DNA of 64,000 bases from Phycisphaerae bacterium (GTDB lineage Bacteria > Planctomycetota > Phycisphaerae > SM23-33): NCBI GenBank assembly GCA_011050235.1, contig DRGC01000018.1:1-64000 (forward strand), read 5' to 3'. Below the pieces are notes generated by a model that did not search any database, was not told the origin of the DNA, and saw only the letters and a program-made list of their open reading frames with translations. Positions within the stretch are counted from its first letter, which is position 1. Every line of letters starts with the position of its first letter. Shown here piece after piece: positions 1 through 64,000 of the stretch. The translations under genes and the position numbers were made by a program.

Positions 1-2375
1 ACGATACGCAACTGATCGTCCCGCCGGCATCGGCGCATCTGCCCGCCATCGGCGCGGCCGTGGTCGCCTCGCGCGAGCGGGCCGACACCGCCTTGGGCCA
101 CATCGACGATCTTCGCCGCGCCTCCGACAGCAACGGCGAGACCTTCCCCACCTCCCCGCCGCTGAGCATGGACCGCACCGTACTGCTGCGCGACAAGGTC
201 GCTCAATATGAGCGCGTCGACGACGGTGACCCGATCGACGGCTATCTGGGCGTCGACATCGGCAGCGTGTCGACCAACGTGGTCGTCATCGACACGGGCG
301 GGCGCGTCATCTCCGAGATCTACACGGAGACAAAGGGTCGGCCCATCGAGGTCGTCGCCGAGGCGCTGCGGCAGATCGAAGACCAGTGGGCGGGCCGACT
401 GACCATCCGCGGCGCCGGGACGACCGGCTCGGGGCGCGAACTGATCGGCGAGCTGATCGGCGCCGACACGATCAACGATGAAATCACCGCCCACAAGACC
501 GGCGCGACCTACGTGGGCCAAACGCTGCTGGACGGACAGCTGCCGGATACGATCTTCGAGATCGGCGGGCAGGACTCCAAGTACATCCGCCTCGATGACG
601 GCGTCGTGGTCGATTTCACCATGAACGAAGCCTGCGCCGCCGGAACGGGCAGCTTTCTGGAAGAGCGGGCCGAGGAACTCGACATCGCCATCAAGGGCGA
701 GTTCGCCGAGCTGGCCCTATCGAGTTCGGCCCCCATCCGCCTGGGCGAGCGATGCACGGTCTTCATGGAGCGCGACGTCAACAGCTACCTGCAGCGCGGG
801 GCGGCCAAGGCCGACCTGGTGGCGGGGCTGGCCTACTCGGTGGTGTACAACTACATCAACCGCGTCGTGCGCGGGCGAAAGATCGGCGACTGCATCTTTT
901 TCCAGGGCGGCACAGCCTACAACGACGCGGTGGCTGCGGCGTTCGCAGCGGTGACGGGCAAGCAGATCATCGTTCCGCCCCACAACGGCGTGATCGGCGC
1001 AATCGGCGTAGCCCTGCTGGCCCGCGACAAGATGTCGGCCGAGCGGACGCGCAGGACCCGCAGCCTCGACGAAATCGAAGCGGCCGTCGAAGGCCGCTAC
1101 GTCGCAGAGGGCGCACCCGAAGACGAATCGGCCGAGCCGGCGACATCGAGCTTCCGCGGGTACGATCTGTCGAAGGTCCACTACACGCTGCGGGAGTTTA
1201 TATGCAAGGGGTGCTCGAACGCCTGCCAGATTCAGGAATTTGACGTCGAGGGCAACAAGACGTACTGGGGCGACAAGTGTAGCGACCGGTACCGCAAACG
1301 GGCCAAGACCGCCCACAAGCCCGTCATCGACGACCTGTTCGCCCTGCGCGAGCAATGGATGTTCGATGAATCGCACCTGCCGCCGCCGGACCCCGGCGCG
1401 CCGCGCGTGGGCATTCCGCTGACGATGTTCTCCTGGGAGCAATTGCCGTTCTGGCGGACGCTGCTGGCGGAGATGGGGTTTGCGACCGTCCTGTCCGAGC
1501 CGACCAACAAGAAGGTCATCCAGGCCGGGCTGGACAGCGTCGTCGCCGAGCCGTGCTTCCCCATCATCGTCGCCCACGGGCACGTGGCGAATCTGCAGGA
1601 CAAGGACGTCGACCACATCCTGCTGCCGAACATCATCTCGATGGAAACCCCCGAAACGGACAACAACGCTTTCCTGTGTCCGTGGCACCAGACGCTGCCG
1701 TTCGTCTGCCGCCGGGCCCCGGCCCTCCGCGATCCGGGCCTCCGGCTGCTCTCGCCGCAAGTGCATTTCGACGAAGGCCCCAAGGCCGTCGCACGAGAAC
1801 TGCAGGAGTTCTTCAAGCCGCTGCGCATCCCCGGCCGGCGGGTGGCCGCCGCCGTCGAGGCCGCCTACCGAGCCCAGAATGCCTTCATCCAGCGCCTGGT
1901 CGACGCCGGGCAGCAGGCCATGGCCCGGCTGGACGAGACGGGCGAGACGGGCATCGTCTTTGTCGGGCGGCCCTACAACATCCACGACGCCGGCGTGAAC
2001 CTGTCGGTCGCGCGGAAGCTTCGCGACAACTACGGGGTGAACTGCCTGCCGATGGAATGCCTGGAGATTGCGGGCATCGACATACAGGACATCAACACCA
2101 ACATGTACTGGGAGCTGGGCCGGCGCCTCATCGCCGTAGCCAAGCTCGTCGGCCGACATCCCCACCTGCACATCATCTATATCACCAACTTCAAGTGCGG
2201 GCCGGACTCGTTCCTCAAGCAGTTCGTCGCAGCCGCCTCGGGCAAGCCGTTCCTGACGCTCCAATTCGACGGCCACAGCAACGACGCCGGGATCATGACC
2301 CGCTGCGAGGCCTACCTCGACAGCAAGGGCGTCCTTCGCCCCTGGCGGCGGGAACCGGCCCCCCAGACCGTCTGA
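1..2375 (+). CDS. Acyl-CoA dehydratase activase-type protein (BadF/HgdC ATPase plus DUF2229), 5' truncated
   Basis: The open frame runs off the left edge without a stop. The first visible residues (LIVPPASAHLPAIGAAVVAS) repeat the end of the activase domain seen again at about bases 960-1020, so an upstream first ASKHA domain is cut off and the real start lies outside. A second complete activase domain follows: nucleotide-binding GVDIGSVSTNVVV near base 245, FEIGGQDSKYIR near 557, and CAAGTGSFLEE near 630, whose Cys binds the [4Fe-4S] cluster at the dimer interface in this family. After a Cys-rich linker (CKGCSNACQ, about 1207) comes the DUF2229/dehydratase-like half (VAEPCFP, CLEIAGIDIQDI). 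Characterised relatives reductively activate 2-hydroxyacyl-CoA dehydratases or benzoyl-CoA reductase; large tandem forms like this one have no settled function. It ends in TGA, with about 500 bases of mostly non-coding DNA after it. Confidence 0.85.
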   Translation, partial: DTQLIVPPASAHLPAIGAAVVASRERADTALGHIDDLRRASDSNGETFPTSPPLSMDRTVLLRDKVAQYERVDDGDPIDGYLGVDIGSVSTNVVVIDTGGRVISEIYTETKGRPIEVVAEALRQIEDQWAGRLTIRGAGTTGSGRELIGELIGADTINDEITAHKTGATYVGQTLLDGQLPDTIFEIGGQDSKYIRLDDGVVVDFTMNEACAAGTGSFLEERAEELDIAIKGEFAELALSSSAPIRLGERCTVFMERDVNSYLQRGAAKADLVAGLAYSVVYNYINRVVRGRKIGDCIFFQGGTAYNDAVAAAFAAVTGKQIIVPPHNGVIGAIGVALLARDKMSAERTRRTRSLDEIEAAVEGRYVAEGAPEDESAEPATSSFRGYDLSKVHYTLREFICKGCSNACQIQEFDVEGNKTYWGDKCSDRYRKRAKTAHKPVIDDLFALREQWMFDESHLPPPDPGAPRVGIPLTMFSWEQLPFWRTLLAEMGFATVLSEPTNKKVIQAGLDSVVAEPCFPIIVAHGHVANLQDKDVDHILLPNIISMETPETDNNAFLCPWHQTLPFVCRRAPALRDPGLRLLSPQVHFDEGPKAVARELQEFFKPLRIPGRRVAAAVEAAYRAQNAFIQRLVDAGQQAMARLDETGETGIVFVGRPYNIHDAGVNLSVARKLRDNYGVNCLPMECLEIAGIDIQDINTNMYWELGRRLIAVAKLVGRHPHLHIIYITNFKCGPDSFLKQFVAAASGKPFLTLQFDGHSNDAGIMTRCEAYLDSKGVLRPWRREPAPQTV

Positions 2376-2568
2376 AACCGCCCCATCTCGCCTCTGCTGC
2401 GGCCAGCCGAAAAGCACGAGATTTGTCCGTTCTGGGGTAAACTGGGCATCGGGCGATCAACAAAATGAAACTCACTTCACTTGGCGTGCCCGACAGTGCA
2501 ATATAACGCCATATGTATACAGTGGTTGTGGCTGTGAACTTTTTCTTCGATTTCCGGGCGATCGGGTC

Positions 2569-2596
2569 TTGACAAACTCAGAATCTGTGGTATACT
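2569..2596 (+). promoter_or_regulatory. Near-consensus sigma70 promoter
   Basis: The -35 box TTGACA (2569-2574) and -10 box TATACT (2591-2596) are separated by 16 bases. A start site near 2603 would give a leader of about 270 bases before the Gfo/Idh/MocA gene at 2877. No other gene lies between. The rest of 2376-2876 shows nothing else I can support. Confidence 0.7.
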
Positions 2597-2613
2597 AGTA
2601 CCTTGTTGTTTGA

Positions 2614-2639
2614 GGCTGGCAATTTTGCCGGCCGTTTTT
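2614..2639 (+). terminator. Start-proximal hairpin followed by T-run
   Basis: The arms GGCTGGCAA (2614-2622) and TTGCCGGCC (2625-2633) pair with a single G-T wobble and are followed by G and TTTTT (2635-2639). It sits only about 10 bases after the predicted transcription start of the 2569 promoter. It could be an attenuator, a 5'-stabilising stem, or the terminator of a very short RNA. Confidence 0.5.
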
Positions 2640-2876
2640 ATGCGCCCATCTCCCCTTTTGCCCCCCTTCTGTCCTCCCCGGCCCCTGCCCGCGACAGCCT
2701 CTGCAGGTCCCTCACCATCGGCCGTCGGCCGGCGGGTCGCAGGCGTGAGGGGGTTTCTTTCTTGCCGGTCTGTGGGGGCGAAGCTATAGTCGCCTCCCGG
2801 TTGGACGCAAGGGAGTGCGTGCTCACCTAAGCCGTCTGTCTCTCGCATCAAGAACCGCTGACAAGGAGATTCCAAT

Positions 2877-4067
2877 ATGGCCGCCAAGAAGACCATCAAC
2901 GTCGCGCTGATCGGCATGGGATTCATGGGCCGGACCCACTCCAACGCCTGGGGCCAGGTCGGCCGATTCTTCAAGCCGCCCGTCAAGGCTGCGATGCACA
3001 CCTTGTTCGGCCAGGAGGCCGAGAACCCGCGCGCCTTCGCCGACAACTTCGGCTGGTGCAACGTCTCGACCGACTGGAAGAAGACCGTCAAGTGCCCCGA
3101 GATCGACCTGGTCGACGTCGCCACGCCGAACTTCATGCACGCCCCGGTCGCCCTGGCGGCGCTGAAGGCGGGCAAGAATGTCGCGTGCGAAAAGCCCATC
3201 GCCGGCACGTTGAAAGACGCCCGCGCGATGGCCGACCTCGCCAAGACAAAGAAGCTCAAGACCTTCGTGTGGTACAACTACCGTCGCGTGCCGGCCGTCG
3301 CGCTGGCGCACCAACTCGTCAAGCAGGGAAAGGTCGGCAAGATCCGCCACGTCCGCGCCCAGTACCTGCAGGACTGGGCCGACGAGTCCGTGCCCCTGGC
3401 CTGGCGGTTCGATAAGAAGCTCGCCGGCTCGGGCGCCCACGGCGACCTGAACGCCCACATCATCGACATGACCCGGTTTGTCACCGGCGAAGAGATCACC
3501 GAGATTTCCGGTGCGATCACCGAGACGTTCATCAAGCGTCGTAAGCTGATGACGGGCGTGGTCTCAGGCGGCATCGCCGGCGGCCTCAAGAGCAGCGGCA
3601 AGAGCGGCCCGGTCACGGTCGACGATTGCGTGCTGTTCCTGGCGCGCTTCAGCGGCGGGGCCGTCGCCAGTTTCGAGGCGGCCCGCCAGGCGACCGGCAA
3701 TCAGAACTGCAACGGCTTCGAGATCAACGGCACGAAGGGCTCGATCAAGTTCAACTTCGAGCGGATGAACGAGCTGGAGTTCTACGACGCCACGAGTCTC
3801 CGGGCCACCCAGGGCTGGACGACCATTATGTGCACCCACGCCGGCGACCACCCCTACGTCGACGCCTGGTGGCCGGACGCACACCCGATCGGTTACGAGC
3901 ACGGCTTCACGAACCAGGCCTACGACATCCTTCGCGTCCTGGCCGGCAAGAAACCGACCGTCCCGATTCCCGACTTCGCCGACGCCTACCAGACCCAGCG
4001 CGTGCTGGAGGCGGTGCTGCTGTCGGCCAAGAAGAAGACCCCGGTCAAGGTCAAGGACGTCAAGTAG
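2877..4067 (+). CDS. Gfo/Idh/MocA family NAD(P)-dependent oxidoreductase
   Basis: This 396-residue protein is normal length for the family. The N-terminal Rossmann fold carries GMGFMG at residues 13-18 (GxGxxG), and the family's EKP motif is at 105-107 (CEKPIAG), where the Lys takes part in catalysis. The C-terminal alpha/beta domain follows. Members oxidise or reduce sugars, inositols or their derivatives; the substrate here cannot be read. ATG 2877 is preceded by AAGGAG at good spacing, which fixes the start. The gene has its own promoter at 2569 and a terminator at 4094-4123. It is followed by a URO-D-family gene, a pairing I associate with planctomycete-type genomes. Confidence 0.9.
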   Translation: MAAKKTINVALIGMGFMGRTHSNAWGQVGRFFKPPVKAAMHTLFGQEAENPRAFADNFGWCNVSTDWKKTVKCPEIDLVDVATPNFMHAPVALAALKAGKNVACEKPIAGTLKDARAMADLAKTKKLKTFVWYNYRRVPAVALAHQLVKQGKVGKIRHVRAQYLQDWADESVPLAWRFDKKLAGSGAHGDLNAHIIDMTRFVTGEEITEISGAITETFIKRRKLMTGVVSGGIAGGLKSSGKSGPVTVDDCVLFLARFSGGAVASFEAARQATGNQNCNGFEINGTKGSIKFNFERMNELEFYDATSLRATQGWTTIMCTHAGDHPYVDAWWPDAHPIGYEHGFTNQAYDILRVLAGKKPTVPIPDFADAYQTQRVLEAVLLSAKKKTPVKVKDVK

Positions 4068-4093
4068 CCGCTCTGACCGCCACAGCAATCCCC

Positions 4094-4123
4094 AAACGGG
4101 CGGCCCACACGGGTCGCCCGTTT
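4094..4123 (+). terminator. Intrinsic terminator after the oxidoreductase gene
   Basis: AAACGGGCG (4094-4102) and CGCCCGTTT (4115-4123) form a perfect 9-bp stem with a 12-base loop, followed by TTCTT. It lies just 16 bases before the next start codon, so the URO-D-like gene is either expressed by read-through or from a promoter I cannot see. Confidence 0.65.
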
Positions 4124-4138
4124 CTTATAATGCCGACC

Positions 4139-5344
4139 ATGAGCTACCACCTTCGGCCGCACCACATCGCCACAGCTGAGACGTTCGTCGACAAGGCCCG
4201 GCGCAACGGCGGGCTGGCTGAGTTGGACATCGAGCGATTCTGGGCTGACGACGCCGAGGCGCAGAAGGACCCGTTCGGGGCCGACATTCCCCAGGTGCCT
4301 TTTGGCGCTCTCCCCTTCGAGGAGTGCATCTTCGACGAGTTGGGCATCCCGGAAGACCGCTGGCGTTTCGAGAGCGATCCGCAGTGGCTCCGCCAGGTCG
4401 CCAAGGCCTACAACGACAAGGCCGAGGCAATCGTCGGCCGACGCCTGCTGAGCGAACGTCAGCCGCCAACCGACGCCGATCCGGCCGGCATCGCACCGAT
4501 CAAGGGCCTCCACGATGTCTTCGAGATGCCCAACGTCTGGAACAACGACTCGCAGTGCTACTGGCTGATGGAGTCGGCCACCAACGAGGACGAACTGAAA
4601 GCCCTGCTCGACCGCGTGGACGCCCGCGACATCCGCAGCTTCATCCTGCCCGAGAACTGGGATGGGCTCAAAGCCAGCCTCGACCCGGCCGCCTCGCTGC
4701 CGCACGCCTACCGCAGCCAGCGCGGGCCGGTGACGTTCTCGACCAGTATGTACGGATCCGACCGGCTCATTCTGCTGATCCACGACAATCCGGCCCTCGC
4801 GGCCCGGCTGCGCGACACGATTATCCGCGTGATGATCGAGATGGCCGAAGTGCTGGATATCGAAGCCGGCCGAACCGGCCCCGCCGAGCCGCGCGGCTGG
4901 TACTGGCTGGACGACAACTGCTGCTTGCTGAACCCCGAGATATACGAGTTCTACGGCTACCCGATCGTCCAGGCCCTGTTCGACCGCTTCGCCCCGGCCC
5001 CCGACGACCTCCGCGGCCAGCACAGCGATTCCGACATGGCCCACCTGCTACCGATCCTGGCGCGTTGCAATCTGCACAACTGCAACTTCGGCCCCACGCT
5101 GACGGTCAGCCAGATCCGCAAGCACATGCCCCACACCGTCATCCAGGGCCAACTCGCCCCCTTCACCTACAGCCGCAACGAAGAGGTCAACATGGTCGCC
5201 GAGCTGCTCCGCGATTTCGAAATGGCCCGCGACCAGCGCGGTCTGCTATTCGCCACAGCCGGCTCGGTCAACAACGGCACCCGCCTAACCGGCATGCGCC
5301 TCCTCATGGCGGCCATCCAGGAGTTCGGGCGATACGATCGGTAG
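4139..5344 (+). CDS. Uroporphyrinogen decarboxylase (URO-D) family protein, probably not haem-specific
   Basis: This 401-residue protein has the URO-D-like fold pattern: GPVTFSTSMYGSDRL in the middle, a conserved WYWLDDNCCLL stretch, HSDSDMAHLLPIL, and near the C-terminus VIQGQLAPF and TAGSVNNGT. It is longer than true HemE and lacks its N-terminal substrate motifs, so it more likely belongs to the large group of URO-D-like proteins that includes corrinoid-dependent methyltransferases (MtaA/CmuA relatives); the real reaction is unknown. ATG 4139 is chosen because alignable sequence starts there; an in-frame ATG at 4130 would add three residues, and neither has a clear ribosome-binding site. 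It follows the Gfo/Idh/MocA gene across a terminator. Confidence 0.75.
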   Translation: MSYHLRPHHIATAETFVDKARRNGGLAELDIERFWADDAEAQKDPFGADIPQVPFGALPFEECIFDELGIPEDRWRFESDPQWLRQVAKAYNDKAEAIVGRRLLSERQPPTDADPAGIAPIKGLHDVFEMPNVWNNDSQCYWLMESATNEDELKALLDRVDARDIRSFILPENWDGLKASLDPAASLPHAYRSQRGPVTFSTSMYGSDRLILLIHDNPALAARLRDTIIRVMIEMAEVLDIEAGRTGPAEPRGWYWLDDNCCLLNPEIYEFYGYPIVQALFDRFAPAPDDLRGQHSDSDMAHLLPILARCNLHNCNFGPTLTVSQIRKHMPHTVIQGQLAPFTYSRNEEVNMVAELLRDFEMARDQRGLLFATAGSVNNGTRLTGMRLLMAAIQEFGRYDR

Positions 5345-5387
5345 CGATCTGGTTGCCACAGAGCCGCAGAGGACACAGAGAGAAGAA

Positions 5388-5729
5388 TCAAGAGGTCTGG
5401 GGCAAAACGGCCGTGTAGATCCACCAGCGTTTGGTCTTCTTGCTGCCTTGGCGGGCCTGGCGCTCGAAGTAGATGGTCATCTGCGTGCCGTCGGTGGTGT
5501 GGATGTGGTACCAGTGTTTGCGAAGGTAGACCTCGCCGCCGCCGCTGCGACAGGGGGATGAGGACTTCCACTTCCGCGTGACTTCGGCGAGATGATACTC
5601 CCGGCCGCGCCAGGTGAAGTGTGCGGGCAGGACCGGCTCGCCGGGGGCGACGCCGGCCGTCTTGAAGGCGCCTTCGAGCGGCTCGAGGGCTTCGCCGACG
5701 AACTCCTCTTTCGCTGGGTCATCCATCAT
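5388..5729 (-). CDS. Small DUF6504-like protein
   Basis: This 113-residue protein ends convergently with the preceding URO-D-like gene. It has a compact core of alternating aromatic and charged residues: FTWRGREYHLAEVTRKW, then LRKHWYHIHTTDG, TIYFERQARQG and KRWWIYTA. That resembles the small DUF6504-type beta-rich domain, which has no known function. The natural amino-acid pattern and absence of a better opposite frame support it as real. Two adjacent in-frame ATGs (5729 and 5726) can serve as start; no clear ribosome-binding site is seen. A perfect inverted repeat lies just upstream at 5740-5763. Confidence 0.65.
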   Translation of the reverse strand: MMDDPAKEEFVGEALEPLEGAFKTAGVAPGEPVLPAHFTWRGREYHLAEVTRKWKSSSPCRSGGGEVYLRKHWYHIHTTDGTQMTIYFERQARQGSKKTKRWWIYTAVLPQTS

Positions 5730-5739
5730 TCTGCATCAG

Positions 5740-5763
5740 CACGCTTCCATGAATGGAAGCGTG
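5740..5763. repeat. Perfect 11-bp inverted repeat
   Basis: CACGCTTCCAT (5740-5750) and ATGGAAGCGTG (5753-5763) are perfect reverse complements with a GA spacer. It lies between the small gene at 5388-5729 and the end of the URO-D-like gene at 5826. There is no T-run, so it is either an operator-like palindrome, a structured mRNA end for the 5826-6923 gene, or a dispersed genomic repeat. No second copy was noticed in this window. Confidence 0.7.
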
Positions 5764-5825
5764 GCACCCATGTGCCCGGATCAAACTGTTACCCATGTTC
5801 CCGGTTGCACAATTCCGCAATCGAA

Positions 5826-6923
5826 TCAATACATCATGTGTTCGCGATAGACCTCCATGGCCAGGAGGTAGTCCTCATAGTCGACGCCGGTGGAGACCGA
5901 ATGGTCCGAGCCGAATACTATGCGGGCGCCGCGGGATTTCATGCCTTCGAGGTAGTCGGCTACGGTGGTGCGGATCAGATCCTTGTCGCCGCTTTCGAAG
6001 ATGCGGACGTCGAGCCCGCCGATTAAGACGAGCTTGTCGGCGTAGCGGTCGGCGATGCGGAAGGGATCGTTGCCGGCTTTGACTTCCATCGGGTGGATGC
6101 CGTCGAAGCCCGCCTGGACGATCATGTCCAGCGCCGGCTCGGTCAGGCCGCACGTGTGGAGCACGACCGGCAGGTCGTAGGAGTGCATGAACTCGACCAT
6201 CTCCGCGTAGTAGGGGAAGATCAACTCTTCGAGGACCTTCGGGCTGCAGAACAGGCTGTCCTTGTAGCCCATGTCCTCATAGAACCAGTAGCCGTCGGGC
6301 AGGCCGGCCTCCTCGAACAGCAGCTTGTAGCCGGCCTTGAACAGGTCGGTGTAGGTGCGGTTGAAATCGTGAATCCAGTCGGGGTCGTCGATCAGCGACA
6401 TGTACATCGTGTAGTCGCCCATGCTCGCCCGCATGTTCTCCCAGATGAACTGGCTGCCGTACTGGACCCACAAGCCTTGTTCGTGATATTTGGCGATGTT
6501 CTCTTTGATGCCGTCGAGGCCCACGCGCTTGCGGATGTCGGTCTCGATCAGAAGCGGCTTGTACTCGCTCTCCCAGACCTCGCGGCTGGTCATGGCGAAG
6601 TCGATGTGCTCAGGCGTGCCGGACCTGTGCTTCCACCACTTCAGCACCGCCCCGGCCCCATTGCGGGTGATCCGCCATTCGTCGGTCTCCTCGACCGTCT
6701 CGTCGGTATCGAGCTTGGGCTCCCAGGCGAGCCATCCGCCGGCCCCGGCGATGTCGAAGCCGAAGTGCTCGCCCGCGTCGACGGGCTTGCCCTCGTCGTC
6801 GGCGGGGTAGCCCTGCGTGACCCATTTTTCGAGGGTATCGCCCCAGGGGCTGTCGTTGACGCCGACGCGATCGGCCGGCCTGTTGCGAAGCAGATTGTCG
6901 ATCACCTCTCGCGAGTTCTGCAT
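5826..6923 (-). CDS. Uroporphyrinogen decarboxylase (URO-D) family protein
   Basis: This 365-residue protein is a second, distinct URO-D-family member. Family-typical motifs are LVLIGGLDVR, VVLHTCGLTEPAL (HxCG, used for zinc binding in MtaA-type methyltransferases), IHPMEVKAG, and GSDHSVSTGVDYEDYL near the C-terminus. The start is ATG 6923, because the minus strand has AGGAGG about nine bases before it; upstream in-frame codons are not needed. The HxCG motif favours a zinc/corrinoid methyl-transfer role over porphyrin decarboxylation, but no corrinoid protein is encoded nearby, so the substrate is open. It is divergent from the sugar transferase at 7126. Confidence 0.8.
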   Translation of the reverse strand: MQNSREVIDNLLRNRPADRVGVNDSPWGDTLEKWVTQGYPADDEGKPVDAGEHFGFDIAGAGGWLAWEPKLDTDETVEETDEWRITRNGAGAVLKWWKHRSGTPEHIDFAMTSREVWESEYKPLLIETDIRKRVGLDGIKENIAKYHEQGLWVQYGSQFIWENMRASMGDYTMYMSLIDDPDWIHDFNRTYTDLFKAGYKLLFEEAGLPDGYWFYEDMGYKDSLFCSPKVLEELIFPYYAEMVEFMHSYDLPVVLHTCGLTEPALDMIVQAGFDGIHPMEVKAGNDPFRIADRYADKLVLIGGLDVRIFESGDKDLIRTTVADYLEGMKSRGARIVFGSDHSVSTGVDYEDYLLAMEVYREHMMY

Positions 6924-7060
6924 ACCGGTGGTCCTCCTGTGGCCAGGGCCTGATAAGAATCGATGACCCCGCCAATTGCAAGCCCACCCGCCCCCCGCGA
7001 CCGGTAGCCTGGAGCGGGCAGCGCCGGCGAAGGTAAAAGCGCAAAAGCTGGCCGATCCGG

Positions 7061-7089
7061 TTTCAATCTGGCCTTGGCGACGGTAGAAT
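7061..7089 (+). promoter_or_regulatory. Candidate promoter for the sugar transferase
   Basis: TTTCAA (7061-7066) and TAGAAT (7084-7089) are separated by 17 bases, giving a start near 7096 and a very short leader before 7111 or 7126. Both hexamers deviate from consensus, so this is tentative. Confidence 0.4.
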
Positions 7090-7125
7090 CTCTCTCCGCC
7101 CCGGGGAGATGTGTGGTATTCCGAC

Positions 7126-8580
7126 ATGCTGAAGCGTCACGCACAATTGATGCTGTCGCTGCTGTACTTGGGCGATGTCGCCGTTGCGGCATTGGCTTGG
7201 GGTGTGGGGTATGGCCTGCGGCACGTCGGCGGGCAGATAGGGCTGACCCATTTCGCCACGCCGCCATTTTCCCAGTTCCTGCCATTGATGATCCTGTCGC
7301 TTCTGCTGACGGGGTTGGTGTTCGGCCGGTTCGATCTATACGCGCCGAAACGCACCATGAGCCTGAGCGCCGAATTGCGCGACGTTCTCAAGTCGGTCGC
7401 GGTGATCTGGGCCCTGGTGTACTTCGCGTCGTCGGTGTTGCAGGCCTTTGTGGTCTCGCGGCTGATGATGGGGTTGGTCCTGTTGAGTTGGGTGTCTCTG
7501 GCCATCATCTTTCGAGTGTCGGCCAGGGGGTTTCTCCATTCGATCAGAATGCGTGGCTGGAATTTGCGGCATGCGGCCATTGTCGGCACAGGTCGGCTGG
7601 CCCAGCATCTGTGTCATTTGCTGCGAAAGACCAGTTGGATGGGCATTCGGCCCGCTTACTTTGTGGACAGCAACCGGAGGCAACAGTCCCTCTGGGGACT
7701 GCGCGTCTACCAGCCCTGTGAGAGGATCGACGCCATCATCGCCGTCAAGCCGGTGGACATTGTGTTCGTCGCCCTTCCCAGAAGCCGGCACGCGGAAATG
7801 GAGCAGATCCTCGAGCGTCTGGCCGAGACCGACGTCGACATCCAAGTCGTCCCCGATCTTCTCTCGCACATTCTGTTGAACCAGGACGTCTCGCCGCTGG
7901 AAGACCTCTGCCTGGTCTCCCTGACGTCCAGCCCCCAGCACCAGTGGCACAGCGTGCTGAAGCGCGCCATGGACATCTCCGGCGCCCTGCTGGGCCTGAT
8001 CCTTCTGGCCGTGCCGATGGCCGTCATCGCACTGGTCATCAAGTGCACGAGTTCCGGGCCGATCTTCTACCGACAGGCCCGCACCAGCCTGGGCTACACG
8101 AGCTTCAATCTGATCAAGTTCCGCACGATGATCGAAAACGCCGAAAAGGGCGTTGGCCCGGTCTGGTCTTCTCAAGACGACCCGCGCATCACAAAGGTCG
8201 GCCGCTTCCTGCGACGCACCAGCCTCGACGAACTGCCCCAATTGTTCAACGTGCTCCTGGGCCACATGTCCCTGGTCGGGCCCAGGCCCGAACGGCCAGA
8301 GCTCGTCGAGCGATTCCGACGACAATTCTCGCGGTACATGCTCCGCCATCACGCCAAACCCGGACTGACGGGCCTGGCCCAGGTCCGAGGCTATCGAGGC
8401 CTGACCTCGCTCCGCAAACGCATTCAATATGACCTTTACTATGCCAGCAACTGGTCGCTGGGGCTGGACCTCTGGATCATTCTGCTGACGGTTTTTGGGG
8501 GATTCATCGACCGGAGCCAGGACTCGCCTGGAAAGACCAGACCTGCCGTTCGGCGACCCCGATTCCTGAAACGCCACTGA
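7126..8580 (+). CDS. Polyprenyl glycosylphosphotransferase (WbaP/WcaJ-type initiating sugar transferase)
   Basis: This 484-residue protein has the complete architecture of polyprenyl-phosphate sugar-1-phosphate transferases: four N-terminal membrane helices (up to about residue 125), a cytoplasmic CoA-binding-like Rossmann domain (AAIVGTGRLAQHL), a fifth membrane helix (ALLGLILLAVPMAVIALVI) and the catalytic bacterial sugar transferase domain with KFRTM, DELPQLFNVL and SLVGPRPERPEL. It transfers a sugar-1-phosphate from a nucleotide sugar to undecaprenyl phosphate on the inner membrane, starting glycan assembly. The donor sugar cannot be told. GTG/ATG choices are unclear: ATG 7111 abuts GGGGAG, too close to use, so 7126 is preferred. 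Confidence 0.9.
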   Translation: MLKRHAQLMLSLLYLGDVAVAALAWGVGYGLRHVGGQIGLTHFATPPFSQFLPLMILSLLLTGLVFGRFDLYAPKRTMSLSAELRDVLKSVAVIWALVYFASSVLQAFVVSRLMMGLVLLSWVSLAIIFRVSARGFLHSIRMRGWNLRHAAIVGTGRLAQHLCHLLRKTSWMGIRPAYFVDSNRRQQSLWGLRVYQPCERIDAIIAVKPVDIVFVALPRSRHAEMEQILERLAETDVDIQVVPDLLSHILLNQDVSPLEDLCLVSLTSSPQHQWHSVLKRAMDISGALLGLILLAVPMAVIALVIKCTSSGPIFYRQARTSLGYTSFNLIKFRTMIENAEKGVGPVWSSQDDPRITKVGRFLRRTSLDELPQLFNVLLGHMSLVGPRPERPELVERFRRQFSRYMLRHHAKPGLTGLAQVRGYRGLTSLRKRIQYDLYYASNWSLGLDLWIILLTVFGGFIDRSQDSPGKTRPAVRRPRFLKRH

Positions 8581-8601
8581 GCCCGAACGGGTCGGCCGCC
8601 G

Positions 8602-9756
8602 CTATCGTCGGTCAAACGAGTCAGACCACCGAAGCGTCATTCCGCGCTCGGCTAGAAGCTCGTCGAGCAACCGCTTGAACCGTTCGGCGAATCGTTCCAT
8701 GCTGAACCGCCCAGCCCATTGAACGGCGTCCTTCGGCTGCAGGCGCTCGCACCGGCGCTCGAATCGCTCCACCGCCGCGATCAGCCCGTCGACCGTCTGC
8801 GGCTGATAGAGGACCCCCGTCGCCTCGGCCCCATCGCGTGGGGAATCGATATCCACCACCGTCTCCAGGGCCCCACCGGCGCCATAGGCAATTACCGGAC
8901 ACCCGCACGCCATTGCCTCCAACGGCGTCATACCGAAGTCCTCCTCCCCCGGAAAGACCAGCGCCCGACATCGCCGGTAAGCGTCGCGGACCTGCTCGTC
9001 GTCGACCCAGCCCATGAAGGTAATGTTGGGCGGCGCCGCTTGCCGGAGCTTGGCCAGCAACTGGCCCGTTCCGATGATCACTAGCTTGCGGCCGAGGCGG
9101 GCGAAGGCGTCGATCGCCTGCTCGACCCGCTTGTAGGGCGCCAGCGCGGTCACCATCAGATAGAACGCTTCGCGGTCGCTGGCCGCGGGCGTGAAGAACT
9201 CCGTGTCGATCGGCGGGCAGATGACGTGCGCGCTGCGGTTGTAGCAGCGGGCGATCCGCCGGGCGACGTTGCGGCTGTTGGCGATGAAGCAGTCCACGTG
9301 GCCGGCGCTTCGCCGGTCCCATGCCCGCAGGTACGGCCGCAGCGCCCGCAGCGCCCAGCCGCTGGGGCCCAATGTCCGGTCATAGGCGCTGGTCTGAGCC
9401 CACACATATCGCATCGGCGTGTGGCAGTAGCACACGTGTAGGGCCTCGGGCGCGCGGATAACGCCTTTGGCAACACAGTGGCTGGAGGAGACGATCAGGT
9501 CGTATCCGGTGGCGTCGAGCTGCTCGATCGCCAGCGGCATCAGCGGCAACAGATGCCTGTACGTGCGCCCGATCGCGGGCCAATCGTTGAGGCCGCTGGT
9601 GCGGATCGCCATGCGTTCGATGTACCGGTCGCACGATCCGGGCACGTGCAGAAGCGTCAGCACGTCGGCTTGGGGCATGAGGCGGCACAAGAGCGAGAGG
9701 ACCTTCTCTCCCCCTCGCATGCTCGTCAACCAGTCGTGAACCAGAGCGATCCGCAT
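8602..9756 (-). CDS. Glycosyltransferase family 4 (WbaZ-like)
   Basis: This 384-residue GT-B fold enzyme begins MRIALVHDWLTSMRGGEKV, typical of WbaZ/mannosyltransferase-like GT4 enzymes. The acceptor domain contains CYCHTPMRYVW; the donor domain has TALAPYKRVEQAI, FMGWVDDEQV and the E-x7-E motif in FPGEEDFGMTPLEAMACG, which contacts the nucleotide sugar. It probably adds a hexose to the lipid-linked glycan on the cytoplasmic face. ATG 9756 is chosen (GTGAG lies eight bases upstream); a GTG at 9765 would add three residues. It is downstream of, and same-strand with, the GT-C-like gene, and converges on the sugar transferase gene. Confidence 0.88.
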   Translation of the reverse strand: MRIALVHDWLTSMRGGEKVLSLLCRLMPQADVLTLLHVPGSCDRYIERMAIRTSGLNDWPAIGRTYRHLLPLMPLAIEQLDATGYDLIVSSSHCVAKGVIRAPEALHVCYCHTPMRYVWAQTSAYDRTLGPSGWALRALRPYLRAWDRRSAGHVDCFIANSRNVARRIARCYNRSAHVICPPIDTEFFTPAASDREAFYLMVTALAPYKRVEQAIDAFARLGRKLVIIGTGQLLAKLRQAAPPNITFMGWVDDEQVRDAYRRCRALVFPGEEDFGMTPLEAMACGCPVIAYGAGGALETVVDIDSPRDGAEATGVLYQPQTVDGLIAAVERFERRCERLQPKDAVQWAGRFSMERFAERFKRLLDELLAERGMTLRWSDSFDRR

Positions 9757-9783
9757 AGGCAACACTCACAGCGACGGGGTTGG

Positions 9784-11493
9784 TCACGGTCCCTTTGGCT
9801 GAAGGCGATAAACATGAACGGCATTCTTGTTATCGCTCGGTATGTCGGGAGGAAAGTGGGCCACTCTGACGCCATGGGTCCTCGCCAACGTCGCCAACTC
9901 CGGAAAGTTGCGAAGGCTCCTCCCGCCAAGCACCAGATACTGAGCCCCGCTGGCGCGGATAGTCTCGGCATCGAGGCGTCCGTTGGCCGGCACGGTCCTG
10001 CCCGTTAGGCCGCTGTAGTGGAACACCCAGCTTTCGTCCGCCCAGACGGTCTGGCCTTTGTCGCTTTGGGCGGCCACAAACTCTCCGGCCTGCCGGTAGC
10101 CGCCCTTGCCTGCATGGAGCGGTTTGCTCAGCGCATAATCGGCGAGGAAGGCCGAGATGACCCCCGTTATTACGAACGCCGCAACAGACTCCCGAAGTCG
10201 AAACCGCCCTGCGATCGCAACAGCCCCACGGGCCATCGAGACGACGGCTGCCCCGGCCAGGGGCGCCAACGCTGCGGCGCACAACATGAAGTGGCGATGG
10301 GAGATATAGCCGTGGCCCTGGTGGAGACCCAGGAGAACCCCCACAAACACGATCTGCAGACCAAGGATCAACAGCCCACACTCAGGCTTCGGCAAAGGCA
10401 GCAGGTCAGGTCTGGCGCGACGGCCCAGCAAATGTTGGGCGATCCACGCGATCAGCCACACGCACACCAGGCCCGCTACCACAGGGTGTAGCGCCTCAGG
10501 CGTCTTGGCGCCAAATGTTTTCAGACTCCCAAGAAGGCCGCGAGCATCAGGGGCCCAAACGAACAAGGCGCCGCCGACAAGTAACGCGCCCATCGTCATC
10601 GCCACAAGCAAACGGCGCGACGGATGTCGGCGAGCGTACTTGACCAGATGCCACAACCCGATGGCCGCTCCTGCAAGCAAGACCGCGCAGCCCGCCTTGG
10701 TCGCAAGAGTCCACGTCGGTTTTTTCTTCGTGAACCCGCCAATCGCCAGGATGTAGGGCAGGCTGACGGCCAGGGCTGTCGCCGCCGCTGTCGCTCCTGC
10801 GCCGATGGTCAGCCTCCACGGCGATTGCCCGCGAAGGACCATCACCCCCCACAACCCCACACCCAACACAAGAACAACCATCCCTTCCGGCCGGGCCAGG
10901 TAGCTGCCGCCAGCCAGCAGTCCAACGACAGCCGCCGCGGCCAGCGCCCAGGGCGACCGACGCTTGAGACCGTTGGCCGCCACAACCACGGCCCCCAGGG
11001 CCCACATCGCCAAACACACCATCAGAGCGTCACTGAGCACGTCGGCGCCGACGGCGGCCCATTTCCGCCCGACACCGAACACCAGCGCCGAAATCCATGC
11101 AATACGCCACCCGAACGTCAGCCCGGCAAAAAACCACACGGCGGCGACAGCGGCCACGCCGGCCAGCACAGAAACGGACCCGCCCGCAATCTCCCATGCC
11201 GCCCGCCCGTCGGCGATCCCCAAGGCCTCGATCACACGATGAGCCCCCACGATCGCCACCGGATAGCCGGGGTGATAGTCGAAGTCCCGGATCACCCCGG
11301 CGGGGTCGTGCGACCACTGGCGGGCCATCTGGATGTACACCGTGCCGTCGGGAGCGATCACCTCGGCGTGACGCATCAACCAGATCCGGACCCCCGCGCA
11401 GACGGCCAGCACCAGCAGCAGGGGGAGCACACACCTGGCGGGTCGTCTGTTGCCCCGATCACTGCAAGGCGAATGTGGCTGTTCACAATGCAC
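9784..11493 (-). CDS. Polytopic membrane glycosyltransferase (GT-C / ArnT-PMT-like)
   Basis: The protein is about 569 residues with a dozen or so hydrophobic helices (for example ALAAAAVVGLLAGGSYL, LLILGLQIVFVGVLLGL). An N-terminal helix is followed by an outside loop with APDGTVYIQMA, placing an acidic residue where GT-C enzymes have their catalytic Asp, and by DYHPGYPVAI. The C-terminal soluble part (AGEFVAAQSDKGQTVW) resembles the periplasmic end of ArnT/PMT-like proteins. It would use a polyprenyl-phosphate sugar on the outer face of the membrane. The start is uncertain: GTG 11493 directly precedes the first sensible N-terminus and lacks a strong ribosome-binding site. It ends 27 bases before the GT4 gene. 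Confidence 0.7.
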   Translation of the reverse strand: MHCEQPHSPCSDRGNRRPARCVLPLLLVLAVCAGVRIWLMRHAEVIAPDGTVYIQMARQWSHDPAGVIRDFDYHPGYPVAIVGAHRVIEALGIADGRAAWEIAGGSVSVLAGVAAVAAVWFFAGLTFGWRIAWISALVFGVGRKWAAVGADVLSDALMVCLAMWALGAVVVAANGLKRRSPWALAAAAVVGLLAGGSYLARPEGMVVLVLGVGLWGVMVLRGQSPWRLTIGAGATAAATALAVSLPYILAIGGFTKKKPTWTLATKAGCAVLLAGAAIGLWHLVKYARRHPSRRLLVAMTMGALLVGGALFVWAPDARGLLGSLKTFGAKTPEALHPVVAGLVCVWLIAWIAQHLLGRRARPDLLPLPKPECGLLILGLQIVFVGVLLGLHQGHGYISHRHFMLCAAALAPLAGAAVVSMARGAVAIAGRFRLRESVAAFVITGVISAFLADYALSKPLHAGKGGYRQAGEFVAAQSDKGQTVWADESWVFHYSGLTGRTVPANGRLDAETIRASGAQYLVLGGRSLRNFPELATLARTHGVRVAHFPPDIPSDNKNAVHVYRLQPKGP

Positions 11494-11719
11494 GTGAAGG
11501 AACCTATGGAAAATGCTGCGACAATGCAAGCAGTTCACTGCGGTTGATTCGGCCTGTTCGGATGCGCTGGCCGGTCCGGCCTTGCGTCCGGCGGAGGGGG
11601 ACAAGCTCAAGCCGCTGCAGCAAGAATGCCGACACCGTTGCAGAAGGTGCGCGGTCACAGCGACAACCAAAACCTGCGATGCGTGTGGCTCGGCCAATGC
11701 GCATCAGGCCAAAAATCTG

Positions 11720-11747
11720 TATAATTTGAACGGCCCGTTACCGGGCC
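11720..11747 (+). promoter_or_regulatory. -10 element and hairpin ahead of tRNA-Arg
   Basis: A consensus TATAAT lies at 11720-11725, 26 bases before the tRNA; I see no good -35. A stem GGCCCG/CGGGCC with loop TTAC follows at 11732-11747, within the 5' leader that RNase P would remove. The rest of 11494-11719 shows no gene or element I can support. Confidence 0.5.
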
Positions 11748-11751
11748 AATT

Positions 11752-11825
11752 ACGCCCGTAGCTCAGCTGGATAGAGCAGCGGTCTTCTAAACCGCAGGTC
11801 GCAGGTTCGAGTCCTGCCGGGCGTG
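11752..11825 (+). tRNA. tRNA-Arg (anticodon UCU)
   Basis: The 74-nt cloverleaf is complete: acceptor ACGCCCG (11752-11758) pairs with CGGGCGT (11818-11824), discriminator G. The D stem is GCTC/GAGC and the anticodon stem GCGGT/ACCGC has loop CTTCTAA giving anticodon TCT. The T arm is GCAGG-TTCGAGT-CCTGC. CCA is not encoded. It reads AGA codons, rare in this GC-rich DNA. Confidence 0.95.
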
Positions 11826-11907
11826 TTGATGCTGACCACGTGACAGCGGACGACGGCCGGTGCCACTCTGACGGCACAGGCACGTTCGCCAAGATGTGGC
11901 CGGGGGA

Positions 11908-13020
11908 TCAGCGATCGGCAGAATCAACGGTCGCCTTGTCGGCAACATAGGTCCCGGTCTGGGGCGGCGCGATTGTCCGGACGGACGATTCCCAACTGAG
12001 GACGCCCTCGTGCACGAAGGTAAACGGGACGGACCTGGCGCCGAGGCTTTCGGCGACAGCAATGACCTCGTCGCGGCTGTCAATCTCGCAGCAGGCGAGC
12101 ATGTGCCCGCCGCCACCGGCGCCGGTGATCTTCCCGCCGATCATGCCGGCCTGCTTCAGGCGCTCGTAGATACGGTCGATCTCTGGAGTCGACACGTGGC
12201 GGCTGAACCGCTTTTTCTGCTGCCACAGCAGGTCGAGCAACTCGCCGATGCGTTGGACGTCGACCGTGCGCAGGGCCTCGCCCATCTCGGGAACCATCGA
12301 CCGCGTGGCGTGCAAGGCCTCCAGTTGATCGCCGCCGTTGCGGATGCCGTCGATCTGGTCTTCGATGATCCGCCCGCTGGGATCCCGCTCACCCAGCCAC
12401 AGCAGCAGCAGCGTCTGATCGAGCGTGCGGCAGCCGGCCATGGGAATGTCCACCAGATTGACCCGCACGTGGCTGTCGCCGATGAATTCGAAGTGATTGA
12501 TGCCGCCGAAGGCCGCGGCGTACTGGTCCTGCCGGCCGGATGCATTGCCCAGATCGACCGTTTCGATCTGAAAAGCCCGCTCGGCCAGTTCATAGCGATT
12601 CAGGCGTTCGTGATGTTCCTTGAGCTTGTTGAACGCCTCGAGAATAGCCACGCACATCGCCCCCGAGCCGCCCAGGCCGCTGTGCATCGGCAGGGAGGAG
12701 TGAAAGAACAGATCGAAACCTTCCGGCCGATCGTAGACGGACCGGACGATGGCCTTGATGAAGTCCAACTGGCCGTCGTACCGAAGCTTGGTTATGTCGG
12801 GATAGACGAGGGGCTCGGCCCGGGTGTTGGCGCTGATGATGACCTTGCTGTCGGTGCGCAGCCGCAGCCGCGCGAGCATGTAGATCGAGATCGTTGCATT
12901 GATCACGGCGCCGCCATAGGTCTCCGCGTAGGGAGAGACATCCGTGCCGCCCCCGACGAAACTGATGCGCGCCGGCGCTTGTGTGAGAATCTCGAATCCT
13001 TTCGAATCAGTCTGGATCAT
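11908..13020 (-). CDS. hddA: GHMP kinase, D-glycero-alpha-D-manno-heptose 7-phosphate kinase type
   Basis: This 370-residue protein begins with the HddA-type N-terminus ITQ-like LTQAPARISFVGGGTDV, has the glycine-rich ATP loop GLGGSGAMCVAILEAFNKL, and near the C-terminus GAGGGGHMLACCE (GHMP motif 3). HddA phosphorylates D-glycero-D-manno-heptose 7-phosphate at C1 to give the alpha-1,7-bisphosphate, first committed step toward GDP-heptose. ATG 13020 overlaps the stop of the upstream nucleotidyltransferase (ATGA), so the two are translationally coupled. The pairing with an HddC-like gene strengthens the call; related GHMP kinases for fucose or other sugars are the main alternative. Confidence 0.8.
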   Translation of the reverse strand: MIQTDSKGFEILTQAPARISFVGGGTDVSPYAETYGGAVINATISIYMLARLRLRTDSKVIISANTRAEPLVYPDITKLRYDGQLDFIKAIVRSVYDRPEGFDLFFHSSLPMHSGLGGSGAMCVAILEAFNKLKEHHERLNRYELAERAFQIETVDLGNASGRQDQYAAAFGGINHFEFIGDSHVRVNLVDIPMAGCRTLDQTLLLLWLGERDPSGRIIEDQIDGIRNGGDQLEALHATRSMVPEMGEALRTVDVQRIGELLDLLWQQKKRFSRHVSTPEIDRIYERLKQAGMIGGKITGAGGGGHMLACCEIDSRDEVIAVAESLGARSVPFTFVHEGVLSWESSVRTIAPPQTGTYVADKATVDSADR

Positions 13021-13724
13021 TGGGATATCCTTTCCTCTTGATGCAGACCACAGTTCCGGCGGAACGCGTCCAGCGATTGAGGCGTTCCAATGTCCACGAA
13101 TGGTCCGTCGCACGGATAGGCGGCGATGCGCCCGGTCAGCGACGGAAAGATATCCCGCTCCAGGGAGAAGGCCTGCCCGCGCTGCCGTGAGGCCAGCGCC
13201 TCCCGCTCCAACACATACACGCCGGCATTGATCCATCCCGGGCCGGCGTGGGGGGTTTTCTCTTCAAAGCCGATCACCTCGCCATCCCGCACGAGCACCT
13301 TGCCGAACCGCGCAGAATCGTCCTGATGCACCAGCGCCATGGTGACCGGCGCGTCGGTTGCGCTGTGGGCGGCCACCATCGCCCGCCAGTCGTAAGGCAG
13401 ATGCGTATCCCCGTTGGCCACCAGGACACGTTCCCCCCACAGGGGCTGGGCCCATAGCGCCGCCCCGCCCGTGTCCAACGGCTGGGGCTCGACAGAGTAT
13501 TCGACCTGCCAGCCGAAGCGGCTGCCATCGCCAAAGTGATCGCGAATCTGCTCCCACAGATGGCCGACCGCCAGCACGAACCGATCGAAGCCCAGCGAGG
13601 CGAAATGCTCCATTTGCCTCAGGAGGAAGGGCTGGCCGTCGACGAGGACCATGGGCTTTGGGATATTGGCCGTCACAGACCCCAGACGCTTGCCGAGCCC
13701 GCCGGCAAGGATACACACCTTCAT
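13017..13724 (-). CDS. hddC: Sugar-1-phosphate nucleotidyltransferase, HddC-like
   Basis: This 235-residue protein is a NTP-transferase: KVCILAGGLGKRLGSVTA with the KPMV signature following, and VANGDTHL for metal binding. Its small size and coupling to hddA fit HddC, which makes GDP-D-glycero-alpha-D-manno-heptose from the 1-phosphate and GTP. A mannose- or glucose-1-phosphate transferase is possible, but those are usually longer. Starts at 13733 and 13724 are both available; AGGGAT sits nine bases before 13724, which is preferred. A promoter at 13830-13858 probably drives hddC-hddA. The HddC pathway also needs a 1,7-bisphosphate phosphatase (GmhB), not seen in this window. Confidence 0.72.
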   Translation of the reverse strand: MKVCILAGGLGKRLGSVTANIPKPMVLVDGQPFLLRQMEHFASLGFDRFVLAVGHLWEQIRDHFGDGSRFGWQVEYSVEPQPLDTGGAALWAQPLWGERVLVANGDTHLPYDWRAMVAAHSATDAPVTMALVHQDDSARFGKVLVRDGEVIGFEEKTPHAGPGWINAGVYVLEREALASRQRGQAFSLERDIFPSLTGRIAAYPCDGPFVDIGTPQSLDAFRRNCGLHQEERISQ

Positions 13725-13829
13725 ATCCGTCATATCCCTATTGGCCGTCATGCTCTGCAGAACTCTTTCGCCCAACGACTGCTCGGCACAATCGTTGGCC
13801 CAAGTAAAGGCCCCGACACTTTGGGGGGC

Positions 13830-13858
13830 ATCGTAGAAACCGATAACGACAGAGTCAA
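13830..13858 (-). promoter_or_regulatory. Promoter for hddC-hddA
   Basis: On the minus strand TTGACT (13858-13853) and TACGAT (13835-13830) are 17 bases apart. The implied start near 13823 leaves about 100 bases of leader before hddC. It means hddC-hddA can be transcribed separately from the upstream fcl-like gene. Confidence 0.5.
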
Positions 13859-13877
13859 GAAAAATGTAATTTTCTGC

Positions 13878-13921
13878 AATCCTGACATCGGCCTAGCATG
13901 TCAAGTGTCAGGATTTTTTTT
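13878..13921 (+). terminator. Strong hairpin plus T-run covering the end of the fcl-like gene
   Basis: AATCCTGACA (13878-13887) and TGTCAGGATT (13906-13915) form a perfect 10-bp stem, with T at 13914-13921 after it on the plus strand. The minus-strand gene ends inside it (TGA at 13903-13901). For minus-strand transcripts the same stem exists but is followed by GCAGAAAATTACATTTTT, a weaker tail. It may act in both directions. Confidence 0.6.
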
Positions 13922-14833
13922 GCGGTATGATTCATAGGTGCGGGTGAGGCCTTCAGCCAGTGAGACATGCGGGCGCCAACCGAGGGCGGTGATGGCGGAG
14001 GAGTCCAGCAGGCGGCGGGGCATGCCGTCCGGCTTGGACGCGTCGAACTCGATTCGCCCCCGATAGCCGACGACCTTGGCGATTTGCCCGGCGAGTTCGG
14101 CGATGGAGATATCCTCCCCCACGCCAATATTGACCACCTCGCCGTCATCGTAGCACCCCATCAGGTGGACCATCGCCTCAGCCGCATCGTCGACATAAAT
14201 GAACTCACGTCGCGGCCGGCCCGTGCCCCACACGCTCACCGCCGCATCGCCCGCCACCTTGGCGCGGTGGAAGCGGTCCATCAGCGCAGCGACAACGTGC
14301 CCGCTGGCGTCGAAGTGGTCCCCCGGGCCGTACATCGTTGCCGGGATAACCGACATCAGCCGCATGCCGTACTGGGCGCGATAGGCCTGACACATGCGGA
14401 TGCCGGCGATCTTCGCCACGGCGAAGGATTCGTTGGTGGGCTCGAGCGGGGCGGTGAGGATCGCCTCGGGGCGGAGGGGCATGTCGCACTGGCGGGGATA
14501 GGAGCACGCCGAGCCTACAAAGAGCAGGCCTTTGACGCCGACGTGTCGGGCAGCCTCGATCACATTGCACTGGATGGCGAGGTTCACGTAGATCATCTCG
14601 GCCGGGAAGGTCTTGTTGCGATGAATCCCTCCCGCCATCGCCGCAGCCAGGAACACGTACTCGGGCTTTTCGCGGCGGAAGAACTCACACGCGGCAGCCT
14701 GGTTGGTCAACTCCAGTTGCCCGTGCGTGCGTGTGATGACATTCGTATAACCGTCGCGGGCGAGCGTGCGACAGAGGCCGCTGCCCAACAAGCCGGCGTG
14801 GCCGGCGACGTAGATGCAGGCGTTCGAGTCCAT
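13901..14833 (-). CDS. GDP-L-fucose synthase/ColC-like extended SDR with Phe in place of the catalytic Tyr
   Basis: This 310-residue extended SDR closely follows the GDP-4-keto-6-deoxymannose epimerase/reductase (Fcl/WcaG) family: VAGHAGLLGSGL nucleotide loop, LAAAMAGGIHRNKT, GSACSYPR holding the family's Ser and Cys, and GHVVAALMDRFH with the His used in epimerisation. But the usual YxxxK is FAVAK (in TNESFAVAKIAGI), so the catalytic Tyr is Phe while Lys, Ser, Cys and His remain. The enzyme may therefore epimerise without reducing, or use a modified mechanism. It starts 10 bases after the ColD-like gene, giving a ColD-ColC-like pair; no GDP-mannose 4,6-dehydratase is seen here. Confidence 0.85.
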   Translation of the reverse strand: MDSNACIYVAGHAGLLGSGLCRTLARDGYTNVITRTHGQLELTNQAAACEFFRREKPEYVFLAAAMAGGIHRNKTFPAEMIYVNLAIQCNVIEAARHVGVKGLLFVGSACSYPRQCDMPLRPEAILTAPLEPTNESFAVAKIAGIRMCQAYRAQYGMRLMSVIPATMYGPGDHFDASGHVVAALMDRFHRAKVAGDAAVSVWGTGRPRREFIYVDDAAEAMVHLMGCYDDGEVVNIGVGEDISIAELAGQIAKVVGYRGRIEFDASKPDGMPRRLLDSSAITALGWRPHVSLAEGLTRTYESYRKKNPDT

Positions 14834-14843
14834 GGAGGGGATT

Positions 14844-16037
14844 CTAGGTCCGACCGGCAATGAACGCACGCAGCGTGTCAATGAGGTAGTCGATCTGCTC
14901 GTCGGTCAGCGCCTGATGCACGCCCACGTGCAGGCCGTGCGTGCCGCAGTACTCGGCCTCGGGAAACTCGCCCAGCTCGTGGCCCTGATAGGCAAAGCCC
15001 ACGCACTGGGTAGGCATGGAGGAGAAGAGGTTTCGCGAATCGATATTGGCCTGTTCCAGATGAGCGGCGAGTTCATCGCGTGTGAACGGGGCATCGGCGG
15101 CCACCAACAGCGGAAGAGCGTGCGGGCCGATGGTCTCGTGCTCTTCCTGGCGGAAGGTTGTCAGCAACGGAGCGAACTCGGCCACACGGCCGATCATCGT
15201 CATCAGGTTGCGGTGGCGCTGGGCGACGATCTGCTCATAGACCTCCATGCTGCCGAGGCCGATGGCGGCCTCCAGTTCGTTCATCTTGCACGAGTAGCCC
15301 ACCCGTTCGAAGATGAAACGGATATCCACACCGTGCTGGAACCGTTTATGACACGTCTGGTCAGCCGTGTTGATCACGCACTGCTTGCACTTGCAGGCTC
15401 GGCCGTGGCTTCGCAGTGAGCGGAGGATCTCGGCGAAGTCCTCTCGGTCGGTCGTCACGATGCCGCCCTCGATGGCGGTGATGATGTGGGCGACGTAGAG
15501 GCTGTAAGCGGCCATATCGCCAAGCGTGCCGATGGTGCGCCCCTTGTAGGTGGCGCCGTGGGCCTCGGCGGCGTCTTCGATCACATAGAGCTTATGCTTG
15601 CAGGCGACCGCGTTGATCGCGTCCATCTCGGCGGGCTTGCCCATGAGATGGACGGGCATGATGGCGACGGTGCGGTCGGTGATGGCCGATTCGATCCGGG
15701 TCGGATCGATGTTGAGCGTGTGTCGTTCAATGTCGACGAACACGGGCTCAAACCCCGCCTGCAACACCGCGTTGCCCGTGGCCACGAACGACAGGGCCGG
15801 AACGATCACCTCGTCGCCGCGGTTGGCGCCGAAATCATGGAGCACCGCCAGGGCCAGCGCGTCGGCATCGGTCCCGGACGAGACCGCCACCGCCTCCTTG
15901 ACGCCCGTCAACTCGGCGAAACGCTCTTCCAGCCGGCGCACCAACTTCCCGCTGGACAGCCGCTCGCTGTCAAGGGCCTCGGCGATGAGGTCCTTCGCCG
16001 TCTGGGTGATCGTCATCGCCCCGAAGGGGATCTTCAT
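14844..16037 (-). CDS. PLP/PMP-dependent nucleotide-sugar 3-dehydratase (ColD/RfbH-like), DegT family
   Basis: This 397-residue protein has the DegT/DnrJ/EryC1/StrS fold: SSGTDADALALAV, VIEDAAEAHGATYKG, and the PLP segment SLYVAHIITAIEGG. Aminotransferases of the family have Lys where this one has His (compare SFHAIKNITCAEGG of ArnB). That Lys-to-His change marks the 3-dehydratases ColD and RfbH (E1), which remove the C3 hydroxyl of nucleotide 4-keto-6-deoxy sugars. A cysteine cluster (ACKCKQC..C) matches three of the four positions used by RfbH for its [2Fe-2S] cluster; the fourth, in the EDNC position, is Ala here. ATG 16037 is preceded by AGGAG. Promoter at 16088-16116. Confidence 0.82.
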   Translation of the reverse strand: MKIPFGAMTITQTAKDLIAEALDSERLSSGKLVRRLEERFAELTGVKEAVAVSSGTDADALALAVLHDFGANRGDEVIVPALSFVATGNAVLQAGFEPVFVDIERHTLNIDPTRIESAITDRTVAIMPVHLMGKPAEMDAINAVACKHKLYVIEDAAEAHGATYKGRTIGTLGDMAAYSLYVAHIITAIEGGIVTTDREDFAEILRSLRSHGRACKCKQCVINTADQTCHKRFQHGVDIRFIFERVGYSCKMNELEAAIGLGSMEVYEQIVAQRHRNLMTMIGRVAEFAPLLTTFRQEEHETIGPHALPLLVAADAPFTRDELAAHLEQANIDSRNLFSSMPTQCVGFAYQGHELGEFPEAEYCGTHGLHVGVHQALTDEQIDYLIDTLRAFIAGRT

Positions 16038-16087
16038 CAGTGCAATTCTCCTGATCCGCACAGTGGGCCGGATCGTACCGCCGACGG

Positions 16088-16116
16088 AGTATACTGGCCG
16101 ATAGCGCCGAGAGCAA
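16088..16116 (-). promoter_or_regulatory. Minus-strand promoter for the dehydratase-SDR operon
   Basis: Reading the minus strand, TTGCTC (16116-16111) and TATACT (16093-16088) are 17 bases apart. It would transcribe the ColD-like and fcl-like genes. It shares a 194-base intergenic region with the plus-strand promoter at 16164. Confidence 0.5.
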
Positions 16117-16163
16117 TGGCGCCAAGGCTGGGCCGCCGTCGAGGCCTGCTCGGGCCAAAGGCC

Positions 16164-16192
16164 TTGAATCCTGTGGGGGGACTTTCTAGGAT
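16164..16192 (+). promoter_or_regulatory. Plus-strand promoter for the transketolase operon
   Basis: TTGAAT (16164-16169) and TAGGAT (16187-16192) are spaced by 17 bases, predicting a start near 16199, about 33 bases before the first gene. This could drive the long run of closely spaced genes to about 31190. Confidence 0.5.
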
Positions 16193-16231
16193 GGGCCGGT
16201 GGAGAATTCCTAATCCCCTGAGGTTATTCCG

Positions 16232-17107
16232 GTGAACATAGCAAAGGACAATTCGCTCGGGGGAACTGACGTCGCCGGTCTTGAGGCGACAGCTCGCCGG
16301 ATTCGCGCAACCTGTGTGCAGTTGGCTCACGACGGGAAGGTTGGGCATCTTGGCTCGGCGCTCAGTTGCGTCGACATTGTCCTCGCACTGTACCATGGCT
16401 GGCTGAGGGTGACGCCCGAGACGGCCGATGACTATCATCGGGATCGGTTTATCTTCTCCAAAGGACATGCCTGCACCGCCCTGTACGCGGTGCTGGTCGA
16501 GCGGGGGTTCCTGCCGGTTGAGCAACTGGGGCGGTATGCCGTGCGGGATGAGCCCCTGTCCGATCATCCTTGTCAGCATGCGCTGGGCCTGCTGGAGTGC
16601 TCATCGGGCAGCCTGGGACATGGACTTGGCATCGCCGCGGGAATGCTGTATGGGCTTGGCCTGGACCGCTCGCCCGCGCGGGCGGCTGTATTGCTGAGCG
16701 ATGGCGAGTGCAACGAGGGCAGCGTGTGGGAGTCGGCGATGTTCGCTGCCGCCCAGAAGATGGAGAATCTCCTGGCGCTCGTGGACTACAACGGCCTCCA
16801 GGCGGTCGGCCGATCCGACGACCTCATGGGCCACACCTCGCTGGAAGAAAAGTTCCAGGCCTTTGGATGGGGCGCCTGCACCATTGACGGCAACGACATG
16901 GGGGCGATTCTGAAGACGCTGAAACAGTTCCCGCTTCAGCCGGGCCGGCCCAGCGCGATCATTTGCAAGACCCGAAAGGGCGCTGGGGTCAGTTTCATGG
17001 AAGATAAGGTCCTTTGGCACTACCGGGTTCCGTCGTGCGAAGACCTGGGCTCTGCATTGGCCGAACTGGGCGCCAAAGCCCTTCATATGCAGGAGAGTGA
17101 CCAGTGA
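16232..17107 (+). CDS. Transketolase-like N-terminal subunit (TPP-binding)
   Basis: This 291-residue protein is the N-terminal, thiamine-pyrophosphate-binding half of a split transketolase. It has the GDG-type TPP/Mg motif as SDGECNEGSVWESAMF with ALVDYNGLQ at the end, plus KVGHLGSALSCVDI and FSKGHACTALYAVL at the N-terminus. Split forms act as alpha/beta pairs with the next gene, moving two-carbon ketol units between sugars. In a glycan locus this could supply heptulose phosphate precursors or build a branched sugar. Start is GTG 16232, with GAGG about ten bases before. It overlaps the next gene by four bases (GTGA). Confidence 0.88.
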   Translation: MNIAKDNSLGGTDVAGLEATARRIRATCVQLAHDGKVGHLGSALSCVDIVLALYHGWLRVTPETADDYHRDRFIFSKGHACTALYAVLVERGFLPVEQLGRYAVRDEPLSDHPCQHALGLLECSSGSLGHGLGIAAGMLYGLGLDRSPARAAVLLSDGECNEGSVWESAMFAAAQKMENLLALVDYNGLQAVGRSDDLMGHTSLEEKFQAFGWGACTIDGNDMGAILKTLKQFPLQPGRPSAIICKTRKGAGVSFMEDKVLWHYRVPSCEDLGSALAELGAKALHMQESDQ

Positions 17108-18054
17108 AGCTTGCGTTTGTCGACAAGCTGACCGAGTTGGCCGAGGCCGATCCGAACATCATGCTACTGACGGGTGACTTGGGTTTTCAGATCTTCGACG
17201 GGTTCATCGAGAAGCACGGCCCACGTTATATCAATGTCGGTGTGGCCGAGGCCAATATGATCGACACGGCGGCAGGGCTGGCCCATGTCGGCCGCCGCCC
17301 GGTGGCGTACTCCATCGCGTCGTTCGCCACGACGCGGTGTTTCGAGCAGATCAAGCTGTCGGTAGCCTACGCGGGCCTGCCGGTTGTCATCGTCGGCGCC
17401 GGGGGCGGGTACGGGTACTGTGAGAACGGCCCCACTCACCACGCCGGCGAAGACCTGGCCCTGATGTGCAGCCTGCCCGGGATGACGGTGGTCGCGCCCG
17501 GCGACGCGGGCGAAGTCCAGCAGCTTCTATCGCAGGTGATGAAACTTTCGGGGCCGGCGTATTTTCGTATTGGTCGCGGCCGAGAGCCCGTGTACCATGC
17601 CGACGCCCCGGTGGTGCTGGGCAAGGCCCGTCTGCTGCAGCAAGGGGAGCGCATTGCAGTGCTCAGTACGGGCGAAATCGCAGGTCAGCTTGTTGAAGCC
17701 TTGAAGATTTGCCGAGACCAGGACATGAGCCCCCTCGCCTACCAGTACCATACGGTCAAGCCTTTCGATGCGGAGACGCTTGCCCATATCGCCGAGCGGG
17801 TCGATGCGATCGTCACCATCGAAGAACACGTCCCCTTTGGCGGCTTTGGGGCCCAGGTTGCCTGCCATCTTAGCGCCCAATCGCATCACCCGGTGCTGAA
17901 GCGACTCTCGGTCGCTGATGAGTTCGTCCTGGGCGGCCCGCATAAAGACCAGATGAGGCGCGATTACGGATTGGACGCGCAAGGAATCGCCGAAACTCTG
18001 ATGGCCCTGTGGGCGGCGCCCGCCGCGGTCAACACGGCGGAGGGGAGGCAATAA
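17104..18054 (+). CDS. Transketolase-like C-terminal subunit
   Basis: This 316-residue partner of the previous gene has the pyrimidine-binding domain of transketolase/DXPS (INVGVAEANMIDTAAGLA, where the Glu activates TPP; GAGGGYGYCENGPTHHAGED) and the C-terminal transketolase domain (VLSTGEIAGQLVEAL, VDAIVTIEEHVPFGGFG). GTG 17104 overlaps the upstream stop, indicating coupling and 1:1 production. The pair is complete and motif-intact. Together with the E1 alpha/beta genes at 49997-52039 it gives the locus two separate TPP-dependent two-subunit enzymes. Confidence 0.88.
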   Translation: MKLAFVDKLTELAEADPNIMLLTGDLGFQIFDGFIEKHGPRYINVGVAEANMIDTAAGLAHVGRRPVAYSIASFATTRCFEQIKLSVAYAGLPVVIVGAGGGYGYCENGPTHHAGEDLALMCSLPGMTVVAPGDAGEVQQLLSQVMKLSGPAYFRIGRGREPVYHADAPVVLGKARLLQQGERIAVLSTGEIAGQLVEALKICRDQDMSPLAYQYHTVKPFDAETLAHIAERVDAIVTIEEHVPFGGFGAQVACHLSAQSHHPVLKRLSVADEFVLGGPHKDQMRRDYGLDAQGIAETLMALWAAPAAVNTAEGRQ

Positions 18055-18055
18055 C

Positions 18056-20656
18056 ATGGCGCCGATGACCGCCACGGTCCAATACAGCCTCGGCAAGGAT
18101 GAGAGGACCCGCAGCGACAAGGCGGTCAAGATGCTGTTCAGCCCTCATCGGTTGTTCCGATACGACGACGGTCCGGATGACGTCGCCGCCCTGGTGCAAA
18201 TCGTTGAGTACTTGGGCGCGACGGCAAACGGGCTGGGGCTCTATGGGCCGGGGCCGCTGCTCGACTACCTCTTCAAGCATGTGCCGGACCTTGCTCACCA
18301 GGCTGCCTGTATTGTCTCCGACGATGCGTCTCTGTGGTCAACACGCATTCATGATCTGGCGGTGCTTGGGCCCGCGCACCTGCCGGCGGGGATCGATACG
18401 GTCTTCCTTTGCGAAACACGGACCGCCAAACGATATTCGATGCGAAAGAGGATAGGCGATGATGTCAGGGTCGTCTGTCCGGGCATACTCGAACAACTCA
18501 ACTGGCGCGAGCTGCCCGACCGAGCATGGGCGCCTGATACCGGGTGCATCTATCCCATCGATATTCCCGAAATCGATATTCCCTCAGGCTTGGATATGGT
18601 CCTGATGGACCTGCCGAGCCGGAATCTGTCGATGATGCCCAACGGGCTTGGGTACGTGAACAAGGCCTTGAAGGCCGCGGGAGTTAAGCACCAGGTCGTC
18701 GACGGGGATATCATCCTCTATCACCGCTATCATACGTTCCGCCTGCTGGACAGCGATGGAGACATTCGCTTGCCCAGCGGCCAGGTCATGCCCGAGGACC
18801 CCTGGGCGGCCGAAGACATGTCGCTGTGGGAACGGCCGGAGACGCTCGATCTGTTCCGCGAAGACTTCGAAGAAATCCTCACCAAGCTGGTGGCCGCTCG
18901 TCCGAAGGTGCTGGGGCTGTCCATCCAGCAGTGCAATCTGATGTTCTGTCGCGAAATGGCCCGCCGGGCCAAGGAGGCCCTGCCCGATCTGGTGGTCATT
19001 GTGGGCGGGTACAGTTGCCGGCATTCGAACGTGGGCCGTGATGTCTTTCCCGAGTGCGACTACATGGCCATACTCGAAGTGGATGACACCATTGGCGAGA
19101 TGGTCCGCAGACTCGCCGCCGGTGAAAGGCCCGCCAACACGCCGGGGTACATCTCCGTTTACGATTCTTCCGACTGGCAATTCGAGCCGGCCCCGTTCCC
19201 ACACGATCTGGACGCCGTCGGAATGCCCGTCTATGACTGGTGCGACCTGGACGTGTACCGCAACTACCAGCATTACCAACTCGTGCCCGTCATCGCCAGC
19301 CGGGGCTGCCACTGGGGTCGCTGCCGCTTCTGTGGCGAGGCGCTGCCGTGGCGAAAACGAAGCCCCAGCAACTTCGTGGACGAGTTGGAATACATGGTGG
19401 ACCAAGGCGCCTACCAGTTCGTCTTCAGCGAGAGCGACCTGAACGGCGACCCGGAGCTGTTCAAGGAAATCTGCCAGGAGATCGTGGACCGTGGCCTGAC
19501 CGTGATTCTTGGCGGACAGTTGCGGATCGACCGGCGCAACACGCGCGACTTCTTCCGCCAGCTGCGAGCGGCAGGATTTGTTTCGCTGCGATTCGGTGTG
19601 GACGGCTGGTCCGCGAATGTGCTGAAGATCCAGAACAAGGGCTACACGGTTGATCAGATCAAGCGCAATCTCAAGGACTGCCATGCCGCGGGCATCTACG
19701 TTGAGGTCAATACCGTCATCGGCTGTCCCGGTGAGACCGAACAGGACGTGGATGATTCGATCGCCCTGATGCTCGAGTGCCATAAGTACATCGGGCGACT
19801 GGCCAACATCAATCCGCTGCAATTGCTTCGCGGCAGTATTTACTTCCGCGATCCGGAAAAGTACGGCATCACGCTCACCCAGCCGAGAGAGGAGCTTGAG
19901 GCGGATAACTTTGCGAGCCTGCCCGAAGATGTCTGGACCAGTGAGGACCCCCACATCGACCGAGAGATTCGACACGCCCGGTGTGACCGGGTCTTGCGTG
20001 CACTGCAGGAGTCGGGCTACGACTTCGGGGCCGGAGCGTCTCCGAAAGTCGAGGCCCTGAACAAAGACGACGACGAGCCGCAGGAGACCACAACGAATCC
20101 GGTCCCGGCCGACCCGGCAGATGGCGCACAGACCTCGCGGATGTTCCGCCATCAGAGCGAATACTACCTGTTTTGCGGAAAGGACAGCGAGTTGCTTTCA
20201 GCACCTCGCAAGCCTTTCTGGCGACGGGCCCTTCGGGCTTTTCGCCGCGTCGACAAATGGGGCACGTACGCAGCCAGGATCTATTACAGCGCCCAGGCGA
20301 CGGTAAGAAAGCAGTGGGAACGGTCGGCTGGCAGACCCGACGAGGATGCCCCCCGCCAGGTCAATGCGGACGACGATTTTGGGCCGTTCAACATTCTCGG
20401 AATTAGCCGCGAGGCGCCACCCTCGATGGTCTGTATGGTCAAGGAATCCTACTTCGGATACAATCTTCTGCGAGTGCAGTCCGGATACGTCGCGGTCAAG
20501 CTCGGTTACCCACTCGATATCGACAAGGCCGCCAGCGCCGATGCCCCCTTGGGGCCTTATGTGCGGCGGGCGACCGTCAAGGAACTGGCGCAGGCCGTAG
20601 CCTCGAAGAGCGCCTCCGCAGAACAACCCATGTTGGTTTGTGAAGAATCCCGATGA
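18056..20656 (+). CDS. Large B12-binding radical SAM protein with extra N- and C-terminal modules
   Basis: This 866-residue protein has at least four parts. Residues about 40-180 look like a Rossmann-type sensor module (GLGLYGPGPLLDYLF, IDTVFLCE). A B12-binding-like domain follows (GLSIQQCNLMFCREMA, VVIVGGYSC), without the DxHxxG histidine. The radical SAM core begins ASRGCHWGRCRFCGEALPW: the cluster cysteines are spaced C-x4-C-x2-C rather than the usual x3-x2. NTVIGCPGETEQDVDDSI is the typical later strand. The C-terminus (about 20440-20610) carries a module shared with three other enzymes of the locus. B12 radical SAM enzymes usually methylate unactivated carbons; here the acceptor is probably a sugar or lipid. 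GGAGG precedes ATG 18056. Confidence 0.85.
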   Translation: MAPMTATVQYSLGKDERTRSDKAVKMLFSPHRLFRYDDGPDDVAALVQIVEYLGATANGLGLYGPGPLLDYLFKHVPDLAHQAACIVSDDASLWSTRIHDLAVLGPAHLPAGIDTVFLCETRTAKRYSMRKRIGDDVRVVCPGILEQLNWRELPDRAWAPDTGCIYPIDIPEIDIPSGLDMVLMDLPSRNLSMMPNGLGYVNKALKAAGVKHQVVDGDIILYHRYHTFRLLDSDGDIRLPSGQVMPEDPWAAEDMSLWERPETLDLFREDFEEILTKLVAARPKVLGLSIQQCNLMFCREMARRAKEALPDLVVIVGGYSCRHSNVGRDVFPECDYMAILEVDDTIGEMVRRLAAGERPANTPGYISVYDSSDWQFEPAPFPHDLDAVGMPVYDWCDLDVYRNYQHYQLVPVIASRGCHWGRCRFCGEALPWRKRSPSNFVDELEYMVDQGAYQFVFSESDLNGDPELFKEICQEIVDRGLTVILGGQLRIDRRNTRDFFRQLRAAGFVSLRFGVDGWSANVLKIQNKGYTVDQIKRNLKDCHAAGIYVEVNTVIGCPGETEQDVDDSIALMLECHKYIGRLANINPLQLLRGSIYFRDPEKYGITLTQPREELEADNFASLPEDVWTSEDPHIDREIRHARCDRVLRALQESGYDFGAGASPKVEALNKDDDEPQETTTNPVPADPADGAQTSRMFRHQSEYYLFCGKDSELLSAPRKPFWRRALRAFRRVDKWGTYAARIYYSAQATVRKQWERSAGRPDEDAPRQVNADDDFGPFNILGISREAPPSMVCMVKESYFGYNLLRVQSGYVAVKLGYPLDIDKAASADAPLGPYVRRATVKELAQAVASKSASAEQPMLVCEESR

Positions 20657-22680
20657 CCGTCATACGACAAAATGATCGCGCGAACGATCCTAAGGTCAGC
20701 TTTGTCCTGCTGGACTGGGGATGTCGCGAGAGCTTTCACACGCTGGAGTATCTGGCCAATCAGGTGACGCCTCGAGACCGTTACGAGGTGATCTGGGTCG
20801 AGTACTATGACCGCCGACCCAGCCAATTGGACGAGTTGATCGCTCGGTACGAAAAGCACGGCCTACCCAGTCCTGTCGACACCTGGATCATCATGGCCCG
20901 TCCCAAGGGGGAGGTCTTCCGCAAGCACTGGATGAACAATCTGGGATTCCTTCATTCTCGCGGAGACATCGTCGTCTTCATAGACTCCGATGCGATCATA
21001 TCGACCACGATCGTCGAGACGATCATGAAGGAATTCGAGAACGACCCGGACGTCATCCTCTACTTGGAGGAAATCCGCACCAGCGACAAGAGATTCTATC
21101 CGTTCTGCTATCCGAGCAAACACGAGATCATTCCGGTCGCGGGCAACCTTGCCAATGGCGTGCCGTTGGGGATGCGGAATTTCCGCTGCGGACTTATGGC
21201 GGACCCGACGCTGATCCACTCCCGCAATTACGGTGCGTGCTTCGCGGCCCGTCGCGATGACCTGACCCGATTCGGCGGGTGGGACGAACACGACGATTAT
21301 TCCGGGTACATTGCAGGCCCTTACGAGATGTCCCTGCGGATGGAGTGGGGCGGAAAGCGCGAACGATGGAGTTTTCTGGAGCTGCTCTGGCACACCCCTC
21401 ATCCGGGCAACGACGGGATCAACAATTTTTCCGGCCCGCACGACGGGAAGGGCGTCTCGACGACGGCGATGGAGATTCTGAAAACCAAGCGAACGCTCCC
21501 CCTGAAGGAGAACCCCGAGATTCGGGCCATGCGAATCAAGCAATTTGGACCCAAGGGGCCTCCCCCGCTGCCGCAAAACGCCGTTGCGCCCAGCACCAGC
21601 CAACCCACGCCGACCAGCCCCATCAAGCCGGACTCTCGCTGGCTTCCGCAACGTCCGGCAAGCCCATGGAACACGGGCATGTTTCACCTGCTGCCCAAGG
21701 TACTCATGGAGATGGAGACGCGGATTTGCGACTACGAATACCCGCGCACACACGTGATCGCCTCGTACGCAAGCATCCTCGCCAAACAACTGAAACTTCC
21801 CCCATCCCAAGTCGAAGAGATTTACGTCGCCGCCATGTTCACAAGCATGGACAATATCTGTGACGTTGCGGCGGCAGGATCAGATGCGAGCGGAAACGGG
21901 ACGGGGATAGGACAGTCTCTTGCCGATCTACTGAACGCCCAACCCCTTATCACAGCCGCCAAGGTCGAGCGGGCAAAAGGCGAGCGCTTTGACGGAACCG
22001 GGAAGGAGGGGCTTCGAGCAGGCCAGATCGCACTTGAAGCAAGGATTGTGGACCTCGCCGAGGGCTTCGACGAACTGGTCAACCTTCGTGGGACGAGCAG
22101 ACCCGTCTCCTTCCACGAAGCCTATCGCACGATCTGCGAGGATTCCGGGAAACGTTTCGATCCAAAGGTCGTGGATGCCTTCAAAGAGTCTGCCGACGAT
22201 CTGGTCAGTGTTCACCTGCGGGCCCAGCACGACACGCTGCCTTTGATGTATCCGTGCCTGCAGCTCGATCCCAAAGGCAACGTCGGCACACTCAAGTTCA
22301 GCGATTTCTACATAGCCTACGTTGCCACGGACGCTGGACCCCAGTACGTGGTGCTGCCTGCCTGGGACAACTCGAAGGATTGGATCTTCATGAGCAGCAA
22401 TGTGGAAGCCATCATGGCGTATGTCACCACGCATATGATTATGGCGGACTATTACGGACACAACATCATCCTCTGCGCGAACCGGTTCTTCGCACTGCGA
22501 CACGGGACACAGGATTTCTCGTTGCGGAACTTCTGCTGCGGCCAATATGGGCGGGCCTGTCTTACCGCCGAGGGGGTGCCGGAACTGAAAAGGGCCATCC
22601 TCCGGAGGCGAATCCGCGAGAAGATCCGCCAGATATGGGTCGCGCCAATCAAAAGGGTCGTTAAGTGGTTCGTCAAGTGA
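20653..22680 (+). CDS. GT2 glycosyltransferase fused to a degenerate HD-GYP domain and the shared C-terminal module
   Basis: This 675-residue protein has an N-terminal GT2 domain (VSFVLLDWGCRESFHTLEYL, FIDSDAIIST as the DxD-type metal site, HSRNYGACFAAR). From about base 21700 to 22220 it follows HD-GYP order: RTHVIASYASILAKQLKL, AAMFTSMDNIC where LLHDIGKI is expected, GERFDGTGKEGLRAGQIAL, ARIVDLAEGFDEL and SGKRFDPKVVDAF. The metal-binding HD and HH are lost, so it should not hydrolyse c-di-GMP but may bind a nucleotide or regulator. The last about 80 residues hold the shared module (YYGHNIILCANRFFALRHG). ATG 20653 overlaps the upstream stop. The GT2 half is a paralogue of 28633-30150. Confidence 0.82.
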   Translation: MTVIRQNDRANDPKVSFVLLDWGCRESFHTLEYLANQVTPRDRYEVIWVEYYDRRPSQLDELIARYEKHGLPSPVDTWIIMARPKGEVFRKHWMNNLGFLHSRGDIVVFIDSDAIISTTIVETIMKEFENDPDVILYLEEIRTSDKRFYPFCYPSKHEIIPVAGNLANGVPLGMRNFRCGLMADPTLIHSRNYGACFAARRDDLTRFGGWDEHDDYSGYIAGPYEMSLRMEWGGKRERWSFLELLWHTPHPGNDGINNFSGPHDGKGVSTTAMEILKTKRTLPLKENPEIRAMRIKQFGPKGPPPLPQNAVAPSTSQPTPTSPIKPDSRWLPQRPASPWNTGMFHLLPKVLMEMETRICDYEYPRTHVIASYASILAKQLKLPPSQVEEIYVAAMFTSMDNICDVAAAGSDASGNGTGIGQSLADLLNAQPLITAAKVERAKGERFDGTGKEGLRAGQIALEARIVDLAEGFDELVNLRGTSRPVSFHEAYRTICEDSGKRFDPKVVDAFKESADDLVSVHLRAQHDTLPLMYPCLQLDPKGNVGTLKFSDFYIAYVATDAGPQYVVLPAWDNSKDWIFMSSNVEAIMAYVTTHMIMADYYGHNIILCANRFFALRHGTQDFSLRNFCCGQYGRACLTAEGVPELKRAILRRRIREKIRQIWVAPIKRVVKWFVK

Positions 22681-22703
22681 CACCACGCAACCGTGACCAA
22701 GAA

Positions 22704-23462
22704 ATGGGCGAAGAAAACTACAATCTGGTGACATACGGTGACAGCGGCCAAGCCGACCGGAGGCGGCAACGTCTCGATCTGGTGCGCAATTGCCCCATCC
22801 CCGATGGCGAACTGCTGCTGAACATGGGGCTGTTCCTCGTGCCTCAGACGCTCTCGCGGATACTGTTCATGGACTTTCTGTACCGCCAGATTCTCGACGT
22901 GCAGGGAATTGTGATGGACTTCGGCTGTCGGTGGGGACAGAATGCCCTGCTGTTCACGGCGATGCGAGGCATCTACGAGCCGTTCAACCGTTTGCGAAAG
23001 GTCGTTGCTTTCGACACATTTGGCGGATTTCCCGGCATCTCAGCCGAGGACGGCAACAGCCAGATGATGTCCACAGGCAGTTACAGCGTCACCGAGGGCT
23101 ACGAGCAGTACCTTGCAAAACTGCTGGAGTTGCAGGAGGCCGAGTGTCCCCTGGAACATATCAGCAAGCACGAGATTTGTAAGGGCGATGCGACGGTCGA
23201 GGTGGCGGACTATCTCCAGCGCAATCGCGAAACGATCGTCGCGCTGGCGTATTTCGATTTCGACCTTTATGAGCCGACCAAGGAAGTTCTTCAGGCAATT
23301 CAGCCCAGGCTGACACGCGGTAGTGTGATCGGATTTGACGAACTGAACGATCCTGATTGTCCAGGTGAAACTCTGGCCGTGATCGAAGTGCTCGGGCTGG
23401 ACCGCTACGCGATCAAACGTTTCCCCTACAACTCTCGGACATCTTATCTGGTCGTGGAATGA
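22704..23462 (+). CDS. TylF/MycF-like SAM-dependent O-methyltransferase
   Basis: This 252-residue protein resembles macrocin/TylF-type metal-dependent sugar O-methyltransferases: MDFGCRWGQNALLF (SAM motif I), AFDTFGGFPGI, and DFDLYEPTKEVLQAI with RGSVIGFDELN, where the acidic residues bind the metal. A sugar hydroxyl is the likely acceptor; capping of a chain end is one plausible role. ATG 22704, after the upstream stop at 22680, is preferred to a GTG at 22665 that would overlap it; neither has a strong ribosome-binding site. It is part of the plus-strand run. Confidence 0.78.
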   Translation: MGEENYNLVTYGDSGQADRRRQRLDLVRNCPIPDGELLLNMGLFLVPQTLSRILFMDFLYRQILDVQGIVMDFGCRWGQNALLFTAMRGIYEPFNRLRKVVAFDTFGGFPGISAEDGNSQMMSTGSYSVTEGYEQYLAKLLELQEAECPLEHISKHEICKGDATVEVADYLQRNRETIVALAYFDFDLYEPTKEVLQAIQPRLTRGSVIGFDELNDPDCPGETLAVIEVLGLDRYAIKRFPYNSRTSYLVVE

Positions 23463-23497
23463 TGGCGCCAGGCGCCTTTGCATACAGGAGAGCATGA

Positions 23498-24979
23498 ATG
23501 ATTGATCCTGAAGTTTTTCGCACCTCTCGCGAGGTGGGCCGCGCCAAGCTGGCCGCCGAGGAGGCAAGAAACAGCTTCGGATACTGGATCGACGTACCGA
23601 ACGACTGGGAATCCTATTCCAGCCCGGAGGACCTCATCCTGTTTCTGGGCATTCATCTGACCCACCGCCAGATGTTCAATGAGATCATCGAGGACCTCGG
23701 GCCTCTGCCGGCAGCCGAATGCGAGTGGGTCGAGCGTTATGTGAAGTTCTACGAACGAATCGCCCGCCTGTTGTGTACCACCGGCCAGCGGGTGGACCTC
23801 AAGCACGACATCGCGGAAACCCTTGTGGATTGGCGTATCATTCAATCATTCAAAGAACTCCCCTGCAAGGTGCTGGACTTCGGCGCCGGTTGCTGTCGGC
23901 AGGGAGCATCGGCCTTCCTACGCTCGCCGGACATGATCTACACGGCCATCGACGCAACATTGGCCGCCTATACGCTTCAGAACCTGGTGCTCTCATATTT
24001 TGACACGCTCGAGGAAAAGGGCAGCTTCTACGACTTTCTGGATTTTGAAAAATCAGGCCGCCCCCTCCCCGACATCGCCAGAGCTTTCCCGGGCGACCGA
24101 TTCCACATCCCCACGTGGCTGGCGGAGGCCAACGTGCCCAAGGACTTCTACGACGTCATCATCGCCGCCCACGTTCACAATGAACTGAGCGGCCCGGACT
24201 TCCTGCGGCTGGTGAACTGCGTCGACAAATCGCTCGCCCGGGACGGTATCTTATACGTCCGCAGCGAGCTGACTATCGGAGACACGCGTGACTACATGGA
24301 TGCGGTGGACCTCCACGGGATCGCGCTGCTCGACGAGCTGCACAAGCGGAAGATCGTGCCCGTCTGGTGCCGGTTCATCAGCGGATACCTCACCACGGTC
24401 TTTGCCCGCGTCGACTCGAGGGAGTTCAAGAACGCCAAGAAGTCCGGGGACCCGGACAATCAGTTCCATCACTTCAGCAAATCGATGCACATTTCAGCCA
24501 AAGCGGCGGAGAATTATCTCCAGCGGAGCGCCGCTGCTCTGGTCGAGGCCGACTGCAAGACCGTTATCATTTGCTCGGAAGATCAGTACGGTGGTCCGTT
24601 CCTCAAACGCCTGGTCAAGGCGGCGATCAAGTTGCCGAAGACCAATGCATACTCGGCGACGCTGAAAAGCATCGAGGGGCTCAGCGAGACAAGGGAATAC
24701 GCCGCCGCGGACATCCTCGGGCCCAACCAGAAGCGAATACTCAACGAGATCAAGGCCTACGATCCGCAGGCCATCGTTATCGCATCGCAGCAATACCCGG
24801 CCATCGAGCCCCTGCTGAGCCAGGCCATGCCCAATAGATCCTTTGCCCTGAGGCGGTATTACTGGTACCCGGTTGTATTTCTTCACCGCAACTCCCTCAG
24901 CGGGGCCGATGCGGTGTTCAACCGGCCAATCCTGTCGCCGGAGGATCTGCCAAAGGAAGCGGAATTGCTGCGATCCTAA
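23498..24979 (+). CDS. SAM-dependent methyltransferase with C-terminal Rossmann-like module
   Basis: This 493-residue protein has a class I methyltransferase core around residues 120-310 (KVLDFGAGCCRQGASAFL as motif I, VIIAAHVHNELSGPDFL at the post-motif region). The last 130 residues form a separate Rossmann-like module (CKTVIICSEDQYGG, PQAIVIASQQYPAIEPLL), resembling the accessory C-terminal domains of sugar C-methyltransferases. Substrate unknown; a nucleotide-sugar or lipid-linked glycan fits the context. CAGGAG stands eight bases before ATG 23498. The next gene is a paralogue with the same architecture. Confidence 0.78.
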   Translation: MIDPEVFRTSREVGRAKLAAEEARNSFGYWIDVPNDWESYSSPEDLILFLGIHLTHRQMFNEIIEDLGPLPAAECEWVERYVKFYERIARLLCTTGQRVDLKHDIAETLVDWRIIQSFKELPCKVLDFGAGCCRQGASAFLRSPDMIYTAIDATLAAYTLQNLVLSYFDTLEEKGSFYDFLDFEKSGRPLPDIARAFPGDRFHIPTWLAEANVPKDFYDVIIAAHVHNELSGPDFLRLVNCVDKSLARDGILYVRSELTIGDTRDYMDAVDLHGIALLDELHKRKIVPVWCRFISGYLTTVFARVDSREFKNAKKSGDPDNQFHHFSKSMHISAKAAENYLQRSAAALVEADCKTVIICSEDQYGGPFLKRLVKAAIKLPKTNAYSATLKSIEGLSETREYAAADILGPNQKRILNEIKAYDPQAIVIASQQYPAIEPLLSQAMPNRSFALRRYYWYPVVFLHRNSLSGADAVFNRPILSPEDLPKEAELLRS

Positions 24980-25024
24980 TTGCGGCGCGTCGGCGCCGAC
25001 CCAATTTGCCCTGAAGGTAGGAAC

Positions 25025-26383
25025 ATGCTATCGACAGATGGTTTCAAAAGATCGAAAAGAATGGCCCAGTTGCTGGCGGGCCCGGACGGAAAACAGTCAT
25101 TCGTTTACCATGCCGACATCAAGCGACAGTGGGAATGGTCCTACAGCAGTACGAAAATCGTCGAGCTTATCGGTTCCCAGTCGGGGTCGGCGGAGAGGTT
25201 GTTCGACGTCAAGGCTGCTCTGGGCGCACTCAGCGATGAAGAGACATCCTTCGCTGAAACATTTTCTACTTTCTACGACGACCTGGCGGCGCTATTGACC
25301 AGCATGGCGGCGCCCGTGAACTGCCAGAGCGACATCTACGAGACGATCTTCGATCGCCGGCAGATTGCCCCACTCATCAAGGCGCCCTGTCGCATTCTCG
25401 ACATTGGCCCGGGGGCCGGCAGGCACATGGCGGCTGCCTTTCTCGGCAATGGTGCGGACCAGACGACCTATGTCGGCCTCGAGAGCGTCGGCATGTGCTA
25501 CACCATCCAGAACCTGGCGGCCTCGCTCATCCGCATGCGCAACCGCGATGTCAAATTCTTCGATGACGTCGACGGCCAGTTCGCTCGACAGGACCTGCCC
25601 CCGATCGACCGGAGCAACGGGCCCGCCATCTATCTGCTCCCATTGTGGGCCGGGCAGAAGCTGCCTGACCGCTGTTTCGATCTGATCATCTGCAACTATG
25701 TGTTGGACGAACTGCCCGGAGAGGATTTCCAGCGAGTGGCCCGGATACTCGGCCGATGCCTCGCCGATGATGGCGTGATCTACTGCCGAGGTTCACAGCA
25801 GCGAGCGATGCTGAAAGATATGTATCTTTACGGCTATGGGACCTCCCACGGTATCGACATTACGCGGGCAATTCTTGATGAAGGGATGAAGGTCACGAGT
25901 TGTGAACTGATCGCCGGGGGACTGACGCGAACGTTCGCACGCAGGAAGTGCGGCGCCCGCCGAGTGACCGGAGGCAAGTTCGTCTCCTTCACCGAAGACA
26001 TTCCCCTGCTCGAGGCCGTCCAGGCCCAGTTTATTCGCGATAACATCACCGAAATCGTCTCTGCCGGACAGACGGTGGTGATCTGGGGAGATCGCGGATA
26101 CGAACATTACCGCAAGCTTATCGAGCCCGGCGCCGGGAACATGAAGGTGCTGGCCTTCACGCATCGCGAAGCCGTCGGCAACGCCATGACGGACTTCGAC
26201 GGCAACGAAGTGGCCCCCGAGCAGGCGATCAAACTCAGTCCTGACAAGATCATCATCGCCTCCATGCGCCACAAGAGCATCCTGCGGCAGATTCGCGAAC
26301 GGTGCCCGCCGGGACAGTTCCAGGCCGTTCGACACTTCAACTATCCGATCGCTTTTGCGTATCGTGATATGCCGGAGATGTGA
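25025..26383 (+). CDS. SAM-dependent methyltransferase, paralogue of the preceding gene
   Basis: This 452-residue protein repeats the architecture of its neighbour: methyltransferase motif I as RILDIGPGAGRHMAAAFLG, the acidic loop FDLIICNYVLDELPGEDFQ, then a C-terminal Rossmann-like module (QTVVIWGDRGYEHYRKL, DKIIIASMRHKSILRQI). The two are clearly diverged tandem duplicates, so they probably modify different positions or sugars. ATG 25025 is chosen for GAAGGTAGG just upstream; a TTG-type start at 24980 is not needed. Its stop overlaps the ATG of the next radical SAM gene (TGATG). Confidence 0.78.
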   Translation: MLSTDGFKRSKRMAQLLAGPDGKQSFVYHADIKRQWEWSYSSTKIVELIGSQSGSAERLFDVKAALGALSDEETSFAETFSTFYDDLAALLTSMAAPVNCQSDIYETIFDRRQIAPLIKAPCRILDIGPGAGRHMAAAFLGNGADQTTYVGLESVGMCYTIQNLAASLIRMRNRDVKFFDDVDGQFARQDLPPIDRSNGPAIYLLPLWAGQKLPDRCFDLIICNYVLDELPGEDFQRVARILGRCLADDGVIYCRGSQQRAMLKDMYLYGYGTSHGIDITRAILDEGMKVTSCELIAGGLTRTFARRKCGARRVTGGKFVSFTEDIPLLEAVQAQFIRDNITEIVSAGQTVVIWGDRGYEHYRKLIEPGAGNMKVLAFTHREAVGNAMTDFDGNEVAPEQAIKLSPDKIIIASMRHKSILRQIRERCPPGQFQAVRHFNYPIAFAYRDMPEM

Positions 26384-27846
26384 TGCTGGATCTCCTGCTA
26401 GTGAGGCCTGGCGGCAAGAAACGCCTCTACGGCTCGTTGAGCGAGACATTGGCGGCCGTCGAGCCGCCGATGTGGGTTGGCCTGATGGCGGGGATTGCGC
26501 GAGAGAAAGGATTCTCCGTCAGCGTTCTCGATGCGGACGTCGAAGGCCTGACCGCCCGAGAAGTTGCCGACCGGGTCACCGAGGCCGCCCCGGCGCTGTT
26601 GGGCGTTGTCGTGTCCGGATCGAATCCATCCGCCTCGACGATGAGCATGGCCGAGGCCGGCGATATCCTGCGGGCGGTCAAGGAACTCTCGCCCGAGACT
26701 CCGGCGTTTCTGTCGGGCCTGCACCCCTCGGCCCTGCCGGAACACACGCTCCGTCACGAGTTGGCCGATTTTGTGGTCCAGGGCGAGACCTTTCTTACAC
26801 TTATTCCGCTCCTTGAGGCCGCCAAGAGCCGCTCGCTCGATGGCCCGCTGGAGATACCCGGGCTGTGGGTTCGCCGTGGTGAGCAGATCCTCTCCAACGA
26901 CCGTCCGCCGCTGGTGGCGGACCTGGACTCCCTGCCGATGATCGCCTGGGACCTGTTGCCCATGGATCACTACCGGGCGCATAACTGGCATTGCTTTGCC
27001 CACCCCGATCGTCGCCAGCCCTATGCGGTGATCTATACGTCCCTCGGCTGTCCGTTCCGCTGCGATTTCTGCTGCATCAATGCGATCTTCGGCGCGCCGG
27101 GGATTCGGTATCGCAGCCCCGAAAAGGTCCTCGAAGAAATCGACCTGCTCCACGACACCTACGGCGTGACCAACCTCAAGATCATGGACGAGATGTTCGT
27201 CCTCAAGCCCAGCCACGTGCTGGCCATCTGCGATGGGCTGATCGAACGTAACTACGGCCTGAATATCTGGGCCTATGCCCGCATCGATACGGTCAACGAA
27301 GCGCTGCTGAACCGTCTGAAGGCGGCCGGCGTGAACTGGCTCGCCTATGGCATCGAGGCTGGCAACAACGCCGTGCGCCAGGGCGTGGCCAAAGGGGGGT
27401 TTGATGGCCGGCAAATCCTCAAAGCCATTGCGATGACCAAGGAGGCGGGCATCCATGTCGGAGGCAACTTCATCTTTGGCCTGCCCGAAGATACGGCTGA
27501 TACCATGCAGGAGACTCTGGATCTCGCCATCGAGCTCAACTGCGAGTACGCCAATTTCTACGCGGCGATGGCCTTTCCAGGGTCGGAGCTCTACGACCAG
27601 GCGATCGCGGAGGGGTGGCCACTGCCGACCAGTTGGGCAGGTTACTCGCAGTACGGCCGGGATACTTTCCCCCTGCCGACGAAATATCTGACCAGCAGCG
27701 AAGTTTTGCGGTTTCGTGACCATGCGTTTCGTGAGTACTATTCGCGACCTGAGTATTTGCAGATGCTGCGGGAAACATTCGGCCCCCCCGCCGTCGAGCA
27801 TGTCCAGACGATGCTGGAGCGCAAGCTGGACCGAAAGTATGCGTAG
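26383..27846 (+). CDS. B12-binding radical SAM protein
   Basis: This 487-residue protein has an N-terminal B12-binding-like domain (ETLAAVEPPMWVGLMAGIA, LSGLHPSALPE), a radical SAM core with the canonical CPFRCDFCC (CxxxCxxC), LKIMDEMFVLKP, and GGNFIFGLPEDTADTMQET. This is the arrangement of BchE/P-methylase-type class B enzymes, which methylate or rearrange unactivated carbons. Substrate unknown. The start overlaps the upstream stop by one base, and the downstream GT2 gene follows after a gap of 88 bases in which I see no further element. Confidence 0.85.
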   Translation: MLDLLLVRPGGKKRLYGSLSETLAAVEPPMWVGLMAGIAREKGFSVSVLDADVEGLTAREVADRVTEAAPALLGVVVSGSNPSASTMSMAEAGDILRAVKELSPETPAFLSGLHPSALPEHTLRHELADFVVQGETFLTLIPLLEAAKSRSLDGPLEIPGLWVRRGEQILSNDRPPLVADLDSLPMIAWDLLPMDHYRAHNWHCFAHPDRRQPYAVIYTSLGCPFRCDFCCINAIFGAPGIRYRSPEKVLEEIDLLHDTYGVTNLKIMDEMFVLKPSHVLAICDGLIERNYGLNIWAYARIDTVNEALLNRLKAAGVNWLAYGIEAGNNAVRQGVAKGGFDGRQILKAIAMTKEAGIHVGGNFIFGLPEDTADTMQETLDLAIELNCEYANFYAAMAFPGSELYDQAIAEGWPLPTSWAGYSQYGRDTFPLPTKYLTSSEVLRFRDHAFREYYSRPEYLQMLRETFGPPAVEHVQTMLERKLDRKYA

Positions 27847-27934
27847 GTGTCAGCCCAGTCTTCCCGGGCTGCCCGCAGGGCGCGCAGACAGCTCTCCGCT
27901 GCGTGTCGCATAAGCATCTTTGACCACAAGGATT

Positions 27935-28648
27935 ATGCCCACCACACCCGTTATCAGCCTGCTGCTGCCCACCAGAGGGCGTGTCGAGCCGCTCCGGCGC
28001 CTTTTCGATAGCATTGGCGAAACGGCCGACAGACCCGACAGCCTGGAAGTCGTCTTGTTCCTCGACAGCGATGACACCGCCAGCCAATCGTTCGATTATC
28101 CCGAATTGAGTCTGAAACGCATTGTCGGCCAGCGGGCCACGATGGGGACGATGGTCCAGGCCTGCTACGAGGCCGCAGCGGGCGAATACATCATGCTGAT
28201 GAACGATGATGTCATCTGCCGAACGCGCGGATGGGATGTGCGAATCCTGGAGGTCTTTGACCGGCTGGCCGATCCGATCGGCATGGTCTGGTGCAACGAT
28301 CTCTATCGCGGCCCGGCCATGCCGAACTTCCCGATCCTATCGCGATCCACCTGTGAGATCATGGGTGGCGTGTGCCCGCAGGACTACCATCGTGACTATG
28401 TGGACACGCACCTGTACGATGTTTTCCGTAAGCTCGAACGCCTCGGGCACCGGCGGTGGTTCTACCTGCCGGACGTGGTGATCGAACACTGCCACGTCGA
28501 GGCCGGCAAGGCGGCATTTGACGCGACCTATCATAAGCCCCGAATGGTGGGCGACGAGCTCGCCTATATCGCCTGGGACGAGAACCGACAGATCGTCGCC
28601 GAGACCATGGCCAGAGCAATCGAGGATGCAACGTGGTCCGCTTCGTAG
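27935..28648 (+). CDS. GT2-type glycosyltransferase
   Basis: This 237-residue protein has a short GT-A fold: VISLLLPTRGRVEPLRRLF, VVLFLDSDDT, and YIMLMNDDVICRT as the metal/nucleotide site. It lacks a membrane segment and is smaller than the other GT2 enzymes here, so it probably works in the cytoplasm on a lipid-linked or soluble acceptor. ATG 27935 is preceded by AAGG, rather close; an earlier TTG at 27920 is possible. Its end overlaps the start of the next gene by 16 bases. Confidence 0.75.
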   Translation: MPTTPVISLLLPTRGRVEPLRRLFDSIGETADRPDSLEVVLFLDSDDTASQSFDYPELSLKRIVGQRATMGTMVQACYEAAAGEYIMLMNDDVICRTRGWDVRILEVFDRLADPIGMVWCNDLYRGPAMPNFPILSRSTCEIMGGVCPQDYHRDYVDTHLYDVFRKLERLGHRRWFYLPDVVIEHCHVEAGKAAFDATYHKPRMVGDELAYIAWDENRQIVAETMARAIEDATWSAS

Positions 28649-30150
28649 TCAATCAGCCCCAGGAACATGCCCTGGTAAGCATCGTGCTTCTGGACTGGTC
28701 CTGCCGGGAGAGCTTTCATCTTCTGGACTATCTGGCAGCTCAAACCGTCGACCGCAGCCAGTATGAGATCATCTGGACGGAATTCTACGACACACCAGCC
28801 GAGGGATTGTGCCGCCGAATCGACACCGCCCAGGCCCAGTCGACTCGACCGCCCGTGGATGTCTACGCCCTCATGGACTTCCCGCCGGAGCTTTGTTGCC
28901 ACAGGCACGCACTGTTTAACCTTGGCATCGTCCTGGCCCGGGGGCGGATCGTCTGTTTCTGCGATTCCGACGCCATTGTTCAGCCAACGTTCGTCGAATC
29001 GATCATCGAACATTTTCGACACCAGGAGGACACCGTCCTTCATATGGACGAGGTGCGCAACAACGATCCCAGCTTCTATCCGTTCAACTACCCGAGCCTC
29101 GACGAGGTGACCGGTTTCGGTTGCATTAACTGGATCGACGGTCGGCCGGTGGGGATACTGGACGAGGCCGATCCGCTTCACAGCCGCAACTACGGTGCGT
29201 GCATGGCCGCTGCCAGGGACGACCTGATCGCCATCGGCGGCGCGGACATGCACACGGACTACCTCGGGTACATCTGCGGGTTCTACGAGATGAGCTGGCG
29301 GCTGACGAACTTCGGGCGACGTGAGGTGTGGTCGGATCGCGAGTGGCTGTACCACGTGTGGCATCCGGGGCAGACGGGAAACGAAGATATTGCCGGCCCC
29401 CATGACGGGCTGAGTGTTTCAACGCGGGCCCTGCAAGCTCTCCGCTCCGACCGCGTGCAGCCGTTCGTGGAAAGCCCCGCCATCGTATCGCTTCGCACAC
29501 AGACAGCATCGCCGGACGACGCAGCGCTGCTTGAACAGTTGGTCGAGCCGGCGTGGCTGAATCAATGGCGGCACGACAAGGCCGCCCCGGCCGGGGATAT
29601 GGCAACGACTAAACGGCGATCTGTGACGCCTCCTTTTGGCTTGAGGCTGTCATTCTGGGCCAAGCTGCAGCTCATGCCGCTTGTAGCGGGGATGGCCCGG
29701 CGGCAGCTTCGGGTTAAGCGTCAGGCGGCTGCGTGGTCCAGGCCGACCGGCCCCAAAGGCCGTTTGCACAACGGGATTCGAAAGGTCATCGCGCTCAAGA
29801 GCTTCCTGAAGCGCATTTATACCTTCGATAAACACTGGATCCGCCAGTGCTGGCTGGCGCTGGCCTTGGCTGAACAGCGCGGCTGCCGCGAACTGGTGCT
29901 CTATGGTGAAGGCGATGCGGCAAAGGCATTATGTCACCTCGCCAGGCATCTCCCCGTGGAGATCGTCGGGATATGTCCGTTTCGGACCCACAGGCCGGAG
30001 AAGCTGCTGGGGCGAAGGTCGCTCACGCACGAACAATTGGCCGAGACGGATGCCCTCATCATCCTTGCGGCATTTGTTGATACCGCTGCGCGTCTGGAGC
30101 AACTTCGCCAGCTCGGCATCGATCGCGAAAGAGTCATTGTCCTGCGATGA
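28633..30150 (+). CDS. GT2 glycosyltransferase with C-terminal Rossmann-like module
   Basis: This 505-residue protein is a paralogue of the GT2 half of 20653-22680: VSIVLLDWSCRESFHLLDYL, FCDSDAIVQPTFVESII, SFYPFNYPS and HSRNYGACMAAARDDL. Instead of the HD-GYP-like and shared tail, it ends in a Rossmann-like module (RELVLYGEGDAAKAL, TDALIILAAFVDTAARL, IDRERVIVLR). No ATG lies near the start of homology, so GTG 28633 is used, within the end of the preceding gene. Donor and acceptor are unknown. Confidence 0.8.
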   Translation: MVRFVVNQPQEHALVSIVLLDWSCRESFHLLDYLAAQTVDRSQYEIIWTEFYDTPAEGLCRRIDTAQAQSTRPPVDVYALMDFPPELCCHRHALFNLGIVLARGRIVCFCDSDAIVQPTFVESIIEHFRHQEDTVLHMDEVRNNDPSFYPFNYPSLDEVTGFGCINWIDGRPVGILDEADPLHSRNYGACMAAARDDLIAIGGADMHTDYLGYICGFYEMSWRLTNFGRREVWSDREWLYHVWHPGQTGNEDIAGPHDGLSVSTRALQALRSDRVQPFVESPAIVSLRTQTASPDDAALLEQLVEPAWLNQWRHDKAAPAGDMATTKRRSVTPPFGLRLSFWAKLQLMPLVAGMARRQLRVKRQAAAWSRPTGPKGRLHNGIRKVIALKSFLKRIYTFDKHWIRQCWLALALAEQRGCRELVLYGEGDAAKALCHLARHLPVEIVGICPFRTHRPEKLLGRRSLTHEQLAETDALIILAAFVDTAARLEQLRQLGIDRERVIVLR

Positions 30151-30254
30151 CGGGCATGGAAACGGAAATCGTTTGTTGGCGTTGGGGTCACCCGGTAGAC
30201 TGTCCGTTTCGACACGTTGACAGCGGCTGAGATGGATTTGTTCGGAGCATAAAT

Positions 30255-31190
30255 GTGACAACCATTCTTGTTACAGGCGCTGCGGGTTACATCGGTTCGA
30301 TCATGGTTCCCAGGCTTCTCCAGGCCGGGTTCGGCGTGGTGGCGCTGGATAACTTCATGTACCGCCAGGCATCTCTGCTGGATTGCTGCAACAACCCGAA
30401 CTTCGAGTTGATTCGCGGCGACGCACGTGACCGCGAGCTGCTGGCCACGTGTCTCAAAACGGTCGATGCGATCTTCCCGCTGGCGTGTCTGACGGGCGCC
30501 CCTTTGTGCAAGGCCGACCCGGTCGGCGCGAAGACCATTATCTATGACGCCGCGCACGATCTCATCGAATTGCGATCCCCCCGGCAGGCCATTATCTTCC
30601 CCACAACCAACAGCGGCTACGGTATCGGTGAGGAGGGCAAGTTCTGCACCGAGGAGACCCCGCTGTCTCCGATCAGCCTCTATGGCCGACTGAAGGTTGA
30701 TATCGAAAAGGCGTTGCTGGACGCCGGAAACGTAATCACCCTGCGCCTGGCGACCGTGTTTGGCGCATCACCGCGCATGCGGACGGACCTGCTGGTCAAC
30801 GATTTCGTCCTCAAGGCCATCAACGATGCATCGATCGTGCTGTTCGAGGCCGACTTCTGCCGCAACTACCTGCACATTCGAGACGCCGCCGATGCATTCC
30901 TGCACAGCCTGAACAACTTCGAGGCCATGAAGGATGAACCCTATAACGTGGGGCTTTCGGAGGCCAATATTACAAAACGCCAACTCTGTGAAGAGATCAA
31001 GAAGCAGATCCCGGGCTTCTATTTCACCGAGCATGCACTCGGCGAAGATCCCGACAAGCGAGACTATATGGTCTCCAATGCGAAGATCGAGGCCACGGGC
31101 TTCAAGGCCACTCGCTCGCTGGCTGAGGGCATCTCCGAACTCATCAAGGCCTACCGGGTCCTGCCGAAGTTCCCCTTCGGCAATATCTGA
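30255..31190 (+). CDS. NAD-dependent epimerase/dehydratase (extended SDR)
   Basis: This 311-residue nucleotide-sugar SDR carries the NAD loop TGAAGYIGS, FPTTNSGYG holding the catalytic Thr/Ser region, and SLYGRLKVDIEKAL with an intact YxxxK. It lacks the DE pair expected for 4,6-dehydratases, so an epimerase or reductase is more likely. GTG 30255 is preceded by GGAG at seven bases. It closes the plus-strand run that begins at 16232. The 133 bases after it contain a TATAAT at 31239-31244 that may serve the next gene. Confidence 0.85.
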   Translation: MTTILVTGAAGYIGSIMVPRLLQAGFGVVALDNFMYRQASLLDCCNNPNFELIRGDARDRELLATCLKTVDAIFPLACLTGAPLCKADPVGAKTIIYDAAHDLIELRSPRQAIIFPTTNSGYGIGEEGKFCTEETPLSPISLYGRLKVDIEKALLDAGNVITLRLATVFGASPRMRTDLLVNDFVLKAINDASIVLFEADFCRNYLHIRDAADAFLHSLNNFEAMKDEPYNVGLSEANITKRQLCEEIKKQIPGFYFTEHALGEDPDKRDYMVSNAKIEATGFKATRSLAEGISELIKAYRVLPKFPFGNI

Positions 31191-31238
31191 GGCCGATTGA
31201 GCGTCGACGAGACTTCTGGCATCGATCGAAGGGCTGAC

Positions 31239-31244
31239 TATAAT
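31239..31244 (+). promoter_or_regulatory. Consensus -10 element ahead of the methyltransferase-GT2 fusion
   Basis: TATAAT stands 80 bases before GTG 31324. The region 17 bases further upstream (CTGGCA) is a poor -35, so the promoter is tentative. Confidence 0.35.
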
Positions 31245-31323
31245 AGCTGGACAACGCTCGATGGCTTGGAGCGCACGGGCGGCGGCAACGGATAGTCTTC
31301 GAGCATGTTGGAAAGGAAGTGGC

Positions 31324-32856
31324 GTGGCTCGCACTCCCGAGACAACCCTCAACACGCAGGCCGGCTCAACGGCATCGGTGGCCGACGGCCAGTACGTAAG
31401 CGACGCTACGGTCCATGCCGTGCCGATCAAACAGGCGGATATGGATCGCAAGAACCGAGTTCGTGAGTTCTTTGACGCCCTGGCCCCAAGGCGAGCGGCC
31501 TACCGAAAACGCAGCCGATACTATTACCGCCAACTGGCATCCCATTTCCGATTTATCATTCCAGAGGGCAAGAGCGTTCTGGAGGTCGGCTGCGCGGACG
31601 GCTATCTGCTGAGCGAGCTGAAGCCTGCCCGGGGGCTGGGCATTGATATCAGCCCGGGGATGATCGCCGAAGCCCAGAAGGCTCATGTGGATGAGACTCT
31701 TGAGTTCCGCGTGGGCGACGCCGAGGCTCTCACATTCCACGAGACCTTTGACTTCATCGTTCTGTCGGATTTGTTCGGCACACTGGCCGATATTCAGCAG
31801 GTCCTGGAGAACCTCCGCTCGGCCTGTGATGAGAATACCCGCATCGTGATTCACTTCCACAGCATGCTGTGGGAGCCCCTTCTGCAGATGGCCCAGCGCG
31901 TGCGCCTGAAGATGCCCTCCCCGGACAGCAACTGGATCTCGCCGTCCGATATTGACAATTTCCTGACCCTGACCGGGTATGAACGCATCAGGGCCGATCG
32001 CCGGATATTGCTGCCGAAGTATGTGCCGATCCTATCGACCGTGCTGAATCGATTCATCGCACCCTTGCCGATATTCAATGCGTTCTGCCTGACGAATTTT
32101 ATTGTGATCCGCAAGCGTCAGGAGCCGCCCGAGGCCAAGCTGTCGACGGCCATCGTGATCCCCTGTCGCAACGAACGAGGCAATATCCGCGATGCCGTCC
32201 GGCGCCTGCCGCCGTTCGGCGGCGCGCAGGAGATTATCTTTGTTGACGGCCATTCCACTGACGGCACAGTGGAGGAAATACGGCAGGTGATGGCGGAGAA
32301 TCCGGCGAAGGACATCAAGCTGTACGTCCAGGCCGGCAAGGGCAAAGGCGATGCGGTCCGGTTGGGCTTTGCCAAAACGCAATGCGATATCCTGATGATC
32401 CTGGATGCCGACCTGACCGTCGCGCCGGAAGATCTGCCCAAGTTCTACCGGGCCATCGCCACGAACAAGGGCGAGTTCATCAACGGCTCGCGCCTCGTGT
32501 ACCCCCTGGACGATCAGGCGATGCGGTTCCTGAACATTCTGGGCAACAAGTTCTTCTCCGTTGTGCTGTCGTGGCTGACCAACTACCGCCTGAAGGACAC
32601 TCTGTGCGGCACGAAGGTGCTGCGGCGAACCGACTACGACAAGATCGTGGCCAATCGGAGTTACTTCGGCGACTTCGATCCCTTCGGCGATTTTGATCTT
32701 CTGTTCGGGGCGGCCAAGCAAAATTTCAAGATCGTTGAAGTGCCGATTCGTTACCGCAGTCGAAGATATGGCAGCACAAACATCAGCCGATTCCGGCATG
32801 GCCTGTTGCTGCTTCAGATGAGCTGGTTTGCATTTCGAAAGATCAAGATGCACTAG
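31324..32856 (+). CDS. Methyltransferase-GT2 glycosyltransferase fusion
   Basis: This 510-residue protein has two domains. Residues about 50-260 are a class I SAM methyltransferase (SVLEVGCADGYLLSEL, GLGIDISPGMIAEAQ, FDFIVLSDLFGTLADI). Residues about 285-510 are a DPM1-like GT2 (AIVIPCRNERGNIRDAV, LMILDADLTVAPEDLPKFY, TLCGTKVLRR), typical of transferases that make or extend polyprenyl-linked sugars. Fusion suggests that one product is methylated as it is transferred. GTG 31324 follows AAGGAAG; an upstream ATG at 31261 lacks such a site. It is a paralogue of 48513-49949 and converges on the SGNH gene. Confidence 0.82.
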   Translation: MARTPETTLNTQAGSTASVADGQYVSDATVHAVPIKQADMDRKNRVREFFDALAPRRAAYRKRSRYYYRQLASHFRFIIPEGKSVLEVGCADGYLLSELKPARGLGIDISPGMIAEAQKAHVDETLEFRVGDAEALTFHETFDFIVLSDLFGTLADIQQVLENLRSACDENTRIVIHFHSMLWEPLLQMAQRVRLKMPSPDSNWISPSDIDNFLTLTGYERIRADRRILLPKYVPILSTVLNRFIAPLPIFNAFCLTNFIVIRKRQEPPEAKLSTAIVIPCRNERGNIRDAVRRLPPFGGAQEIIFVDGHSTDGTVEEIRQVMAENPAKDIKLYVQAGKGKGDAVRLGFAKTQCDILMILDADLTVAPEDLPKFYRAIATNKGEFINGSRLVYPLDDQAMRFLNILGNKFFSVVLSWLTNYRLKDTLCGTKVLRRTDYDKIVANRSYFGDFDPFGDFDLLFGAAKQNFKIVEVPIRYRSRRYGSTNISRFRHGLLLLQMSWFAFRKIKMH

Positions 32857-32893
32857 CGGCGCCCGGCCGGGCAACCGGGGGGGACCGAGATGT

Positions 32894-34105
32894 TCACTTG
32901 AGTCGGGCCAGTTTCTCCCCGAGCAGACCGTCAGCGGTGAGCTTGTCAAAGATAGCGTTGGCGACGAGGGCGTTTCCTTCGTGGTTGAGATGCAGGAAAT
33001 CGAGGTAGACTTCCTGGCCCGCAGCGCGGTTGTCCAGTGCATTCGAGATATCATGGGAGACAAGTCCCAAAGCCCCAGCGGATGCGATGGCATTGCGCAG
33101 CTGCGGGTAGCCGAGCCGAAACACCGTATCCACGGCCGGCCACCGTCTCACGTCCTTGAGAATGAGCTCTTCTTCATACTCCGAGAGAGGCCGGGACGTG
33201 ATGAAGAGGTTGGGCTGCAGGAAATGAAAGAACAGCCCGCCGTGACTCGTCGCGTGGGCTCGGGCCGCTAGGAGCGCGTTCGTGTAGCCTTCTTCCATAT
33301 CAGCCAGGAGCCGGTCCCGGCTGTCTTTGGTCGCAAGATGCTTGGGGGGTTGTCTCTCGCAGATCGTCAGCAGGACATCGGCAATGGCCGACGTGCCACT
33401 GAGTCGCGCCGCAAGCGGATGCAGGAATTGATGAAACCATGCGGACTTCCTTGGTCCCCCGTTGTGGCCGCCGCGATCGAGAAGCCAGCCGCTCACGTTG
33501 GCATTGTAGAGCGGATAGAATATGTCGTTGTCGCCGTCGAAAAACATGACGATGTCATTGGGCCCGATGGGGATCGAACGTAAACGCGCCGTCTGCTGGG
33601 CCGCCGTCATCGCAGGCGTGCCGTAATTCTCCACCTTGATGATCTGTCCGTAACGCTGGTTGCACAGACGCTGCAAGTAGCTCGCAATCGTGTAGCGGTC
33701 CGGGACCTGGTGGCAAAACACCGTCGAGCCCCCGAACAGCAGGATGCGCGCGGTGTGGCCGGCGGGTTGATCGGTTGTCTTTCGGCGGCTTTCGGCAATA
33801 TTGAAGTACTCGCCTTCGAAATCACTGAATAGAAGGTAATTGGCGCCTTCCGGGCCGGATACGGGCTTGAAGCAGGCTTGGGCCTCCTTCAGGAAGTCCT
33901 CATTGAAATAGGGCGCGCCTTGGAAGGGAGGCGGACAGGATGCCCAAAACTCCGAGCCGTCGATCACATCCACTGAGTAGAAATACAGGTAGACACGGCA
34001 GCCCAGTTCAATGACCACGATGCTGAAGACGACACTCATGAGAACAACCGCCAGCCGGAGAAGACGGGCCCTGCGCTTTGACCGTTTGGGGCTTGGCTTA
34101 TTCAT
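32894..34105 (-). CDS. Membrane-anchored SGNH/GDSL-type hydrolase
   Basis: This 403-residue protein has a basic N-terminus and one membrane helix (about residues 17-35, LLRLAVVLMSVVFSIVVI). The SGNH blocks are visible: LLFGGSTVFC (nucleophile Ser), the Gly/Asn blocks in MFFDGDNDIFYP, and DFLHLNHEGN with the catalytic Asp and His. Such proteins are esterases or acyl transferases outside the membrane; removing or moving O-acetyl groups on the exported glycan is a fair inference. ATG 34105 has AGGAG nine bases upstream. The plus-strand fusion gene ends 37 bases away, convergent. Confidence 0.78.
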   Translation of the reverse strand: MNKPSPKRSKRRARLLRLAVVLMSVVFSIVVIELGCRVYLYFYSVDVIDGSEFWASCPPPFQGAPYFNEDFLKEAQACFKPVSGPEGANYLLFSDFEGEYFNIAESRRKTTDQPAGHTARILLFGGSTVFCHQVPDRYTIASYLQRLCNQRYGQIIKVENYGTPAMTAAQQTARLRSIPIGPNDIVMFFDGDNDIFYPLYNANVSGWLLDRGGHNGGPRKSAWFHQFLHPLAARLSGTSAIADVLLTICERQPPKHLATKDSRDRLLADMEEGYTNALLAARAHATSHGGLFFHFLQPNLFITSRPLSEYEEELILKDVRRWPAVDTVFRLGYPQLRNAIASAGALGLVSHDISNALDNRAAGQEVYLDFLHLNHEGNALVANAIFDKLTADGLLGEKLARLK

Positions 34106-34212
34106 GCAGACGGGCTCCTGGGCATCGCGCCTGGAGGTGTCGGTTGACGTGCGCGTGAACATTTTCTCCTGCTATTTCGGCATGCACCAGCCAGTTCAGC
34201 CGCGGGGACCGG

Positions 34213-36096
34213 TTATCGAGAGATCATCGCCTTTACCCCCTCGATCGTTTGACCCACAAAACACGTGCCCCCCTTCTCAAGCTGGCGCAGGTCCCTGTCC
34301 GAAAGAGCCGTCACGTCCAGCGGGCCCAGCGACCTGGCGAGGGCGAGAATTTCATTGCCGTAACGGATCAGGTTGAACTCCTTGTGCGAACCGATCAGTT
34401 GCGGCGTGGGCGCCGTGGGTAGGGAATAGCTGGCTGGGTCGAACGGGTAGAAGTCGACATAGGGCCTGTCGGTGTAAAACGCTTCGGCCGGGTCCGATGA
34501 CAGCGGCAAGGCGGCCAGATGTTCCGACAGGTCCAGGATCAACTTCTTGTGGCATTGCGTGCATGAATGGATGAAGGGCATGAGCTTCACGCCCGGCTGA
34601 ATTCGCAGAGGGTACAGGTAGTCCGTATGCTCGGCGCAGTGAGGACAGACAGCCCGGATCCTGTAAACCGTTCGACGGAGTTCGAACGGCGCATCGCGAT
34701 CGGGTGTGGGCTCGTCTGTTGGCGCCACAGATTCCACCGTCGCTCGCCTGGCATTGAAGATGTCGCTGATGACCGGCGCCGTGAGCCCGTAGAAGGTCTC
34801 ATCATCCATGCCGGTCATGTTAATCCCCCCCTTGTCGTGCGCAACGGTCCTATAGTAGGTCTCGCGGTCGCAGATGAGGCCGCGGTCGAGGCAGTGTTGG
34901 AACAGCTCGCTGCCCGGGTAGGGCACGATGTGATAGGAGTACACCGTCAGATCGCGGCAGTGCTTCCGGAAGAAGTCGATGGTCGTACGAATGGTCTGCG
35001 GCGTTTCGGCGATGTCGCCGTAAATGAAGTTGCCGTGAGCGCCCAGCCCGACCTTCTGTGTGACGGCCAAGCCTTTGCGGATCATCTCCGGCGTCGTCCC
35101 CTTCTTCATGCTCTTGAGGATGATCTTGCTGGCGCTCTCCAGGCCGTAGCCGATAAACCGACAACCAGAGGCCTTCATCTCTCGCAGCAGGGATTCTTCA
35201 GCGTCGTTGAGGCGCATGTAGCATCCCCAGTCGAAGTCGGCCCCCGACTGCTCTTTGTAGGCTCGGACCTTTTCACAAAACTCCCTGCCTTTGTCGACAT
35301 TGATGAACAACAGCTCATCGTGGATGTAGAGAATGTTGAAGCGATATCGTTCGTAGAAATGGGCGACCTCCGCCATCACATTGTCGATGGACCGAGCGCG
35401 GTATGTCGCGCCCTTGTAATGGCAGCAGAACGTGCACTTGAACGGGCATGACCGCCCGACGGTCACAGGCAGGATTCGTGGATGCTCGCGCGTGTGGGCG
35501 AGGAAATTGTTCGTCTGGTTATCCACCGACAGGTATTGCTCGAAATCGAAGGGCCCGTAATTGGGCAAAGGCAGGGCGTCGAGATCTTCGGGGGATTTCA
35601 GCGGATTGCAGGTGGGCTCGCCGTTGTTCCAATAGATCAGATTGTCCACAGCCGTGATGTCGGCGCCGCTGTCGAGATGGTCGACGAGCTGGACGATTGA
35701 GAAATCAGCTTCACCGATTACGCCGAAGTCCGGGCGGAGGTGTGGAAAGATAAAGTCCGGGTCGTAGGTGAGGAGCCCCCCGCCAATCACGATGGGAACG
35801 TCCGGGGCGATCTGCCTGGCGAAGAAGATCGTATCGCGGACAAAATGGTAATCGGGCGCCAAGCCACTGACGCCAATCAACTGTGGGCGGTATTCGGCGA
35901 TCGCCTGGCGAAGCATCCGCTCGAGCGTGAGAGGGGCCGAGCCATGGCACCAGACATAATTCATGTTGAGGCCGAACACTTCATGTCCCGCTTCGGTCAG
36001 GGCGGCAGCCAGATAGGGCATGCCCTGGCCGAAGCTGGTCGCGTCCGGCTCGGGGTGGGGATAGTTATTCTTCGATGGTATCAGCAGAACACGCAT
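34213..36096 (-). CDS. B12-binding radical SAM protein with zinc ribbon and shared C-terminal module
   Basis: This 627-residue protein has the B12-binding-like N-terminus (MRVLLIPSKNNYPHPEP, VSGLAPDYHFV, VIGGGLLTYDP), a radical SAM core with SCPFKCTFCC (CxxxCxxC) and HGNFIYGDIAETP. Beyond the core it has a CPHC...CTQC zinc-ribbon-like segment (around base 34540-34660), then the tail NLIRYGNEILALARSLGPLD and GTCFVGQTIEGVKAMI shared with the neighbouring sulfotransferase. ATG 36096 starts the recognisable domain; AGGG lies upstream. It sits between the SGNH and sulfotransferase genes on the same strand. Confidence 0.85.
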   Translation of the reverse strand: MRVLLIPSKNNYPHPEPDATSFGQGMPYLAAALTEAGHEVFGLNMNYVWCHGSAPLTLERMLRQAIAEYRPQLIGVSGLAPDYHFVRDTIFFARQIAPDVPIVIGGGLLTYDPDFIFPHLRPDFGVIGEADFSIVQLVDHLDSGADITAVDNLIYWNNGEPTCNPLKSPEDLDALPLPNYGPFDFEQYLSVDNQTNNFLAHTREHPRILPVTVGRSCPFKCTFCCHYKGATYRARSIDNVMAEVAHFYERYRFNILYIHDELLFINVDKGREFCEKVRAYKEQSGADFDWGCYMRLNDAEESLLREMKASGCRFIGYGLESASKIILKSMKKGTTPEMIRKGLAVTQKVGLGAHGNFIYGDIAETPQTIRTTIDFFRKHCRDLTVYSYHIVPYPGSELFQHCLDRGLICDRETYYRTVAHDKGGINMTGMDDETFYGLTAPVISDIFNARRATVESVAPTDEPTPDRDAPFELRRTVYRIRAVCPHCAEHTDYLYPLRIQPGVKLMPFIHSCTQCHKKLILDLSEHLAALPLSSDPAEAFYTDRPYVDFYPFDPASYSLPTAPTPQLIGSHKEFNLIRYGNEILALARSLGPLDVTALSDRDLRQLEKGGTCFVGQTIEGVKAMISR

Positions 36097-36152
36097 GAAG
36101 GTTCCCTGGCGATCATCGAGTCTCGGTCTCACCACGTTCGCTTGAGTTCATG

Positions 36153-37310
36153 TTACGATCTTTCGACAGCATCATGCTTGGGGGAATCATGCCTCGAGGC
36201 GGCGGCTGCGTCGATGCGCTGTTTGATTTGTATTGGGGACTCGCCCACCAGACAAGTTCCCTCCTGTTGGTGGCGCAGCAGTTCTCGATCGCTGCATGCA
36301 TGCAGATCCAACGGGCCGGCATCACACGCAACGGCATGGAACCGCCCCTGATGGAATAACACGTTGTAGCCTCGATCGTCCTGCTCAATCAGTCGAGGCA
36401 GATGGCTGTGGCGCAGTTGCTGGGCGAGCAACTCGATGAGGCGTTCGTCGTCAGCCGGCGCGAAATGCGGGCGCCCGGCGATGTCGCCCGGAATAGCCTC
36501 GTTGGGAGCTTGGCGCCATTCGGCGGGAACGGACAGGCCGAAGTGCTTTCCCAGCAGCGCCTCCAGCCGCACCAGCCCCGGCTGGAGCGCATGGAACAGA
36601 TAGGCCCTCAGGCCGGTGGGCATCGGCACGGGCAGGCCGGGGAGGACCCGCTCGCCCAGCGGAAAGTCGGACAGATCCACGCTCGGAGTGATCCCCAGAT
36701 GTCCAAACGCCTCCAGCAACACACGCTGCGGGTCGGCCTGAATGCCTTCGATAAAACGCACGTGGAACTGGTCAGACGGGAACGCCGAAAGCCATCGTTC
36801 CAACGACGCGGCATAATCTCCAAAGGCCAGGTAGTAATCCAACCATGAATCATTGGCGATATCTGAGGCCGACAGATCTTCCAGCGAGCCACGGTAGTCT
36901 GTATACCCGCTCACGCGATAGCGATAGTCGTGGCGAATATGCGACCAGGCGCGCTCCACCGGATCACGCATCACGAACAGCAGTTTCAACTCAGGGAAAA
37001 GGGAGTAGATCTTTTGGATCACCGGCGTTGGCAGCAGCATATAACTGCCTCCGACATCTCCGCGGCACTTGTCTTCGCCCCCTGCGAATGTCGCCAAAAG
37101 CCAGTTGATGTCATACCACTGCCAGAAGGTGCAGAAGTACTTCAGCTCTTTTGTCGGGACAAGAATATCCTTGTGACAAACGAGATTATCCTGCAGCCAG
37201 GTGGTCCCTGTCTTGGGAGCTGAGATGACAATGAAGTTCAGGCGGCTGTCCACCAACTCCGGCTGCACGTGTCCCACGTGCTGATCGTATTGATCCCACG
37301 GCGCGGTCAT
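36153..37310 (-). CDS. PAPS-dependent sulfotransferase with shared C-terminal module
   Basis: This 385-residue protein has the sulfotransferase P-loop-like 5'-PSB motif SAPKTGTTWLQDNL and the 3'-phosphate motif VMRDPVERAWSH, so it should transfer sulfate from PAPS, here most likely to a sugar hydroxyl of the exported glycan. The last about 75 residues are not part of the usual sulfotransferase fold: YNVLFHQGRFHAVACDAGPL, then SDRELL and GTCLVGESPIQIKQRI, matching the tail of the radical SAM protein next door. The start is uncertain between 37310 and an ATG at 37343. The 286 bases between it and wzt show nothing else. Confidence 0.83.
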   Translation of the reverse strand: MTAPWDQYDQHVGHVQPELVDSRLNFIVISAPKTGTTWLQDNLVCHKDILVPTKELKYFCTFWQWYDINWLLATFAGGEDKCRGDVGGSYMLLPTPVIQKIYSLFPELKLLFVMRDPVERAWSHIRHDYRYRVSGYTDYRGSLEDLSASDIANDSWLDYYLAFGDYAASLERWLSAFPSDQFHVRFIEGIQADPQRVLLEAFGHLGITPSVDLSDFPLGERVLPGLPVPMPTGLRAYLFHALQPGLVRLEALLGKHFGLSVPAEWRQAPNEAIPGDIAGRPHFAPADDERLIELLAQQLRHSHLPRLIEQDDRGYNVLFHQGRFHAVACDAGPLDLHACSDRELLRHQQEGTCLVGESPIQIKQRIDAAAASRHDSPKHDAVERS

Positions 37311-37596
37311 GGTCGGTTTGGTGGATCTTTCAGATGGGCCCATGGATGAACTCTGATGCACGGTCGCTGTTTGCGGACGACGGGCTCTTGCTATTGTCTC
37401 CCGCCTTGTGCGACGGCCCGCCACAGCCTGTCGGATTCAGCGCTGGTCAAGACTGCTCGGGAGGCGCACGCCGCGTAGGGTCCTCTTCAGCGGGGGTCTT
37501 TCGCCCTGCCCTTGAGAGTACATTTCAACCTTCCGCGGAGTGTACCTTTCAGCAGGATGGGGGTCAAGATGTCCCCGATACCGGGGCCTTGGCGGC

Positions 37597-38943
37597 TCAG
37601 CCGGGCACGGACATTCGGGAGACGACCGACAGCGACATCTGCAGGTCCGCCAGTCCGTCAAAGGGGGCGTCTTCGTCAACAATGAAATGGATCAGATCGT
37701 ATCGGCCATCCAACATCTCCGTCTCGCCGGTGGTTCGATCTCCGATCCCAAGGCCCAGGAACCAGTGACCTGAATGGAGGCTAAGCTTCAAGGTGAACTT
37801 GAACACTCGAATCTCACCGGCCGTTGCGGGCGGGATCGGAAGGTTGCTGACGACACTGCTGTTCCCGTAGACAACGACACCGTCAACAGTCTTGACGTTG
37901 ATCCCGAACGTGGGCGCTGCGACCTCCTTCTCATAACAGGCCTTGACATAGATATCGACTGTGTCGCCGCTTCTCACGATTACGGGGTCGAAGTCGCCCC
38001 CCCGGACCACGAGGTAGTCGATGATTCTGGCTCGAGCACTGCCAAACCGGCGCTCGGTTCGGTTGTAGGTGCGCCGGGTGGGGCAACGGTCCTTTTCCGG
38101 GGTTGTCTTGAGAAACCGGTCCAACTCGTTGTCCATCTCGGGTTCCGGTGAGGTGAGCGACGTTCGTGCCGGGCCGGATGTGTCAGCCTCCGCGCCATTC
38201 AGCGCCTGGCCGAACAGTAACTCGTTGTACTGGTTGCAGACGTCGTTCGGATCGCCGTAAGCGAGGGCGGCCCCCTCTTGCAGCAACAGGGCGACGTCGC
38301 AGTGGCGGGTGACGAGTTCCGTGCTGTGCGTCACTAGAACAATGGTCTTTCCCGCCTTCTGGAAGTCCGTGAATTTCTGAAAGCACTTGCGTTGGAATTT
38401 CGCATCGCCGACGGCGAGGGCTTCGTCGACGATGAGAATATCCGGGTCGACGTTGATTGCCGCCGCGAACGCCAGCCGTACGAACATGCCCGAGGAGTAC
38501 GTCTTGACCGGCTGGTCGATGAACTCGCCGATGTCGGCGAACGCTTCGACCTGCGCCATCCGGCTGTCCATTTCCCGATTGCTGATGCCCATCAACTGGC
38601 CTTGGAAAATCACGTTGTCGCGCCCGGTGAATTGCGGATTGAACGCGGCGCCGAGCTCCAGCAGGGCCGAAATACGGCCCTCGGTGGTCACCTCGCCCAT
38701 CGACGGGCGGAGAACGGCGCAGAGAATTTGCAGAAGGGAGCTCTTGCCCGACCCGTTGCGTCCGACAATGCCCAACGTCCGGCCTTTGGCCAGGTCAAAG
38801 GTAATGTTCCGCAGCGCCCAGAACTCCTTGTGGTACTGCTTGCGGAACGGGTGCAGCGCCTCGAGCAGGCGATGCCTCGGCGTGGCGAACAGGCGATACT
38901 TCTTCGACACGTCGCGCACGGAAATGGCGATGTTGTCGGTCAT
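37597..38943 (-). CDS. wzt: ABC transporter ATP-binding protein, Wzt type with C-terminal domain
   Basis: This 448-residue protein has an ABC ATPase half (Walker A GRNGSGKSS, signature YSSGMFVRLAFA, Walker B DILIVDEALAVGD) and a long C-terminal beta-sandwich half from about residue 270 (DTVDIYVKACYEKEV, FKFTLKLSLHSGHWFLGL). In O-antigen Wzt proteins the C-terminal domain recognises the modified chain end before export. A methylated or otherwise capped terminus would fit the many methyltransferases nearby. ATG 38943 starts four bases after the stop of the permease gene, the usual Wzm-Wzt order. Confidence 0.9.
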   Translation of the reverse strand: MTDNIAISVRDVSKKYRLFATPRHRLLEALHPFRKQYHKEFWALRNITFDLAKGRTLGIVGRNGSGKSSLLQILCAVLRPSMGEVTTEGRISALLELGAAFNPQFTGRDNVIFQGQLMGISNREMDSRMAQVEAFADIGEFIDQPVKTYSSGMFVRLAFAAAINVDPDILIVDEALAVGDAKFQRKCFQKFTDFQKAGKTIVLVTHSTELVTRHCDVALLLQEGAALAYGDPNDVCNQYNELLFGQALNGAEADTSGPARTSLTSPEPEMDNELDRFLKTTPEKDRCPTRRTYNRTERRFGSARARIIDYLVVRGGDFDPVIVRSGDTVDIYVKACYEKEVAAPTFGINVKTVDGVVVYGNSSVVSNLPIPPATAGEIRVFKFTLKLSLHSGHWFLGLGIGDRTTGETEMLDGRYDLIHFIVDEDAPFDGLADLQMSLSVVSRMSVPG

Positions 38944-38947
38944 GATC

Positions 38948-39748
38948 TCACAGGGCCTCCACAAAGTCCGGCTTGAGCCTGCGGAACACCCACCCCCCCA
39001 GGCCGAATACCAGCAGTGCGACCACCCAGAAATAAGCGCCCATCGAGGGATTTTCCCAGAAGCCCGTCTGGGCGGTGAAGGAGCTGCGATAGCCCTCGAC
39101 GACGTAATACAGCGGGTTGAGCTTGAGGAATATCCGGTACTTCTCCGGCAGCATGTCGGGTTGCCAGATAATGGGCGTCAGCCAGAACCACATGGTCAGC
39201 AGGACCGTAAGGACTTGGGCCACATCGCGGTAAAACACATTCAGCGCCGACACCAGCCAGCCCAGCCCCATGGAAAAAATCGATAGCCCAACCAGGAAAT
39301 ACAGGAACTGGAGGTTGTAGAAGGAGAAGCCGATTCCGTAGACGATGAGTAATATAGCCAACACCACCAGCATGATCGCGTGGGTGACCATCGCGACCAC
39401 GAGGTGGACGACGACCAGTATTTCCGTGGGAAAGGCCGTCTTCTTGACCAGATGCGGGCTGACGATGATGGCATTGACGCTGACGGTGATGGTTTCGGCG
39501 AAGCACGTCCACGGGATAAAGCCCGTCAGATAGATGATGATGAAAGGCAGATCCTTGCCCCGACCTACCTTGAAACCCACCGAGAAGACAAACCAGTAGA
39601 CACCGATCATCATCAGCGGGTGAAGGACCGACCATGCCAAGCCTAAGGGCGACCCGGCGTAACGGGACCGGAGCTCCCGGCGGGCCATCACCCAGATCAA
39701 TGAGCGATTGGTGTAGATTCGGCCAAAGAATTTTGCAAGTGCGTGCAT
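38948..39748 (-). CDS. wzm: ABC-2 type polysaccharide export permease
   Basis: This 266-residue protein has six membrane helices after the amphipathic N-terminus; RRELRSRYAGSPLGLAWSVL is the family's conserved entry segment, and LTPIIWQPDMLPEKYRIFLK and LNPLYYVVEGYR are typical of Wzm/TagG. It forms the channel that carries a finished polyprenyl-linked glycan across the inner membrane with Wzt. ATG 39748 or GTG 39757 are both possible. It is divergent from the methyltransferase at 40024 across 275 bases; that interval holds a perfect TTGACA at 39951-39956 on the plus strand, but no matching -10 box. Confidence 0.9.
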   Translation of the reverse strand: MHALAKFFGRIYTNRSLIWVMARRELRSRYAGSPLGLAWSVLHPLMMIGVYWFVFSVGFKVGRGKDLPFIIIYLTGFIPWTCFAETITVSVNAIIVSPHLVKKTAFPTEILVVVHLVVAMVTHAIMLVVLAILLIVYGIGFSFYNLQFLYFLVGLSIFSMGLGWLVSALNVFYRDVAQVLTVLLTMWFWLTPIIWQPDMLPEKYRIFLKLNPLYYVVEGYRSSFTAQTGFWENPSMGAYFWVVALLVFGLGGWVFRRLKPDFVEAL

Positions 39749-40023
39749 GGGTCTCACGTTGAGTTTTCGGCGGCCGTCACACAGAGGACTATGGCTGGCG
39801 CGGCTCGGGAATGATCTGAACGACCCATTGCCGCACCCGCCGCGACACGTTCAACGACGCCCGCCACAGCTCGGAGTCGAATGCTATTCGATTCACCGGG
39901 GCCTTACAAGCTTCGCACCGGGCAGCGCGTCCCGCTGCAGCGAAGGGGGCTTGACAGCCGATGCCCGGCGAACAAGATAGACATCGGATAACGGCCGGGC
40001 GTCCTGTCCGGGTCGGACGCGTG

Positions 40024-40806
40024 ATGATGCTAAAAAGACTGCTGGCGCATCCTCTGACGAAGGGCATGGACATTGATTCCCCGCAGACGACGCTGCTGCG
40101 GCGGCGGATCATCCGTGAAAAGCCGTTTCTGCGGAAGACCTACGAGCACTGGTATCGGCGGATCGCCACAGCGTTGCCGGACGGGGATGGGCCTGTTGTG
40201 GAACTGGGCTCGGGCGGGGGATTCATGAGCGAGTTCATCCCGGACCTGATCACCTCCGACGTGTTCGAGGTCCCCGGGGTACAAACGGTCGTGGACGCAC
40301 ACGCCCTTCCCTTTGCCGACGGCAGCCTGCGGGCGATTGTGATGACGGACGTACTCCACCACATTCCCGACGTCCGACGTTTCCTGACCGAAGCGACGCG
40401 ATGTGTCCGAGTTGGGGGGGCGATCGTGATGATCGAGCCATGGGTGACCCCCTGGGCGCGGCTTGTGTGGCGTTTCCACCACGAAGCCTTTGCCCCGCAA
40501 GCGCCCACCTGGTCGATCCCGCACGGGGGGGCGCTGTCGGGGGCGAACATGGCCCTGCCCTGGATCCTGTTCGTCCGTGATCGCCAGGTGTTCGAGCGAG
40601 ACTACCCGCAGTGGCACATTCGGTCGATCGAGCCGTTCATGCCGCTGGCCTTCCTGATGTCCGGCGGTGTCTCCTGCCGGAGTTTCGCGCCCGGGTGGGC
40701 GTTCGGTGCGTGTCGATGGATGGAGGACCGTCTGGCGCGATGGCACGATACGTGGGCGATGTTCGCTCAGATCGTGCTGGAGCGCATCCCATCTCCGAAG
40801 GCGTAG
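40024..40806 (+). CDS. Class I SAM methyltransferase
   Basis: This 260-residue protein has a methyltransferase type 11 core: VVELGSGGGFMSEFI (motif I), DAHALPFADGSLRAIVMTDV and VLHHIPDVRRFL. The C-terminal half (WVTPWARLVWRFHHEAF, MALPWILFVRDR) is hydrophobic and could contact lipid or the membrane, suggesting a lipid-linked acceptor. Two ATGs in tandem (40024, 40027) are available. The gene is divergent from the exporter and precedes the large membrane proteins. Confidence 0.78.
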   Translation: MMLKRLLAHPLTKGMDIDSPQTTLLRRRIIREKPFLRKTYEHWYRRIATALPDGDGPVVELGSGGGFMSEFIPDLITSDVFEVPGVQTVVDAHALPFADGSLRAIVMTDVLHHIPDVRRFLTEATRCVRVGGAIVMIEPWVTPWARLVWRFHHEAFAPQAPTWSIPHGGALSGANMALPWILFVRDRQVFERDYPQWHIRSIEPFMPLAFLMSGGVSCRSFAPGWAFGACRWMEDRLARWHDTWAMFAQIVLERIPSPKA

Positions 40807-40928
40807 CGCTTCGCCCGAGCGAAATCCCTTGCCGCCCAACGCAGACCTCGATACCTTCACCGTGTCCATAACCTCTGCGCAGTACACGTTTCCATGGTCA
40901 CGCGCGGGCCAATATGAAAGGAGTCATC

Positions 40929-43235
40929 ATGGTCGAGCCGGAATTGCCTCCGACGTCTCTGGCGCCCTCCCAGGCCAAGCAGGTGACATTCCTGAAGGCG
41001 TTCCTGCTCGTGGTGCTCACCTACATCACAGCGGCCATCCTGCTGGATTACAGCGCGCATTTCGTCCATCCGGAAATTCCCCACGCCTACCCGACCTATT
41101 TCCGCAACGGCCCCGGCCCGGCCCTGGGCGACCTGAAGCTGGTGTTCGATATGCCCGCATTTTCGCCCGTGTCCCGTCCCCGCGCTTTGACGCGACTGGT
41201 GGAAATATACAATGGGAAACTTCGCATCTGGCTGGCCCACTATTTTCCCCCTCACCCGAGTTTTTCCCTGCATTGGCTTTTCATCCTGATCCTTTCCCCC
41301 ATATTCTTATACAAACTCGTTCGCGCCCTCACCGACAATCCCCTGGCGCCGTGGATCGGCCTGTCGATATACTTCGCCTCGATCGGCACGCTCGGCTCGG
41401 TTGCGATGCTCTTTCGCCCGGCAAAGCCCCTGGCCATCTTCATGGCCTTGGTCGCCTACTACGTTGCGTCCCAGGTCCGCCGCATCAAGAAAGAGCAGGG
41501 GCGATTGAGCCTTCCCCGGTACGCCCTGCTGCTGGGCATTTTATTGCTCGCCTTCAACGTGGACGAGACGACCTATTTTATCTATGCGTCCATTCCGGTC
41601 CTGTTCTATGACATCTTCTTCGTGGGCAAGCGCAAAGCGTTGGCGCTGTCTCTGTACCTCTTGCCGGTGGTCATCTTTGGGATGCTGGTGATGTATGTGT
41701 TTCCATATCTCTTCGAGCACCCCGCCGGAGGGGGGATTTTCAACAAGTCGAACGTGTTCAACATGATGCTCTCCTCCAATCCGAACTACAGTTTGTCATT
41801 CAAGTTGTACACGTTCTTTCACGGCGGGTTCTTTGACGGGGCGCGAAATCTCTTGTCCTCTTACATGGTTCCGCCCGGTCGTTTTTCGCGCCGCACCATC
41901 AGTGCCATTTGCATCGGCGTGCTCATCTACCTGATCTTCCTGATTGTGCAGGCCCCGCGTGAGAAGAGGGGGCCGATGGCGGCGATATTGCTGACGTTCG
42001 GCCTTTATCTTGTCTTTCAGATACTCGTCATCGTCCCAGCCGACCAGTACTACTACGGCAGCATGATCGTTGTGTACGTAGCCATCGTGGCGGCGGTGCT
42101 GCTGTCGAGCGGCGCCAAGGCGATTCGAAGGTTGAACATCGCCCTCCTGGTGTATTTCGTGGTCATGTCTCTGGCGGATTTCCCGGCCACCAACAAGGGA
42201 TGGCTCGACCATCACGCCGACATCTATCACGAGAGGTGGTTCAAGAATTACACCGAGGATATGCCCGTTCGCGGGACGCTCACCTACGACATGGTGGCCA
42301 ATGCGTGGCGACAGCGGGACGATGAGGACGCCCTCCTGAAACTCAAGAGCACGTATCCCGCCCTGTCCTACTGGCTGTTCTATGAGCTTCAGTTCATGGC
42401 CGGAAGAACGGATGACCTGATGACATGGCAGTCGTGGCAGACGGCGACTCCGGGCAAGCCGCTGCACTGGGCCGTCAGGAAAAATCACACGCCGGCTCTG
42501 GTGACCTATCTGGCGCAGGGAGCCGACGTCCATGCCATCGACCGAACGGGTGCGACAGCCCTGCACGAGGCGGCCCGGCGGGGACACAGGGAGTTGGCGC
42601 AGCTCCTGCTGGATCACGGCGCCGACGTGAATGTCAGGGACCCTCTCGGCCAGACGCCGTTGCACAAGGCGTCCTCGACCGGGCGGGAAGAGATCATGAA
42701 GCTGTTGGTGGCGTCCGGTGCGAACACCGACATCGAAGACCTTGCGGGAATGACGCCCTCCCAGCACTACGAGGACTTTCGCTTGCTTGAGCGAGCAAGG
42801 AGTCTGGCTTCGGCCCAGGCGGATAAGCCGGTCCTTAAGCTGACCTACACATCCTCGGGCGATTACCCGGAAGCGGGAACGGAGTTTCCGCTGGGCGGCG
42901 TGCACGATTTCTGGGAGACCTCTTCCCTGCCGGCCTGGATTCAGACAGATCTCGGCGATGGCGGCGCCAGGACCATCAGGGCCTACGCGCTGGCGACAGG
43001 ATTGCACGGCGCCGACGCGACGGGCCGGATGCCCGTGAGCTGGGAGCTTCAGGCGTCCGATGACGGCGAAACCTGGAACGTTATAGACACCCAGGCCGAC
43101 CATGGCGACTGGCGGATCAACGAAAGACGGACCTACTTCGTGGCCAAGCCGGGGCGATACCGATACTATCGCCTGCTCATATCGGCGGCCCGCGAGTCGG
43201 GCATTGTGCGACTCTATAAGCTCGATCTGTTCTGA
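40929..43235 (+). CDS. Polytopic membrane protein with ankyrin repeats and a discoidin-like C-terminus
   Basis: This 768-residue protein has about ten membrane helices in its first 430 residues (for example LHWLFILILSPIFLYKLV, FGLYLVFQILVIV), like GT-C or Wzy-type proteins. A soluble part follows with three to four ankyrin repeats (KPLHWAVRKNHTPALVTYL, ATALHEAARRGHRELAQLL, QTPLHKASSTGREEIMKLL). The last 130 residues look like an F5/8 type C (discoidin) carbohydrate-binding domain (AWIQTDLGDGG, WELQASDDGETWNVIDTQ, RYYRLLIS). I know of no characterised protein with this domain order. ATG 40929 with AAAGGAG seven bases upstream is preferred over ATG 40914. Confidence 0.75.
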   Translation: MVEPELPPTSLAPSQAKQVTFLKAFLLVVLTYITAAILLDYSAHFVHPEIPHAYPTYFRNGPGPALGDLKLVFDMPAFSPVSRPRALTRLVEIYNGKLRIWLAHYFPPHPSFSLHWLFILILSPIFLYKLVRALTDNPLAPWIGLSIYFASIGTLGSVAMLFRPAKPLAIFMALVAYYVASQVRRIKKEQGRLSLPRYALLLGILLLAFNVDETTYFIYASIPVLFYDIFFVGKRKALALSLYLLPVVIFGMLVMYVFPYLFEHPAGGGIFNKSNVFNMMLSSNPNYSLSFKLYTFFHGGFFDGARNLLSSYMVPPGRFSRRTISAICIGVLIYLIFLIVQAPREKRGPMAAILLTFGLYLVFQILVIVPADQYYYGSMIVVYVAIVAAVLLSSGAKAIRRLNIALLVYFVVMSLADFPATNKGWLDHHADIYHERWFKNYTEDMPVRGTLTYDMVANAWRQRDDEDALLKLKSTYPALSYWLFYELQFMAGRTDDLMTWQSWQTATPGKPLHWAVRKNHTPALVTYLAQGADVHAIDRTGATALHEAARRGHRELAQLLLDHGADVNVRDPLGQTPLHKASSTGREEIMKLLVASGANTDIEDLAGMTPSQHYEDFRLLERARSLASAQADKPVLKLTYTSSGDYPEAGTEFPLGGVHDFWETSSLPAWIQTDLGDGGARTIRAYALATGLHGADATGRMPVSWELQASDDGETWNVIDTQADHGDWRINERRTYFVAKPGRYRYYRLLISAARESGIVRLYKLDLF

Positions 43236-43258
43236 TAGACGAAGGCCAAGAGGGCGAC

Positions 43259-45700
43259 ATGCGAAAACACTGGCGTGTGATTCCGCTGCTGGCGGGGGCG
43301 GGTCTGTACCTTGCGTTCGGCCTGGGCCTGCTTCGGGTCATGGGGCCCAATTGGATCATGAGCCCGGTGGACACGGCCTACATCAATCTGTTCAACGGCC
43401 TCAATGTGGCCCGGGGCCTGCCGATCGACCATCTGGCCTGGCCGGGCATTCCGACGGCGATCATCAATGCGGTCGTGATCCGAGCGGTCCACCTGTTCTA
43501 CGGCCAGGGCGATATCGTGGCCGACGTACTGGCCAATCCGGAGCTGTACTTCAACGCCATCAACCACGTCATGCTGGCTTTGATCGTCTGTGCGATTTTC
43601 ATCTTCGGTCTGGCGACGACTTGGGCCACCGGGAGCCTGCTGCTGGGCCTACTCGTCCAGTTATGTCCGTTTCTGATTCCCGAATGGTTCCACGCGCTGC
43701 CGCTGCGGGGAATGCCCTCAAGCATTCAACTGATATGCGGCCTGCTCCTGGCAGCCGTTACCGTGGCGAGCCTGAGGAGGGACCTGTCGACCAACAAGCG
43801 CATCATCTTCTATGTCGTGGCCAGCGCTGCGCTGTGCGGCCTGGGGATATCGGCGAAGCTGAGCATTGCGGCGATCGTCTTGCTGCCCTTCCTGTTCATC
43901 CCCGGGGCAAAATGGAAGCTGCGGTACTGCGCATGTCTGGCGCTGAGCGTGACGATCTTTCTGCTGCCGGGGATCATCCAGGGGAAGTACTTTTACCGTA
44001 CTCTCTTTGCAGCCGGTTCACCTCGATCGCATCTTGTGGGCCTGCCCGGCCAGAGCTTTTGGGAAGGCCTGCTTGTGGATGCGAAGAATCAAGCGCACAA
44101 CCACTCGCTGCTGCTGAAGATCCTGCTGTATTCCGCCGGGTCCGCCGCTGTGATTTCGATCGTGGCCTTCTGGCGCCGCAGCCTGCGAAAGAGCCCCGAG
44201 TATCGATTGTTGTGGTGCGCGGTTGTGACGATGGCGGCCGTGTGGGTATACCTGTTGCCGAAATGGGATGCGCCCCACTACTTCTTCGGGTATATGGCGC
44301 TGTGGTCCCTGCCCGTCGTAGCCGTATATAGCATTGTGATGAAGTCGCTCGCGCGGTGGCGCATCTGTCAATTCGTGTTTGGGGCACTGGTCCTGGCGGC
44401 TGTCTGTCTCGGCATCCATCAGCGAAACAAGGAGATCGTTGAAGGGAATATCACCCCGAAGTGCTACGCCTGGTTTAAGGGTGTCTGGGATGATTCCCTC
44501 GAGATCGACCGCCTTCTCCATGAGCGCTATCCGGAGCGCGCGTGGATCTTCACACCGCCCACCAACAGTCCCTACATGTCCCTGGACCTGGGAAATCAGG
44601 GCTCGAAGCTTCGGTACACGGACACGCTCTCGAAGATCCTTCCTCCCAATGTCTACATCTACTCCTGGGACGGGTCGAGGTGTTACGATCGCTCCCGAAA
44701 ACGATTCCGGATCCAGGACATTCTTTCCATGCACAAGGGCGCCGCCTTCACCGCGGTCAAGAAGTATGACTCGCCTTACAATCCAGCCGACCTCGGGCAC
44801 ATCTGGCCGAGAGAGGTGCTCTTCTCTGAGGCGGTGTTCGTGGGGGAAATGGGCAGACTTTTTACGATGGAACAGATTCTCGTCGGCGGCGTCGCCAGCG
44901 CCAGCACCCAACGCCCGCTCGCCGAGGCCCCCGCACCACCCGCTCAACCGGCAGCCTGGATGACCGACGAGCCCCTCCCGCAGTGGTACCAGCTTGACAC
45001 CTGGCCGGAGAACGTCGGCTGGGTCGTTTCGGGGTATGTCCTGCGAGCGGCCAATGCCGACGTCGCCAGCCGGATGCCCAAAACCTGGCGATTCGAGGGC
45101 TCCGACGACGCGACACATTGGTCGGTCCTCGATTCACAAGCGGATGTCCCCGCGTGGCAGGCCGGTGAGTCCAGGTCCTACTCACTCGCTGCGGCAGGTC
45201 ACTATCGATACTACCGCCTGCTGGTCACGGGCGGACCGGATGTTCCGGGTGTCGGGCTCTCGGCCATGAAGTTGATCGTCGAGGCCGATAGCTTGTACTC
45301 GCCGCGGTGGCAGCGCCTGTTCGGTCTGACGTTCACCAACGCCGAGGACGATGAGGCGAAGCTGACCGCCCCGTTCTGGGAGACCGCCACCGCGGCCGCC
45401 TGGATTCAGACGGATCTGGGCGAAGGCAACGCCGAGGCCGCCGCCGCCTACTCATTGCGAACGGGCCCGCACGGCCCCGATGCAACGGGCCGAATGCCCA
45501 AGGAGTGGCAACTCCTGGGGTCCAACGATGGGCACACATGGGACGTCGTCGACACCCGGACCGATGAGGTGGATTGGCAACTTGATGAACGAAGAATCTA
45601 TTCCATATCGAAGCCCGGCCGGTACAGGTATTATCGCCTGCACATCGGTGCGAGCAACGATCCAAACATCATCAGGCTGTACGATCTCAGATTGTTCTGA
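43259..45700 (+). CDS. Polytopic membrane protein with two discoidin-like domains
   Basis: This 813-residue protein has about ten membrane helices up to residue 400, then an extracytoplasmic part containing two F5/8 type C-like domains. The last one (AWIQTDLGEGNAEAAAAYSL, DATGRMPKEWQLLGSNDGHT, RYRYYRLHIGASND) is plainly a paralogue of that in the preceding gene. The other (around 44990-45250) is more diverged (WRFEGSDDATHWSVLDSQ, HYRYYRLLVTGG). A GT-C glycosyltransferase or polymerase role is plausible but not proven. GAGGG lies close before ATG 43259. It and its neighbour read as a duplicated pair with different inserts. Confidence 0.75.
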   Translation: MRKHWRVIPLLAGAGLYLAFGLGLLRVMGPNWIMSPVDTAYINLFNGLNVARGLPIDHLAWPGIPTAIINAVVIRAVHLFYGQGDIVADVLANPELYFNAINHVMLALIVCAIFIFGLATTWATGSLLLGLLVQLCPFLIPEWFHALPLRGMPSSIQLICGLLLAAVTVASLRRDLSTNKRIIFYVVASAALCGLGISAKLSIAAIVLLPFLFIPGAKWKLRYCACLALSVTIFLLPGIIQGKYFYRTLFAAGSPRSHLVGLPGQSFWEGLLVDAKNQAHNHSLLLKILLYSAGSAAVISIVAFWRRSLRKSPEYRLLWCAVVTMAAVWVYLLPKWDAPHYFFGYMALWSLPVVAVYSIVMKSLARWRICQFVFGALVLAAVCLGIHQRNKEIVEGNITPKCYAWFKGVWDDSLEIDRLLHERYPERAWIFTPPTNSPYMSLDLGNQGSKLRYTDTLSKILPPNVYIYSWDGSRCYDRSRKRFRIQDILSMHKGAAFTAVKKYDSPYNPADLGHIWPREVLFSEAVFVGEMGRLFTMEQILVGGVASASTQRPLAEAPAPPAQPAAWMTDEPLPQWYQLDTWPENVGWVVSGYVLRAANADVASRMPKTWRFEGSDDATHWSVLDSQADVPAWQAGESRSYSLAAAGHYRYYRLLVTGGPDVPGVGLSAMKLIVEADSLYSPRWQRLFGLTFTNAEDDEAKLTAPFWETATAAAWIQTDLGEGNAEAAAAYSLRTGPHGPDATGRMPKEWQLLGSNDGHTWDVVDTRTDEVDWQLDERRIYSISKPGRYRYYRLHIGASNDPNIIRLYDLRLF

Positions 45701-45774
45701 GGCCGCGTTCTTGGAGACATCGAGGCCCGATGGCGCCATGCCGCTTCGCGCGGCTGCCTGGCTGGAGACGCCGG

Positions 45775-47259
45775 ATGGTACGTCCGACCCCAAAACCCGT
45801 TGACGCCGTCTTTGTGAACCCGTCGACACATGGGACGGGGCTCAATGACGCGACCGTCCTGCCGCCGCTCGGCTTGGCTTATATGGCGGCCGTGCTGGAA
45901 GCGAACAACTTCAGTTGCGCGATTATCGACGCCAATGTCTTGCAGCTCGAATCGCCGGACGTCCTGAGTAGGATCCCGCAGCAGGCCCGCTTTATCGGGT
46001 TCTACATGAACTCCTTCAGTTTTCGGGAAGTCTCGCACCTGGTGCAGCTCTGCCGGCGCGAGCGTCCCGAGGCGGTGGTGGTCGTAGGCGGGCCGCTGGC
46101 CAGCGCATCGCCGGAGATGGTCCTCAACGAGATCCCCTGTCACGGGCTGATTCGAGGCGAAGGAGAATACGCGACGCTGCGAATGATGGAGAACATCGCG
46201 CGCGGCGCCCCGGCCTTCGATCCGGAGGTCTCCGGCGGCGTGTATCGCGACGACCACAATGGGCAGACGGTCATGAACCCGATCGAGCGGATTGACGACC
46301 TCGATCAGATACCGTTTCCCGCCTACCATTTGCTCCCACCTCTGAAGACCTATCGAGCGCGCACCCGCAAGTCGCCGGGCGCGGCCATCGTCACCAGCCG
46401 CGGCTGCGCACACGACTGTATCTTCTGCAGCAAGGATATCTTCCAGAGGCGGGTGACCTTCCACAGCGCCGACAGCGTGCTGGCCGATATCGATCGCCTC
46501 GTGAACGAGTTCGGCGCGCGCCAGATCGACATACTCGACGACAATTTCCTGCAGAAACCGTCGCGCGCCGTGAAGATTCTCGACGGCCTGATCGAGAGGG
46601 ATTACGGCCTGGCGCTGAATCTCCAGTCGGGCATCAGGACCGAGGGGCTGGACAGACCGTTTCTGCAGAAGATGAAGCAGGCGGGGGTCTACAAGCTCGC
46701 CTTCGGGATCGAATCGGCGGACCCGAACGTTCTGGAGATCTGCCATAAGAAGCTCGACCTTGAAAAGGCAGAGCGGGCGATTCGGCTGGCGAAAGATGTG
46801 GGCTTTATCGTCTACGGGTTTTTCATCATCGGCCTGCCCGGCGAGACAGACGAGGCGTTCGAGCGAACGATGGATTTCGCACGTCGCGTGGATTTTGACG
46901 TCTCGAACTTTTGCATGGCGACCCCGTTCATCGGCACAGAGTTGTATCGCATGATCGAAGCGGAAGGACGCTTCCTCGTGGACATGACCCGAAATATCGA
47001 TATGGGCTTTTACGCAGCACAGGCCTTCTATGAGTACCGCGATCAGACAGCCGAGGACATGCAGCAGCGGTACCGGCGGGCCTACCGCGAATTCTACACG
47101 TTCAGGAAGAAGCTGAAGATCGTCATGAGTATCCGATCCTGGTCCGAACTGCGGTGGTTCATCAGCGCCGTGTGGTTCGTGCTGAAAGGGACACTTCGCT
47201 CCGGCTCCCGCCGGGCTGCGGCTCGACAAGGTCCCGACCATCAGCTTGGCGAAGCCTGA
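45775..47259 (+). CDS. B12-binding radical SAM protein
   Basis: This 494-residue protein has a B12-binding-like domain (TVLPPLGLAYMAAVLEAN, VVVVGGPLASASPEMVL), then the radical SAM core with SRGCAHDCIFCS (CxxxCxxC), IDILDDNFLQKP and YGFFIIGLPGETDEAFE. The family arrangement is that of class B methylases; acceptor unknown. ATG 45775 with GGAG eight bases upstream is chosen; the earlier ATG at 45730 yields an implausible Arg-rich extension. Its end is followed by a promoter and the SDR epimerase gene. Confidence 0.85.
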   Translation: MVRPTPKPVDAVFVNPSTHGTGLNDATVLPPLGLAYMAAVLEANNFSCAIIDANVLQLESPDVLSRIPQQARFIGFYMNSFSFREVSHLVQLCRRERPEAVVVVGGPLASASPEMVLNEIPCHGLIRGEGEYATLRMMENIARGAPAFDPEVSGGVYRDDHNGQTVMNPIERIDDLDQIPFPAYHLLPPLKTYRARTRKSPGAAIVTSRGCAHDCIFCSKDIFQRRVTFHSADSVLADIDRLVNEFGARQIDILDDNFLQKPSRAVKILDGLIERDYGLALNLQSGIRTEGLDRPFLQKMKQAGVYKLAFGIESADPNVLEICHKKLDLEKAERAIRLAKDVGFIVYGFFIIGLPGETDEAFERTMDFARRVDFDVSNFCMATPFIGTELYRMIEAEGRFLVDMTRNIDMGFYAAQAFYEYRDQTAEDMQQRYRRAYREFYTFRKKLKIVMSIRSWSELRWFISAVWFVLKGTLRSGSRRAAARQGPDHQLGEA

Positions 47260-47316
47260 GCCGATAGCGAGGCCGCGCCGCGGATCGGCCCTCATCGCAG
47301 CGACGCCAGTTCATGT

Positions 47317-47344
47317 TTGCAGACCGTAGGGTCAGATGTATAAT
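47317..47344 (+). promoter_or_regulatory. Promoter for the tyvelose-epimerase-like gene
   Basis: TTGCAG (47317-47322) and a consensus TATAAT (47339-47344) are 16 bases apart. The start near 47351 leaves about 20 bases of leader before ATG 47371. Confidence 0.55.
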
Positions 47345-47370
47345 TCGACCTTTAAAGGAAAGGGCGCCCC

Positions 47371-48441
47371 ATGTCAGTTGCCGTGGTTACCGGATCTTGC
47401 GGCCTCATTGGCGCCGAGAGCGTTCACCGTTTCGCCGCGGAGGGCTTCACTGTCGTTGGGATCGACAATGACATGCGAAGCCAGTTCTTCGGGAAAGAGG
47501 CATCCACGGACTGGTCTCGCCGGCAGCTCGAGCAGACCATTTCGGACTATCGGCACTATTCGGTCGATATTCGGGATTCCGATAGCATCGATCACATTTT
47601 TGCCGAGTATGGCGGCGATATCGACGTGGTCATTCATACCGCTGCGCAACCTTCGCATGACTGGGCTGCCAAAGAGCCCATGACGGACTTCTCCGTCAAC
47701 GCCACGGGGACCCTGGTCTTGCTGGAAGCGGCACGGAAGCATTGTCTGGAGGCGTGCTTCATGTTCACCTCGACGAACAAAGTCTATGGTGACGCCCCCA
47801 ACCGCCTGCCGCTGGTGGAAACCGAGACGCGTTGGGAACTCGACCCCGCTCACCGCTACTATGACAGGGGAATCGACGAGACGATGTCGATCGACCAGTG
47901 CAAGCACTCCCTGTTCGGCGTCTCCAAGATAGCGGCGGATGTGCTGGTCCAGGAATATGGGCGTTACTTCGGAATGAACACGGGCGTGTTCCGCGGCGGA
48001 TGCCTCACCGGTGGCGGACATTCGGGGACGCAACTGCACGGATTCCTTTCCTATCTGATGCGCTGCTGCGTGAGCGGCGAGCCCTACACAATTTTCGGAT
48101 ACAAGGGCAAGCAGGTGCGCGACAACATCCATTCCCAGGACCTCATCAATATGTTCTGGCACTTCTTCCAGGACCCGCGCCCCGGAGAGGTCTATAATGC
48201 CGGCGGCAGCCGCCACAGCAATTGCTCCATGCTCGAAGCCATCGCCCTCTGCGAAGATCGGGCCAAGAAGAAAATGAACTACACCTACAGCGATGACCAT
48301 CGCAGCGGCGACCATATCTGGTGGATCAGCGATGTGAGCAAGTTCCGCTCGCATTATCCGCAGTGGGAGTACCTCTACGATCTGGACGGCATCATGGACG
48401 CGATCCACGAGGGTTGGTGTGAGCGGATTGTGGCGCAATAG
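47371..48441 (+). CDS. CDP-tyvelose/paratose 2-epimerase-like extended SDR
   Basis: This 356-residue protein has [16 protein letters not shown] as NAD loop, [17 protein letters not shown], and [20 protein letters not shown], the arrangement of the CDP-tyvelose 2-epimerase (RfbE) relatives. The YxxxK position reads FGVSK ([13 protein letters not shown]): Phe replaces Tyr. From memory, relatives annotated as CDP-paratose epimerases often share this SLFG sequence, so it may be a family trait rather than a defect. C2 epimerisation of a 3,6-dideoxy sugar would fit the ColD/RfbH-like dehydratase at 14844. Promoter immediately upstream. Confidence 0.8.
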
Positions 48442-48512
48442 GGCCCGTCGGCGTCCCGGCCCCATCCCAACCCAACCGTGCCGCCGGGCGTCTTTCCCAC
48501 ATGGGAGATTCA

Positions 48513-49949
48513 ATGAGTCGGTTTATTGAGTACCGCCAAGGGGTTTTCGATCAGTGTCGGACTGTCTACGACCAAGGCGCCGACACTCGTCAGAAAGGCT
48601 TGAAAGAACATCGATATTACTACCGCCAGATCCGCCACCTGCTGAACTTTGTCGTCGAGGAGGGAGCGCGCGTCCTGTGTATCGGGTCGGATCTTGGCCA
48701 GTATCTCGAGTGGGTCAACCCGTCACGAGGCGTTGGCGTGGAGATATCGCCGAGGCTGGTGGAGCGGTCCGCCCGGAAGTACCCGGACTTTGAATTCCAT
48801 GAGGCCGTACCCGAGCAATTCCACACCGAAGAGACGTTCGACTACATCCTCATCATCAACACGGTGAATGACCTATTCGACGTGCAACAGGTGCTGGAGA
48901 ATGTCAGGCCTGCGTGCAGCGCGAACACGCGCGTTGTGATCGCGTGGTACAGCTTTTTGTGGCGGCCCCTGCTGGGTCTTGGCGAGAAGCTGAGGCTCAA
49001 GCAGAAGCAGCCGCCACAGAACTGGCTGTCCTTCGATCATCTGGCCGCCCTGTTGACCCTGGCCGGATACGAAAGGGTGCGACGGTACCGGGCCGTCTTG
49101 TGTCCCATCTTTGTGCCCATTGTATCCTGGCTGATGAACTTCATATTGGCCCGGATGCCTTTCTTGAGCAGACTGTGCATGGTGAACGTTGTTGTGGCGC
49201 AGCTCTCACCGGAGGCGGCCGTTGCGCCGGAGCTTCCCAGTGTTTCCGTCATCATTCCGTGCAAGAACGAACAGGGAAACATCGAGGAGGCCGTGCTTCG
49301 TATGCCAACCATGGGCAGCCACACGGAGCTTATTTTCTGTGACGACAAATCGACGGACGGCACAGCCGATGAAGTCCGCCGAATGCAGGAGCTGCATCCG
49401 GACAAGGATATCAAGCTCGTGGACGGGCCGGGCATCTGCAAGGCGCAGAACGTGTGGGTGGGGTTCGACGCCGCCCAGAGCGATATCGTCATGATCCTGG
49501 ACGCCGATCTGACCGTGCCGCCCGAAGAACTACCGAAGTTCTACCAGGCCCTGGCCAGCGGCAAAGGGGGATTCATCAACGGCACGAGGATGGTGTATCC
49601 CAAGCGCGACGATGCGATGCGCATGGCGAACGTGTTCGGAAACAAGCTGTTCAGTATCGCTTTCAGCAAGATCCTGCGAGAGCGGATCACCGACACGCTA
49701 TGCGGCACGAAGGCTCTGTGGCGCAAGGACTACCAACGTCTGCGCAAGCTGCGCGGCAGTTGGGGCATCAATGACCGATGGGGCGACTACGAGCTCATTT
49801 TTGGCGCGGCCAAGCTCAACCTCAAGCACATCGACCTACCCGTTCACTACATGGAGCGGGCCTTCGGCGAGACGAAGATGACGGGCCGGCTTCGAAATGC
49901 GTTCATCATGCTGCGTATGTGCCTGGCCGCCTTCTTGAAGCTGCGGTAG
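48513..49949 (+). CDS. Methyltransferase-GT2 glycosyltransferase fusion, second copy
   Basis: This 478-residue protein parallels 31324-32856: an N-terminal methyltransferase-like domain (RVLCIGSDLGQYLEWV, GVGVEISPRLVERSARK) and a C-terminal DPM1-like GT2 (VIIPCKNEQGNIEEAVLRM, VMILDADLTVPPEELPKFY, TLCGTKALWRKDY). The methyltransferase motif I has Cys where the first copy has Glu (VLEVG), so SAM binding may be altered. ATG 48513 is preceded by GGGAG; ATG 48501 contains that site and is rejected. It converges on the E1 genes; the 47 bases between hold only a small hairpin (49948-49963). Confidence 0.8.
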   Translation: MSRFIEYRQGVFDQCRTVYDQGADTRQKGLKEHRYYYRQIRHLLNFVVEEGARVLCIGSDLGQYLEWVNPSRGVGVEISPRLVERSARKYPDFEFHEAVPEQFHTEETFDYILIINTVNDLFDVQQVLENVRPACSANTRVVIAWYSFLWRPLLGLGEKLRLKQKQPPQNWLSFDHLAALLTLAGYERVRRYRAVLCPIFVPIVSWLMNFILARMPFLSRLCMVNVVVAQLSPEAAVAPELPSVSVIIPCKNEQGNIEEAVLRMPTMGSHTELIFCDDKSTDGTADEVRRMQELHPDKDIKLVDGPGICKAQNVWVGFDAAQSDIVMILDADLTVPPEELPKFYQALASGKGGFINGTRMVYPKRDDAMRMANVFGNKLFSIAFSKILRERITDTLCGTKALWRKDYQRLRKLRGSWGINDRWGDYELIFGAAKLNLKHIDLPVHYMERAFGETKMTGRLRNAFIMLRMCLAAFLKLR

Positions 49950-49996
49950 GACCGGCGGGTCCTCGCCGAGAGGGAAAAGAACCGTCGACACGCCCT

Positions 49997-51040
49997 CTAC
50001 GAGCCTTTTACGATCTCGCGCACTGCCTCGACGATGTCGTCGGCGCCGGGGTAGAAGGCCTCTTCCAGGACGGGGCTGGCCGGGATCGGCGTGTCGGGGA
50101 AGCACACTCTCCGGATGGGAGCGACCAGGATGTCGGCGGATGTCTCGGCGATGCGGCAGACGATTTCGGCGCCCACGCTGCCGGTGCGGTGGGCGACATC
50201 GGCGATGACGAGCCGTCGGGTCTTGCTGACGGAGGATAGGATCAGCTCCTCGTCGAGAGGTTTGAGCGTTCGGGGGTCGACGACCTCGACGCTGATCCCG
50301 TCGGCTTCGAGAATCGCGGCGGCTTTCATCGCCTCGTAAACCTGCTGCGACAGGGCGACGATGGTCACGTCCTCGCCTTCCCTGCGGATGATCCCCTCTC
50401 CCAGCGGCACACGGTACATTTCTTCCGGAACGTATCCCACGGCGTTGAAGGTCCAGCGATGCTCGATGAACATGACGGGGTTGCCGTCGTCCAGGGCGGC
50501 CAGGAACAACCCCTTGGCGTCGTAGGGCGTGCTGGGCATAACGACTTTCAGCCCCGGAATATGCATGAACAGCGCGTGGAACGCCTGGGCGTGCTGCGCC
50601 GCCGATCCCCAGCCTCTGCCGATAATGGCCCGCACGACCAGGGGAACGTGGAGGCGGCCGCCGGTCATATAGCACAGCTTGGCTGCATGATTGACGAGCT
50701 GATCCATGCACATCGGCAGGAAATCGTTCCGCATGTGGACAAACACAGGCTTCATGCCCACCGTCGCAGCGCCGATCGCGATGCCCGTCATGGCGTTCTC
50801 GGCAACGGGGATATCCATCACCCGGTCTTTTCCAAACCGCTCGGCCAGTCCCAGCGTCGTACCGAATATCCCGCCCGGATCGTCCACACCCTCGCCCATG
50901 ATAAAGACGCGGTCGTCACTCTCCATGGCCTGCGCCTGGGCTTCCAGGATCGCCTCGTGATAGCTGATGCCCCGCAGGCCCTCTTTCTGGAGGGTGTCCG
51001 CCATCTCCTCGACATTCAGATAGACTTTCGTCCAGGGCAC
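49997..51040 (-). CDS. 2-oxoacid dehydrogenase E1 beta-like subunit (TPP-dependent)
   Basis: This 347-residue protein is a standard E1 beta: RGISYHEAILEAQAQAMESD, FIMGEGVDDPGGIFGTTLGL, VAENAMTGIAIGAA with the TPP-activating Glu, and VVDPRTLKPLDEE. The start is GTG 51040, three bases after the alpha gene's stop. In ordinary complexes it decarboxylates a 2-oxoacid and hands the acyl group to E2. No E2 or E3 is present here, so a different acceptor is likely; E1-like alpha/beta pairs are known to add two-carbon branches to nucleotide 4-ketosugars in some antibiotic pathways. Confidence 0.87.
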   Translation of the reverse strand: MPWTKVYLNVEEMADTLQKEGLRGISYHEAILEAQAQAMESDDRVFIMGEGVDDPGGIFGTTLGLAERFGKDRVMDIPVAENAMTGIAIGAATVGMKPVFVHMRNDFLPMCMDQLVNHAAKLCYMTGGRLHVPLVVRAIIGRGWGSAAQHAQAFHALFMHIPGLKVVMPSTPYDAKGLFLAALDDGNPVMFIEHRWTFNAVGYVPEEMYRVPLGEGIIRREGEDVTIVALSQQVYEAMKAAAILEADGISVEVVDPRTLKPLDEELILSSVSKTRRLVIADVAHRTGSVGAEIVCRIAETSADILVAPIRRVCFPDTPIPASPVLEEAFYPGADDIVEAVREIVKGS

Positions 51041-51043
51041 CGT

Positions 51044-52039
51044 TTACGCTCCCGTGTAATAGACGTTCTCCAGGACCTCTCGGGGGTCGGGGAACGGGCA
51101 TTGTCTTGCGAATTCCAGGGCGTCGTCCAGCTCGCGTTCGATTTCGCGGGTGCTCTCGGCCAGTGCTTCTTCGGTGATGATCCCTTCGGCCAGCAGTAAC
51201 TGGTTGAGGTACTCGACAGGGCACCGCTGCATCCAGTCTTCGAGTTCCTCCTTCGGCCGGCAGCCTTTCTCGTGGTCGGCCTCCGGGCCGACGTGCCCCT
51301 TCCAGCGGTAGGTGCGACATTCCAGCAACGTGGGCCCCTCGCCCGCGCGGGCGCGAGCCACCGCCCGATGCGCAGCATGATAGACCTTCAGGACGTCCAT
51401 GCTGTCGACCTGCTCGTTGGGCATGTCATAGGGCTGGGCATGCAGGACGATGTTATCGTTGCACCGCCTGGCGAGGATCGGGGAGCTCACCGCGTAGAAG
51501 TTGTTTTCGCAAACGAAGATCACGGGCAATGTCTTGAGCGCCGCGAAGTTCAGGCTTTCGTGGAACACGCCCTCATCGGTGGCGCCGTCGCCGAAGAACG
51601 CCACAGCGACTCGGTCGCCGCCCTGCATCTTGATCGCCAGGGCAGCGCCAACAGCGTGGGGAAGACTCCCGCCGACAATCGCCGAAGCGCCCAACACGCC
51701 GCATTCGGGAGCGACCGGATGCATGGACCCTCCTTTGCCCCGGGCGCAGCCCTGGCGGCGGCCGTAAAACTCGGCGTACAGTTCCCTGGGACTGGCGCCT
51801 TTTGCGAGGCAGTGCCCGTGGCCTCTGTGCGTGGTCAAAATGTAATCGTCCGTGCGGAGATTTTCGCAGACGCCGGCGGCGATGGCTTCCTGCCCAATGC
51901 ACAGATGCACGGGCGTCTTCATGTCCTGGACGCCATAGACGTCGACGATCTTCTCTTCAAACTGCCGGATCAGCATCATGGTCCGGCTGAGGCGGATCGC
52001 GATATCGGCGGGGATGTCCAAGGCGGTGGCTTCCGGCAT
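51044..52039 (-). CDS. 2-oxoacid dehydrogenase E1 alpha-like subunit (TPP-dependent)
   Basis: This 331-residue protein has the full TPP motif GDGATDEGVFHESLNFAAL with VIFVCENNFYAV, the HRGHGHCLAKG loop and GKGGSMHPV, as in acetoin/pyruvate dehydrogenase E1 alpha. It is normal length and all motifs are intact. It precedes the beta gene by three bases, so they form one enzyme. It follows a SPASM radical SAM gene and a GmhA-like gene, not E2/E3 genes, supporting a role in sugar or glycan assembly rather than central metabolism. Confidence 0.87.
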   Translation of the reverse strand: MPEATALDIPADIAIRLSRTMMLIRQFEEKIVDVYGVQDMKTPVHLCIGQEAIAAGVCENLRTDDYILTTHRGHGHCLAKGASPRELYAEFYGRRQGCARGKGGSMHPVAPECGVLGASAIVGGSLPHAVGAALAIKMQGGDRVAVAFFGDGATDEGVFHESLNFAALKTLPVIFVCENNFYAVSSPILARRCNDNIVLHAQPYDMPNEQVDSMDVLKVYHAAHRAVARARAGEGPTLLECRTYRWKGHVGPEADHEKGCRPKEELEDWMQRCPVEYLNQLLLAEGIITEEALAESTREIERELDDALEFARQCPFPDPREVLENVYYTGA

Positions 52040-52048
52040 GGTCGGACC

Positions 52049-53119
52049 TCAGATGAAGTTCACGTGCGCGGGGGGCTGCGTGAGCTGCCAAAGATACCGG
52101 TTGATTTCGTCCATGCGGCAATTGACGCGACACGCGGCGACGTCCATTTTCTCCTGCACCCAGTTCAGCGACCGGCGCCGCTTGTCGCCCTCCCAAATCT
52201 CTCGGAACGTGTTGTCGTAGATATTTCCGTAGAGGAAGCGATCGTCTCCGAGGAAGCAACTGCACCCCCACACATTGCCCTTCGAGTCGATATAGGACCA
52301 GAAAGGAAGGGCTTGGCATCGCTGGTAGGGGTGCTCGGAGTCCTGCCACTTTTTCATGGTCTTCGTGCGAAAGATGACGCTGTATCGGTCGGTGTTGAAC
52401 GCTTCGAGTTCGTCCGCCAGGTGCAGATCATCCTCGTAGGAGATATCGCTGTACGTGTTCGACTCACTCATGAGGTGCTGGGAATAGGGCTTGATGACCA
52501 GGTAGTCCATGCCCGCATCGCGCGCAATGGCGGCCAATGTCTTCACTTCGTCCCGGTTTTCCGGCAGCAGGACCAACTGCATACCGAGGGTGCAGGTGTA
52601 TCCCTTCGATCGCCTCAACTCGGCAGCGGCGGTGAGGTTGCTCACGACGATGTCGAAATCCCCGGGCTTGGTCCGGTGGATCCGGCTGTATGTATCCGCC
52701 GTGCCGGCATTGATGCTGACCTTGATCCATTCGGTGTGCGGCAGCATCGCCTCGGCCAGGTCCGGCGTCAGCAGGACGCCATTGGTGGTCATCGCATTGT
52801 CGATGCCCGCTCCCTGGGCATGGCTGACAATGTCGGCCATTCGCTTGTGAAGCAGCGGCTCGCCCTCGCCGCCGTACATGATGCTTTTGAGGCCGAGCTG
52901 GCCGAGCTCGGTCAGGCGATCCTGAAAAACATCGACGTCCAGGAAGTCCGCCCGGTACTCCATGAAGTCCAGCCCACAAAATGTGCAGCGATGATTGCAC
53001 GCCCCGGAAGGGCTGGCCTCCATGTAAACGGGATAAATCATCTCGCCGCCGAGCCAGTCGTTCACTCGGCCGACGTGGTACATCAGCTTGTGGCTGTCGA
53101 CGCTGTACTTATCCGACAT
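52049..53119 (-). CDS. Radical SAM protein with SPASM/Twitch-type C-terminus
   Basis: This 356-residue protein has CNHRCTFCG (CxxxCxxC), YGGEGEPLLHKRMADI and MTTNGVLLTPDLAE as in the SPASM/anSME branch. C-terminal Cys residues (CQALPFW, GCSC, CRVNC) can hold an auxiliary FeS cluster. The C-terminus PPAHVNFI nearly matches PPMHMNFI in its paralogue at 58441. Members act as dehydrogenases or form peptide cross-links; a sugar dehydrogenase role is plausible in this setting. ATG 53119 lies inside the end of the upstream SIS gene (11-base overlap), indicating coupling. Confidence 0.85.
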   Translation of the reverse strand: MSDKYSVDSHKLMYHVGRVNDWLGGEMIYPVYMEASPSGACNHRCTFCGLDFMEYRADFLDVDVFQDRLTELGQLGLKSIMYGGEGEPLLHKRMADIVSHAQGAGIDNAMTTNGVLLTPDLAEAMLPHTEWIKVSINAGTADTYSRIHRTKPGDFDIVVSNLTAAAELRRSKGYTCTLGMQLVLLPENRDEVKTLAAIARDAGMDYLVIKPYSQHLMSESNTYSDISYEDDLHLADELEAFNTDRYSVIFRTKTMKKWQDSEHPYQRCQALPFWSYIDSKGNVWGCSCFLGDDRFLYGNIYDNTFREIWEGDKRRRSLNWVQEKMDVAACRVNCRMDEINRYLWQLTQPPAHVNFI

Positions 53120-53714
53120 GGGACCGTTCACCGGAAATGCTCTCCTGCGAAGCCATCACGACGTGCAGGAGACAATGGCAGATCGAATGGTGCGTCACCT
53201 CCGCCAGGGCGTAGGTGTCTGCGTTGGCATAGAAATTCACATCGCCCAGCGAGCGCAATGGGTTGTCAGGGGCAAACGCCGATAGCGTGATCACCTTGCA
53301 CCCCTCCGCTCTGGCCGCACTGACGCCATGCAGAATGTTCGGCGACCTACCGGAACTGCTCATCGCAATCAACACGTCGCCGTCATCGGCGAAGGTTAAT
53401 ATCGGCGTGGCGAACAGGTCTTCGACGCCGTGGTCATTGGCGACGGCCGTCAGAAGCGGGGCGTCGTTGAACGCCATGGCGCGGACGCCGACGTTCTTGG
53501 AGAAGTCGGCCGACATGTGGCTGGAGATGGACGCGTTGGCGCCATTGCCGATGAACATCAGCTTTCGGCCAAGCGCCGCCTGTGACCGAATCACATGGCC
53601 AGCCATGTCGATGCCTTCATACAAGCTGAAAGACGTGCCTGCGGCGTCGGCGACTTCGATAGACTCCAGGATTGCGATCAGTCTCTTATAGAATTCCGTC
53701 GCCAGATGTTCCAT
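53109..53714 (-). CDS. SIS-domain sugar isomerase, GmhA-like (sedoheptulose 7-phosphate isomerase)
   Basis: This 201-residue protein matches GmhA in length and order: FIGNGANASISSHMSADFSK, MSSSGRSPNILHGVSAAR and a C-terminal EVTHHSICHCLLHVV carrying the His used by the enzyme. The substrate-side Glu (HxxxE in GmhA) is Asp here (HMSAD). GmhA turns sedoheptulose 7-phosphate into D-glycero-D-manno-heptose 7-phosphate, feeding HddA or an HldE-type kinase. It starts 13 bases after the HldE-like gene. Alternative: a related phosphosugar isomerase of other specificity. Confidence 0.75.
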   Translation of the reverse strand: MEHLATEFYKRLIAILESIEVADAAGTSFSLYEGIDMAGHVIRSQAALGRKLMFIGNGANASISSHMSADFSKNVGVRAMAFNDAPLLTAVANDHGVEDLFATPILTFADDGDVLIAMSSSGRSPNILHGVSAARAEGCKVITLSAFAPDNPLRSLGDVNFYANADTYALAEVTHHSICHCLLHVVMASQESISGERSHVG

Positions 53715-53727
53715 GGGGTTGTCCCGG

Positions 53728-55233
53728 TCAATGAAGGAGGTTGTGGACGAATTCCAGTACCTCGTGCTTTTCGACGGGCCTTCGGTTGCCGACGATTCGG
53801 ACCGCCAAGGCCCCCACGACATTTCCGATGAAGGAGATCAGGTCCAACGGCATTGCCGCTGCAAAACAAGGCGCCGTGAAGGCGAAGAAGGCATCGCCCG
53901 CGCCCACGGTGTCCACCACGTTGGCCGAGAATATCGGCGTGCGGTTTTCCTCTCCGTTGTCGCCGATGGCGATCGAGCCGTTCTTGCCAAGCGTTACAAT
54001 CAGACATTGCGTGCCCACCTCCGCCGCCAACTTGGCCGCGACCTCGCCCATCTCGGTGAATCGCTCCTGCGTCGCCAGCCGGGCCTCGGGCTCGTCCAGG
54101 CAGACAAAGTCCGGCCGATGATATTTTGTGATCAGATTGAAGCCCTTGTTCGCCGAGTTGGTCTGGGAATTCACGCCCAGCACGCCCCCTCGCGCCCGGA
54201 CGGCCTGGATGATCGCCTTGGTAATCAGCCCGTGGCCGAAGTCCGAGACGAGCACCAGGTCGTACTGTTTGTCCACCGTATTGATGTATTCGAGGATGCT
54301 CGCCTCGCAGTCCTCGTCGATATACTCATCGTTGAGATAGTTGACCTCAAACATCTTCTGATTGTTGTGCATGTTGAGGTAACGCTTCTTGACGATGGTC
54401 GGGCCGTCGCTGCGATAGAAGAAGTGCGGCTGCACATTCGATCGCAGATGCTCGCGGATGAACTCTTCGCGGCTGTTGTCCTTGCCCAGCAGCGTCACCA
54501 GCCGGACGTTGTCACAAATGCCCGAAAGATGGTTCGCGATTGCGAAAGCTCCGCCCGCAAAGACCTCATGCTCTATGTATTTGTGCACCACCAGCGGGGC
54601 CTTCGACGAACGTTCCATGGACTGGCAGTGATGGTACTCGTCGATGATGCCGTCGCCGATCAGCAGGACCTTCATGCTCTTGAGACGGTTGATCTGGTCG
54701 GCGATGTGGTTGAAATCGTAGCGCTTTGCGAACTCGGTGAGAAAGGAATTGGTCTGGTCCGGGAAGAGCTTCAGTAAGTCTCTGGCGATCTGAGACGAGC
54801 TGAAGAAGAACCCGTCGGTCTCGTGAATCTTGATGTCGCCAAAGTACTGCTCGCGGTCCCTGCCGAAAATCCGTTCGTGGATCTTGAGATCACTTTCGCC
54901 ATAGGCCTTGCCCTTGGCGAACAGGTTGGCGTGGAGCTTCTTGACGCACTGGTAGGGAGGATCGTCGTCGACGACCGCAACGAGATCGGCCGGGTGAAGG
55001 GCGGCGACGTTGGTCGCCCGGTACTCCGCGGCGAACAAGGGCCTGCCCGGGCCGCGCCGTACATCCTTGTCCCGAATCACCGTGATGGCCAGCACGTCCC
55101 CCTGCTCCTTCGAGTCGGTCAGATGCTGCACGAGACCGGGATGGATCACGTCGAAGACACCGTGGCTGTGGACCACCGTCTTGCCCTGATCGCGCAGGCG
55201 CTTGACCTCGGCCACCAGCTTGCCGAAGTCCAT
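53728..55233 (-). CDS. HldE-like protein with inverted domain order: nucleotidyltransferase then PfkB kinase
   Basis: This 501-residue protein has a nucleotidyltransferase-like domain first (HGVFDVIHPGLVQHL, GRPLFAAEYRA, FFFSSSQIARDLL) and a PfkB/ribokinase domain second (VFAGGAFAIANHLSG, VVDTVGAGDAFFAFTA with the catalytic Asp). HldE of proteobacteria is kinase first. The nucleotidyltransferase motif HxGH reads HPGL here, losing the second His needed for catalysis, whereas the kinase motifs are complete. A standalone intact nucleotidyltransferase is encoded at 59676. ATG 55233 follows AAGGA at good spacing. The promoter is at 55413-55442. Confidence 0.82.
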   Translation of the reverse strand: MDFGKLVAEVKRLRDQGKTVVHSHGVFDVIHPGLVQHLTDSKEQGDVLAITVIRDKDVRRGPGRPLFAAEYRATNVAALHPADLVAVVDDDPPYQCVKKLHANLFAKGKAYGESDLKIHERIFGRDREQYFGDIKIHETDGFFFSSSQIARDLLKLFPDQTNSFLTEFAKRYDFNHIADQINRLKSMKVLLIGDGIIDEYHHCQSMERSSKAPLVVHKYIEHEVFAGGAFAIANHLSGICDNVRLVTLLGKDNSREEFIREHLRSNVQPHFFYRSDGPTIVKKRYLNMHNNQKMFEVNYLNDEYIDEDCEASILEYINTVDKQYDLVLVSDFGHGLITKAIIQAVRARGGVLGVNSQTNSANKGFNLITKYHRPDFVCLDEPEARLATQERFTEMGEVAAKLAAEVGTQCLIVTLGKNGSIAIGDNGEENRTPIFSANVVDTVGAGDAFFAFTAPCFAAAMPLDLISFIGNVVGALAVRIVGNRRPVEKHEVLEFVHNLLH

Positions 55234-55412
55234 GATCTTCCTTTTCACGGTATCCGCCACCGCATCGACTCCGAAATGTGCATGTGTTCGTCAGCCGCTG
55301 CTCGACCGTGCGTCTCCAAGTTCACCGCGCCAACCGGCAAGGCAATCCTGCGGGGCTTCGGGGTAATTCAATCGGCCGATGCAAGCGCGCAGGTATCCCA
55401 TATGATCGCGTC

Positions 55413-55442
55413 ACTATATCAGCCTAGACTCAAGTTTGTCAA
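55413..55442 (-). promoter_or_regulatory. Strong promoter for the HldE-like to E1 beta operon
   Basis: On the minus strand, consensus TTGACA (55442-55437) and TATAGT (55418-55413) are 18 bases apart. The start near 55405 leaves a 170-base leader before ATG 55233. It can drive five closely spaced or overlapping genes to 49997. Otherwise 55234-55475 holds no gene I can support. Confidence 0.65.
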
Positions 55443-55475
55443 TGGTTTGGGCGGCCCGCGGAGGCGACATCTTCT

Positions 55476-56159
55476 TCATGGCCGGGCCAAACATTCATCG
55501 ACAAAGGCCTTGAGACGCCGAAACTCGTCCAGGCTCTGGTGGCGGGCCCTCGCCTCCGAGACAATCATGCCCGAGTACCCGGCCTTTTTCACCAATCTCA
55601 ACACACGCTCGCCGTGCTCGGGCGAGTGATGGACGTGCGTGTGCCACAGCTCGCCGCCGTGAACGTAGCCGGTAAGATGGATGTGAGTGGATTCGGCGAT
55701 CAGCGGGAGGAAGTCTTCCTCGTTCAGCCCCGCACATTCCAGTTGCACGTGCTCCAGGTCCAGACAGCGTCCAAAGCCGTATCGCCGCATCAGCGGCAGG
55801 GACTCCAGGGCGGTGGTTATGTTCTCCGCACACAGTGTGGTCTCGACGCCGTCGAACGCTTCAACCAGGCGAGCCCATTCATCTTCCCAGTAGATGCAGT
55901 GAAAGACCATCACCTCGGCGTCGATCGCCTGGGCCAATTCCGCAAGGCGCTCCGGCTGGAAGCCTTTGTTAGGCGCGTGGATCGCCCAACGGAAATCGAA
56001 CGGCTCGCACACCCGCTTGATTTCATCAAGTCGCTCCAGCCATTGGGGGTCGGTGTAGAGTTCGACGGCCTCTATCCCGGCCTCGGCGATGTTGGACAAG
56101 ATGCGCTGCTGTGGCGCGCACTTGCCGGCCAGTGTGATTTTCTGTTCCGTTGAGGTCAC
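55476..56159 (-). CDS. TIM-barrel sugar isomerase/epimerase-like protein (AP endonuclease 2 family)
   Basis: This 227-residue protein has the metal-ligand pattern of the xylose-isomerase-like TIM barrel: RWAIHAPNKGF, LCAENITTALE (Glu), GRCLDLEHVQ (Asp/His), IHLTGYVHGGEL and IVSEARARH (Glu). Members isomerise or epimerise free or phosphorylated sugars. It is somewhat short for the family. GTG 56159 is the likely start, with GGAGG rather far upstream. It lies downstream of a B12 radical SAM gene on the same strand. Confidence 0.68.
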   Translation of the reverse strand: MTSTEQKITLAGKCAPQQRILSNIAEAGIEAVELYTDPQWLERLDEIKRVCEPFDFRWAIHAPNKGFQPERLAELAQAIDAEVMVFHCIYWEDEWARLVEAFDGVETTLCAENITTALESLPLMRRYGFGRCLDLEHVQLECAGLNEEDFLPLIAESTHIHLTGYVHGGELWHTHVHHSPEHGERVLRLVKKAGYSGMIVSEARARHQSLDEFRRLKAFVDECLARP

Positions 56160-56206
56160 GGGACGATGCGCGGGGCCTCCAGAGCGTTCTTGGCATTCAT
56201 GATGCT

Positions 56207-57610
56207 CTAGGTCAGTTCGAGGACGAGCTTGCACAGCTCTTCGGTCAGTTGCTGCTGCAGAAAGCTCTTCTTGCGCATGTTGACAAAGAACTCTCGCGTG
56301 CGGTAGGCCTCATCGATCTGCTCCAGCAGGCGCCGCACCGCGGGGTCTCGGGGGAAGAAACGCACGGGGATGCGGATTTCTCCCGCGCGCGTGCCGTCGA
56401 TCGACGGGATCGTGTTGTAGGTGTATTCGATCAAGTCCCAGTTATCGAAGTACCATGACCCGGCATAGGCCTTGACGAATGGCTCGGCGTTCACGGTGTT
56501 TCGTTTGTCGGCCAGCAGTTTCAGGGCGAACTCCGCTGTGCGTTTGACGTCGTCGATTTCCGCCTCGGGCTGGCAGAGGATGACATTGAGGTGCAGGGGC
56601 ATGTCGGCGGCGCCGGCGATGTCGATGAAGTGATCGATCGTCCGGGTGTTCTGTCCCTTGCGGAGTTTCTTGAGAAGCGAGTCGGAATAGGCCTCGATGC
56701 CGCAGGAAAGCTTTCGAAAACCCGCCCGCTTCATGATAGCCAGAAGCTCCTCATCGTAATGATCGATCCGCGACGAGGCCACGTAGGTCACGTCGATGCC
56801 TTCCTCGATGGCCAGGCCGCACCACTCCTTGGTGGCTTCTCGGTTCTGGCAGGCGTTGTCATCGTGGAAGTAAATGGTCTTGGTCTCCGGCACCTCGGTC
56901 ATCACCTTCTTGAGGATCTTCACGAGGTCGCGCGGGGGGAGCGTGACGACTTTGGCCGCTTCCGGGCAGGCCTGGCGGATGAACCGCGTGGTCGAGCAGA
57001 ACTTGCACCCCTGGGGGCAGTAGTTGGTGATGTAGAGATTAACGCAGTTCGTGCTGAGTTCGTCGCCGGCGGTGACCTCGGTGTTGCGCTGCCAGTACTC
57101 CTTGATCGGCATGCGTGAGAAGTCCACACTCGTTGCCCGGGCGATCTCTTCGGCGGTCAGGACAGTGGAAAACGAGTAGCTCTTGGCGATACTGCTGGGG
57201 CTGAGCCGGAGGCCGTCGCGGCCCTCCAGATAGTACTCCATCGCCTTTTCGCCTTCCCCCATGATGACGCAATCAGCAATATTCATATCCAGCAGGCGCT
57301 GGTAGTTGCACGTGGCCTCCACGCCGCCGAGGACGATCTTCGTGTCGGGATACAGCTTGCGCGCGTATCGCATCAGTGCGATGTCATTGTGCAGGTTGTC
57401 CTTCGTCGGCGAGAAACCGATCACGTCGCAGCGGCCGTAATCTTTCAGAAAGCCGACCGGGTCTTCGAGGTTGGGGTCGAGGATGTCGACGTCGTGCTTG
57501 TCGGCCAGCCAGTGCTGAATGCGATACAGCCCCATGGGCGGGGAGAGATAGTACCCAAGCACATTGGGTGAGTTCGTCCAGGATGACGCGAGCAGCACGC
57601 GCTTTCTCAT
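56207..57610 (-). CDS. B12-binding radical SAM protein
   Basis: This 467-residue protein has a B12-binding-like domain (LSPPMGLYRIQHWLADKH, VIGFSPTKDNLHNDI, KIVLGGVEATCNY), the core with YCPQGCKFCS (CxxxCxxC), IYFHDDNACQNREAT and RKLSCGIEAYSDSLLKK. It belongs to the class B group; the acceptor is unknown. ATG 57610 overlaps the stop of the GT2 gene by four bases (ATGA), so the two are coupled, suggesting they handle the same glycan intermediate. Confidence 0.85.
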   Translation of the reverse strand: MRKRVLLASSWTNSPNVLGYYLSPPMGLYRIQHWLADKHDVDILDPNLEDPVGFLKDYGRCDVIGFSPTKDNLHNDIALMRYARKLYPDTKIVLGGVEATCNYQRLLDMNIADCVIMGEGEKAMEYYLEGRDGLRLSPSSIAKSYSFSTVLTAEEIARATSVDFSRMPIKEYWQRNTEVTAGDELSTNCVNLYITNYCPQGCKFCSTTRFIRQACPEAAKVVTLPPRDLVKILKKVMTEVPETKTIYFHDDNACQNREATKEWCGLAIEEGIDVTYVASSRIDHYDEELLAIMKRAGFRKLSCGIEAYSDSLLKKLRKGQNTRTIDHFIDIAGAADMPLHLNVILCQPEAEIDDVKRTAEFALKLLADKRNTVNAEPFVKAYAGSWYFDNWDLIEYTYNTIPSIDGTRAGEIRIPVRFFPRDPAVRRLLEQIDEAYRTREFFVNMRKKSFLQQQLTEELCKLVLELT

Positions 57611-58401
57611 GGCGAGGAGGTCTTTCCTTGGTGTTGGTTTGCTCTGGCCCGTCGCGAGGCGGTGGCCGAAGCCGGATCGATGGGCCCGGCGGCGCGAGCG
57701 GACCGCGCTGTCCTGGCCAGCAAGGCCAACTGGATGAGCGTCCGGAAAATATTCCCGATGCTGACGGCCTTGGATTTTCCGGCATGGCGCGGCTGGATGT
57801 AGTAGGGCACCTCGGCGTACAGGTAGCCACGGCCGATGGTCTTGGCAAGCAGTTCGGTCTGGTAGAGATAGCCGTTGTTGCGCAGGTCGATGTCCTTGAG
57901 AATCGATCGCCGGTACAGCACCGTGCCATTGGAGTGGCGCACCTTCAGACCCAGCATGGTGCGCACAAAGAACATGTAGACCCCGGAAATGAAATTGCGC
58001 ACACGCGAGCGCGCCGTTGCCGTGTTGGCGATGAAGGGGATGACCATGTCGACGTTGCGGAGTTCATCGAGGTATAGGAGCATCTCTCCAGGCAGCATTT
58101 CGTTGTCGCCGGGGTACATGACAACGGCATCGTATTGCGCCCGGGCCACGCCGTCCCAAAACGACCGGCCCAGACCCATCGGGCGCTCGTGATGAAGGAC
58201 GGTCACTCGCGAATCGCCCTGGGCTAGCTGTTCTGCGAGCGGCCCGGTCCCATCGCTGCTGCCGTCGTTGACGATCAGCAACTCGCCGACGACACCGGCT
58301 TGGTCCAGGGCGGCCAGCGTATCGGTGACGGCGCCTCGGAGACCTTGCTCCTCATTCAGAGCGGGCATGATGATCGATAAGCTTTTGCCGTCACCAGTTG
58401 T
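57607..58401 (-). CDS. DPM1-like GT2 glycosyltransferase
   Basis: This 264-residue protein has the polyprenyl-phosphate sugar synthase pattern: LSIIMPALNEEQGLRGAV, LLIVNDGSSDGTGPLAEQL, VVMYPGDNEML and a C-terminal hydrophobic stretch (FISGVYMFFVRTMLGLKV). It likely makes a polyprenyl-phosphate-linked sugar or transfers to lipid acceptors, supplying the GT-C-type enzymes. TTG 58401 is chosen because AAGGG stands eight bases before it; an earlier TTG at 58434 has none. It follows the SPASM radical SAM gene on the same strand. Confidence 0.8.
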   Translation of the reverse strand, partial: TTGDGKSLSIIMPALNEEQGLRGAVTDTLAALDQAGVVGELLIVNDGSSDGTGPLAEQLAQGDSRVTVLHHERPMGLGRSFWDGVARAQYDAVVMYPGDNEMLPGEMLLYLDELRNVDMVIPFIANTATARSRVRNFISGVYMFFVRTMLGLKVRHSNGTVLYRRSILKDIDLRNNGYLYQTELLAKTIGRGYLYAEVPYYIQPRHAGKSKAVSIGNIFRTLIQLALLARTARSARAAGPIDPASATASRRARANQHQGKTSSP

Positions 58402-58440
58402 CAACTCGTCAGCCCTTTGGCGCGCCCCGCGCAATGAGTC

Positions 58441-59544
58441 TCAAATAAAGTTCATGTGCATTGGCGGCCGACCTTGCGGCTCGGCTGGGACGCCGTCCTC
58501 TTCCTTCAGACACCAGAGGTACTCGTTGACCTTGTGCTGCAGGCAGAGGCAGCCGCACATGGTCTTGGCATCGAATCTGTCAGAGCCGATCCGATCGATC
58601 ACCTCCCAATACCGATCGCTCCGCCAGATGTCCTTGAAGGATTGCTCGGCGATGTTGCCGATGTGAAACTTGGCGTACTTGTCGTTGAACAACATACCGC
58701 ACGGCGCCACCAGGCCCGAGCCCGACAACTGCATGATGAACGGGGGGCCGTAGCAACGGCTGTAGTCTCGCGTGCCGCCGCTGAGAATTTTCGACCACTT
58801 GGCGCGCACCGCATAGTCGTCGGTGGAGCGGGTCTCAGCCTCTTTCAGAAGATCCACCAAATCGTTGTACTTGTCATAATCCACGCCCAGGCTGCCGTCT
58901 TCATCATCGCTGCAGTGCTTGATGACAAGATAGTCCACGCCCAGGTCCCTGCCCAACTCCGCCAGCGGCAGCACCTGGTCGGCGAACTCCGGCAGCAGCA
59001 CCATCTGCAGGCCCAAGGTCACGTCCAAGCCTGCCTCGCGCTTGACCTCGACGGCCTTGCGAATCGTGCCGACGATCCGCCCAAAACATTTTGGCGCGCA
59101 CCCGTGGATTTCGGCGAAGCGATCCGGCTCGGCGGCCGACATGTTAAACCGAAGATAGGTCAGCGCCGGAAGAATATCGCCCAGGCGATCCCGCTCGAGC
59201 AGGTACCCGTTCGTGCCCAGGGCCATATCCAGGCCGTTGGCCTTGCCGCGAAGAATCGCGTCGGTCAGGTGAGGGCTGCACGTGCTCTCACCGTCACTGA
59301 CGAAGCTGATCGCCTTGACGCCGATCTCCGCGGCGTCATCCAGGAAACGAAAGATCACGTCGCGCGTCATCAGCTTTTCGTCGTTGGCCTGCAGCATCCC
59401 ATAACAGTAGACGCAGCGGAAGTTGCACCGCCTCGTTAAGGCGCAATCGATGGTGATCGGCGCAATGCGCTCCCCCCGCAACCACGCCGCCACACGGTCG
59501 CCGTGCCAAGCCAGTTTGTGGCCATCAAGAATTAGCTGTTCCAT
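58441..59544 (-). CDS. Radical SAM protein with SPASM/Twitch-type C-terminus, paralogue of 52049
   Basis: This 367-residue protein has TRRCNFRCVYCYG (CxxxCxxC), FVSDGESTCSPHLTD and GTNGYLLERDRL; C-terminal Cys residues (RCYGPPF, APCGMLF, MCGCLC) may bind an auxiliary cluster. Its N-terminus (LDGHKLAWHGDRVAAWL) and C-terminus (PPMHMNFI) match 52049-53119 (DSHKLMYHVGRVNDWL, PPAHVNFI). The two are diverged duplicates each sitting near a heptose-type nucleotidyltransferase gene, which hints at paired sugar pathways. ATG 59544. The 131 bases to the next gene upstream show nothing definite. Confidence 0.85.
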   Translation of the reverse strand: MEQLILDGHKLAWHGDRVAAWLRGERIAPITIDCALTRRCNFRCVYCYGMLQANDEKLMTRDVIFRFLDDAAEIGVKAISFVSDGESTCSPHLTDAILRGKANGLDMALGTNGYLLERDRLGDILPALTYLRFNMSAAEPDRFAEIHGCAPKCFGRIVGTIRKAVEVKREAGLDVTLGLQMVLLPEFADQVLPLAELGRDLGVDYLVIKHCSDDEDGSLGVDYDKYNDLVDLLKEAETRSTDDYAVRAKWSKILSGGTRDYSRCYGPPFIMQLSGSGLVAPCGMLFNDKYAKFHIGNIAEQSFKDIWRSDRYWEVIDRIGSDRFDAKTMCGCLCLQHKVNEYLWCLKEEDGVPAEPQGRPPMHMNFI

Positions 59545-59675
59545 GGGAACACCGTCATGTGTATCCCCCCGCCCAAAGCATGCTAGTTAACACGCCAGCG
59601 CAGTGTAAGGGCAAAACAAGCTGGCGTCCAATACCGGATATCTCCACGACGGGCGGGCGACCCGGCCGAAGGCGA

Positions 59676-60158
59676 TTAGGCCTTGGGCTTGATGTACTGG
59701 TCGATCAGCTTCGTTGATGAGAAGACGATCCCATGGGTGAATCGTATCTCCGCACCGACTTCCTGCACGACCTCGACCTCCCGCTGAAGCTTGCCGGTCT
59801 TGTCTTCCAGGTCCTGGAACTCCTGGCCCTTGACGAAATAGTTGGGCCTGAGCAGACGTAGCGTCTCCTCTGCCGTCGGCCATTCGTTGATGGCGACATA
59901 GTCCACGCACGCCAGCGCCGCGAGCGATTCCGCCCGAAGCATTTCGGGAAAGGCGGGCCGACCCGGCCCCTTGTCCACGTAGCGATCCGGCGTAATGGTG
60001 ACGACCAGGACATCGGCAATCTCCTTGGCCCCCTGCAGGTGCTTGATGTGCCCGGGGTGCATCAGGTCGAAACATCCGTGGCACAGAGAGACCGTCTTGC
60101 CCGCCTTCTTGAGCTCGGCGATTGACGCAGCCACTTCTTCGATTGGGTGTACGCCCAT
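59676..60158 (-). CDS. HldE/RfaE-type nucleotidyltransferase, standalone
   Basis: This 160-residue protein has an intact cytidylyltransferase-type active site: LCHGCFDLMHPGHIKHLQGA (HxGH present), GRPAFPEMLRAESL and the C-terminal FSSTKLIDQY. It corresponds to the N-terminal domain of the inverted HldE-like protein at 53728, without the kinase. It should activate a sugar 1-phosphate with ADP or CDP; which nucleotide and sugar cannot be told. Because the two-domain protein has lost HxGH, this gene may supply the missing activity. It is same-strand with the SPASM gene. Confidence 0.82.
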   Translation of the reverse strand: MGVHPIEEVAASIAELKKAGKTVSLCHGCFDLMHPGHIKHLQGAKEIADVLVVTITPDRYVDKGPGRPAFPEMLRAESLAALACVDYVAINEWPTAEETLRLLRPNYFVKGQEFQDLEDKTGKLQREVEVVQEVGAEIRFTHGIVFSSTKLIDQYIKPKA

Positions 60159-60246
60159 TGTCCTGCCTCGAGTCGATTCCTGCTGCGATACGATCTGCCG
60201 ACGATTGTAACCGATCTGCCGCAGGCATGTCCAACCGCCGGCGATG

Positions 60247-61284
60247 TCACGAATGATCGTCGGAGTCTTGAAGCACCTGCCAGGTCATCTCGGCCGCGCG
60301 CTGCCAGGTGAACGGCTGGGCCTGCGGAGGGCCGGCCTGCGCCAGGTCCCGGTGCAGAACGGGGTCGGTCACCATGCGGCCGATGGCGTCGGCGATGGCG
60401 TCGCCGTCGTAGGGGTCGACCAGAACGCAGGCCTGGCCGGCCACCTCCGGCAAGGCTGACTGATTGCTCGTGATCACCGGCGTCCCGCACGCCATGGCCT
60501 CCAGAACCGGCAGGCCGAACCCTTCGTACAGAGACGGATAAACCAGCGCGATCGCACCACTGTACAGGCTGGGCAGGTCGTCGTCATTCACGTACCCCGT
60601 CAGGTGCACGCGCGGCGGGAGGGACCCGAGCGGCATGTCCGGAAAAATAATCCGCTCGCCCATGCCGCCGGCGACGACGAGCCAAATGTCCTTGTCCAGC
60701 GTCGCCTGAACCGCATTCCACGCCTGCAGCAATCGGGGTAGATTCTTGCGAGGGGCCAACGTGCCCAGAGACAGGATATATCGGCCCGAAGGGATTCCCA
60801 GAGATCGGCGGACATGCTGAATCTCCTCATCGCCTTGCGGTGCGAAACTCTCGTCAACGCCGTTGGGCACGACGGTAATTTTCTCTGGGCCGACGCCGGT
60901 AGCGGCCAGGATTCGCTCCTTGGTGAACTCCGAGACCGCAATGACGTGACGCACCTTGTGGATGAGCTTCGGCACGAGCCAGCGATACCAGGCGCCGAAC
61001 CGCCTCTTCACCCACTCCGGATGATCCAGTGGCGCCAGATCATGGATCGTGACCACCTGTTTGCGCACCCGCAACGGCCCGGTCATGCCCGGGCTCCACA
61101 GCAGCTCCCCGCCAACTTTGGCCGGAAGGACGAGCTGCTCCCACAGATGGCCCATCGCGCCCTGGCGCGGCTTTGCGGGCCCAAGGCGCCGGACCCGCAA
61201 GCCGAACTGCTGCAGCAGGGCGAGCGTGTATCGCTGGACGCCCGTCGGCCTCGCTGCCAGCGTTCGTGTGTTCACGACGACCAT
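60247..61284 (-). CDS. Glycosyltransferase family 4
   Basis: This 345-residue GT-B enzyme has VVTIHDLAPLDHPEW and VIAVSEFTKERIL in the acceptor half, and YILSLGTLAPRKNLPRLL, VHLTGYVNDDDLPSLY and the E-x7-E motif YEGFGLPVLEAMACGTPVIT in the donor half. The N-terminal domain is short for GT4 but the Rossmann order is complete. It probably adds a hexose or heptose to the lipid-linked chain. It is the last glycan-locus gene on this side; a gap of 81 bases separates it from the DNA methylase gene. Confidence 0.85.
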   Translation of the reverse strand: MVVVNTRTLAARPTGVQRYTLALLQQFGLRVRRLGPAKPRQGAMGHLWEQLVLPAKVGGELLWSPGMTGPLRVRKQVVTIHDLAPLDHPEWVKRRFGAWYRWLVPKLIHKVRHVIAVSEFTKERILAATGVGPEKITVVPNGVDESFAPQGDEEIQHVRRSLGIPSGRYILSLGTLAPRKNLPRLLQAWNAVQATLDKDIWLVVAGGMGERIIFPDMPLGSLPPRVHLTGYVNDDDLPSLYSGAIALVYPSLYEGFGLPVLEAMACGTPVITSNQSALPEVAGQACVLVDPYDGDAIADAIGRMVTDPVLHRDLAQAGPPQAQPFTWQRAAEMTWQVLQDSDDHS

Positions 61285-61365
61285 AGGGCCTCAGTTTGTA
61301 GCACAGCGATTGGCGGCGGCCAACTGTTTCCTCGAACACAAGACGTGTGCGTCGCTGCAGGAGGC

Positions 61366-62649
61366 TTAGGCGCGGCGGTCTGCCGGGGCCGCGCGCTCGC
61401 AACTGCGGATCGCGTCGGCGATGGCGTTGACGTTCGACAGCGACGGCGCACCGGCCAGATCGACGACGGCGGCGAACTCGACGTTGTGGCTCTTGGCCGA
61501 CATGCGGGGCGTGGACACGCGGTAGCGCTTGTAGGGCTCGGTGATCACCTGCAGCGTCCCGCGCCGGGCCAGCGCAGCCAGCAATCCCTCCAGCGGGATG
61601 TTGCCGTCGGTGCTGTAGCTGACGATCGCCCAGCGCGCAACGAGCGAATCGATCAGTTCCTCCAGCGCCGCCAGGGCCGTCTTTCGGCTGTTGTAGCTCG
61701 AGCGGCGCTGGTCCCGCCAGTCGGTCCGGATGGCCGATTTGCTGACGATCTTGCCGTCGACCAGGAATCGCGGATTGATGGGCGGCTTGTCCCACAGCGC
61801 AACGGTGTTGAGCACGTGATAGTTGCTGCCGTAGGGGTGCTGGTTGTACGGCGGGTCGATGTAAACGATATCGGGCCGGCCCCCCACGACGTCCGGCAGG
61901 CGGCGGGCAAGCTGCTGCGCGTCCTGACAGACGGCGACGTTCGCCAGGCCGTTGTCCAGCAGCACCGGCGGCGTGAGCGTCAGCCGCCCGCGGATGCGAT
62001 ACAGGGCCGTCCCCGTCCTGCCACCCCAGCCGTTGTGGAACGCCTTGAACACGCCGCTGGTGTTGCTGGCGTAGCTGACGGCATACAGCAGCGCCGCCAG
62101 CAGGTAGGCCCGCTCATCGCCGGACAGCTGCCCGGCCGCCTCCCACGCGGCGATCTGCTCGCGAATGGCATCGATGCGGCGCCCGTTGGCCTGCGTGAAG
62201 AACATCCGCTCGCGCGCGGTGTCGGGGTTTTCATCATCGACTGGGCACAGGTGGCGCGCCACGTACCCGCGGATCGGCCGAAGCGCGTTGAGGTGATCGA
62301 AGACCGCCTGGGCCCCGCCCAATGCGGCCAGCGCCGGCGGACGGTTCAGCGCCACCGTGCCGCGGGCGATCTCGTGGGAGTATGGCTCCCAGTCGTTGGC
62401 GACCACGCGAAAGCCGCGCCGCTTCGCCCAGCGCCCCACCACCGTGCTGCCCGTGAACAGATCCACGAACACCCCGCCCTCACACCCCGTCAGCCGGACC
62501 GCCTCGTCGATCAGGTGCAGCAGCTTACGCTTGTTGCCGATGTAGGGGATCAACTGTGAGAAGACATAATCCCCCGTCCGAACGGCGGCGTGCCGTCGCG
62601 GATGGTGAATCCGGGCGCAGGTGCTTGGGCGAACGGTGGCAAGGGTCAT
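61366..62649 (-). CDS. DNA adenine methylase (D12 class), apparently orphan
   Basis: This 427-residue protein has the order of alpha-class adenine methylases: IPYIGNKRKLLHLI, FVDLFTGSTVVGRWA (SAM-binding FxGxG region), and YIDPPYNQHPYGSNYHVL with the catalytic DPPY. It transfers a methyl group to N6 of adenine. It is longer than Dam because of inserts between motifs. No restriction endonuclease is encoded on either side within the window, so it may be a solitary regulatory methylase or a remnant of a restriction-modification system. The N-terminal 25 residues are poorly typical, so a later start is possible. Confidence 0.85.
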   Translation of the reverse strand: MTLATVRPSTCARIHHPRRHAAVRTGDYVFSQLIPYIGNKRKLLHLIDEAVRLTGCEGGVFVDLFTGSTVVGRWAKRRGFRVVANDWEPYSHEIARGTVALNRPPALAALGGAQAVFDHLNALRPIRGYVARHLCPVDDENPDTARERMFFTQANGRRIDAIREQIAAWEAAGQLSGDERAYLLAALLYAVSYASNTSGVFKAFHNGWGGRTGTALYRIRGRLTLTPPVLLDNGLANVAVCQDAQQLARRLPDVVGGRPDIVYIDPPYNQHPYGSNYHVLNTVALWDKPPINPRFLVDGKIVSKSAIRTDWRDQRRSSYNSRKTALAALEELIDSLVARWAIVSYSTDGNIPLEGLLAALARRGTLQVITEPYKRYRVSTPRMSAKSHNVEFAAVVDLAGAPSLSNVNAIADAIRSCERAAPADRRA

Positions 62650-62685
62650 GGGCTGTAACGTTCATCGGCCAACGGGGCCGAGCGC

Positions 62686-64000
62686 CTACAGCGCCTTGAT
62701 CACCACCAGCGTCACATCGTCCAGCTGCGGGGCCGCGCCGAGGAACTCATTGACCGCGTCCACAACCGTTGCATAGATGTAGCGCGCGGGCTTGTCGGCA
62801 TTGGCGCCGATGATCTCGCGCAGCCGATCCTTACCGAACATGTCGCCGGCCTCGTTGGCGGCCTCCCAAATCCCGTCCGTGCCGATCACCACGACATCGC
62901 CCGCCTCCAGCGTCACCGGGCCGCCCTCGCCGAACGTCATGCCCTCCAGCACGCCCAGCGGAATCCCCGTGTTGGGCATTTCCTCGAACAGGCCAGTGCT
63001 GCAGCGCAGCCAGATCGCCGGATCGTGCCCGCCCGATGTCCATCGCAGCGATCGGGCGGCGTCGTCCAATATGCCGTAGAAGAGCGTCATGAACCGCGCG
63101 TCGCCCGTGTCTCGCACGAGATGGCGGTTGAGCGTGGCGAACAACTCGCTCAGATCGCCACCCAGCCGCCCCGCGTGCGACCGCAGCACGGCCCTGGCCG
63201 ACGCCATCAGCAGCGCCGCCCCGATTCCGTGGCCGCTGACATCGCCCACGGCGATGCCGATCTTGCCCGGCCCGAGCTCCAGCAGGTCGATGAAGTCGTA
63301 GTAATCGCCGCCCGTCTCGTCGCAGTAGATGCTCTTGCCGGCGACGTCGAAATGCTCCAGATGCGGCGACTCCTGAGGCAGCAGATGCTGCTGGATCTCC
63401 ATCGCCAGCGCGAGCGACTGTTTCATCTTCTCCCGCTCGCGCAGCTTCGGCCCCATATCGTTGAATATCTCCGCCAGGTCCCCGATCTCATCGCAGCAGG
63501 TCACGTCCGCCCGCGCGTCATAGTCGCCGGCGGCCAGGTCCGCCGCCGCCTTGCTCAGTTCACGAATCGGCTGCGTGACCGCTCGGCTGGCCCGCGCCGC
63601 CACGACCGTCACGACAATAACAACGAACGCCAGACCAAGCGCTGCCAGTTGCAGTCCTTTGACGATCCCGGCCCAGACGTGTTGCTGCGCCTGCACGGCC
63701 GGCGCCATGATTGTTTCATACGGCACGATCACTACCGCAAAGCCGCCGTCTTTTTCGACGACCGAGCTGTAGGCCCACAGGGCGTCCCGGCCGCGATACG
63801 GCATCCGCCGCACGCCCGGTCGGCCCGCCTGGGCATCGGCAACGAGCTGCGCCAGTTGTTCTGGATCGTCGGAGGATAGGATCGACACCTCGACGGGCTT
63901 GCGCCAGTCGCGCTGTCGGCCGATCTCGCTGGCTTGGGCCAGGATGACGGGCTTGCCCTCATCTTCGGCGCCTTCCTTACCGATCGCGACGAAAGCCCCT
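62686..64000 (-). CDS. HAMP-SpoIIE (PP2C-like) serine phosphatase, 5' truncated
   Basis: The frame stays open to the right edge, so the N-terminus is missing. The visible part begins in an extracytoplasmic sensor domain (dCache-like end: ALWAYSSVVEKDGGFAVVIV), then a membrane helix (LAALGLAFVVIVVTVVAA), a HAMP domain (AVTQPIRELSKAAADLAAGD), and a SpoIIE/RsbU phosphatase domain (GGDYYDFIDL, AVGDVSGHGIGAALLM, TDGIWEAANEAGD) with the metal-binding Asp residues. Such proteins dephosphorylate anti-anti-sigma factors in response to an outside signal. The internal GTG at 63888 is not the true start. Confidence 0.88.
   Translation of the reverse strand, partial: GAFVAIGKEGAEDEGKPVILAQASEIGRQRDWRKPVEVSILSSDDPEQLAQLVADAQAGRPGVRRMPYRGRDALWAYSSVVEKDGGFAVVIVPYETIMAPAVQAQQHVWAGIVKGLQLAALGLAFVVIVVTVVAARASRAVTQPIRELSKAAADLAAGDYDARADVTCCDEIGDLAEIFNDMGPKLREREKMKQSLALAMEIQQHLLPQESPHLEHFDVAGKSIYCDETGGDYYDFIDLLELGPGKIGIAVGDVSGHGIGAALLMASARAVLRSHAGRLGGDLSELFATLNRHLVRDTGDARFMTLFYGILDDAARSLRWTSGGHDPAIWLRCSTGLFEEMPNTGIPLGVLEGMTFGEGGPVTLEAGDVVVIGTDGIWEAANEAGDMFGKDRLREIIGANADKPARYIYATVVDAVNEFLGAAPQLDDVTLVVIKAL

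Follow-up and report, generated by a model that had tools for sequence, protein, structure and literature searches.

We analysed a stretch of 64,000 nucleotides from a Phycisphaerae bacterium (assembly GCA_011050235.1, contig DRGC01000018.1, positions 1 to 64,000 of the forward strand), hereafter the window. The gene studied here encodes a fusion protein and lies among the following neighbours:

18056..20656, + strand: B12-binding radical SAM enzyme (PF04055, PF02310; syntenic at the locus of the ortholog described below)
20653..22680, + strand: open reading frame of the fusion protein (P0001, 675 aa), made up of a GT2 domain, a degenerate HD-GYP domain and a module
22665..23462, + strand: methyltransferase-like protein (Methyltransf_24 match below cut-off; 66% identical to its counterpart; syntenic)
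26380..27846, + strand: second B12-binding radical SAM enzyme (syntenic)
28633..30150, + strand: GT2 paralog without an HD-GYP domain, whose C-terminus reads from the sequence as a different, Rossmann-like domain
37597..39757, - strand: Wzt/Wzm-type ABC transporter (domain matches ABC_tran + Wzt_C; ABC2_membrane)

The fusion gene and the radical SAM gene upstream of it share the letters ATGA, in which the start codon of the former overlaps the stop codon of the latter, as expected for a translationally coupled operon. The locus holds three B12-binding radical SAM enzymes, methyltransferases, GT2s, a sugar epimerase, a DegT-family aminotransferase, a sulfotransferase and the Wzt/Wzm-type ABC transporter, the last of which marks it as a locus of polysaccharide export. 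This gene content points to a locus that makes and exports a modified polysaccharide. Furthermore, the presence of three B12-dependent radical SAM enzymes together with an ABC polysaccharide exporter (window 9784-39757) suggests that the glycan is unusually modified.

The fusion protein itself is laid out as follows:

20653..21552, + strand: GT2 glycosyltransferase domain, residues 1-300, with a DSD motif at 111-113 (PF00535 above the Pfam cut-off, E 1.8e-5; 77% identity to the ortholog)
21673..22221, + strand: degenerate HD-GYP domain, residues 341-523 as best limits, with no alignable metal ligand and with G-K-E in place of GYP
21838..21912, + strand: shortened HD-GYP lid (position of the HD motif, loop L7/8 and start of helix 8), residues 396-420 (26% identity to the ortholog; low pLDDT)
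22450..22602, + strand: partial copy of a ~50-aa module (YYGHNIILCANRFFALRHG...), residues 600-650, common to other enzymes of such loci
22579..22677, + strand: C-terminal basic amphipathic helix, residues 643-675 (from predicted helix and charge)

The DXD motif of the GT2 domain (D111-S112-D113) is invariant across five relatives. A short insertion, MRNFRCG (residues 174-180; window 21172-21192, + strand), is present in both HD-GYP-bearing GT2s and missing from the other GT2 relatives aligned. Directly after the HD-GYP core both orthologs carry the conserved motif VHLRxxHDxLxxMYPC (residues 521-535; window 22213-22257, + strand), which is absent from ordinary HD-GYPs. At the far end, both orthologs finish in an amphipathic helix of strongly basic character, with a net charge over the last 34 residues of +10 in the fusion protein and +9 in the ortholog, and it is possible that it serves as a peripheral membrane anchor.

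A sequence-only reading of this region had proposed that its conserved blocks follow the order of HD-GYP phosphodiesterases. The blocks are present in that order (ExxDGxG, ARI, FD and FDP..V), and Pfam HD_5 (PF13487) matched residues 443-506 with an E-value of 1.1e-9 and 38.7 bits against a cut-off of 27.2, a cut-off that the ortholog also passed with 33.9 bits. The NCBIfam model NF053512, a NosR-family c-di-GMP phosphodiesterase, matched residues 350-520 (E 1.5e-16) at 60 bits, far under its cut-off of 400 bits, which supports homology and not membership in that family. The sequence matches of the fusion protein in the PDB, PA4781 (4r8z), PmGH (4mcw) and V-cGAP3 (5z7c), are all HD-GYP proteins. 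A profile built from 32 other HD-GYP domains, with both fusion proteins left out, scored 81.5 bits for the fusion protein and 63.4 bits for the ortholog, whereas the region shuffled 20,000 times reached 11.3 bits at best, the reversed fusion protein scored about 0 bits, and the neighbouring GT2 paralog gave no match. The homology to HD-GYP domains is far above chance, a conclusion that rests on sequence statistics.

The predicted structure agrees with this assignment. AlphaFold2, run on an alignment that included HD-GYP relatives, gave a helical core with blocks at pLDDT values of 93-98, with a shortened lid and a tail of low confidence; the HD-GYP rows in that alignment could bias this confident model. 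The model contains the predicted HD helical core and the two extra C-terminal helices (core pLDDT >90). In a Foldseek comparison with the PDB, all nine matches at E <= 0.001 were HD-GYPs (PA4781, PmGH, DvhD), such that at this threshold the predicted fold matches HD-GYP structures only; the match to PA4781 had an E-value of 3.7e-7 and a TM-score of 0.61-0.66 by target length. A model made from the two orthologs only was poor (pLDDT 43), and its top-ranked, non-significant Foldseek matches, which are no more than suggestive, were again HD-GYPs, with an E-value of 0.008 at best. The poverty of that model, and the absence of every alignable ligand described below, are what one would expect if the resemblance were an effect of chance or composition in a helical linker. 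However, the profile score stands far above those of the shuffled copies, the Pfam cut-off is passed in both orthologs, and HD-GYP structures head the matches even of the weak two-sequence model. This explanation was rejected at the sequence level on the shuffled, reversed and GT2 paralog controls, and we give it virtually no chance.

Only one relative with the full architecture was found, a protein of 676 aa with 55% identity, encoded in a genome from the same family of Planctomycetota but from a different genus (genome G017; contig JAAYCO010000153.1 of the Planctomycetota MAG AS06rmzACSIP_458). The order of genes around it matches that in the window: two transketolase-like genes, a B12 radical SAM gene, the fusion, three methyltransferase-like genes, a second B12 radical SAM gene and a GT2, with 49-66% identity between whole proteins of the operon at the two loci. 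Since the same fusion recurs in the same operon order in a second genus, and in an independent MAG, an assembly chimera was rejected; the fusion has been inherited, and it did not arise from misassembly or as a pseudodomain of recent origin. It was not found in the other genomes of the family (35 searched in all) or in the other genomes of an evenly drawn class sample of 397, and its tail, the part searched in a phylum sample of 392 genomes, was not found there. Whole-genome profile searches for the fusion covered the genomes sampled within Planctomycetota, and plasmids, phages and genome_contigs, the last scanned with exact peptide patterns that distant fusions could escape, held no further fusion beyond the one ortholog.

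Between the two orthologs, the only two sequences from which conservation could be judged, identity was 77% in the GT2 domain, 33% in the linker, 47% in the HD-GYP region (50% in its core without the lid) and 26% in the tail (547-675). The HD-GYP core is thus better kept than linker and tail and falls within the range of the operon, which suggests that the fold is maintained and argues against an inert spacer. We therefore regard a decaying relic that acts as an inert spacer as very unlikely: the lid region has diverged and none of the alignable catalytic residues is left, as decay would have it, but the open frame and the fold have been kept across two genera, and an inert spacer should drift faster than a core that is better conserved than the linker beside it.

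We compared the metal site with that of PmGH, in which E185, H189, H221, D222, H250, H276, H277 and D305 act as metal ligands (PMC4159591). The E185 position is Y361 in the fusion protein and L in the ortholog, and that of H189 is R365 and R, respectively. The HD motif (H221-D222) is T397-S398 in the fusion protein and G-S in the ortholog, the HH pair (H276-H277) is K442-G443 and K-G, and the last ligand aspartate, D305, is E470 and Q. The loop and helix that follow the HD motif (L7/8, the lid), to which the sequence-only reading makes no reference, are much shortened in both orthologs, and the H250 position falls within this poorly aligned stretch, where, with the alignment uncertain, neither ortholog has a histidine. 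As a whole, the HHExxDGxGYP motif reads KGERFDGTGKE in the fusion protein and KGQRYDGKGC in the ortholog. At the counted positions, the other HD-GYPs of the profile set almost all retain the canonical residue. The structural aspartate of PmGH, D308, is retained as D473 in the fusion protein and as D in the ortholog. As far as the alignment reaches, no metal ligand is left in either ortholog, and the domain is expected not to hydrolyse cyclic di-GMP. The replacement of HD by TS and of HH by non-ligand residues had been read from the sequence before and is borne out, with further losses at R365, K451 and E470; sequence, predicted fold and conservation in a second genus give good support to the wider proposal of a GT2 fused to an inactive HD-GYP.

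Loss extends to the residues that contact cyclic di-GMP. The GYP tyrosine (PmGH Y285) is K451 in the fusion protein and C in the ortholog, and the PmGH K317 / DvhD R653 position is S482 and G, so that the YR/YK pair reads TS and AG. The arginine at PmGH R314 / DvhD R650 is retained, as R479 and R. DvhD of Desulfovibrio vulgaris (9rbz), in which HD has become SQ and HH has become MN, binds cyclic di-GMP metal-free with an effective Kd of ~99 nM, with canonical-site contacts from Y523, L577, K582, Y621, M646, R650, Y652 and E668 (PMC13090378). Among these eight, only R650 (R479) and, conservatively, M646 (L475) are clearly retained. The equivalents of Y621 and Y652 are lost in both orthologs, L577 and K582 map to the lid, which is shortened, and the Y523 position holds Y361 in the fusion protein and L in the ortholog; the E668 position falls at D497/S498, beside a one-residue gap, where exact placement is not possible. 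R479 and the FDELVNLR block at the pocket rim are fully conserved between the two orthologs. The canonical site probably does not bind cyclic di-GMP, and the cyclic-dinucleotide binding suggested by the sequence-only reading finds no support in the residues, as the equivalents of Y285/Y621, K317/R653, Y652, L577 and K582 are lost or deleted in both orthologs while R479 and L475 are kept.

Both genomes encode GGDEF and PilZ proteins, and cyclic di-GMP signalling is thus available in them. Elsewhere in the window's own genome, a gene (G000:C83:12513-13619; loci L005, L008) codes for a protein in which two HD-GYP domains stand in tandem. The GGDEF proteins, together with the conserved R479 and L475, would suit a dead HD-GYP that serves as a receptor for a cyclic dinucleotide or another nucleotide and controls the attached GT2 in the manner of DvhD. 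Control of a GT2 by a fused c-di-GMP receptor is known from the PilZ domain of the cellulose synthase BcsA. MshEN c-di-GMP receptor domains fused to glycosyltransferases also exist (PMC5013675), and DvhD shows that binding can persist metal-free with HD and HH both replaced (PMC13090378). However, the tyrosine of GYP and the YR/YK pair are gone from both orthologs, the lid with L577 and K582 is shortened in both, the Y523 position is a tyrosine in one of them only, and a loss deeper than that of DvhD would require a rebuilt site; a receptor of this kind is, in our judgement, rather unlikely. Its specific form, a GT2 switched directly by a cyclic dinucleotide or other nucleotide bound to a metal-free HD-GYP in a rebuilt pocket centred on R479, we likewise consider unlikely; if true, it would be a third route, besides PilZ and MshEN, to second-messenger control of a glycosyltransferase. 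It is just as doubtful that the domain has been remodelled to take up some other ligand at its old pocket, for example a nucleotide sugar, a glycan acceptor or a partner peptide. The pocket-side positions R365, S398, K442-G443 and N477-L478 are identical in both orthologs and unlike canonical HD-GYPs, and the extension after the domain is conserved, as such reshaping would predict, but with two sequences only, the shared differences may be mere inheritance.

The ~50-aa module in the tail has a consensus near YkgyNIvrydgryyAvpqslGpvDl... and is sometimes repeated 2-4 times. Its carriers are GT2s, B12 radical SAM enzymes, sulfotransferase-type proteins, a methyltransferase and an APS-kinase protein, and such loci occur in Planctomycetota and Azospirillum. 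Besides the copy at 22450-22602 (+), the window holds copies at 34222-34386 (-) and 36213-36374 (-), and others lie at loci L102, L103, L040 and L046; no Pfam family was found at the module in the module-bearing proteins scanned. The tail of the ortholog has a partial copy (E 2e-5), and the copy in the fusion protein is marginal when taken alone (8.5 bits versus 7.2 for the best of 2000 shuffles). The module may be a pathway docking tag. Other GT2 relatives carry repeated modules or a Rossmann-like C-terminus at the place of the HD-GYP domain. Two further observations concern related proteins. At L046 (G004:C33) a single frame of >1250 aa encodes a radical SAM enzyme fused to the module, to a GT2 of the type described here and to what reads from the sequence as a second GT2-like stretch. 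At L099, which is catalogued as a viral contig (IMG/VR 3300027819_000014), a GT2 of that type adjoins a B12 radical SAM enzyme; this contig may be host DNA or may carry virus-borne surface-glycan genes.

The reading that we favour, and to which we give an even chance, is that a dead HD-GYP has been reused as a scaffold or docking domain in a GT2 of an ABC-exporter-type polysaccharide locus. On this view, the GT2 would have acquired an HD-GYP domain between its catalytic domain and the C-terminal module. The HD-GYP domain would then have kept its helical core but shed the metal centre, the lid and most of the pocket for the nucleotide. It would now be structural, most likely serving dimerisation or the docking of the GT2 to other pathway enzymes, beside a C-terminal helix that would associate with the membrane. 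That other GT2s of the family have different accessory domains in this position is in keeping with modular docking, and the tendency of HD-GYP domains to dimerise, as in PmGH (PMC4159591) and DvhD (PMC13090378), helps a structural reading. Against the scaffold, the conserved R479 and FDELVNLR at the pocket rim could mean that some ligand is still bound, and cyclic di-GMP signalling is available in both genomes. Altogether, the protein is a clear case of a domain from a second-messenger enzyme family built into a biosynthetic enzyme after its chemistry was lost. Were the domain to bind a nucleotide, glycan synthesis would be tied to signalling by a new and direct connection; a structural role would illustrate how signalling domains come to be recycled as scaffolds. 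Either way, it cautions against annotating HD_5 matches as phosphodiesterases.

With the HD-GYP phosphodiesterases PmGH, PA4781 and RpfG the domain shares homologous sequence, the predicted helical core, the ExxDGxG, ARI, FD and FDP..V blocks and the structural aspartate (D308); it differs from them in having neither metal ligands nor GYP, in its shortened lid and in its fusion to a GT2. MshEN-glycosyltransferases and BcsA with its PilZ domain likewise combine a glycosyltransferase with a domain from c-di-GMP biology, but their receptor domains keep the binding motifs, whereas the HD-GYP domain of the fusion has lost most of its pocket. Naturally inactive HD-GYP relatives also include PA2572, with YN instead of the HD pair (PMC3749722), and the degenerate HdgB, described as without GYP residues (PMC6205966), and in contrast to the protein studied here, neither is described as a glycosyltransferase fusion. 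Thus, dead HD-GYPs and glycosyltransferase fusions to c-di-GMP receptors are already known, and a fusion of HD-GYP and glycosyltransferase, of which we found no description in the open-access literature searched, is apparently undescribed there. That HD-GYP relatives without catalysis can act as receptors, as the sequence-only reading had stated, now has a proven case in DvhD (PMC13090378). As in DvhD, HD and HH are both replaced in the fusion protein, and its predicted fold matches that of DvhD. However, DvhD is a PAS/HD-GYP membrane receptor that retains the GYP tyrosine, the lid, R650, Y652 and R653, whereas the domain linked here to a GT2 retains only R479 and the hydrophobic L475, a deeper loss of contacts.
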